This document shows, piece after piece, positions 1 through 32,537 of a stretch of 32,537 nt of DNA (the first letter of the stretch is position 1; every line of letters begins with the position of its first letter). Under the pieces are notes generated by a model. The model worked only from the letters and a program-made list of their open reading frames with translations. It had not been told where the DNA came from and searched no databases. Source of the DNA: Acidimicrobiaceae bacterium (GTDB lineage Bacteria; Actinomycetota; Acidimicrobiia; Acidimicrobiales; Bog-793); NCBI GenBank assembly GCA_027306925.1, contig DAHUXW010000008.1, positions 1 to 32,537 on the forward strand. Reading direction: 5' to 3'. Made by a program: the position numbers and the translations under genes.

Positions 1-345
1 CCGGTCGTGCGCGCCGCGCCTTGGCCCGGGCGGCTCCCCCCGCCGAGCCCCGCGGTCGTCCCTCCGGCGCCGCCGCTCGTCGAGCTACTCGATGCGGGCG
101 GCGCGCACGTCGCGGTCGACGCGAGAGGAGAGGCGAGCGCGGTGCCGGCGGGGCTCGTGCTCGACGGGGACGGCGTACGGCCCGTCACGGGGTGGGCCGG
201 GCCCTGGCCGGCCGACGAGCGGTGGTGGGACGGTCTGTCGCGCCGCCGTCGCCGCGCCCGGGTCCAGGTCGTCACCGCGGAGGGCGGCGCCTACCTGCTC
301 GCCCTCGAGCACGGTCGCTGGGTGCTCGAGGGCGCCTACGACTGA
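1..345 (+). CDS. imuB: ImuB, Y-family DNA polymerase-like mutasome protein (3' end only)
   Basis: Only the last 114 codons are present; the reading frame is open from base 1, so the true start lies outside the window. The visible tail has the typical end of actinobacterial ImuB: a WAGPWPADERWWD stretch, then an Arg-rich run and VVTAEGGAYLLALEHGRWVLEGAYD-like strands (about residues 62-112 of what is visible). ImuB is a catalytically poor Y-family polymerase relative that bridges the beta clamp and DnaE2 during damage-induced mutagenesis. The tail lacks the polymerase core, so the name rests on the C-terminal signature and on dnaE2 lying 94 bp downstream on the same strand. That pairing is the standard imuA'-imuB-dnaE2 arrangement. 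dnaE2 appears to have its own LexA-controlled promoter. Confidence 0.85.
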   Translation, partial: PVVRAAPWPGRLPPPSPAVVPPAPPLVELLDAGGAHVAVDARGEASAVPAGLVLDGDGVRPVTGWAGPWPADERWWDGLSRRRRRARVQVVTAEGGAYLLALEHGRWVLEGAYD

Positions 346-412
346 CCGCCCGCCCCTCCCACGTCCGTCGGGAACGGTGGCGATCGGTGCGCGTCGAGGG
401 CGCCGAGCGCGA

Positions 413-426
413 CGAACGTATGTTCG
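413..426. promoter_or_regulatory. LexA (SOS) box for dnaE2
   Basis: The 14-mer CGAACGTATGTTCG fits the Gram-positive and actinobacterial SOS consensus CGAAC-N4-GTTCG with perfect arms. It ends 13 nt before the dnaE2 GTG and directly abuts the proposed -10 element at 428-433. LexA bound here would therefore block RNA polymerase. Seen: the palindrome and its position. Inferred: LexA binding and SOS induction. Confidence 0.9.
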
Positions 427-427
427 A

Positions 428-433
428 TACTGT
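428..433 (+). promoter_or_regulatory. -10 element of a leaderless dnaE2 promoter
   Basis: TACTGT matches the TANNNT -10 form. Exactly 6 nt separate it from the GTG at 440, so transcription would begin at the start codon. No Shine-Dalgarno sequence precedes that GTG. The same 6-nt geometry is seen for marR and the GNAT gene in this window. Confidence 0.5.
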
Positions 434-439
434 CGCCCG

Positions 440-3400
440 GTGGGAACGTTCAACCCGGTCGTGCCGTGGTCGGAGCTGGAACGCCGTCTCTCGGGGCGGC
501 CCGAGACCTCCGTCCCCGCGCCGCCCGTCGCACGACCCTCCGCCGAGGTCGCGCCGCCCCCGCTCCGCCCGGCACGCGGCGGCCCCGCGTACGCCGAGCT
601 CCACTGCCACTCGAGCTTCAGCTTCCTCGACGGGGCCTCGCCACCCGAGGAGCTCGTGCGCGAGGCGGCGCACCTCGGCCTCGAGGCCCTCGCGCTCACC
701 GACCACGACGGCTGCTACGGCGTCGTCCGCTTCGCCGGCGCCGCGCGGGAGCTCGGGCTCCCGACGGTCTTCGGCGCCGAGCTCGGCCTTCCGGTCCTCC
801 CGGGCGGGCCGGGCGGACCGGCCGGGACGGGCGGCCCCGGCCCGCCGGCGAGCGCCGGGGCCCGGGCGGGGGCGATCGACCCCGAGGCGTCGCACCTCGT
901 CGTGCTCGCCCGTGACCCCGACGGTTACGCCCGGCTCTCGACCGCTATCGCGCGCGCGCAGCTCGCTGGCGGGGAGAAGGGCCGGCCGGCGTACGACCTG
1001 GAGGAGCTCGCCGGAGCGCACGGCGGGGCGTGGTGGGTGCTCACGGGGTGCCGCCACGGCGCCGTGCCCTCCGCGCTCGAGCAGCGGGGCCCGGCCGCTG
1101 CGGCGCGCGAGCTCGCGCGGCTCGTCGAGGCGTTCGGTCGTGACGGCGTCGCGGTCGAGCTGTTCGACCAGGGCTCCCCGCTCGACGGCGCTCGCAACGA
1201 CGCGCTCGCCGAGATCGCGGCGCGCGCGGGGGTCGCGATCGTCGCGACGGCGAACGCGCACTACGCGACCGCGGCGCGCTATCCGCTCTCGACTGCGCTC
1301 GCGGCGATCCGCGCCCGCACGAGCCTCGGCGAGGTCGAGGGCTACCTGCCGGCCTGGGCCGCTGCGACGCTGCGCTCGGGGACCGAGCAGGCGCGGCGCT
1401 TCCGGCGCTACCCCGGCGCGGTCGAGCAGGCGGCCGAGATCGGCAGGGCGTGCGCGTTCGACCTCGGCCTCGTCGCCCCCGGCCTGCCGCCGTACCCGGT
1501 GCCGGAGGGGGAGGACGAGGTGAGCTTCCTCCGCCGCATCGTCGAGTCGGGCGGCGCCCGGCGCTACGGCACGCGCGACGCCGAGCGGGTGCGCGGCGCC
1601 TGGGCCCAGATGGACCGGGAGCTCGCGGTCATCGAGCAGCTCGGCTTCGCGGGCTACTTCCTCGTCGTCTGGGACATCGTCGAGCACTGCCGGCGCTCGG
1701 ACATCTTCTGCCAGGGACGGGGCTCCGCCGCGAACTCGGCGGTCTGCTACGCGCTCGGGGTGACGAACGCGGACGCGGTCGGACTCGGCCTGCTGTTCGA
1801 GCGCTTCCTCTCGCCGGCGCGCGAGGGGCCGCCGGACATCGACCTCGACATCGAGTCCTCGAGGCGCGACGAGGTGATCGCCTACGTCTACGAGCGGTAC
1901 GGTCGCGAGCACGCCGCCCAGGTCGCGAACGTCGTCACGTACCGCGCGCGCTCCGCGGTGCGCGACGTCGGCCGCGCGCTCGGCTACCCGCCGGGCGCGC
2001 TCGACGCCTGGTCGCGACAGGTCGGGAGCTACTTCGGTGCGCCGCTCCCGGCCCCCGGCCCGCCGTCCGCGCCGTCCGGGAGGCAGCGCAGCGCCCGCGG
2101 GGGTGAGTCCCCGGCGGCGGGCCACGACATCCCGGCCGAGGTGCTCCGGCTCGCGACGGAGATCGAGGGCTTCCCCCGCCATCTCGGCATCCATTCCGGA
2201 GGGATGGTCATCTGCGACCGGCCGGTCATCGCGGTCTGCCCGGTCGAGTGGGCGCGGCGCGAGGACCGGACCGTGCTCCAGTGGGACAAGGACGACTGCG
2301 CGGAGGTCGGGCTCGTGAAGTTCGACCTCCTCGGGCTCGGCATGCTCGAGGCGCTCCACCGCATGGTGGACTTCGCCGCGTCGCGCCACGGCGTGGAGGT
2401 CGACCTCGCGACGATCCCCCAGGACCCGGCGGTCTACGAGATGCTCGCCCGCGCCGACTCGATGGGGGTGTTCCAGGTCGAGAGCCGGGCCCAGATTGCG
2501 ACGTTGCCGCGGCTCCGGCCGAGCTGTTTCTACGACCTCGTCGTCGAGGTCGCGCTCATCCGGCCGGGCCCGATCCAGGGCGGGTCCGTCCACCCCTACC
2601 TCCGCCGCCGCAACGGCGAGGAGGAGGTCTCCTACCTCCACCCGCTCCTTGAGCCGGCGCTCGCGAAGACCCTCGGCGTCCCGCTGTTCCAGGAGCAGCT
2701 CATGCAGATCGCGATCGACGTCGCCGGCTTCTCCGCGGTCGAGGCGGACCAGCTGCGCCAGGCAATGGGGGCGAAGCGGTCGGCCGCCCGGATGGAGCGC
2801 CTACGCGAGCGGCTCTACGCGGGAATGGCCGAGCGCGGCGTGCGGCGCAGGGTCGCTGACGCGATCTACGACCAGCTCGCCGCATTTGCGAACTACGGCT
2901 TCCCCGAGTCGCACGCGGTCTCGTTCGCCTACCTCGTCTACGCGTCGGCGTGGTTCAAGCGCCACTACCCCGCGGTGTTCCTCGCCGCGCTGCTCGACTC
3001 CCAGCCGATGGGCTTCTGGTCCCCCCAGAGCCTCGTCGCGGACGCGCGGCGTCACGGCGTCGTCGTGCTCGGGCCCGACGTGAACGTGAGCGCGAGCGGC
3101 GCGCGCCTCGTCGCGACCCCGCCGCGGAGCGGCGCGCACCGCGAGCGACCCGCAGGGGGAGCGGCCGTGCGGCTCGGGCTCGCGTCGGTGCGCGGCATCG
3201 GCGCGGACCTCGCGGGGCGCATCGCGTCCGGGGCACCGTACGCGAGCCTCGACGACCTCGCACGCCGGAGCGAGGCGAGCCGCGCGCAGCTCGAGGCGCT
3301 CGCGACCGCGGGTGCGTGTGCCCGCCTGCCCGCGCTCGACGGAGGCACGCCTCCCGCGCACGGTACGGGGCGGCGCGAGGCGCTGTGGGCGGTCGGCGCG

Positions 3401-3883
3401 CTCGCGGGCGGCGCGTCGCGCCTCCCCGGGATCGTCGTCGGGGTCGAGGCGCCACCGTTGCCCGAGATGGGCGCCGTCGAGATCGCCGCCGCCGACCTCT
3501 GGGCGACCGGGGTGACGAGCGGCGACCACCCCTTCGCGCATCTGCGCGACGCGCTCGCGAGCGCGGGGGTGCTCGCGGTGGCGGATCTCGTCGCCGGGGC
3601 GGGGGAGGGCAGGGTCACGGTCGCGGGGATCGTGACGCACCGCCAGCGCCCGTCGACCGCTGGCGGGACCGTGTTCTTGAACCTCGAGGACGAGACCGGT
3701 GTCGTGAACGTCATCTGCTCGCCGGGGTGCTGGGCACGGTACCGCGCCGTGCTGTCCGCGGCGGCGGCGCTCGCCGTGCGCGGCCGGCTCGAGCGAGTCG
3801 CCGAGGCGGTGAGCATCGTGGCCGAGCGCGTCGACCTCGTCGAGCTCGCGCTCGCCCCGGCCCGCTCGCGCGACTTCCGCTGA
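440..3883 (+). CDS. dnaE2: Error-prone DNA polymerase III alpha subunit DnaE2
   Basis: The product has 1147 residues, within the usual 1050-1150 of DnaE2. It is the SOS-induced C-family polymerase that performs translesion synthesis with ImuB on the beta clamp. Visible in order: an N-terminal GTFNPVVPWSELERRLSG typical of DnaE2; a PHP domain from about residue 50 (HCHSSFSFLDG, LTDHDGCYG); the palm with PDIDLD catalytic aspartates near residue 465 and VKFDLLGLGML near 630; a finger/thumb region with LIRPGPIQGG and FQEQLMQIA; and a C-terminal OB fold around residues 1055-1100 (VTVAGIVTHRQRP, FLNLEDETG). The GTG at 440 is chosen because the conserved N-terminus begins exactly there. Upstream in-frame codons run through the LexA box and show no conservation. 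Expression is predicted to be DNA-damage inducible. Confidence 0.96.
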   Translation: MGTFNPVVPWSELERRLSGRPETSVPAPPVARPSAEVAPPPLRPARGGPAYAELHCHSSFSFLDGASPPEELVREAAHLGLEALALTDHDGCYGVVRFAGAARELGLPTVFGAELGLPVLPGGPGGPAGTGGPGPPASAGARAGAIDPEASHLVVLARDPDGYARLSTAIARAQLAGGEKGRPAYDLEELAGAHGGAWWVLTGCRHGAVPSALEQRGPAAAARELARLVEAFGRDGVAVELFDQGSPLDGARNDALAEIAARAGVAIVATANAHYATAARYPLSTALAAIRARTSLGEVEGYLPAWAAATLRSGTEQARRFRRYPGAVEQAAEIGRACAFDLGLVAPGLPPYPVPEGEDEVSFLRRIVESGGARRYGTRDAERVRGAWAQMDRELAVIEQLGFAGYFLVVWDIVEHCRRSDIFCQGRGSAANSAVCYALGVTNADAVGLGLLFERFLSPAREGPPDIDLDIESSRRDEVIAYVYERYGREHAAQVANVVTYRARSAVRDVGRALGYPPGALDAWSRQVGSYFGAPLPAPGPPSAPSGRQRSARGGESPAAGHDIPAEVLRLATEIEGFPRHLGIHSGGMVICDRPVIAVCPVEWARREDRTVLQWDKDDCAEVGLVKFDLLGLGMLEALHRMVDFAASRHGVEVDLATIPQDPAVYEMLARADSMGVFQVESRAQIATLPRLRPSCFYDLVVEVALIRPGPIQGGSVHPYLRRRNGEEEVSYLHPLLEPALAKTLGVPLFQEQLMQIAIDVAGFSAVEADQLRQAMGAKRSAARMERLRERLYAGMAERGVRRRVADAIYDQLAAFANYGFPESHAVSFAYLVYASAWFKRHYPAVFLAALLDSQPMGFWSPQSLVADARRHGVVVLGPDVNVSASGARLVATPPRSGAHRERPAGGAAVRLGLASVRGIGADLAGRIASGAPYASLDDLARRSEASRAQLEALATAGACARLPALDGGTPPAHGTGRREALWAVGALAGGASRLPGIVVGVEAPPLPEMGAVEIAAADLWATGVTSGDHPFAHLRDALASAGVLAVADLVAGAGEGRVTVAGIVTHRQRPSTAGGTVFLNLEDETGVVNVICSPGCWARYRAVLSAAAALAVRGRLERVAEAVSIVAERVDLVELALAPARSRDFR

Positions 3884-4012
3884 ACCGAAGTGACCTTGGC
3901 CCCTAGGAGCAGATCCGGGGCGCACGGAAACTTGACGAGAGCGCGCGCCGGGCGCGACCGGGCGAGCACGGAGGCGGACGGTGCGACGACGTGATCTCAC
4001 GGCTGGTGCACG

Positions 4013-5386
4013 ATGAGCGCGCTCGACCTCGCGAGGTGGCAGTTCGGCCTCACGACCGTCTTCCACTTCTTCTTCGTCCCGGTCACGATCGGCCTCGCGG
4101 TCGTCGTCGCGTCGATGCAGACGCTCGCCTACCGGCGCAAGGACGAGACCTGGGACCGGCTCACGACTTTCTTCGGCCGGCTGTTCCTCATCAACCTCGC
4201 GGTCGGCGTCGTGACCGGCATCGTGCTCGAGTTCCAGTTCGGCATGAACTGGTCCTCGTACTCGGTCTTCGTCGGCAACATCTTCGGCGCGCCGCTCGCG
4301 ATCGAGGGCCTGCTCGCTTTCTTCCTCGAATCGACCTTCGTCGGCCTCTGGGTCTTCGGCAAGGGCAAGCTCTCGCCTCGGCTGCACCTCGCGACGATCT
4401 GGATCACGAGCGCCGGGACCGTGCTCTCGGCCTTCTTCATCCTCGCGGCCAACTCCTGGATGCAGCACCCGGTCGGCTACAAGGTGGAGCACGGGAAGGC
4501 CGTGCTCACGGACTTCTGGGCCGTGCTCGGCAACTCCACGCTCTGGGCGTCGTTCGTCCACACCGTGACCGCCGCGTTCGTCACCGCGGGGGCGCTCGTG
4601 CTCGGCATCGCCGCGTGGCAGATCCGGAAGGGACGCGAGCGTGACGCCTTCGGCCGCGCCGCGCGCTTCGCGGCCGTGTTCACGCTCGTGAGCGTGCTCG
4701 TCACGAGCGTCGCGGGCGACCTCCAGGCTCGCCTCATGGAGACCCAGCAGCCCATGAAGATGGCCGCGGCCGAGGCGCTGTACACGACGAAGAACGGTGC
4801 GAGCTTCTCGATCCTCACGATTGGCGACCTGTCCGGCAAGCCGGTGTTCCAGATCCGGCTCCCGCACGTTCTCAGCCTGGTTGCGGACCTCAGCTGGAAC
4901 GGCAGCGTGCAGGGGATCGACCAGATCCAGGCTTCCGAGACCGCGGCCTACGGGCACGGGAGCTACGTCCCGGTGCTGTGGGTCACCTACTGGTCGTTCC
5001 GCGTGATGGTCGGGATGGGGATCCTGCTCGTCCTGCTCTCCGCGTGGGGCGTGCTCCTCGCGCGGCGCAAGCGGATCGGCGACAGCCCGTGGTTCCTGCG
5101 CGCGGCGATGGCCGGAATGGCGCTGCCGTTCCTCGCGAACGCCTCGGGATGGATCTTCACCGAGATGGGACGCCAGCCCTGGCTCGTCTACGGGCTGCTC
5201 CGCACGCTCCACGGCGTATCGCCGACCGTGAGCACCGCGGACGTCGCGACGACCCTCGCCGGCTTCGTCGGCCTCTACACGGCCATCGGGGTCGTCGACG
5301 CCGTCCTCATGGTGCGAGCGGCGCGCCGAGACCTCGTCGCTCCGGAGCACGGAGAGACGCCCGCCGTCCCCGGGCTCGTCTACTGA
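4013..5386 (+). CDS. cydA: Cytochrome bd ubiquinol/menaquinol oxidase subunit I
   Basis: This is the 457-residue quinol-oxidising, haem-bearing subunit of the membrane bd-type oxygen reductase. Haem ligand candidates are visible: H18 in TTVFHFFFVP (b595 type), H183 in WASFVHTVTAAF and M385 in FTEMGRQPW (b558 type). The acidic pair in APLAIEGLLAFFLESTFVGLW is also present. The length and the short stretch between the central membrane helices indicate the short-Q-loop form common outside enterobacteria. It is the first gene of cydABDC. The ATG at 4013 starts the conserved N-terminus; no convincing ribosome site precedes it. A TTGACG at 3932-3937 could be a -35 box, but no good -10 follows. The oxidase has high oxygen affinity and serves low-oxygen or nitrosative/sulfide stress respiration (family knowledge). 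Confidence 0.97.
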   Translation: MSALDLARWQFGLTTVFHFFFVPVTIGLAVVVASMQTLAYRRKDETWDRLTTFFGRLFLINLAVGVVTGIVLEFQFGMNWSSYSVFVGNIFGAPLAIEGLLAFFLESTFVGLWVFGKGKLSPRLHLATIWITSAGTVLSAFFILAANSWMQHPVGYKVEHGKAVLTDFWAVLGNSTLWASFVHTVTAAFVTAGALVLGIAAWQIRKGRERDAFGRAARFAAVFTLVSVLVTSVAGDLQARLMETQQPMKMAAAEALYTTKNGASFSILTIGDLSGKPVFQIRLPHVLSLVADLSWNGSVQGIDQIQASETAAYGHGSYVPVLWVTYWSFRVMVGMGILLVLLSAWGVLLARRKRIGDSPWFLRAAMAGMALPFLANASGWIFTEMGRQPWLVYGLLRTLHGVSPTVSTADVATTLAGFVGLYTAIGVVDAVLMVRAARRDLVAPEHGETPAVPGLVY

Positions 5387-5440
5387 TGACCGGCGACCGG
5401 GTGCGCACTCCGGTGCCGGAGCTGTCGAGGAGCCGCTGCG

Positions 5441-6565
5441 ATGGGTGAGTTCTCGAACCTGAACACCGCGTGGTTCGCGGTCATCGGTCTGCTCTGGGCC
5501 GGCTACTTCTTCCTCGAGGGGTTCGACTTCGGCGTGGCGGTCGTGAGGCCGTTCGTGGCGGCCGACGACCTCGACCGCAGGATCTGCATGAACGCGGTCG
5601 GCCCGACCTGGGACGGCAACGAGGTCTGGCTTCTCGTCGCCGGCGGCGCGACGTTCGCGGCGTTCCCGCTCTGGTACGCGCAGCTCTTCAGCGGCTTCTA
5701 CCTCGCGCTCTTCGTCGTTCTCGTCGCCCTCATCGCGCGGGGAGTCTCCTTCGAGTTCAGGGAGAAGGACGAGCGCGCGTCGTGGAAGCGGTTCTGGGAC
5801 CGGGCGAACTTCCTCGGGAGCCTCGTGCCCGCGATCGTCTGGGGCGCGGCGTTCACGGACCTCGTCCACGGCCTGCCGCTCGGCCCCGGCGGCACCTACC
5901 GGGGTGGGCTGCTCGGGCTGCTCCACCCGGTGGCGCTCCTCGGGGGGCTCGCGAGCCTCGCGCTCTTCTCCTTGCACGGCTCGGTGTTCCTCGCGTTGAA
6001 GACGTCGGGCGGCGTCGCCCGGCGCGCGAGCCGCCTCGTGCGCGTGCTCGCGCCGTCGACCGTCGTGCTGCTCGCCGGGCTCCTCGGCTGGCTCGTGCAG
6101 GCCGGGCGCCCCGCGATCGCGGGCTCGCTCCCGGCCGTGGTCCCGGTCGCGCTCGCGCTGCTCGGTGTGCTCTTCGTCGTCGCGACCGGTCTGTTCATGG
6201 CCAGGTCGCGCGCGGGGCTCGCGTTCGCGGCAAACGGCCTCGCGATCCTCCTCGTGACCGGTGCCGCGTTCGCCCGGCTGTTCCCCGCTGTCCTCGCCTC
6301 GAGCGGGGTCGCGGCCCATGGCGTCACGATCGAGAGCGCCGCGGCGGGGCACCTGACGCTCGTCGTGATGAGCGTCGTCGCCGCGATCTTCACGCCGCTC
6401 GTCCTCGCCTACCAGGGATGGACCTACTGGGTCTTCCGAGAGCGGCTCGTCCGGCCGCCCGCGGGCGACGGGAGCCAAGCGCCGCCGGACGGGGGACCGG
6501 TCCCGACGCCGCGGCTGCGCGTCGTCCCCGGGCCGATCGCCGCGCGAGGTGATCCCGGCCCATGA
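5441..6565 (+). CDS. cydB: Cytochrome bd oxidase subunit II
   Basis: The 374-residue polytopic partner of CydA starts at the ATG at 5441, with GAGGAG about 10 nt upstream. Family landmarks are AGYFFLEGFDFGVAVV near residue 20, MNAVGPTWDGNEVWLLVAGGA near residue 50, and repeated hydrophobic helices to about residue 335. It lacks haem-binding ligands, as expected, and stabilises the haem-carrying subunit. The C-terminus carries a roughly 35-residue Pro/Gly-rich hydrophilic tail after the last helix (from about residue 337), a little longer than needed. The stop overlaps the cydD start (ATGA at 6562-6565), so assembly genes are translationally linked to the oxidase genes. Confidence 0.96.
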   Translation: MGEFSNLNTAWFAVIGLLWAGYFFLEGFDFGVAVVRPFVAADDLDRRICMNAVGPTWDGNEVWLLVAGGATFAAFPLWYAQLFSGFYLALFVVLVALIARGVSFEFREKDERASWKRFWDRANFLGSLVPAIVWGAAFTDLVHGLPLGPGGTYRGGLLGLLHPVALLGGLASLALFSLHGSVFLALKTSGGVARRASRLVRVLAPSTVVLLAGLLGWLVQAGRPAIAGSLPAVVPVALALLGVLFVVATGLFMARSRAGLAFAANGLAILLVTGAAFARLFPAVLASSGVAAHGVTIESAAAGHLTLVVMSVVAAIFTPLVLAYQGWTYWVFRERLVRPPAGDGSQAPPDGGPVPTPRLRVVPGPIAARGDPGP

Positions 6566-8304
6566 GCGACGCGCACGGGCGCGCGACGCGCACGGCCCGC
6601 GCGCCGTTCGACCGGCGCCTGCTCCCGTACCTGATGCCCGCGCGGTTCGCGCTCGGCGCGTCGGTCGCGCTCGGTCTCGTCGCGACCGCGAGCATCGCGG
6701 CCCAGGCCGTCTTGCTCGCACGCCTCGTCGCGAGCGCTTTCCCGGGCGCTCCAGCGGGCGAGTCACGCGTCGCGATGCTCGCCGGCATCGCCGTCGCTGC
6801 GGCCGTGCGCGGCGCATGCGGTCTCGCGTCGGAGGTCGTCGCACAGCGCGCGGCGACCCGTGTGAAGACGGGGCTTCGCGTCGCGCTCGTCGCGCGGACG
6901 CTCGTCGTCGGCGGTCCCGGCGCGGGCGAGCTCGCCACGATCGCCGGCCGCGGCCTCGACGCGCTCGACGTCTACGTCGGCCGCAGCCTGCCGGACCTCG
7001 TCCTCGCGGGCGCAACGCCGTTCGTGCTCGTGGCGGTCATCGCCTACGAGGACTGGCTGTCGGCCGTCGTCGTGCTCGTCGCGCTCGCGCTCTTCCCGGT
7101 GTTCGGCGCACTCGTCGGGAGGTCGGCCGGCGAGCGGGCGCGCGCGAGGTGGGCGGAGGTCGCGACGCTCGGCGACCATCTCGTCGACCTGTTCGCAGGG
7201 CTGCCCGTGCTGCGCGCCTACGGGCGCACGCAGCGCGAGCGGGTGCGTGTCGAGGAGCTCGGCGAGCGACTGCGGCGGTCGAGCCTCGCGACGCTCAAGG
7301 TCGCGTTCCTCTCCGCGCTCGTGCTCGACACGCTCGCCTCGGTGTCGACCGCGCTCGTCGCGGTGCCGATCGGCATCCGGCTCGTCTACGGCGCGATGCA
7401 GCTCGCGCCCGGTCTCGCCGCGCTCGTCGTGACTCCCGAGGTGTTCATCCCGCTCCGGCGTGCGTCGGCCGAGTTCCACGAGAGCGCCGAGGGTCTCGCC
7501 GCCGCGGCCGGCGCGCTCGACATCCTCGCCGGCCCCGGCCCGCCGAGCGCGCGTCGGATCGACCTTCCGCGCCCGGTGGGCCGGCCGGTTCCACCGCACG
7601 TCGTCCTCCGTTCCGTCGAGGTGCGCGACCCCATCCGGCGTACGGGGCCCGCCGTGCTCGGCGGTTTCTCGCTCGAGGTCGCCGCGGGCGAGATCGTCGC
7701 GCTCGTCGGGCCGAACGGCGCGGGGAAGTCGACCGCGCTCGCCGTCGTGCTCGGTCTCGTCACGCCGAGCTCGGGCAGCGTGTCGGTCGACGGCGTCGAG
7801 CTCTCCGTGATCGATCGAGACGCATGGCGGCTCCGCTGCGCGTACCTGCCCGACCGGCCGACGATCCTCCCGGCGACCCTCGAGGAGAACCTGCGGCTCG
7901 CGGCCCCGTCCGCCTCGGCTCGCGACCTCGCGCGCGGCGTGAGCGGCACATGCCTCGAGCGGCTCGTCGCCCGCCTGCCCGACGGCCTCGCGACGCCGGT
8001 CGGCGAGGGCGGGTGGGCGCTCAGCGCGGGCGAGCGGCAGCGGGTCGCGCTCGGCCGCGCTCTGCTGCGTGACGCGTCGCTCTACGTCCTCGACGAGCCG
8101 ACGGCACATCTCGACGCCGAGACCGAGGCGACGATCGTCGCCGCGATCGGGCGACGGCTCGACGGGCGGAGCGCGCTCGTCGTCACCCACCGCCCCGCGC
8201 TCCTCGAGATCGCCGACCGCGTGGTCCGGATCGAGCGGGAAGGGGTCGTCGCCGTCCCGGCGGAGCCCGGCGACCGCGCGCTCGCGCGCACGTCGCCGTC
8301 GTGA
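6562..8304 (+). CDS. cydD: Thiol reductant ABC exporter subunit CydD
   Basis: This 580-residue half-transporter has an N-terminal six-helix ABC transmembrane domain (about residues 20-310) and a C-terminal ATPase domain. The Walker A is GPNGAGKST near residue 386, the signature is LSAGERQRVALGRALL near 490, and the Walker B is LYVLDEPT near 510, followed by an H-loop THRP. CydDC exports cysteine/glutathione-type thiols or moves haem across the membrane and is needed to mature cytochrome bd. A strong Shine-Dalgarno GAGGTGA at 6546-6552 lies 9 nt before the ATG. The gene overlaps cydB and cydC by 4 bp each. In several actinobacteria CydD and CydC are fused; here they are separate. Confidence 0.94.
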   Translation: MSDAHGRATRTARAPFDRRLLPYLMPARFALGASVALGLVATASIAAQAVLLARLVASAFPGAPAGESRVAMLAGIAVAAAVRGACGLASEVVAQRAATRVKTGLRVALVARTLVVGGPGAGELATIAGRGLDALDVYVGRSLPDLVLAGATPFVLVAVIAYEDWLSAVVVLVALALFPVFGALVGRSAGERARARWAEVATLGDHLVDLFAGLPVLRAYGRTQRERVRVEELGERLRRSSLATLKVAFLSALVLDTLASVSTALVAVPIGIRLVYGAMQLAPGLAALVVTPEVFIPLRRASAEFHESAEGLAAAAGALDILAGPGPPSARRIDLPRPVGRPVPPHVVLRSVEVRDPIRRTGPAVLGGFSLEVAAGEIVALVGPNGAGKSTALAVVLGLVTPSSGSVSVDGVELSVIDRDAWRLRCAYLPDRPTILPATLEENLRLAAPSASARDLARGVSGTCLERLVARLPDGLATPVGEGGWALSAGERQRVALGRALLRDASLYVLDEPTAHLDAETEATIVAAIGRRLDGRSALVVTHRPALLEIADRVVRIEREGVVAVPAEPGDRALARTSPS

Positions 8305-10010
8305 GCGCGCCGCGGAGCGGCGGAGCTCGGCGGGGGCGCTCCGCCGACAGGACGATCGCACTCGTCCGGAACGTCGCCCCGATCGGTCCGCGCCGCCTCG
8401 CCGGGACGCTCGCCACGGGTGCGGCGGCCGCGGCGAGCAACATCGGCCTGCTCGCGACGTCGGCGTGGCTGATCACGACGGCCTCGTCCCGCCCGCCCGT
8501 GCTTGCGCTCAGCGTCGCGATCGCGGCGGTGCAGGCGTTCGCCCTGTCGCGCGGCCTCGCCCGGTACGGCGAGCGGCTCGCGGTGCACGACCTCTCGCTC
8601 GACGTGCTCGCGCGCCTGCGATTGCGCCTCTACGACCGACTCGAGCCGCTCGTTCCCGGCGGGCTCCCGTCGCGCCGCTCGGGAGCGCTGCTGAGCGCGT
8701 TCGTCGCCGACGCGGACGACGTGGGCGAGGCGCTCGCGCGGGGCGTGACCGCGGCCGTCGACGTGTCGGTGACCGCCGTGCTCGGTGTCGCGCTCGCGTG
8801 CGCGCTCGACCTGCGGTCGGGAGCCATCCTCGCGGGCGGCATCGTCGCGACGGGCGCGTCGTCCGCGCTCCTCGCGCACCTCGGCCACGCGAGCGTCGGG
8901 CGGGAGGCGGACGCGCGGGCGGAGGTCGCGGACGTCGTGGTCGCCGCGGTGCGCTCCGCGCCCGAGCTCGTCGCACACGGCAGGACGGACCTCGTCGTCG
9001 GAGCGATCGCCGCCGCGCAGTCCCGGGCGGGGTCCGCGGCGGCGCGCGGCGCGATGTTCGCGGGGGTGCGGCGGGGCGCCGGGGTCGTGCTCGCGGCCGC
9101 GTCGCTCGTCGCGGTCGTCGCGTCCGGCCTCGGGGCCTACGACGCTCGCCGCCTGTCAGCGGTCGCGCTCGCCGTGCTCGTCTTCGCCGCACTCGCATCG
9201 CTCGAGTCCTGCGCTCCGCTCGCCGACGCGCTCGCATCGATGGCCGCGGGCGACGCGGGCGCCCGCCGCATCGCCGCGCTGTCCGAGCTCGAGCCACCCG
9301 CTCCCGAGCCGGTGCTCCCCGCGACGCCGCCCGGTCGCCCCGCACCGCTCGCGCTCGTCGACGCCGTGGTCGCACGGGGAGGCGGAACCGTGCTCGACGC
9401 GGTGTCCGTGGCCGTCGAGCCGGGGCGACGGGTCGCGCTCGTCGGGCCGAGCGGCGCGGGCAAGACCACCGCGGTACTCACGCTCGTGCACTTCCTCGAG
9501 TGCTCGTCGGGGCGCGCGACGCTCGGCGACGTCGACCTCGCTGCGATCGCGCGCCCGGACCTGCGCGACCGGATCGGCTGGGTGCCGGAGGACGCGCACG
9601 TGTTCCGCGGGAGCCTCGGCGCCAACCTGCGCGTCGCGGACCCCACGGCGAGCGACGATCGGTGCCGGCGCGCGCTGCGCGAGGTCGGGCTCGGGCCGTG
9701 GCTCGCGTCGCTCGACGACGGACTCGAGACCCGCGTCGGCTCCGGCGGGCGGCCGCTCAGCTCGGGCGAGCGCCAGCGCCTCGCGCTCGCCCGCGCGCTG
9801 CTCGGCGACCCGGACGTCCTAGTGCTCGACGAGCCGACCGCACACCTCGACCCGGAGGGTGGCACGCTCGTCCTCGAGCGACTGGCCGGCCCGGCGGACG
9901 CCCGGGGCGTGCTCGTCGTGAGCCACGATCCCGAGGCGCGCCGCCACGCGGACGTCGTCGTCGAGCTCGACCGCGGCCGGATCCGTGCGCGCGGCACCCG
10001 AGACGGCTGA
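8301..10010 (+). CDS. cydC: Thiol reductant ABC exporter subunit CydC
   Basis: This is the 569-residue second half-transporter of CydDC, with a transmembrane domain to about residue 310 and then an ATPase domain. The Walker A is GPSGAGKTT near 382, the signature is LSSGERQRLALARALL near 487, and the Walker B is VLVLDEPT near 508. The N-terminal text RRLAGTLATGAAAAASNIGLLATSAWLITTAS-type sequence is the usual CydC start region. The GTG at 8301 overlaps the cydD stop (GTGA). No separate ribosome site is visible, so translation probably depends on coupling. It is the last gene of the operon; a strong stem-loop follows one base after the stop. Confidence 0.93.
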   Translation: MSAPRSGGARRGRSADRTIALVRNVAPIGPRRLAGTLATGAAAAASNIGLLATSAWLITTASSRPPVLALSVAIAAVQAFALSRGLARYGERLAVHDLSLDVLARLRLRLYDRLEPLVPGGLPSRRSGALLSAFVADADDVGEALARGVTAAVDVSVTAVLGVALACALDLRSGAILAGGIVATGASSALLAHLGHASVGREADARAEVADVVVAAVRSAPELVAHGRTDLVVGAIAAAQSRAGSAAARGAMFAGVRRGAGVVLAAASLVAVVASGLGAYDARRLSAVALAVLVFAALASLESCAPLADALASMAAGDAGARRIAALSELEPPAPEPVLPATPPGRPAPLALVDAVVARGGGTVLDAVSVAVEPGRRVALVGPSGAGKTTAVLTLVHFLECSSGRATLGDVDLAAIARPDLRDRIGWVPEDAHVFRGSLGANLRVADPTASDDRCRRALREVGLGPWLASLDDGLETRVGSGGRPLSSGERQRLALARALLGDPDVLVLDEPTAHLDPEGGTLVLERLAGPADARGVLVVSHDPEARRHADVVVELDRGRIRARGTRDG

Positions 10011-10039
10011 CCCCGTGGCGCGACGTCGCGCGGCCGGGG
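10011..10039. terminator. Stem-loop between convergent cydC and Rrf2 gene
   Basis: CCCCG and CGGGG flanks enclose the perfect 14-bp palindrome GCGCGACGTCGCGC (10018-10031). The element begins immediately after the cydC stop and 20 bp beyond the Rrf2 stop, so it could end both transcripts. There is no T-run, as is common in high-GC genomes. Confidence 0.55.
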
Positions 10040-10058
10040 TCGGGGGTCATGGGCCGGA

Positions 10059-10514
10059 TCAGCGCGAGCGCCAAGCGTCCGGGTCGGCGGCGAGGCGGCG
10101 GACGTTCGCGGGGAGCTGGCCGCTCGCGACGTCGGCGAGCGTCGTGCGCTCGAGCACGGACCTCAGGCTCGCGCGCACCGCGATCCAGACGTCTTGGAGG
10201 CGCGCGTTCGGGCCCTCGTAGGCAGTCGTCTCCGGACGCGCGCCACGGACCTCCGCGAGCGGCCCGTCGATGGCGCGGAAGACCTCCGCGAGCGAGATGC
10301 TGGCCGCGGGGCGGGCGAGCCGGTATCCGCCCTCCGCGCCGCGCTGGCTCACGACCATGCCCGCGCGCCTCAGCTCGGCGAGGATCGCCTCGAGGAACTT
10401 CGCAGGGAGGCCCTGCGCGCTCGCGAGCGCCGCCCCGGCCACGGGTTGCCCGTCGCTCGCCGCGAGCGCGACGAGCGCCCGGACCGCGTAGTCGGCCTTG
10501 GCCGAGATGTGCAC
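10059..10514 (-). CDS. Rrf2 family transcriptional regulator (cysteine-free)
   Basis: The product has 151 residues. The start HISAKADYAVRALVALA, recognition helix region LPAKFLEAILAELRRAGMV and wing SQRGAEGGYRLARP are classic Rrf2 winged-helix features (residues 1-75). The GTG at 10514 is chosen because the conserved VHISAKADYA begins there; the ORF upstream is Ala/Arg filler. There is not one cysteine in the protein, so it cannot ligate an Fe-S cluster as IscR, NsrR or RsrR do. It should behave like cysteine-free Rrf2 members such as CymR-type regulators (inference). It is convergent with cydC; whether it controls the cyd operon cannot be read from the sequence. Confidence 0.9.
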   Translation of the reverse strand: MHISAKADYAVRALVALAASDGQPVAGAALASAQGLPAKFLEAILAELRRAGMVVSQRGAEGGYRLARPAASISLAEVFRAIDGPLAEVRGARPETTAYEGPNARLQDVWIAVRASLRSVLERTTLADVASGQLPANVRRLAADPDAWRSR

Positions 10515-10699
10515 GGGCCCCGCCCTATCCGGCCGCGCGCGTGCCGCGGCCGGCGCGCCAGCGCGCCGCACGTCCGCACCCGGTCACACCCGGATAGTAG
10601 ACGCACGGCGCAGGCGCTCCCTGGTCGGAGCCCTGCCGAGCACCGCGCGCGGCACCCGCGGGCGAGCTGTCGATGCGGCCGGTGGCCGCCCGGCCGCGG

Positions 10700-11407
10700 T
10701 CACCAGCCGGCGAGACGGGGGAGCATCGGGTCGTCCGACCGCCCGACGAGCCAGTGCAGCACCGCGCGACCGGACCGGCGCACGCCCGTCGGCCGCTGTC
10801 CGGTGCCGAAGCGCACGGGTGGCCGGTCGTCGATCGCGAGCTCGACCGTGACCTCGGGCGGCAGCCGGTCCGCAAGCGACGGGAGGAGCAGTCCGAGCTG
10901 GCGCTCGACGAAGCGGTCGTCCCAGTCGGCGGGCTCGTAGCCGAGGCCGAGGTCGACGCGGTGGATCTCGACCTCCTGCAGGCGGCGGAGCGGCAGGAGC
11001 GAGAGCGGCACCTCGACGCCGGCGCGCATCGCACGGCCCGACGCCCACGCGCCGGGCGACGTCTCGGCCAGCGCCACCTCGAGCGCCGCGCTCGTCGCGG
11101 CGACTTCGCGCCGAAGCTCCGGCGCGCTCCGGCCCGAGCCTGTCTCGATGTCGGCGTCGCGGCTCGCCCAGCCGGCGGGGTACTGGACGCCGACCAGCCC
11201 GTGCGCCGCGTCGTCGAGCACCCGGACGAGGCTCTCCGCGTTGCGCGCGAGGTGGGCGAGCACGTGCCCGACGCTCCATCCCGGGAGGCGGGAGGCCCGG
11301 CGCGCGGTCGCGTCGTCGAGGCCGTCGAGCGACGCTGCGAGCGCGCGGTGCGCGTCCGCGACGCTCGAGATGTCGGCCACCAGCTCGTCGGGAGCGGGGG
11401 CGGTCAT
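10700..11407 (-). CDS. Maleylpyruvate isomerase family mycothiol-dependent enzyme
   Basis: The product has 235 residues with the DinB-like four-helix fold of mycothiol-dependent enzymes. The metal-site signature is visible: LPGWSVGHVLAHLARNAESL near residue 42 (two His) and LQEVEIHRVDLGLGY near residue 143 (Glu and His). The C-terminal third, ending with WLVGRSDDPMLPRL, is the usual small C-terminal domain. Such enzymes use mycothiol for isomerisation or conjugation of electrophiles, and the true substrate is unknown. The ATG overlaps the marR stop (ATGA at 11404-11407) and has GAGGAGG upstream, so it is co-expressed with MarR and sits opposite an efflux pump. A role in detoxifying the pump's inducing compound is an inference from context. 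Confidence 0.85.
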   Translation of the reverse strand: MTAPAPDELVADISSVADAHRALAASLDGLDDATARRASRLPGWSVGHVLAHLARNAESLVRVLDDAAHGLVGVQYPAGWASRDADIETGSGRSAPELRREVAATSAALEVALAETSPGAWASGRAMRAGVEVPLSLLPLRRLQEVEIHRVDLGLGYEPADWDDRFVERQLGLLLPSLADRLPPEVTVELAIDDRPPVRFGTGQRPTGVRRSGRAVLHWLVGRSDDPMLPRLAGW

Positions 11408-11952
11408 GCGAGGTCCTCCTCGCCGCGGGCGGGCCCCTCGAGCGTGAGCAGGAGCGTCCGCAGGTCGGCCGCCATCCGCGCGCGCGTCGCGGAGTCGAGA
11501 CCGGCGAACAGGCGCGCCTCGGCCTCGGTCTTCGACGCGATCACGCGGTCCGCGGCGCGCACACCCTCGTCGGTGAGCGACACGATCACCTGGCGGCGGT
11601 CGACCGGGTCGACGTCGCGGCGCGCCCAGCCCCGCCGCTCGAGGCGCGCGATCCGGTTCGTGATCGCGCCGGAGGTCACCTGCGCGTCGCGCATCAGCCG
11701 ACCCGCGCTCACGCCGAGGCCTCCGTACTGGCGGACGGCGAGCAGGACCTCGGCCTCCCAGGTCTCCATCTCGAGCCCGGCGAGGTCCTCGCGGAACGCC
11801 CGGCCGAGGTGTTGCGACGCGCGCTTCAGCCGGATCGCGAGGGACTTCGTCTCGACGTCGATCGCCTCGTTCGCCGCGCGCCAGCGCGCGACGAGCACGT
11901 CCACGCGGTCCCGTACGGGCGCGGCCACAACCGTCGAGGTGTCGGTCGCCAT
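11404..11952 (-). CDS. MarR family transcriptional regulator
   Basis: The product has 182 residues. The winged helix lies at about residues 60-130: WEAEVLLAVRQYGGLGVSAGRLM, then VTSGAITNRIARLERRGWARR, then DVDPVDRRQVIVSLTDEG, a canonical MarR core. The N-terminal 35 residues are a helical dimerisation arm. The ATG at 11952 is preferred because it lies exactly 6 nt after TACCCT, a leaderless promoter geometry. A longer start (MNMKG, in the palindrome at 12036-12052) would add about 30 Pro/Gly-rich unconserved residues. The gene is first of a two-gene operon with the mycothiol enzyme and is divergent from the MFS pump. It probably represses both directions through the 17-bp palindrome until a ligand binds. 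Confidence 0.92.
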   Translation of the reverse strand: MATDTSTVVAAPVRDRVDVLVARWRAANEAIDVETKSLAIRLKRASQHLGRAFREDLAGLEMETWEAEVLLAVRQYGGLGVSAGRLMRDAQVTSGAITNRIARLERRGWARRDVDPVDRRQVIVSLTDEGVRAADRVIASKTEAEARLFAGLDSATRARMAADLRTLLLTLEGPARGEEDLA

Positions 11953-11958
11953 CGCGTC

Positions 11959-11964
11959 AGGGTA
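11959..11964 (-). promoter_or_regulatory. -10 element of a leaderless marR promoter
   Basis: TACCCT on the minus strand ends 6 nt before the marR ATG at 11952, and no Shine-Dalgarno is present. The geometry is identical to that at dnaE2 and the GNAT gene. Confidence 0.4.
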
Positions 11965-12035
11965 GACGGGCGGTGGGCCGACCGGTTGCCAGTCGGGCTC
12001 GCCGCGTGTACCGTGAGCACGTGCCGATCCCTTCA

Positions 12036-12052
12036 TGTTCATAAGATGAACA
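12036..12052. promoter_or_regulatory. 17-bp perfect palindrome, likely MarR operator
   Basis: TGTTCATAAGATGAACA is a perfect 7-3-7 inverted repeat in an unusually A/T-rich patch between divergent marR and the MFS gene. The size and symmetry fit a MarR dimer site. It contains the ATG proposed for the MFS pump on the plus strand. By symmetry it also contains an ATGAAC on the minus strand, in frame with marR. Seen: the palindrome. Inferred: MarR binding. Confidence 0.7.
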
Positions 12053-13533
12053 CAAAGATAAATCTCCGCGAACGGATCGCGCAACAGCGCCCGCCGACCC
12101 AAACCGCTGGAGCGGCGCGCGAGCACGGCGAGCACGGCCGGAGCTGGGCGGTGCTGGCGATCTGCTGCGTCGCGCAGTTCATGGTCGTGCTGGACGTCTC
12201 GATCGTGAACGTCGCGCTCCCGCAGATGCGCGATCGGCTCGGACTGTCGGTCACGGGCCAGCAGTGGGTCGTGAACGCCTATACGCTCACGTTCGCGGGC
12301 CTCCTCATGCTCGGCGGCCGCGCTGCCGATCTGTTCGGTCGCCGGCGCGTCTTCCTCGCCGGGCTCGCGCTCTTCACGACCTGCAGCCTGCTCGGCGGGC
12401 TCGCGCAGAACGGCACCTGGCTCATCGTCGCCCGCGCGGCCCAGGGCGTCGGCGGCGCGATCCTCGCACCGTCGACGCTCTCGCTGCTCACGAGCACGTT
12501 CCGCGATCCGCACGAGCGCCGTCGAGCCCTCGGAGCCTGGTCCGCGACGGCTGCGAGCGGCGCAGCGGTCGGCGTGCTCGTGGGCGGGGTGCTCACGGAC
12601 CTGCTCGACTGGCGGTGGGTGCTCATAGTGAACGTGCCGATCGGCGTCGCACTGGTCGTCGCCGCGTCGATCGTGCTCCTCGAGTCGAGGAGCGAGGACG
12701 CGCCGCGAAGCCTCGATCTTCCCGGCGCGGTCGCGGTGACCGGAGGGCTCGCGCTCGTCGTCTACGGGATCGTGAGCACCGACACGCACTCGTGGGGCTC
12801 GCCGACGACGGTCGCGACGCTCGCGGCGGGCGCCGCGCTACTCGCCATGTTCGCGTTGCTCGAGGGCAGGTTCGCCGCGCAGCCGCTCGTCCCGCTCGGG
12901 ATCTTCCGGCGTCGCGCGGTGTCCGTCGCGAACGCGGTCGCGTTGACGGTCGGCGGCTCGCTGTTCGGCGTGTACTTCTTCTTGTCCCTCTACATGCAAC
13001 AGGTTGCGGGTTACAGCCCGCTGCGGGCCGGGCTCGCGTTCCTGCCGGCCGGGATCTCGACGATGTTCGGCTCGCTCGCAGGCGCGCGGCTCGTTGCGCG
13101 TCTCGGGGCCCGGCGACAGCTCGTCCTCGGCCCCGTGATCGCCGCCGGCGGTGTCGCGTGGCTCGCGGGCCTCGGGTACGGCGACGGGTACGCGACGCAC
13201 ATCCTCGGTCCGCTCCTGCTCTTCGGCGTCGGGCTCGGCCTCGGGTTCGTGCCGATGACGCTCGCGGCGACGACGGGCGTTCCCGTCCACCAGGCGGGTC
13301 TCGCGTCCGGCCTCATCAACACGACCCGCCAGGTCGGCGGTGCGGTCGGTCTCGCCGCAATGGCGACGATCGCGTCGCGCGTCGCCGGCGACCGGCTCGC
13401 GTCGGGTGCGTCGTCGCCGGTCTCGCTGACCGCCGGCTACGACCGGGCGTTCGTCGTGTCGACGGTGCTGCTCGTCATCGGCGCGCTGCTCGCGCTCGGG
13501 TTGCCGGCCCGCCGGACCGGCGCCGCCCACTGA
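12046..13533 (+). CDS. DHA2-type MFS drug efflux transporter (14 TM, EmrB/QacA family)
   Basis: The product has 495 residues and exports drugs or toxic small molecules by proton antiport. Visible motifs: QFMVVLDVSIVNVALPQM in helix 1 (motif D1), GGRAADLFGRRRVF after helix 2 (motif A), and GAAVGVLVGGVLTDLLDWRWVLIVNVPIGV around helices 5-6 (motif C and the DHA2 signature). Hydrophobic segments continue to about residue 490, consistent with 14 helices. The ATG at 12046 gives about 33 residues before helix 1, but it lies inside the operator and lacks a clear ribosome site. A start further downstream is possible. It is divergent from marR and probably induced by the MarR ligand. Confidence 0.92.
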   Translation: MNTKINLRERIAQQRPPTQTAGAAREHGEHGRSWAVLAICCVAQFMVVLDVSIVNVALPQMRDRLGLSVTGQQWVVNAYTLTFAGLLMLGGRAADLFGRRRVFLAGLALFTTCSLLGGLAQNGTWLIVARAAQGVGGAILAPSTLSLLTSTFRDPHERRRALGAWSATAASGAAVGVLVGGVLTDLLDWRWVLIVNVPIGVALVVAASIVLLESRSEDAPRSLDLPGAVAVTGGLALVVYGIVSTDTHSWGSPTTVATLAAGAALLAMFALLEGRFAAQPLVPLGIFRRRAVSVANAVALTVGGSLFGVYFFLSLYMQQVAGYSPLRAGLAFLPAGISTMFGSLAGARLVARLGARRQLVLGPVIAAGGVAWLAGLGYGDGYATHILGPLLLFGVGLGLGFVPMTLAATTGVPVHQAGLASGLINTTRQVGGAVGLAAMATIASRVAGDRLASGASSPVSLTAGYDRAFVVSTVLLVIGALLALGLPARRTGAAH

Positions 13534-13541
13534 CGCCGCGC

Positions 13542-13560
13542 GCCGGTGCCCGGCACCGGC
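13542..13560 (+). terminator. Hairpin after MFS pump
   Basis: GCCGGTGCC and GGCACCGGC form a perfect 9-bp inverted repeat around one base (functionally a 7-bp stem with a 5-nt loop), 9 bp after the MFS stop. No T-tract follows. It separates the pump from the kdp leader. Confidence 0.5.
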
Positions 13561-13569
13561 GCCCGGCGC

Positions 13570-13607
13570 GTTGACGAGCTGTTGACGCGTTCCGACCCAC
13601 TGTTGAC
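13570..13607 (+). promoter_or_regulatory. Three phased GTTGAC repeats in the kdp leader
   Basis: GTTGAC occurs at 13570, 13581 and 13602, so the offsets are 11 and 21 bp, about one and two helical turns. OmpR-family regulators such as KdpE bind direct repeats with about this period, so these may be KdpE half-sites upstream of the kdp genes. Two copies read TTGACG and one TTGACA, so one may instead be a -35 box; no clear -10 follows at 17 bp. Confidence 0.4.
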
Positions 13608-13642
13608 AACCTGGTGATGCGCGTCGGCCGCAAAGTGGACCC

Positions 13643-13726
13643 ATGGCCGATCTGCTGTCCGTCGTCGGGATCGTCGTGTTCACCGTCGTCACCCTCGGGC
13701 TCGTCCGGGCCCTCGAGCGCGTATGA
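13643..13726 (+). CDS. 27-residue membrane peptide ahead of kdpF
   Basis: A short ORF starting MADLLSVVGIVVFTVV and ending VRALERV is too small for routine gene calling. It has one hydrophobic helix (residues 4-20) and a charged C-terminus. Its stop overlaps the kdpF ATG (ATGA at 13723-13726), exactly as expected of a translated operon gene. Its size and hydropathy resemble KdpF, but the sequence is distinct. I recall similar short membrane peptides next to kdpF in other actinobacteria but cannot verify this here. It is possibly an extra small subunit or regulator of the Kdp pump (inference). Confidence 0.6.
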   Translation: MADLLSVVGIVVFTVVTLGLVRALERV

Positions 13727-13812
13727 ACGCGGTCCAGCTCGCGCTCCTTGTCCTGTCGGTCCTCCTCCTCGCCTATCTCGGCGTCGCGATGTTCAAGCCG
13801 GAGTGGTTCTAG
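13723..13812 (+). CDS. kdpF: K+-transporting ATPase small subunit KdpF
   Basis: This 29-residue protein (begins MNAVQLALLVLSVLLLAY, ends MFKPEWF) has a single membrane helix followed by the conserved short KdpF tail with a Pro-Glu near the end. It stabilises the KdpABC complex in the membrane. It overlaps the preceding 27-codon gene by 4 bp, and kdpA begins on the base after its stop. Too short for the usual length cut-offs, it is identified by position and by its tail. Confidence 0.88.
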   Translation: MNAVQLALLVLSVLLLAYLGVAMFKPEWF

Positions 13813-15504
13813 GTGGGCTTCTTCTGGACGATCGTCACGCTGCTCGCCGCGCTCGCGCTCACCTGGCGGTACCTCGGGTCGTACATGGCCGCGGTCTTCG
13901 ACGGCCGGGTGCGGTGGCTGCGGGTGCTCGAGCGCCCGATCTACCGGGCACTCGGGACGAGCCCCGAGCAGGAGCAGACGTGGACCCGCTACGCGACCTC
14001 GCTCGTCGTGTTCTCGGGGGTGTCGATCGCGCTCACGTACCTGCTGCTGCGCATCCAGGGATCGCTGCCGCTGAACCCCCAGCGCCTCGCGGCCGTCCCG
14101 CCCGCGCTGAGCTTCAACACGAGCGTCTCGTTCGTCACGAACACGAACTGGCAGAACTACGCCGGCGAGACGACGATGTCCTACTTCTCCCAGCTCGCTG
14201 CGCTCATGGTGCAGCAGTTCGTGAGCCCGGCGGTCGGAGTTGCGGTCGCGCTCGCGCTCGTGCGCGGCTTCGCGCGCCGGGGGTCCGCGACGATCGGGAA
14301 CTTCTGGGTCGACATCACGCGTTGCATGCTCTACGTGCTGCTGCCGATCGCGTTCGTCGCGGGCGTCGTCTTCGTCGGCCAGGGCGCGGTCCAGACCCTC
14401 GCCGGGCCCGTTAGCGTGCATGACGCGCTGAACGGCGTCACGCAGACCATCGCGCGCGGCCCGATCGGCTTCATGGAGGCGATCAAGCAGCTCGGCACCA
14501 ACGGCGGCGGCTTCCTCAACGCGAACTCGGCGACGACCTTCGAGAACCCGACGCCGCTCACGAACTGGCTGTCGATCTACCTCGTGCTCGCGATCCCGTT
14601 CGCGCTCACCTACACGTTCGGCAAGATGGTCGGCAGCGTCCGCCACGGCCGTGCGCTGCTCGCGGCGATGGTCCTGATCTTCGGCGTGTGGGTCGGCTTC
14701 ACGAGCGCCGCGGAGCACCAGGGCAACCCGGCGGTCGCCGCGGCGGGGATCACGCACCAGCCGGCGGGCAACATGGTGGGCAAGGAGGTGCGCTTCGGCG
14801 ACACCTCGTCCGCCCTGTTCGCCGTCGCCTCGACGAGCACGTCGACAGGATCTGCCGACGCGTCCTACGACCAGTTCACCCCGATGGGCGGCTTCGGCCT
14901 TCTCACCGGGATGATGCTCGGCGAGGTGACGCCGGGTGGCGTCGGGAGCGGTCTCTACACGATCCTCGTCTACGCGATCATCGCCGTGTTCATCGGCGGA
15001 CTGATGATCGGACGCACACCGGAGTACCTCGGGAAGAAGATCCAGGCGAAGGAGATCAAGCTCGCCGGGCTCGCGTCGCTCGTGATGCCGCTCGCCGTTC
15101 TCGTCGTGACCGGGATCGCGGTGTCGGTGCACGCGGGGCGGACCGGCCCGCTGAACTCGGGTCCTCACGGCTTCACCGAGATCCTCTACGCGCTCACGTC
15201 CCAGGGGAACAACAACGGGTCGGCGTTCGGCGGGCTCTCCGGCAACTCGCCCTTCTACAACGTGATCGGCGCGGTCGACATGCTCCTCGGCAGGTTCGGG
15301 ATCATCGTGCCGGTGCTCGCGCTCGCCGGGGTCCTCGCGGCGAAGGACGTCGTGCCCGAGTCGCTCGGCACCTTCCGCACGGACAACTCGATGTTCGTCG
15401 GCCTCGTGATCGGCGTGATCGTGATCATCGGCGGGCTGACGTTCTTCCCCGCGGTCGCGCTCGGCCCGGTCGTCGAGCAGCTCAGCCACGGGAGGTTCTT
15501 CTAG
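13813..15504 (+). CDS. kdpA: K+-transporting ATPase subunit KdpA
   Basis: This 563-residue K+-selecting channel-like subunit descends from Trk/Ktr-type transporters and has four pore loops. Visible are SFVTNTNWQNY near residue 105, KQLGTNGGGF near 225, ASTSTSTGSADASYDQFTPMGG near 335 and LTSQGNNNGSAF near 460, the four selectivity-filter loops. The GTG start abuts the kdpF stop; GGAG at 13800-13803 gives a ribosome site at 9 nt. It is full length and closes with a hydrophobic helix and a short tail. It acts with KdpB, KdpC and KdpF as a high-affinity K+ importer under K+ limitation. Confidence 0.97.
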   Translation: MGFFWTIVTLLAALALTWRYLGSYMAAVFDGRVRWLRVLERPIYRALGTSPEQEQTWTRYATSLVVFSGVSIALTYLLLRIQGSLPLNPQRLAAVPPALSFNTSVSFVTNTNWQNYAGETTMSYFSQLAALMVQQFVSPAVGVAVALALVRGFARRGSATIGNFWVDITRCMLYVLLPIAFVAGVVFVGQGAVQTLAGPVSVHDALNGVTQTIARGPIGFMEAIKQLGTNGGGFLNANSATTFENPTPLTNWLSIYLVLAIPFALTYTFGKMVGSVRHGRALLAAMVLIFGVWVGFTSAAEHQGNPAVAAAGITHQPAGNMVGKEVRFGDTSSALFAVASTSTSTGSADASYDQFTPMGGFGLLTGMMLGEVTPGGVGSGLYTILVYAIIAVFIGGLMIGRTPEYLGKKIQAKEIKLAGLASLVMPLAVLVVTGIAVSVHAGRTGPLNSGPHGFTEILYALTSQGNNNGSAFGGLSGNSPFYNVIGAVDMLLGRFGIIVPVLALAGVLAAKDVVPESLGTFRTDNSMFVGLVIGVIVIIGGLTFFPAVALGPVVEQLSHGRFF

Positions 15505-17592
15505 ATGGAGCGCGCCGGAACGACCGGGCCCGCGGGGCCGGACGCCTCGCCCGTCGGTGCCGCGGCGCGGCCGCACGGCGTCGCCGAGGCGCGCAGCCTG
15601 TTCGACCGCGAGATCCTGCGCCAGGCGCTCGCCGGCGCGTTCAGGAAGCTCGACCCCCGCGTGCAGGTGCGCAACCCGGTGATGTTCGTCGTGCTCGTCG
15701 GCACCGCCGTCGTGGTCCTCGAGGCGATCCGGCACCCGGGGCGCTTCACGTGGTCGATCGCGATCTGGCTGCTGCTCACCGTCGTCTTCGCGAACTTCGC
15801 AGAGGCGATGGCCGAGGGGCGCGGCAGGGCCCAGGCCGACACGCTGCGCAGGATGCGCTCGGAGACCGAGGCGCGAAAGCTCGCAGCGGACGGCGGCGAG
15901 ACGCGGGTGGCCGCGGCCGAGCTCGCGAAGGGGGACCTCGTCGTGTGCGAGGCCGGCGACTTGATCCCGTCGGACGGCGACATCGTCGAGGGGATCGCCT
16001 CGGTCGACGAGTCCGCGATCACGGGGGAGTCCGCGCCGGTGATCCGCGAGTCCGGCGGCGACCGCTCCGCGGTGACCGGCGGCACGAAGGTCCTGTCGGA
16101 CCGGATCGTCGTGCGGATCACCGCCGAGCGCGGCCACACGTTCCTCGACCGGATGATCTCGCTCGTCGAGGGGGCGGACCGCCAGAAGACGCCGAACGAG
16201 ATCGCCCTCACGATCCTCCTCGCGGCCCTCACGATCGTCTTCCTGCCGGTCGTGGTGGTGCTCCAGCCGTTCGCCCGCTTCGCGGGGGCGTCGGTGTCCG
16301 TGGTCGTGCTCGTCTCGCTGCTCGTCTGCCTCATCCCGACGACGATCGGCGCGCTCCTCTCCGCCATCGGCATCGCCGGGATGGATCGGCTCGTGCAGCG
16401 CAACGTGCTCGCGATGAGCGGACGCGCGGTCGAGGCCGCGGGCGACGTCCAGACGCTGCTGCTCGACAAGACGGGCACGATCACGCTCGGGAACCGGATG
16501 GCCGCGTCGTTCATCCCGGTCCCGGGCCGGAGCGAGGAGGAGCTCGCTGACGCGGCCCAGCTCGCGTCGCTCGCGGACGAGACGCCGGAAGGCCGCTCGA
16601 TCGTGGTGCTCGCGAAGCAACGCTTCGACATCCGAGAGCGCGACCTCGGCGACGGCCACGAGTTCGTGCCGTTCTCGGCGCACACGCGCATGTCCGGGCT
16701 CGACGTCGGCGGCCGGTCGATTCGAAAGGGTGCGGCCGACTCGGTCCGGCGGTGGTCGGCCGACCAGGGAGGAGCGACGCCGGAGGGGCTCGACGAGCTC
16801 GTCGCGCGCGTCGCGCGCGCCGGGTCGACGCCGCTCGTCGTCGCCGACGGCCCGACCGTGCTCGGGGTGATCGAGCTGAAGGACGTCGTGAAGCAGGGCA
16901 TCCGCGAGAAGTTCGCCCAGATGCGCCAGATGGGGATCCGGACGGTCATGATCACGGGCGACAACCCGCTCACGGCCGCCGCGATCGCGGAGGAGGCGGG
17001 AGTCGACGACTACCTGGCCGAGGCGACTCCCGAGACGAAGATGGAGCTCATCCGCTCCGAGCAGGCGGGCGGGAAGCTCGTCGCGATGACGGGCGACGGG
17101 ACGAACGACGCGCCCGCGCTCGCGCAGGCCGACGTGGGCGTCGCGATGAACACGGGGACGACCGCGGCGAAAGAGGCCGGGAACATGGTCGACCTCGACT
17201 CGAACCCCACGAAGCTCATCGACATCGTCGAGATCGGCAAGCAGCTGCTCATCACGCGTGGGTCGCTCACGACGTTCTCGATCGCGAACGACGTCGCGAA
17301 GTACTTCGCGATCGTCCCCGCGCTCTTCGTCGCGACGTACCCGCAGCTGAAGGCCCTCGACATCATGCGGCTGCACAGCGCGCAGTCGGCGGTGATGTCG
17401 GCCGTGATCTTCAACGCGCTCGTGATCGTCGCGCTCATCCCGCTCGCGCTGCGCGGCGTGAAGTTCCGGGCGAGCGGCTCCGCGGCGATCCTCCGGCGGA
17501 ACGCGTTCGTCTACGGCGTCGGCGGGATCGTCGCCCCGTTCGTGTTCATCAAGCTCATCGACCTCGTCCTCACCGCGACCCACGCGTACTGA
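15505..17592 (+). CDS. kdpB: K+-transporting ATPase subunit KdpB (P-type ATPase)
   Basis: The 695-residue catalytic subunit couples ATP hydrolysis to K+ import. P-type hallmarks: the actuator TGES motif near residue 172, the phosphorylation loop DKTGT at about residue 322, and the hinge [10 protein letters not shown] near residue 529. A KdpB-specific helix region [18 protein letters not shown] lies just before DKTGT. The start ATG follows the kdpA stop directly; GGGAGG at 15490-15495 provides the ribosome site. The N-terminal 25 residues are Gly/Ala/Pro-rich and variable; the conserved sequence begins around residue 30 ([15 protein letters not shown]). Confidence 0.97.
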
Positions 17593-17605
17593 TGGAGCGC
17601 ATGTG

Positions 17606-18202
17606 ATGCTCGTCCACCTCCGCCGGTCCCTCGTCATGGCCGTGACGTGCCTCGTGCTGTTCGGCTTCGTGTACGCGCTCGCCGGCACCGGAGTCGCTCA
17701 GCTCCTCTTCTCGCACCAGGCGAACGGTTCGCTCGGCCCCGACGGCTCGGCTCTCATCGGCCAGAGCTGGACGAGCCGCGCGTTCTTCCACGGTCGCCCG
17801 GACGACGCGGGCCCGTACGCGGCCAACCCGGGTTCGCACGTCCCAGGCGGCGACAACCCGCTCGTCGCGAACGGCGTCGCGGGCGGGTCCGGTGCGACGA
17901 ACCTCGGACCGCGCTCGAAGGTCCTCGTCGCGGACACGAGGGCGCTCGTCGCCTACTGGCACTCGATGGGCGTGAACCCGACGCCGGACCTCGTGGCGAC
18001 GTCTGCGAGCGGGTACGACCCTGACATCACCCCGCAGGACGCGCTCGTGCAGATCCCGATGGTCTCGCGCGCGACGGGCATCTCGCCGGCGCGCCTTCGC
18101 CGGCTCGTCGCCCGCGAGGCGCACGGGCCGCAGCTCGGCTTCCTCGGCAGCAGCACGGTGGACGTGCTCCAGCTGAACGAGGCGCTCGCGGCGCTTCGAT
18201 GA
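17606..18202 (+). CDS. kdpC: K+-transporting ATPase subunit KdpC
   Basis: This 198-residue protein has one N-terminal membrane helix (about residues 8-30) and an extracytoplasmic domain. It is thought to raise the nucleotide and K+ affinity of the Kdp pump. Family text is clear: IGQSWTSRAFFHGRP near residue 50, SGATNLGPRSKVL near 95, and YDPDITPQDALVQIPMVSRA near 135. The ATG at 17606 is chosen over the GTG at 17603 because GGAG at 17594-17597 is 8 nt away. The stop overlaps a further small ORF (ATGA at 18199-18202) rather than kdpD. Confidence 0.96.
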   Translation: MLVHLRRSLVMAVTCLVLFGFVYALAGTGVAQLLFSHQANGSLGPDGSALIGQSWTSRAFFHGRPDDAGPYAANPGSHVPGGDNPLVANGVAGGSGATNLGPRSKVLVADTRALVAYWHSMGVNPTPDLVATSASGYDPDITPQDALVQIPMVSRATGISPARLRRLVAREAHGPQLGFLGSSTVDVLQLNEALAALR

Positions 18203-18378
18203 CCGCCGGCGGCACGATGCCCGGAGGAGCGGGGGACGCGACCCACGCGCGCCGGAGCGCACGCCGGCTCTGCGACGCGGTGCCGCGCGGTCGTGTCGAG
18301 GCTACGCTCGGATCTCGCGGTGGACGGCTCGAGCTGCTCAATCCGCGCTACCGCTTCCAGCCGGGCGGCGACGTGTGA
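18199..18378 (+). CDS. 59-residue ORF of unknown function between kdpC and kdpE
   Basis: An ATGA overlap with the kdpC stop opens a 59-codon frame that ends 52 bp before kdpE. The product is basic, without a membrane helix. It starts MTAGGTMPGGAGDATHARRS and ends LNPRYRFQPGGDV. I do not recognise a family. It lies where kdpD would normally be. A faint likeness of the segment PRGRVEATLG to the start of the KdpD N-terminal domain (RGRLK-type strand) is too weak to call it a KdpD remnant. It may be a real small gene or a chance frame; the coupled overlap is the only positive evidence. Confidence 0.3.
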   Translation: MTAGGTMPGGAGDATHARRSARRLCDAVPRGRVEATLGSRGGRLELLNPRYRFQPGGDV

Positions 18379-18430
18379 CGCCCGGGCGCGTGCGCGCAAG
18401 GCGCCGGCGCCGCGTCGTGGGAGGCGGATC

Positions 18431-19150
18431 GTGGCTCGGGTGCTCGTGGTCGACGACGACCCGGCGCTGCGGCGCGTCCTGAGCCTCGGGCTCGGCGCGC
18501 GCGGCCACACGGTGCTCGGCGCGTCGGACGGCCGCCGCGCGCTCGCGGCGGCTGCCACGATCGCGATCGACGTCGTCCTGCTCGACCTCGGCCTGCCCGA
18601 CGTCGACGGGCTCGAGGTCTGCAGGCGGCTGCGCGAGACGGGCGACATCCCGGTCATCGTGCTCTCGGCCGACGCGGCCGAGGCGAGGAAGGTCGCGGCG
18701 CTCGACGGCGGCGCGGACGACTACGTCACGAAGCCGTTCGGCATGGACGAGCTCGACGCGCGGCTCCGGCTCGCCGCGCGCCACTTCGAGCGCCGGGCGT
18801 CCGCCGCGGACGCTGCGCCACTCGCGGTCGGACCCCTCACGATCGACGTCGAACGGCACGTCGCGACGATGCACGGCGAGGCGGTCGAGCTCACGCCGCG
18901 TGAGTTCGAGCTGCTCGCGTACCTAGCGTGCCACGCGGGCAAGGTCGTCACGCATCGGATGATCCTCGGCGACGTCTGGGGCCCGGCCTACGTGGGGGAG
19001 GCGCACTACCTGCGTGTCTACGTCCACCGGCTGCGGCGCGCACTCGGCGACGAGCGCGGCGCGTTCCTGCGCACGGAGCCGGGAGTCGGCTACGCGCTCG
19101 ACCCGGGAGGCTCCCCGGGCGCGTCGACCAGCTCCGCGTACTCGGGGTGA
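18431..19150 (+). CDS. kdpE: KdpE-type OmpR-family response regulator
   Basis: The product has 239 residues. The receiver domain (1-118) shows the acidic pocket VVDDD, the phospho-acceptor D52 in LLDLGLPD and the lysine K101 in VTKPFG. A winged-helix output domain (about 130-225) has LTPREFELLAYLACHAGKVV and YLRVYVHRLRRALGD. The GTG at 18431 is chosen because GGGAGG lies 6 nt upstream and the receiver strand starts there. It should activate kdp transcription when phosphorylated. No kdpD lies beside it, so its kinase must be elsewhere or another kinase serves it. The last 16 residues run past the usual end and overlap the GNAT gene on the other strand. Confidence 0.88.
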   Translation: MARVLVVDDDPALRRVLSLGLGARGHTVLGASDGRRALAAAATIAIDVVLLDLGLPDVDGLEVCRRLRETGDIPVIVLSADAAEARKVAALDGGADDYVTKPFGMDELDARLRLAARHFERRASAADAAPLAVGPLTIDVERHVATMHGEAVELTPREFELLAYLACHAGKVVTHRMILGDVWGPAYVGEAHYLRVYVHRLRRALGDERGAFLRTEPGVGYALDPGGSPGASTSSAYSG

Positions 19151-19416
19151 CGGTGGATGTAGGCGACGACGTACGGGCACACCGGCACGACACGCCGCCC
19201 GCTCGCGGCCACGTCGTTCAGCGCGGCGCGCACGACCCGCCCCGCCAGCCCGGAGCGCCGGCGCTCGGGAGCGACCTCGGTGTGCAGGATCGCGATCGCG
19301 CCGCGCTCGTGCTCGTAGTCCGCGACTGCGACGACGGCGCCGTCCACGCGCAGCTCGTAGCGATGCCGCTCCTCGTCGTGGAGCACATCCGGGTCCGTCG
19401 TCGACCGCACGGTCAC
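19090..19416 (-). CDS. Small GNAT-family N-acetyltransferase
   Basis: The product has 108 residues of the short GNAT type (YjdJ/COG2388-like). The acetyl-CoA loop region HTEVAPERRRSGLAGRVVRAAL is near residue 45. The substrate side VVPVCPYVVAYIHRHPEY near residue 80 matches the usual CPFV..yi..HPEY end of this subfamily. The substrate is unknown; members of this group are often single-domain proteins of uncertain role. The GTG at 19416 follows TAGACT by 6 nt, suggesting a leaderless message. It lies 49 bp downstream of the arylsulfotransferase-like gene on the same strand. It overlaps the kdpE 3' end by 61 bp in convergent orientation, so transcripts of the two would be antisense at their ends. 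Confidence 0.85.
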   Translation of the reverse strand: MTVRSTTDPDVLHDEERHRYELRVDGAVVAVADYEHERGAIAILHTEVAPERRRSGLAGRVVRAALNDVAASGRRVVPVCPYVVAYIHRHPEYAELVDAPGEPPGSSA

Positions 19417-19422
19417 GGCTCG

Positions 19423-19428
19423 AGTCTA
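19423..19428 (-). promoter_or_regulatory. -10 element of a leaderless GNAT promoter
   Basis: TAGACT on the minus strand (TANNNT form) ends 6 nt before the GTG at 19416, and no Shine-Dalgarno is seen. It lies in the 49-bp gap after the arylsulfotransferase-like gene and so would give the acetyltransferase its own transcript. Confidence 0.4.
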
Positions 19429-19465
19429 CGGAGCCGGGCCGCGGGCCGGACCTCCGGCGGACCGC

Positions 19466-21076
19466 TCAGATCGCGACGGCTCTCGACACGCCGAGTCGCT
19501 TCCCGTGGACGTCGAGCGCCGCGACCGCGACGTACTTCCCGGTCGTCCGCGCGGTCATCGCGGTCTCGAATCCGGCCTTCGCGAGGAGCGCGACCGGCTT
19601 CAGGCCCTGCGGAGTCCCGCCCCCGAGCACCTGCCAGTGCGCGACCTCGGTCGCGCCGTTCCAGCTCGCGTGGATCGCGACGCCGCCGACCGAGTCCTTC
19701 GCCGCGACGATCGTGGGCACGCTCGTCGGCCGTCCGACCCACGGCGAGCGAAACGCCCGGTAGGACTGGTCGTCGGTGGGGAAGCGGCCGTCGAGCAGGA
19801 CCGAGCCGTCCGGGCTGAACTCGGTGAAGTACGGCTCGTCTCCCCAGCCGACGAAGACGTGGCCGTTCGCGAGCACCTGCACGCTGCCCTCGTAGCCGGC
19901 GAGCAGCTGCGCCGGGTGGATGTACGCCTTGTCGAGCGTCGCGGTCATGTGCGTCTCGTCGACGTTCAGGACGAGGGCACGCGACGTGTTCTCGACCGCC
20001 GGGACCGCGCCGTCGTCGAAGACCGTGATCCGGCCGTTCCCGAGGCGGCGCGAGTGGTGCTGCCACTCGAAGTTCGCCCCCTGGCCGATCGTGAAGTCGC
20101 TGTTCTTGCCACCGAGCCGCCAGACGACCGCACCGGTCGAGCGGTCGACCTTGTAGAGGGTCCACGTGCTTCGCGACGACAGGAGCAGGTGGTCGTCGTC
20201 GTAGAGCGAGGCCGAGTTCACGTGGAAGTAGTCGAGCGCGCCCTTCGCCGGCTTCGAGTACGTCTCGGTGACCGGCACGTGGTCGAGGCTCCGCCACTCG
20301 TGGACGAGCTTGCCGGTCGCGACGTCGGTCTCCTGGACGACGCTGTCGAACACCTGGCCGTTCGCAGGACCTCCGATCGCGGATAGGTCGGCGGCGCGCG
20401 TCGCGTACGCGGTGACGATCGCGGTGCCCTGCGGCGTGAGGACGATCTCGTGGAGGTCGGCCTTGAGGCCGTTCGCCCCCTTGACCGTCGCGATCTGCTT
20501 GTACGTGGAGTCGAGGATCGCGACCTCGCCGTAGCCGATGCCGTTCTCGATCGCGCCCGTCCAGTACGTGAGGACGGGCTCCCCCCGGTACGTCTGGACC
20601 TGCAGGTCGGTCGCGAGCCCGGGCGTCGGGTGGAACCAGACGAGCTCGCCGAGGTGGTCGAGGATCATCGCGCCCTGCGCGCCGTCGCCCGCCGCGATCG
20701 CCTGCTTCGTGGTCATCGCACGGATGCCCGGCACCCGGCTCGGCGTGACGAAGATGTACCCAGAAGAGCCCCCCGCGTCGATGTCGACCATCTGGACGTG
20801 CGGCGGGTTGAGGTCCGGCCGGGTCTGGATCGTCCGGGTCGGCCGCGGCGCGACCGCCTGCGGCGCGGCCGGGGCCGCGGCGCTCGAGCCCCTGATCCCG
20901 TAGCCGGCGCCGCCCACCGCGCCGAGCACGACGGCGCCCGCAGCGCCCTTGCCCGCGAGGCCGAGGGCATGGCGACGCGAGACGCGCCGCCCTCCCCGCT
21001 CACCCTCGGTGGCGGCCCGACCCTCGTTCTCGCCACCCGGTCCGGTCTCGGGTCCTGGGCCCGCTCCTGCCCACAT
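19466..21076 (-). CDS. Tat-exported arylsulfotransferase (ASST)-family beta-propeller protein
   Basis: The product has 536 residues. The N-terminus carries a twin-arginine signal, VSRRHALGLAG followed by a hydrophobic Ala/Gly stretch (about residues 32-58). The mature part has the Arylsulfotran_2-type propeller: LNPPHVQMVDIDAGG near residue 90, then GLKADLHEIVLTPQGTAIVT, VQETDVATGKLVHEWRSLDHVP, DYFHVNSASLYDDDHLLLSSR, FEWQHHSRRLGNGRITVFDDG, and a C-terminal ASWNGATEVAHWQVLGGG beta-sandwich. The ATG at 21076 has GAGGAGG upstream. True ASSTs transfer sulfate between phenols. Whether this remote group keeps that chemistry is unproven, though several His residues that could serve are present. It is divergent from a paralogue at 21311, and a third broken relative lies at the right edge. 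Confidence 0.82.
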   Translation of the reverse strand: MWAGAGPGPETGPGGENEGRAATEGERGGRRVSRRHALGLAGKGAAGAVVLGAVGGAGYGIRGSSAAAPAAPQAVAPRPTRTIQTRPDLNPPHVQMVDIDAGGSSGYIFVTPSRVPGIRAMTTKQAIAAGDGAQGAMILDHLGELVWFHPTPGLATDLQVQTYRGEPVLTYWTGAIENGIGYGEVAILDSTYKQIATVKGANGLKADLHEIVLTPQGTAIVTAYATRAADLSAIGGPANGQVFDSVVQETDVATGKLVHEWRSLDHVPVTETYSKPAKGALDYFHVNSASLYDDDHLLLSSRSTWTLYKVDRSTGAVVWRLGGKNSDFTIGQGANFEWQHHSRRLGNGRITVFDDGAVPAVENTSRALVLNVDETHMTATLDKAYIHPAQLLAGYEGSVQVLANGHVFVGWGDEPYFTEFSPDGSVLLDGRFPTDDQSYRAFRSPWVGRPTSVPTIVAAKDSVGGVAIHASWNGATEVAHWQVLGGGTPQGLKPVALLAKAGFETAMTARTTGKYVAVAALDVHGKRLGVSRAVAI

Positions 21077-21172
21077 GTCGCCTCCTCGGTCGAACGTCTG
21101 CGATCGACCGTACGCGTCGCGCCTGGGAGCGAGGTTAAAGATCGGTGATGGTTCGGTTACGCGGGGTGCACG

Positions 21173-21200
21173 TTCACATGACGTCCCGGTCGCGTATCCT
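21173..21200 (+). promoter_or_regulatory. Candidate promoter of the second ASST-like gene
   Basis: TTCACA (21173-21178) and TATCCT (21195-21200) are separated by 16 bp, about 110 bp before the GTG at 21311. It is the best sigma-70-like pair in the 234-bp divergent gap. I saw no equally good promoter for the minus-strand gene. Confidence 0.35.
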
Positions 21201-21310
21201 CGGCACGTCCCGCACCCTCCCGCCCGGACGAACGCGCCTGCTCGGGGGCGCCACGTGCGACGTGACCGGTGCTGAAGTCGGGGCGCGCAGCGAGGGGGAA
21301 CGGCGAGACC

Positions 21311-23200
21311 GTGAGTGCCAGGCCGACCAGCAAGGTTCTGCGCAGGAGACCGCGCCGCGCGCTCGCGGTGCTCGCTGCCCTGGTCACCGGCTCCGTGGGC
21401 CTTGCCGGCTCGGCTGTGCTCGCGGCTCGACCGGCCGTCGCGCACGCGACGCGGGCAGCGGGCGCCGCGACCTTCGCGTCGCCCGGGTCGGCCGCGCCGA
21501 CGGGCACGGACCTCGCACCACCGGCCGGGTCGCACGCCGTGATCGCGTCGCCGGAGCCCGGCTCGCTGACCGCGTCGCCCACGACCCAGATCAGCCTGCT
21601 CGGAGTACGGCCCCCGGCGATCGGAACGGTGACCGTCATCGGGTCGCGCAGCGGACCGCACCCGGGTCGGATGCGCGCGTACTCGACCGGCGACGGCGCG
21701 AGCTTCCTGCCCGACCGTCCTTTCCTCGCCGGCGAGACCGTGACGGTTCAGACGCACCTTGCGATCGCGGGCGCGCCGTCCGGGACCTTCAGGTTCACCG
21801 TCGCCCGCGACCTTCCGCTGAGGATGAAGTCCACCAGGCCGCCGCTGAGGACGGACGTCTCGGGCGTCGACCACTTCGCCACCGCGCCGGGGCTCGACCC
21901 GCCGCACGTGACCGTGTCGCGCGACAGCGGCGGCAACGGCGACTTCTTCCTCGCGCCGAAGGGCACGACGGGCCACGCAGGACCGATGGTCGTGCGCGCG
22001 GACGGCACGCTCGTCTGGTTCGACCCACTGCGGCACAGCGAGGCCTTCGACCTGAACGTGCAGCGCTACCACGGTGCGCCCGTGCTCACGTGGTTCCAGG
22101 GCGAGGTCATCGACGGCCACGGTCAGGGCGTCGACATCATCGCGAACACCTCGTACAAGACGGTCGCGGTCGTGCGCGCGGGCAACGGCTACCAGGCCGA
22201 CCTCCACGACTTCCAGCTCACCGCGAGGGGCACGGCGCTCGTCACCGCGTTCCAGGCGACCCGCTGGAACACGTCGTCGATGGGCGGGCCGACCGACGGC
22301 ACCGCGCTCGACGGCATCGTGCAGGAGATCGACGTCGCGACCGGTCTCGTGATGTACCAGTGGGACAGCCTCGACCACGTGCCCGTCGCGAGCTCGCTCT
22401 TCGACGCGCCGAAGGGAGCGGGCCCGACGTACGACTACTTCCACATCAACTCGATCGACGCGCTGCCCAACGGCGACCTCATCGTCTCGGCACGCAACAC
22501 GAGCGCCGCGTACCTGGTCGACCCGGCCGACGCGGGGGGTGTCCTCTGGCAGCTCGGGGGCCGGCACAGCAGCTTCACGATGGGTCCGGGCTCGCAGTTC
22601 TGGTTCCAGCACGACGTCCGTGAGGTCGCGCCGAACGAGCTCACGATCTTCGACGACGCCGCCGCACCGGCGCGCGAGCCCGAGTCCCGGGCGATTCTCG
22701 TGCGCCTCGACCTCGTGCACCACAGCGCGACGCTCGTGCGCGCGGACCTGCCCCCGACGCCCCGGCTCGCGACCGCGCTCGGCAACGTCCAGACCGTGGG
22801 CGCGGGGAGCCTCGTCGTCGGGTGGGGGACGACCCCGTACTACTCGCAGTACAGCGCGTCCGGCGCCCTGCTCTACGACGCGTCGCTGCCGGTGGGCGAC
22901 GACTCGTACCGGGAGTACCGGTACGCGTGGCACGCGACGCCGACGACGAAGCCCGCTGTCGTGGTGTCCTCCGCTGCACCGGGCGCGGTCGTCCACGTGA
23001 GCTGGAACGGTGCGACCGACGTCGCGCGCTGGCAGGTGCTCGGCGGGACGAGCGCGGCGGCGCTCCTCCCGGAGGCGTCCGCGAACCACACGACATTCGA
23101 GACGGCGATCCCCGTCGCCCGAGCGTCCGGGTTCGTGGCGGTCGAGGCGCTCGACGCCGCCGGCAAGGTGATCGGTCGCTCGCCGACCGTGCGTGCCTGA
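21311..23200 (+). CDS. Secreted arylsulfotransferase (ASST)-family beta-propeller protein with N-terminal Ig-like domain
   Basis: The product has 629 residues. The signal region (RRRPRRALAVLAALVTGSVG, then AVLAARPAVAHA) suggests Sec export, with cleavage near residue 45. Residues about 75-175 look like an Ig-like domain (IASPEPGSLTASPTTQISL to GTFRFTVAR). The propeller then mirrors the Tat-exported paralogue: LDPPHVTVSRDSGG, YQADLHDFQLTARGTALVTA, VQEIDVATGLVMYQWDSLDH, DYFHINSIDALPNGDLIVSA, WFQHDVREVAPNELTIFDD and SWNGATDVARWQVLGG. The GTG at 21311 is preferred to the one at 21269 because a purine-rich GGCGAG lies just upstream and the signal peptide then starts normally. The substrate is unknown. 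Two direct repeats follow its stop. Confidence 0.82.
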   Translation: MSARPTSKVLRRRPRRALAVLAALVTGSVGLAGSAVLAARPAVAHATRAAGAATFASPGSAAPTGTDLAPPAGSHAVIASPEPGSLTASPTTQISLLGVRPPAIGTVTVIGSRSGPHPGRMRAYSTGDGASFLPDRPFLAGETVTVQTHLAIAGAPSGTFRFTVARDLPLRMKSTRPPLRTDVSGVDHFATAPGLDPPHVTVSRDSGGNGDFFLAPKGTTGHAGPMVVRADGTLVWFDPLRHSEAFDLNVQRYHGAPVLTWFQGEVIDGHGQGVDIIANTSYKTVAVVRAGNGYQADLHDFQLTARGTALVTAFQATRWNTSSMGGPTDGTALDGIVQEIDVATGLVMYQWDSLDHVPVASSLFDAPKGAGPTYDYFHINSIDALPNGDLIVSARNTSAAYLVDPADAGGVLWQLGGRHSSFTMGPGSQFWFQHDVREVAPNELTIFDDAAAPAREPESRAILVRLDLVHHSATLVRADLPPTPRLATALGNVQTVGAGSLVVGWGTTPYYSQYSASGALLYDASLPVGDDSYREYRYAWHATPTTKPAVVVSSAAPGAVVHVSWNGATDVARWQVLGGTSAAALLPEASANHTTFETAIPVARASGFVAVEALDAAGKVIGRSPTVRA

Positions 23201-23229
23201 GGGGGGTCGACCGCCTCGCTCGCCGGACG

Positions 23230-23319
23230 GACGGGGCCGGCGCGCGCCCGGCGGGCGGCTCGGCCTGAGCCCGGCAGACCTGCGCGATCTGACGGGGCCG
23301 GCGCGCGCCCGGCGGGCGG
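23230..23319. repeat. Two copies of a 29-bp GC-rich direct repeat
   Basis: An identical 29-mer beginning GACGGGGCCGGCGCGCGCCC occupies 23230-23258 and 23291-23319, with starts 61 bp apart. Each copy contains GCCGG and CCGGC arms around CGCGCGC and so can fold into a short hairpin. They fill the 128-bp gap between the convergent ASST-like and EAL genes, and may act as a doubled, bidirectional terminator (inference). Confidence 0.7.
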
Positions 23320-23328
23320 GGGCCGGGA

Positions 23329-24636
23329 TCAGGACCGGCGTGTGAAGCGGCTGAGCAGGAGCTGCGCTGCCGCGGCGACGAGCTCGCGGTCGTGGACGAG
23401 CGCGTAGGCGTACCTGCGGGCGCCGTCCCCGCCGTCCGCGCCGGCGTCGCCGAGGTCCCGGGCCACGAGCGCCGCCGTGTAGTGGGCACCGAGGACGATC
23501 GTGCTCCAGTCGTTGCGCATCGCGTCCGCCGGGTCGATCGCCGCCGTGCGCACCGTCGGGCCGCCTTCGAGGTCGAGCCCGGTGCCGAGCGCGGCCGTGA
23601 ACGCGGCGTCGCGCCCGAGCCGCTCGAGGCGACGCCGGGTCGTGCGGTCGGGGGCGTGACCGAACTGGAACGACACGAGCAGGAGCGCGGGTGGGCCGTT
23701 GCGCGTCGCCTGCGCTTCGACATGGCGGCTCAAGGGCGCGAGCAGGTGTTTCGCGATGGTCCCGGGCCGAGAGCGGCTCGCGACGAGGTCGAAGGGTGTC
23801 TCCTCGACCGCGAGGAGCGGCGCGGCGAGAAGCGGGAAGACCGAGCGGGGGACCGCGCGCTCGACCGGGAGCGGCGCGGGCCGACCGTAGTAGAAGCCCT
23901 GGCCGAAGCTCGCGCCGGCCATCTGGGCGACCGCGACGTCCGCGTCGCGCTCGACTCCCTGCGCGAGCAGCGTCGCGCCGCTCTGCTCCGCGTACGCGCG
24001 CGCCTCATCGCCGATCGCGGCGACCGCCCCGAGGTCGTCCCCGAGGACGCGCAGGTCGAGCTTCACGACGTCAGGGTGGACGATCGGCAGGAGCGCGAGC
24101 GCGGTCGGGTCCGCCTCGGCGTGGTCCACCGCCGTGCCCCAGCCGGTCTCGCGCACAGCGGCGAGAGCTTCGAGCATGCGTGAGGGGTTCTCGACGACCG
24201 CGCGCTCCTCGATGTCGACGACGATGCGGAGCTGGTCACGCGCCCGGCGCGTGAGCGGGCGCAGGTCGTCGGGGACGGCGGTGAGCAGCGTCTCGGGGTC
24301 GAAGTTCAAGAAGACGGTCATCGACGGGTGGAGCGACGCGGCGACCGCGGACCGGCACGCCTCCGCAGCGCACGCCCAGTCGAGCTCGTGGAGCCGGCCG
24401 ACCGCGCGTGCCGCGGCGAGGAGCGCGAGCGGCGATTCGACCGGGCTGCGCTCCGGACCGCGCGCGAGCGCCTCGTAGCCGACGACCTCGCCCGTCGCGA
24501 GGTGGACGAGCGGCTGGAACACGGTCCTCACGGCGCGGCGGTCGATGATCCGGTTCACGGCCGCCCGCATCTGCGCGGACGGCGCGGCGGGCGCCGCCAC
24601 GTCCGAACGCCCCGGCTCCACCGGGCCCGGCACCAT
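23329..24636 (-). CDS. EAL-domain protein with C-terminal DICT sensory domain, EAL site degraded
   Basis: The product has 435 residues. An EAL domain covers about residues 25-255: FQPLVHLATGEVVGYEALARG (the EAL motif itself intact), FLNFDPETLL (the Asn position), VVDIEERAVVEN, and late QGVE and GQGFYYGRP. The metal-binding DDFGTG motif is replaced by VDHAEAD near residue 173, so the second catalytic metal site looks damaged. The following KxD motif is present as KLD. Residues about 270-430 match the DICT domain (TPFDLVASRSRP, ALLLVSFQFGH, VLGAHYTAALVARDLGD). It is therefore either a weak c-di-GMP phosphodiesterase or a c-di-GMP-sensing protein without turnover. The ATG at 24636 is chosen; a GTG two codons earlier is equally possible. 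It follows the RHH gene by 64 bp on the same strand. Confidence 0.85.
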   Translation of the reverse strand: MVPGPVEPGRSDVAAPAAPSAQMRAAVNRIIDRRAVRTVFQPLVHLATGEVVGYEALARGPERSPVESPLALLAAARAVGRLHELDWACAAEACRSAVAASLHPSMTVFLNFDPETLLTAVPDDLRPLTRRARDQLRIVVDIEERAVVENPSRMLEALAAVRETGWGTAVDHAEADPTALALLPIVHPDVVKLDLRVLGDDLGAVAAIGDEARAYAEQSGATLLAQGVERDADVAVAQMAGASFGQGFYYGRPAPLPVERAVPRSVFPLLAAPLLAVEETPFDLVASRSRPGTIAKHLLAPLSRHVEAQATRNGPPALLLVSFQFGHAPDRTTRRRLERLGRDAAFTAALGTGLDLEGGPTVRTAAIDPADAMRNDWSTIVLGAHYTAALVARDLGDAGADGGDGARRYAYALVHDRELVAAAAQLLLSRFTRRS

Positions 24637-24663
24637 GGGCACATTCTGCTCGGTTGTGCCGCC

Positions 24664-24675
24664 TGCACGCGTGCA
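24664..24675. promoter_or_regulatory. 12-bp perfect palindrome upstream of the EAL gene
   Basis: TGCACGCGTGCA is self-complementary and lies 28 bp before the EAL-gene start, in the gap after the RHH gene. It could be an operator for a separate promoter there. Chance palindromes are not rare in DNA of this composition. Confidence 0.25.
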
Positions 24676-24700
24676 CGTTCCGGCCGCGGGCGCTCGTCGC

Positions 24701-24910
24701 CTAGGAGCCGACCCTACCGTCGCGCCGCGGCCGGCCTCGACCGCGCATCTCGCCCGCCTGGCCCGGCATCCGCCCCGCGTCCGCGAGCGCGCGCCGCAGG
24801 AGGAACTCGATCTGCGCGTTCGTGCTCCGGAGCTCGTCGGCCGCCCAGCGCGCGAGCGCGTCGTGTACCGCCGGGTCGAGTCGGAGCAGTACACCCTTGC
24901 GCTCGGTCAT
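24701..24910 (-). CDS. Arc/CopG-like ribbon-helix-helix DNA-binding protein
   Basis: The product has 69 residues. The first strand RKGVLLRLDPAVHDAL, helix A ALARWAADELRS and helix B TNAQIEFLLRRAL form a ribbon-helix-helix fold (residues 4-45), followed by a basic Gly/Arg tail. The ADELRSTNAQIEFLLR signature is that of an Arc-type repressor commonly found beside SPFH genes in actinobacteria (recalled, not checked). It starts 19 bp after the SPFH gene and is surely in the same operon. No toxin gene is adjacent, so it is not an evident antitoxin. Autoregulation through the ACTGATATCAGT palindrome at 25905-25916 is a reasonable inference. Confidence 0.85.
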   Translation of the reverse strand: MTERKGVLLRLDPAVHDALARWAADELRSTNAQIEFLLRRALADAGRMPGQAGEMRGRGRPRRDGRVGS

Positions 24911-24929
24911 CGTCCCGGTCGTCGGCGGG

Positions 24930-25859
24930 TCACTGGTAGAGCGAGCCGGCGTTCACGACCTGCTGGGTCGCCTGCTCGCTGCAGAGCACGACGAGCAGGT
25001 TCGAGACCATCGCAGCCTTGCGCTCCTCGTCGAGCTCGACGACCGCGCGCTCCTCGAGGCGGTTGAGCGCGATCTCGACCATGCCGACGGCACCCTCGAC
25101 GATCCGCTGGCGAGCCGCGACGACCGCGTCCGCCTGCTGCTTGCGGAGCATCGCCTGGGCGATCTCCGGCGCGTACGACAGGCGGGTGAGCCGCGACTCG
25201 ACGACGTGCACACCCGCGGCGCGCACGCGGGCGCTGATCTCCGACGACAGCCGCTCGGTGATCTCCTCCGCGTTGTCCCGCAACGACAGCGCACCCGACC
25301 CGCGTGCGTCGTAGGGGTAGCTCGAGGCCGTGTGGCGCACGGCGGTCTCGGTCTGGATGGCCACGAACTGGGTGAAGTCGTCGACGGCGTAGATCGCGCA
25401 CGCGGTGTCCTCGACCTGCCAGACGACGACCGCCGCGATCTCGATCGGATTCCCGTCCGCATCGTTCACCTTCGCGGCCGCGCTCTCATGGTTGCGCACG
25501 CGGGTCGAGATCTTCCGCCGCTTCGCGAACGGGTTCACCCAGTGGAGGCCCGGGGCCCGGATGGTCCCGCGGTAGCGTCCGAACAGCTGCACGACCCGTG
25601 CCTCGCCCGCCACGACCGAGGTGAGCCCGTGGAACAACAGGTCCGCCGAGACGTAGGCCACGATGCTCGCGACGAGGCACGCGATCGGCCCCGCGCCGTG
25701 CCAGCCTCCGTCCGCGACGCCGAGCCCCATGAGCGCGCCGCCGGCGCACACGACCCCGATCGCGGTGAACAGGACACCGACTCCTCCCGCCGACCACGCC
25801 TCGCGCTCGGTCACGGTCCCGCGTGCGCCCTCGTCTCCAGTGACCAGTTGCGACGTCAT
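24930..25859 (-). CDS. SPFH/Band 7 (prohibitin/stomatin-like) membrane protein
   Basis: The product has 309 residues. Two hydrophobic segments lie at about residues 20-68, then an SPFH domain: [27 protein letters not shown] near residue 85, [41 protein letters not shown], and [35 protein letters not shown] near residue 230. It closes with a helical, Ala/Glu/Arg-rich oligomerisation tail. SPFH proteins form membrane-associated ring or cage assemblies that organise microdomains and proteases. The ATG at 25859 has GGAGGT 7 nt upstream. It is divergent from the YbjQ-family gene, with a palindrome between. Its partner protease or cargo is not evident. Confidence 0.92.
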
Positions 25860-25904
25860 CGTCGTGACCTCCAGTTGACTCCCGCTCGTCGAGCAATCTA
25901 TCAT

Positions 25905-25916
25905 ACTGATATCAGT
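25905..25916. promoter_or_regulatory. Shared palindromic operator between the SPFH operon and the YbjQ gene
   Basis: ACTGATATCAGT is a perfect 12-bp palindrome in the A/T-rich 71-bp divergent gap. A TATCATA half-like element adjoins it at 25899-25905. RHH proteins bind short palindromic sites of this kind, and the RHH gene is part of the left operon. A -10-like TATGAT for the left direction is embedded beside it. Seen: the palindrome. Inferred: the binding protein. Confidence 0.55.
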
Positions 25917-25930
25917 TTAGGAGGTTCGCC

Positions 25931-26329
25931 ATGATGGGCAGCGGGCAGTACGGCGACTCGCAGGACACCGACGACGGCCGACCGGCCGGCGGCACGGTCG
26001 CCGAGTTCCCGATCACCACGGCGCTCGAGTTCCACGAGTGGCCGATCGAGGCGTCGCTCGGGATCGCCTACGGGCTCATCGTCCGGTCGATCGGTCTCGG
26101 GCGGGGGATCACCGCGGCCGTGCGGAGCCTCGCGGGCGGGGAGATCAAGCAGTACACGAGGCTCGTCGAGGACAGCAGGCGCCAGGCGATCGACCGGATG
26201 ATCGAGAACGCTCAGATCCTCGGCGCGAACGGCATCGTGTCGATGCGGTTCGACTCGGCGGAGATCGGGCAGCAGATGACCGAGATCGTCGCGTACGGCA
26301 GCGCCGTACGGCTCGGACCGCGTCGCTGA
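25931..26329 (+). CDS. YbjQ/UPF0145-family (DUF74, 'heavy-metal-binding') protein
   Basis: The product has 132 residues. The family core is visible: VAEFPITTALEFHEWPIEASLGIAYGLIVRS (residues 22-52), ITAAVRSLAGGEIKQYTRLVEDSRRQAIDRM (about 60-90), and ANGIVSMRFDSAEIGQQMTEIVAYGSAVRL (100-130). The last part is the conserved dodecin-like strand region of YbjQ proteins, which form pentamers of unknown function; metal binding is only a domain label. AGGAGG lies 6 nt before the first ATG, which fixes the start. It is divergent from SPFH-RHH and is followed 24 bp later by a small membrane protein, probably in one operon. Confidence 0.9.
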   Translation: MMGSGQYGDSQDTDDGRPAGGTVAEFPITTALEFHEWPIEASLGIAYGLIVRSIGLGRGITAAVRSLAGGEIKQYTRLVEDSRRQAIDRMIENAQILGANGIVSMRFDSAEIGQQMTEIVAYGSAVRLGPRR

Positions 26330-26353
26330 GCTGCGGTCGCCGGAGGAGCTGGC

Positions 26354-26560
26354 ATGTACGCACTCGTCACCACCCTCGTCCTGGCGGCCCTCCTGGTCTT
26401 CGCGATCGTGAGCCTCTTCGTGCGAAGGCACGGCGAGTCGGGGAGCCCGCAGCCGGGATGGGAGCGGACGGACGAGGTGTTCAAGGATCCCGGTACCGAC
26501 CGCACGATGCGCGTGTGGGTGGATCGGGCCGGCGGGCGCCACTACGTCGCGGAGCGCTGA
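26354..26560 (+). CDS. Small single-TM protein, function unknown
   Basis: The product has 68 residues. A hydrophobic helix (residues 3-24, YALVTTLVLAALLVFAIVSL) precedes a cytoplasmic-looking tail with a compact motif: VFKDPGTDRTMRVWVDRAGGRHYVAER. That tail reads like a small beta-hairpin. GGAGGAG precedes the ATG at a good distance. I do not recognise a named family. Its position directly after the YbjQ gene, opposite the SPFH operon, suggests all four gene products belong to one membrane-associated assembly (inference). Confidence 0.7.
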   Translation: MYALVTTLVLAALLVFAIVSLFVRRHGESGSPQPGWERTDEVFKDPGTDRTMRVWVDRAGGRHYVAER

Positions 26561-26657
26561 CCGCTTCGCGGCGGCCGATCGTCAGGCGGGCGCGGCTCGT
26601 GGTCCCCCGGTAGCCTCGCCACGACCGAGCGAGCGGCGGAAGGGGTGGTCGAGCGAT

Positions 26658-27074
26658 ATGAAGGTGGGCACCTCCCAGGACGACGGCTCGCCGGGCGACC
26701 TCATCGACGGCAGGGTCCGCGAGCTCGGCGACTGGCGCGGGGCCACGCTCGCGCGGGTCCGGGAGCTGATCAGGCAGGCTGATCCCGACGTCGTCGAGGA
26801 GTGGAAGTGGAGGAAGGCGACGAACCCGGGCGTACCGGTGTGGTCGCACCGAGGCATGATCTGCACGGGCGAGACCTACGCGAGCGTCGTGAAGCTGACG
26901 TTCGCGAAGGGCGCCTCGCTCGACGACCCCTCGGGCGTGTTCAACGCCAGCCTCGACGGCAACACGCGCCGAGCGATCGACCTCCGCGAAGGCGAGGCGC
27001 TCGACGCCGAAGCCTTCACCGCGCTCGTGCGTGCCGCGGTCGCGCTGAACGCATCGTCGACGCGGCGTAGGTGA
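26658..27074 (+). CDS. DUF1801 (YdhG-like) protein
   Basis: The product has 138 residues. A helical start (IDGRVRELGDWRGATLARVRELI) leads to PDVVEEWKWRKATNPGVPVWSHRGMICTGETYASVVKLTFAKGASL, the alpha/beta core of DUF1801 proteins, and a final helix. The family is uncharacterised, has an iron-chaperone-like fold, and is common in actinobacteria. The ATG at 26658 is the only sensible start, with a weak purine stretch (GGAAGGGG) upstream. It stands alone after a 97-bp gap and marks the last intact gene before the eroded stretch. Confidence 0.85.
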   Translation: MKVGTSQDDGSPGDLIDGRVRELGDWRGATLARVRELIRQADPDVVEEWKWRKATNPGVPVWSHRGMICTGETYASVVKLTFAKGASLDDPSGVFNASLDGNTRRAIDLREGEALDAEAFTALVRAAVALNASSTRRR

Positions 27075-27341
27075 CCGGGGCCGGGCAGTGGCGGGAGGCG
27101 GCACCGAAGGCGGCGTGCGCCCTTTCGGACTCCGGTGGGACCGGTCCGAGCCGGGCCCGCGCGACGCGAAGGGCACGGCGAAGTCGCAGTCGGGTCCGCT
27201 CACGCCGGCTCGACCGGACGCGTGGGCCCCGGGGTACTGCGCCGCGAGCGTGTCGGCATCCGCGTCCGGCACCGGCTCGCACCGTCCGACCGAACCGCTC
27301 CAGTCGGCGCGCACGCTGTCGCCGGCCGTGACGCGCGGACC

Positions 27342-27614
27342 GTAGCCAGGACGGTCGAGCAGCTCGACCTGGAGGAACAGGCCGGCGGCGACCTCGTCCT
27401 CGGCGCCGTCGACCTCGCCGCCGAGTATGCCCGACGCGATCTGATCGACGAGCACCGGCTCCACGTCCATCCGATGGTCATCGGGCGTGGCACGCCGATG
27501 CTCCGGCCGTCGGACGCGGGGATCCCGCTGCGGCTGGTGGAGACCCATGGCTTCGACAACGGGGTCGTCATGTTGCGTTGCGAGCGCCGACTTTCGGGGC
27601 GTGCCGGCGCGTGA
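27342..27614 (+). pseudogene. C-terminal fragment of a RibD-C/dihydrofolate-reductase-like protein
   Basis: About 90 codons remain. AGGDLVLGAVDLAAEYARRDLIDEHRLHVHPMVIGRGTP-type sequence, then IPLRLVETHGFDNGVVMLRCE, matches the C-terminal half of the actinobacterial dihydrofolate reductase family (normal length about 180-190). The N-terminal half, with its start and NADPH-binding beginning, is not found in any frame upstream. The frame is open further left but carries no family likeness. It is called a remnant, not a functional reductase. Confidence 0.65.
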
Positions 27615-27802
27615 CCGGTGCGGGCTCTCGCGCGCGCCGGGGCGACGGGCGCAGAACGACGCCGGCCAGCTCGCCGCACCACCCGATCCGGCGGGCACGG
27701 CGAGGTCGTGCGCGGTTCGGTCGCGGTCGCGGTCGCGTGGTCCTTGCCCCGTCGAGACGCGCGAAGGTGGTCAACTCGGTCAGACCGGGCTCGGGCGGCT
27801 GA

Positions 27803-27840
27803 TGAGCTCCGGCTGGTCCACTGAGCTCCGGCTGGTCCAC
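27803..27840 (+). repeat. Perfect tandem duplication of 19 bp
   Basis: TGAGCTCCGGCTGGTCCAC occurs twice back to back (27803-27821 and 27822-27840). The pair abuts the point where likeness to a transposase ends (27844), so it probably marks a repair or deletion junction. Confidence 0.8.
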
Positions 27841-27843
27841 GTG

Positions 27844-28146
27844 AACCCCACGGAGGCGCACCGTCGCCTCGTCCTCGAGCAGCGACACGTCGGAGAGGAA
27901 GTCGCCGCCGGCGAGCTGCAGTTCGACGATGGGGCGGTAGCAATCGCCGCCCGAGTAGTTGCCAGGAGCGATCGGACGGAGCTTCCTCCGGTCAGCCACC
28001 TCGACAAGCGCGAGGCGATCGAGCAGCTCGCCAAAGAGCGCGACGCCGGCGACCCCGGTCCCGTTGTCCTCGGTCGCCGCCACGGCGACCGAGGCGACCC
28101 GACGGAGCGGCCGGGTAACGATGGCGTCCTCGATCTCGAATAGCGC
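27844..28146 (-). pseudogene. N-terminal fragment of an IS1380-like DDE transposase
   Basis: About 100 codons on the minus strand resemble the N-terminus of IS1380-type transposases: VAGVALFGELLDRLALV, then RRKLRPIAPGNYSGGDCYR, then LQLAGGDFLSDVSLLEDEA. The two-part pattern of a start domain and a GGxxxxDxxxLxDE strand suits that family, but the match is by eye. The DDE catalytic part is absent: likeness stops at 27844, where a 19-bp tandem duplication begins. No start codon with a ribosome site is evident. It is therefore a fragment, and the family is tentative. Confidence 0.42.
28068..28094. repeat. 12-3-12 perfect inverted repeat
   Basis: CCTCGGTCGCCG (28068-28079) and CGGCGACCGAGG (28083-28094) pair perfectly around CCA. 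The hairpin sits inside the transposase fragment, near its likely start. IS elements sometimes carry such hairpins to block outside-initiated translation. No T-run follows in either direction. Confidence 0.7.
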
Positions 28147-28260
28147 CGCGGTAGTCCTGCACGGACAGGTGCTCCTCTCCCGGGTTTGGTGCGAGCTTCG
28201 AACACCCGCGTTCTCCCAGGTAGCGGAGCATTTGTCGCGTCGTTCGGGGGCGCGTCCCGC

Positions 28261-28275
28261 TACTTCACAGAAGTA
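28261..28275. promoter_or_regulatory. 15-bp palindrome upstream of the antiporter
   Basis: TACTTCACAGAAGTA is a perfect 6-3-6 inverted repeat, 99 bp before the antiporter start and less GC-rich than its surroundings. It could be an operator for the antiporter or the relic of a mobile-element end. Nothing in the sequence decides between them. Confidence 0.35.
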
Positions 28276-28374
28276 TCAGGGTCCGGTCCGAGCGGAGCAG
28301 CTTCTCGGCGAGCCGTAGGATCGATCTGCCGCCGGGGCCTAGCGGCCGATCGCGGGCTGGAGGAGGCGCGGCAA

Positions 28375-29664
28375 GTGCTCTCGATACGCGGCAGCGAGCT
28401 GGCCTCGCTTTGGGCGTCTCTCGCGCTGCTGCTCGTCCTCTCGCGCCTGCTTGCTCGCGGTGCGGCGCGCCTCGGAGCACCACCGGTCGTCGGCGCGCTC
28501 GCCGCCGGCGTGCTGCTCAGCTCGGACCTGCTCGGGGGGGTCTGGCCGGCCGCGACCCACTGGCTCTTCCCTCAGAACCAGCTTCAGGGTCATCTCCTTG
28601 GTGGGATCACCAACCTCGGGCTCCTCCTCTTGTGCTTTGTCCTCGGCATGGACACCGACGTCCCCCTGTTGCGCAGCCGCGGTCGCCAGCTGACGCTGAC
28701 CACCGGCGCGAGCTTCGTCGTTCCCCTCGTCGCCGGTGCGGTGCTGGCGGCGATGCTTCCGTCGAGCTTCATCGGCGCGTCCGGGAACCGAACGGCCCTC
28801 GTGCTGTTGCTCGGCGCGGCGATCGCAGTGTCTTCGCTGCCGGTCATCGCCTGGATGCTGCGCGAGCTCGGCCTCTACCGCAGCCCAGTCGGGCAACTGG
28901 CCGTTGGCGCGGCGACGATCCAAGACGGCCTCGGCTTCGTGCTGCTCTCCGTCGGTATCGCCGTCGCCTCGGGAGGCAGCCGCGGCCGGCTGTTCATGGT
29001 GACGATCGGGCTTGTCTCGATCGTGCTGCTCGCCGTCGGCGGCGGCCAGCGCGCCATCGACTTCCTTCTCAGACGGACCGACCCCCAGCAGAGCACGCCG
29101 ACCTCGATGATGCTCACGGTGATGATCGCGACGATGCTCGCTGTCGCCGCGGTGACCCAGGTGGTGCACCTCGACGGCGCCTTCGGCGCCTTCCTGGCCG
29201 GCGTCGTCTTCGGGCGCTCCGCCTACCACCGTCACGACGCCGCTCAGATCCTCGACACGCTCACCGCCGCCGTCTTCGCGCCGATCTACTTCGCCAGCGC
29301 TGGCGTCGACCTACAACTGGACCTGCTGGCGCGCCGCGACGTCGCGCTCGGGCTGCTGGCGGTGCTGGCAGTCGGGGCGGTAGCCAAGAGCGCCGGCTCG
29401 CTGATCAGCACCGCAGGTGGCCACCGATCCTGGCGCGAGAGGGTCACCCTGGCCACGGTGCTGAACGGGCGGGGGGCAATGCAGGTCATCATCGCGAGCG
29501 TCGCGTTACGCAGGGCCGTGATCAGCTCATCCGCGTACACGGTGATCGTGACCGCCGCGATCGTCACGAGCCTGCTCGCCGCGCCGCTCGTTCGAGTGAT
29601 CAGCAGAGGGGAGAGGCCCTCGCCGGTCGCGGTGAGCACCGACACAGACCCCGCTGTCGGTTGA
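28375..29664 (+). CDS. CPA2-family monovalent cation:proton antiporter
   Basis: The product has 429 residues and about 12 hydrophobic helices, of the Na_H_Exchanger (KefB/GerN-like) type. Features: RLGAPPVVGALAAGVLLSSDLLG in the first helices; LCFVLGMDTDVPLLRSRGR near residue 90; LLGAAIAVSSLPVIAWMLRELG near 150; QDGLGFVLLSVGIAVA near 185 (ion-binding helix with Asp); and a late HLDGAFGAFLAGVVFGRS and VLNGRGAMQVIIASV. It exchanges K+ or Na+ for H+ across the membrane. The GTG at 28375 is chosen over longer frames because AGGAGG lies 8 nt upstream and the first helix begins soon after. There is no KTN/TrkA-N regulatory domain. Its codons use more A/T third positions than its neighbours, and it stands between eroded DNA and a tRNA gene, suggesting horizontal arrival. 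Confidence 0.9.
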   Translation: MLSIRGSELASLWASLALLLVLSRLLARGAARLGAPPVVGALAAGVLLSSDLLGGVWPAATHWLFPQNQLQGHLLGGITNLGLLLLCFVLGMDTDVPLLRSRGRQLTLTTGASFVVPLVAGAVLAAMLPSSFIGASGNRTALVLLLGAAIAVSSLPVIAWMLRELGLYRSPVGQLAVGAATIQDGLGFVLLSVGIAVASGGSRGRLFMVTIGLVSIVLLAVGGGQRAIDFLLRRTDPQQSTPTSMMLTVMIATMLAVAAVTQVVHLDGAFGAFLAGVVFGRSAYHRHDAAQILDTLTAAVFAPIYFASAGVDLQLDLLARRDVALGLLAVLAVGAVAKSAGSLISTAGGHRSWRERVTLATVLNGRGAMQVIIASVALRRAVISSSAYTVIVTAAIVTSLLAAPLVRVISRGERPSPVAVSTDTDPAVG

Positions 29665-29761
29665 ACGCCGCTGGGCCGCCTCCGGCGCTCTGCTTCACCG
29701 AGCCGGCCAGGCGGGTCGGTCGGTGCGCGCGCCGCCCACGTCGACGACGCCGGAATCGTAG

Positions 29762-29833
29762 AGGCGGCGAGCGGAATCGAACCGCTGTACAGGGCTTTGC
29801 AGGCCCTTGCCTAAACCACTCGGCCACGCCGCC
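29762..29833 (-). tRNA. tRNA-Cys (GCA anticodon)
   Basis: On the minus strand the acceptor arm GGCGGCG pairs with CGCCGCC, with discriminator T as expected for tRNA-Cys. The D arm is GCC/GGC, the anticodon stem AGGGC/GCCCT with loop CTGCAAA (anticodon GCA), and the T arm AGCGG-TTCGATT-CCGCT. The length is 72 nt and CCA is not encoded. A TAGGGT box at 29843-29848 lies just upstream and may be its -10. The gene's 3' end faces the antiporter and eroded stretch, the side on which tRNA-targeting elements insert. Confidence 0.95.
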
Positions 29834-29927
29834 AGGACGCCAACCCTACTAGCGGGTCGCGTGCCTCGATCGCGGGCGTCCGCGCCGCCGTCTCGCGCGG
29901 CCGGACCGGGCTGCGGGGCGCCTGCTC

Positions 29928-30704
29928 CTACGCGCCGACCGCGTGGAAGCCGCCGTCCACGTGGACGATCTCGCCCGTCGTGCGCGGGAACCAGTCGGAG
30001 AGCAGCGCGACACACGCGCGCGCGACCGCGTCGGAGTCGGCCGAGACGTCCCAGCCGAGCGGCGCGCGCCCGTCCCACGCCTCCTCGAAGACGGAGAACT
30101 CCGGGATGGACTTCGCGGCGACGGTCCGGATCGGCCCGGCTGCCACGAGGTTCACTCGCACCTTGTGGGGGCCGAGGTCGCGCGCGAGGTAGCGGGCGAG
30201 CGATTCGAGCGCGGCCTTCGCGACGCCCATCCAGTCGTACCCGGGCCACGCGACCGCCGCGTCGAAGTCGAGGCCGACGATCGAGCCGCCGCCCGCCGCG
30301 TCGAACAGGGGCAGGAACGCCGCGGCGAGCGTCTTCAGCGAGTACGCGGAGATCTCGAGCGCGGTCGCGACGTCGGACCACGGCGCGTGGAGGATCCCGT
30401 GGCCGAGGCACGAGGCCGGGGCGAAGCCGATCGAGTGCAACAGGCCGTCGAGCCGGCCGAAGCGCGTGGTCACGGCCTCGACCGCGGTGGCAACCTGGGC
30501 CGCGTCGGTCACGTCGAGCTCGAGCACCTCGGGCGTCACGGGCAGCTTTCGGGCGACCCGCGTCGTGAGCGACAGGCCGCGCCCGAAGCCGGTGAGCAGC
30601 ACCTCCGCGCCTTCCTGCTGTGCGCGGGACGCGACGGAGAACGCGAGCGACTCCTCGGTGAGCACCCCGGTGACGAGGAGCTTTCTACCTTCGAGGATCC
30701 CCAC
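29928..30704 (-). CDS. fabI: Enoyl-[acyl-carrier-protein] reductase (NADH), FabI/InhA type
   Basis: This 258-residue short-chain dehydrogenase fold protein performs the last reduction of each fatty acid elongation cycle. Visible: the FabI-type N-terminal cofactor region LLVTGVLTEESLAFSVA (residues 9-25), LDVTD near 66, LLHSIGFAP near 91, the active-site Tyr-x6-Lys in YDWMGVAKAALE near 155, and the C-terminal TGEIVHVDGGFHAVG. The GTG at 30704 is chosen because AAGGAGG lies 5 nt upstream and the conserved GILEGRKLLVTG follows. It resembles mycobacterial InhA in the YxxMxxAK motif. It lies just downstream of the broken corA on the same strand and upstream of tRNA-Cys. Confidence 0.95.
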   Translation of the reverse strand: MGILEGRKLLVTGVLTEESLAFSVASRAQQEGAEVLLTGFGRGLSLTTRVARKLPVTPEVLELDVTDAAQVATAVEAVTTRFGRLDGLLHSIGFAPASCLGHGILHAPWSDVATALEISAYSLKTLAAAFLPLFDAAGGGSIVGLDFDAAVAWPGYDWMGVAKAALESLARYLARDLGPHKVRVNLVAAGPIRTVAAKSIPEFSVFEEAWDGRAPLGWDVSADSDAVARACVALLSDWFPRTTGEIVHVDGGFHAVGA

Positions 30705-30850
30705 GTCGGCCTCCTTCGCCGCCCCGGTGCCGGCGCTCCGGGCGTCCGGGCAGACTACCGGCACGTGCTCCGATGGTCCACGCTCGAGGTACACCCGAGC
30801 GGGCCGGCCGGCTCAGAGCCGTCCCTTCGCCGGAACGCGACGTAGAGCAC

Positions 30851-30895
30851 GCCTGCGCCTGCGCCTGCGCCTGCGCCTGCGCCTGCGCCTGCGCC
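30851..30895. repeat. Hexanucleotide microsatellite, 7.5 copies of GCCTGC
   Basis: A perfect (GCCTGC)7 plus GCC lies inside corA, where it encodes alternating Gly-Ala on the minus strand in place of the second membrane helix. Because the unit is 6 bp, changes in copy number would lengthen or shorten the segment without shifting frame. Confidence 0.95.
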
Positions 30896-31049
30896 GATGA
30901 GCCCGCTCGAGGTCGCGAGCCCCCACGGCTTCGCGAGTCCCGGATACGGAAGGTTCTGTCCGTAGGAGCCGGTGATCGCGGTCGGGACCGCGATGATCGC
31001 GGCCCAGCTCGTCACCTTCTCCACGATGAGGTTCATCCGGTTGCCCTGG

Positions 31050-31077
31050 ATCGTGAGGTTCGTATCGTGATGTTCGT
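31050..31077. repeat. 14-bp imperfect tandem duplication causing the corA frameshift
   Basis: ATCGTGAGGTTCGT (31050-31063) is followed directly by ATCGTGATGTTCGT (31064-31077), differing at one base. CorA relatives have this segment once (ETNLTIQ). Removing either copy joins the two corA frames, so the duplication is the lesion. Confidence 0.9.
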
Positions 31078-31867
31078 CTCGAGGATCGAGGTCACGAGGT
31101 CGCGAAGCGACTCGGTCCACTCCGTCGACCGGAGCACGTGGTCGTAGACGTCCTGGTAGTAGGGCGCCATGGTCTCGTCGACCACGTGGAGGTCGCGACG
31201 GACCAGCGCGTTCACGACCTCGCGCATCGTTAGCACGGCTCGGCGCAACAGGACCAGGCTCTCGCGCAGCTCGAACGTGCGTCGCCGGACGGCCTCCGCC
31301 TCGCGGCGCCCCTCCTCGACCTGCAGGTCCTCGAGCGCCTCGATCGCGTCGTCGAGCTGCTGGACCGCCGCGAAATGACCGTCGACGACGACGTCGAGGA
31401 GCCCGTGGAGGAGGAACGCGACCCTGGCGAACGCGAGGTCCGGCGACGCGTCCCGGCGAGCGACGACCTGCTCGACGTCGAGACCCTCGTCCTTGCGCAC
31501 CGTGATGAGCGCGCGCCCGAGGACGAACACGGCGATCTCGCTCGACCGCAGCGTCGCTGCCGCGTCGTCGAACCCGATGCCGTACGCGCTGATGAACAGG
31601 TGGCTCGCGTAGCGGTCGAGCTTCGGGCATTGGCGCTCCTGGGTGGCGTCCTCGACCGCGAGCTCGTGCAGGCCGAACTCCTCGGACATCGCCTGCACCT
31701 GCGCCTCGTCTGGCCGGCAGAGGTCGAGCCACAAGATCGTGTCGGGCTCGGCGAGGTAGCCAGAGATGTGCGCGACGGCGAACGCCTCGAGATCGAGCGC
31801 GCCGGACCGGTGCAGGCGCGTGCGAGCCGCGGACGCACCGTAGACCGCGCGGCGGGTTCGACCGCGC

Positions 31868-32537
31868 GATGGCACAGATGCGGGTCAGGGACGACCGACC
31901 GAGGTCTCGGCCGCTCGCGTCGAGCGCCTGCACCGCGACGTGGTCGCCGAGGCTGGGCGCGGTCATGTCGGTCTCGAAGCCGGTGCGCCGCGCACGGCCG
32001 GCCACCTCGAGCTGCGAGGTACTCGGACACGTACGGCGTGGACCCCCAGCCGACGGGCACGTTCCCGTCCGGCAGGACCTGGAGGCTTCCCTGGCTCGAC
32101 GCAACGAACGTCGGGTCCGGAAGGTACTCCTCGAGTAACCGGGCGGTCATGGTCGTCGTGTCGAGCGCGAGCTTCAGTCCGCGAGAGCGCGTCTCGACCT
32201 GCGTCTCTCCCGCGCCGTCGTCGAAGCGCGTGATCACGCTGCCGGGATGGGCGCGCGCATCGTGCTGGAACGCGAACCTCCCGCGGGCGTCGACCTCGAA
32301 GCCGCTCTGCCTGCCGCCGACGCGCCACACGACGCGCCTGCCCGGCCGGCTGACCCGGTAGAGCGCCCAGGTGCGGCGCGACGAGATGAGCAGGTCCCCG
32401 TTGGGCAGGATGTCGATGGAGTCCACGTGGAAGAAGTCGCATGGGTCGGCGGCCGCGCCCGGCGCCGGGAGGTACGAGTCCGACAGCGGGACGTGGGCCG
32501 CGGCGCTCCACTCGAATCGGACCTCGCCCGTCGCGAT
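31868..32537 (-). pseudogene. Third ASST-family beta-propeller gene, internally deleted; 5' part beyond the window
   Basis: From the right edge the frame reads like the two intact relatives: CDFFHVDSIDILPNGDLLISSR, VVWRVGGRQSGFEV, FAFQHDARAHPGSVITRFDDG, and VPVGWGSTPYVSEYL ending at 32016. The next stretch of about 70 codons, including the SWNGAT...WQVLGG segment of both paralogues, is missing. Likeness resumes in a different frame at 32014 as LEVAGRARRTGFETDM and VAVQALDASGRDLGRSS, then the normal stop is absent and the text runs into corA. The start and signal peptide lie outside the window. The deletion with frameshift makes the product nonfunctional at its C-terminus. Confidence 0.8.

Follow-up and report, generated by a model that had tools for sequence, protein, structure and literature searches.

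The window (the whole 32,537-nt stretch of DNA analysed, contig C153 of a 2.87-Mb assembly in 170 contigs) carries a kdp operon on its plus strand with a short open reading frame, ORF1, at its head (Table 1). ORF1 starts with ATG and encodes 27 residues, MADLLSVVGIVVFTVVTLGLVRALERV; its stop and the kdpF start share the ATGA at 13723–13726, and kdpA begins directly after kdpF with zero gap. The sequence-only reading had described two overlapping micro-genes ahead of kdpA, the first encoding a KdpF-sized peptide with one helix, and this description holds: both frames are present and overlap, the peptide has 27 residues against 29 for KdpF, and its hydropathy fits a single span. ORF1 is not the sole KdpF-like gene of the operon, the true KdpF being the next frame, to which TIGR02115 gives 25 bits, slightly below its cut-off of 26.85.

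The response regulator frame downstream of kdpC has its receiver domain from residue 50 onwards; its true start is uncertain, and the name, probably KdpE, is taken from its position. The nearest relatives of the window KdpA are Acidimicrobiia-type metagenome bins, the closest two (L002 and L051) at 85% among the best 80 of 584 relatives. Within its own assembly, ORF1 has a single match, itself, and the next profile match stands at E 0.74. Elsewhere in the window, at 4013–10010, two genes resembling cydAB, for cytochrome bd subunits I and II, stand ahead of two frames that overlap each other. Of these two frames the Pfam scan covered the first, 6562–8304, which it matched as an ABC transporter, and the second lies at 8301–10010; the whole is probably a cydABDC-type cluster.

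Table 1. Features of the kdp locus and its upstream region, in window coordinates
Feature	Position	Strand	Description
KdpE-like direct repeats	13571..13607	+	TTGAC at 13571, 13582 (11 bp apart) and 13603; degenerate fourth copy, GTGAT, near 13614
-10-like element	13631..13636	+	CAAAGT; ends six bases before the ATG; transcript start predicted at the A of ATG
ORF1	13643..13726	+	27-codon gene for a predicted single-helix membrane microprotein; length, frame and overlap conserved; pN/pS and omega in text
kdpF	13723..13812	+	29 aa, ATG start; Pfam PF09604 28 bits (cut-off 21.2)
kdpA	13813..15504	+	GTG start; TIGR00680 680 bits, PF03814 728 bits
kdpB	15505..17592	+	TIGR01497 1030 bits
kdpC	17603..18202	+	PF02669 157 bits
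Response regulator	18293..19150	+	OmpR family, probably KdpE; PF00072 and PF00486

Conservation and predicted promoter of ORF1

The best 80 of 584 kdpA relatives from genome contigs, less two that begin inside kdpA, gave 78 upstream regions and with the window 79, of which 67 were matched by a seed ORF1 profile at E<1e-3. Leaving out L019 (an N inside the gene), L039 (contig end) and two Azospirillum loci (L076 and L081), we counted 63 copies, window included. All 63 have exactly 27 codons, with no stops and no indels, and begin with ATG (58) or GTG (5). In every locus the last four bases also belong to a kdpF frame of 29 codons that ends in F; they read ATGA in 48 loci, GTGA in 13, and ATAA and CTGA in one each, and at these last two the kdpF start must lie elsewhere or be a rare codon.

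The frame is also conserved at the level of the protein. Across the 63 copies pN/pS is 0.50 in the ORF1 frame versus 0.96 and 1.35 in the shifted frames, which carry stops in 39 and 36 of the sequences, and G+C at the three codon positions is 0.68/0.35/0.75. After a simple correction, omega comes to about 0.30 for ORF1, 0.29 for kdpF and 0.13 for the kdpA stretch of the same loci, and about 0.38 for ORF1 in 14 copies of the Mycobacterium-type family f34. The protein-level constraint on ORF1 thus equals that on KdpF, an accepted subunit.

A chance open frame or annotation artefact, which the shortness of the peptide and the lack of a Pfam or NCBIfam model convincingly covering it might suggest, is refuted by the 63/63 frame conservation, the in-frame pN/pS, omega and the clean reverse-complement controls (0/142, below), and we give it practically no weight. 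The stops at orthologous positions, or missing codon-level conservation, that the sequence-only reading had named as grounds against its proposal were looked for and are not there: the 63 copies are free of stops and indels and under purifying selection like that on KdpF. The search across actinobacteria with a synonymous/nonsynonymous ratio that it had put forward gave the omega above and a gene distributed far more widely than the actinobacteria. That the Kdp operon includes ORF1 as a genuine gene for a microprotein is close to certain.

In the 63 loci the sequence ahead of ORF1 follows a common plan. An A at −11 is combined with a T at −7 in 46/63; at other offsets the same combination averages 2.8 loci and never exceeds 16. 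A C stands at −1 in 53/63. With the usual geometry of a −10 element, a transcript would begin at the A of the ATG. An excess of Shine–Dalgarno sequences was sought upstream of ORF1 and none was found (9/63 versus a background of about 6). The Acidimicrobiia ORF1 appears to head a leaderless mRNA, with its own ATG as the first codon; this promoter geometry supports the ORF1 start and makes a predicted translational coupling to kdpF likely. At gathering scores Rfam returned only a tRNA gene elsewhere in the window (29762–29833, minus strand), and hence no known riboswitch upstream of ORF1.

Further upstream, TTNA repeats peak at −71, −60, −39 and −28 from the ATG (25, 27, 29 and 32 of 63 in the main register), that is, as two pairs of half-sites 11 bp apart. 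Additional copies lie one base off the main register, and the repeats of the window, with an exact TTGAC-N6-TTGAC pair at 13571–13586, lie one base further upstream. The spacing in these Acidimicrobiia loci resembles that of the E. coli KdpE half-sites, described in passages of PMC3264566 as 6-bp repeats with a 5-bp spacer.

Distribution and position of ORF1

We searched upstream of kdpA in 142 regions: the window, 78 near-window kdpA matches, 36 regions from a draw of Actinomycetota genomes, five Mycobacterium-type regions and 22 plasmid records chosen among 60 matches listed of 465. The set is non-random, the 78 having been picked for closeness to the window and the five fetched for matching ORF1; furthermore, L032 and L110 are the same contig, and one of the drawn regions is a second kdpA copy. 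With profiles from which the tested group had been left out of training, and E-values at a set database size of 2000, ORF1 was matched in 49, 58, 76 and 101 of the 142 regions at i-E<0.001, 0.01, 0.1 and 1, respectively, and the reverse complements of the same regions gave 0/142 at every level. Without the five ORF1-picked regions, L110 and the second kdpA copy, the count at i-E<1 is 97/135. On re-running, all 51 matches with stored ORF1 coordinates were found to lie on ORF1 and in frame.

A first iterative profile trained on Acidimicrobiia had matched 87/142 regions at i-E<0.01 (controls 0) and missed most Streptomyces and Mycobacterium-type copies, which the leave-group-out profiles regained. 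Many Acidimicrobiia copies score above 0.01 in the leave-out test because their whole group was removed from training; 53/71 fall below i-E 1. At this same level ORF1 is recovered in 9/11 Mycobacterium-type regions (five of the 11 picked for matching ORF1), in 16/19 Proteobacteria, Alpha- and Beta- among the groups recovered (the misses being the one E. coli record examined, A. baumannii and L073), in 3/3 Deinococcus, in 2/4 Firmicutes (B. badius and Subdoligranulum, not Listeria and L. plantarum) and in 2/5 Dormibacterota/Chloroflexota, one miss having almost no upstream sequence. The Streptomyces-like group gave 7/7 already at i-E<0.01, and Halobacterium gave no match. Group labels are inferred, Streptomyces-like (f29) from grouping in the KdpA tree with named Streptomyces records and Mycobacterium-type from PPE matches; a KdpA search of plasmids gave no name for f34.

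Among the 246 Actinomycetota genomes drawn, 39 contain kdpA, and the upstream sequence was read in 36 of them, the assembly of the window included and three with fragments or contig ends left out (G144, G192, G219). ORF1 was recovered in 22 of the 36 by leave-group-out profiles (i-E<1) and in L110 by a profile that included its own group. The other 13 have no ORF1 or none that was recognised; they are all four f30, both f41, both f43, f61, L102, f24 and two f28 genomes, with f24 and the two f28 counted as uncertain. Upstream of kdpA by about 200 bases, the f28 loci (L082, L083) have in the place of ORF1 another small hydrophobic frame with a basic tail (e.g., ...IREYLNIRRRD), and the ORF1 profiles do not match it.

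In the 246 genomes, no match remote from kdpA was convincing. The genome-wide profile search, run at E up to 10, is noisy, and only matches adjoining kdpA were trusted: all four matches at E<1e-5 adjoin it, as do three of the ten at E 0.001–0.01, the others lying in open frames of 385–849 aa (six) or in a 34-aa frame (one). This last match, weak at E 0.003, lies at G048:C4:67844–67900 (L119), in a genome where no kdpA was found.

Some of the long-range links stand on weak scores, on position or on inspection by eye, because a 27-residue helix offers few positions: the Chloroflexota loci L070 and L079 score i-E 0.017 and 1.5, Listeria 39 and Deinococcus KNUC1210 0.45, and Deinococcus AJ005 is unscored. 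The Acidimicrobiia, Streptomyces/Mycobacterium-type and Proteobacteria/Deinococcus sets are linked to one another by profile–profile comparison at 93–97% probability. Individual copies vary at their C-termini: L086, L091, L093 and L103 have a tail of about 13–37 residues past the usual end, and the Mycobacterium-type L087 (G150) has 25 codons and an altered ending (...LDLTLRWGS), possibly a decaying copy.

In a KdpA tree computed by a quick method, with no bootstrap values, six rows less than half filled and a weakly supported midpoint root, and read by eye, rows without ORF1 occur in at least four separate places, and ORF1 is found on both sides of the midpoint root. Read informally, the pattern suggests an old gene with several losses. 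In E. coli, f41, f61 and Halobacterium a KdpF is present and no ORF1 was recognised, and in G121 ORF1 lies directly before kdpA with no KdpF detected in the 400 bases read. The two genes are therefore separable, and ORF1 is not needed for every Kdp pump.

The position of ORF1 bears on whether it is mainly a leader cistron, its leaderless translation loading ribosomes that reinitiate on kdpF and kdpA, with the peptide itself mattering little. ORF1 is like leader peptides and coupling cistrons in its leaderless-type start and its four-base overlap with the next gene (ATGA or GTGA in 61/63 loci), and we think that coupling probably occurs. ORF1 precedes kdpF in most lineages. A leader, however, is always the first cistron, and ORF1 is not: it lies behind kdpB in D. 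radiodurans, D. psychrotolerans, D. ficus and G109 (kdpB of G109 by eye), and in two further Deinococcus records, KNUC1210 (i-E 0.45) and AJ005 (by eye), a gene resembling ORF1 comes after kdpF. These placements and the gene order of G121 speak against a function tied to the leader position. Moreover, ORF1 and kdpF do not overlap in the Rhizobium, Azospirillum and S. meliloti records, and ORF1 is conserved as a protein, with an amino-acid constraint equal to that on KdpF and a conservation across phyla that a pure leader has no need of. We consider a mainly leader role quite unlikely.

The Mycobacterium-type loci touch on published work. In M. smegmatis, the kdpFABC transcript start was mapped 120 bp before the kdpF GTG, and the passages of PMC5401905 call the stretch between a long 5'-UTR and treat it as untranslated. 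In nine f34 loci (eight of genus g52 and L088 of another genus) ORF1 starts 74–83 bases before kdpF (80 in seven) and ends in a GTGA overlap. Genus g52 is Mycobacterium by its PPE genes, with 5–99 PPE-family matches in each of the eight genomes tested, and 19 of 31 sampled g52 genomes have an ORF1 match at E≤0.01, irrespective of the presence of kdp. ORF1 would fit such a 120-base stretch at about +37 to +46, figures taken from the f34 loci and not from M. smegmatis sequence, which suggests that the published mycobacterial 5'-UTR may hold a coding region.

Annotation and family assignment

The sequence-only reading had ascribed the lack of annotation to the size of the gene. In support, close copies of the Rhizobium ORF1 occur in 163 plasmid records (protein search), and the 30 rows listed comprise 24 without a feature, one "hypothetical protein" and five records without annotation, so that 24 of 25 annotated records leave ORF1 out. 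Size is only part of the explanation, however, as the equally small KdpF has a feature in 9 of 15 annotated plasmid records with ORF1 beside annotated kdp genes and ORF1 in 2; KdpF has a family model and ORF1 none, and the missing model matters as well. The PLSDB gene tables are incomplete, so the source records may annotate some of the copies. A 34-aa relative in Mycetohabitans (L148, 2290–2394) bears the misleading name "potassium ABC transporter ATPase" (WP_191287747.1), and an Arthrobacter record has ORF1 as a 65-aa "hypothetical protein" with an earlier start. In D. radiodurans, according to passages of PMC5716572, the locus numbering passes from DR_B0083 (kdpB) straight to DR_B0086 (kdpA).

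Pfam and NCBIfam, searched with ORF1 and members of its alignments, gave no convincing family, and ORF1 matched neither PF09604 nor TIGR02115 at E up to 1. We rejected NCBIfam NF040918 (LPFR_fam), which gives ORF1 12.1 bits against a cut-off of 40, and took as generic helix matches both Pfam Deltameth_res (4/15 members of the A3 alignment, best E 0.0011) and other families matched by one A2 or A3 member each (best E 0.013). A PDB sequence search with ORF1 returned nothing at E up to 1; with the window KdpA (E up to 1e-20) it returned three distinct KdpA sequences in 25 entries, all of 557 aa and taken to be those of E. coli. In the open-access literature, from which subscription papers, supplements and preprints are mostly absent, no title or abstract concerns such a gene and the passages retrieved do not mention it.

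ORF1 as a putative subunit of the Kdp pump

The maximum Kyte–Doolittle value over 19 residues is 2.39 for ORF1 versus 2.66 for KdpF, and on hydropathy alone ORF1 would be hydrophobic enough for one membrane span. Position 3 is acidic (D in 60/63 copies), and positions 25 and 26 hold E/D (59/63) and R/K (57/63), respectively; by the positive-inside rule the C-terminus is predicted to be cytoplasmic. The conserved G9 (55), F13 (57), M17 (48), L20 (48) and L24 (60 of 63), spaced 3–4 residues apart, would share one face of the helix, and L18 (50) would lie off it.

ORF1 and KdpF are alike in size, in having one hydrophobic helix, in their operon, in translational overlap and in strength of selection, yet show no sequence relation: hhalign profile comparison gives 0.8% probability, and the [KR]PE.F ending usual in the 14 KdpF rows of the A4 alignment is missing from ORF1, which mostly ends [ED][RKH][VLIA] (63 copies). 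That ORF1 is a duplicate of the KdpF beside it is thus not supported, although descent from KdpF might be so ancient that 27 residues no longer show it.

Some P-type ATPases have small helical partners, SERCA having sarcolipin and phospholamban and MgtA having MgtS. All three are single-span microproteins on or beside a P-type ATPase, and ORF1 would be like them in kind, its own binding being putative. One A3 member of 15 weakly matches the Pfam MgtS-like model (E 0.017), and no other sequence relation to the three was found. As in this class of accessory helices, ORF1 has microprotein size (27 aa) and, by hydropathy, one helix, and is linked to the pump across lineages (101/142; controls 0/142).

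From its sequence and genomic setting, we consider it probable that the product of ORF1, a genuine gene, is a single-helix accessory subunit of Kdp, the second besides KdpF, as the sequence-only reading had suggested it could be. The pump is the most likely partner because ORF1 adjoins kdpF and kdpA, is present even where KdpD looks soluble or is split, and is under KdpF-like constraint. The product would be a single transmembrane helix whose N-terminus faces the outside and whose C-terminus (Glu/Asp-Arg/Lys) faces the cytoplasm, and coupled translation would yield it along with KdpF under potassium limitation. Packed against KdpA/KdpB, this further small accessory subunit would stabilise or tune the pump in the manner of KdpF, and it would have been lost from, or be dispensable in, E. 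coli and a few further lineages.

Sensor kinases, too, are known targets of small helices, as PhoQ is of MgrB, and ORF1 might similarly regulate KdpD, or another membrane protein, and not be a pump subunit at all. Passages of PMC3618439 propose such an action on KdpD for KdpF itself. A KdpD domain is present in all 36 kdpA-bearing Actinomycetota genomes tested, so linkage and co-occurrence alone do not exclude KdpD as the partner. Against this, the KdpD of the window's assembly, on another contig than ORF1 with its neighbours kdpF and kdpA, is a soluble-looking 379-aa frame (G000:C58:44613–45236, L183) with a KdpD domain, a further part and no hydrophobic segment, which makes it an unlikely partner for a helix in this organism. 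In 6/35 other genomes the KdpD domain is likewise found only in frames of 371–426 aa, and of these six, four have a recognised ORF1 (G220, G155, G230, G109), G042 is uncertain and G080 yielded none. In D. radiodurans, ORF1 is present and KdpD is split, with the kinase half encoded separately according to passages of PMC5716572. A regulatory role of this kind, on KdpD or another membrane protein, is unlikely in our judgement.

ORF1 could also be an assembly or lipid-binding helper required for the insertion or protection of KdpA/KdpB and not a stable part of the complex. The same genetic evidence supports this as supports a subunit, the data do not separate the two, and nothing direct speaks against the helper; we rate it very unlikely.

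Returning to the subunit reading, it can be taken further: ORF1 may be an ancestral fifth Kdp subunit that most bacterial Kdp systems retain and the E. coli lineage has lost, so that the solved E. coli-type KdpFABC structures would show a reduced form. We put this forward tentatively, giving it somewhat less than an even chance. Kdp is the textbook high-affinity potassium pump, and a conserved membrane microprotein encoded alongside it in most lineages examined, though not in E. coli, would leave the model system short of a component that other bacteria use; if so, the Kdp mechanism would have been studied without one of its parts.
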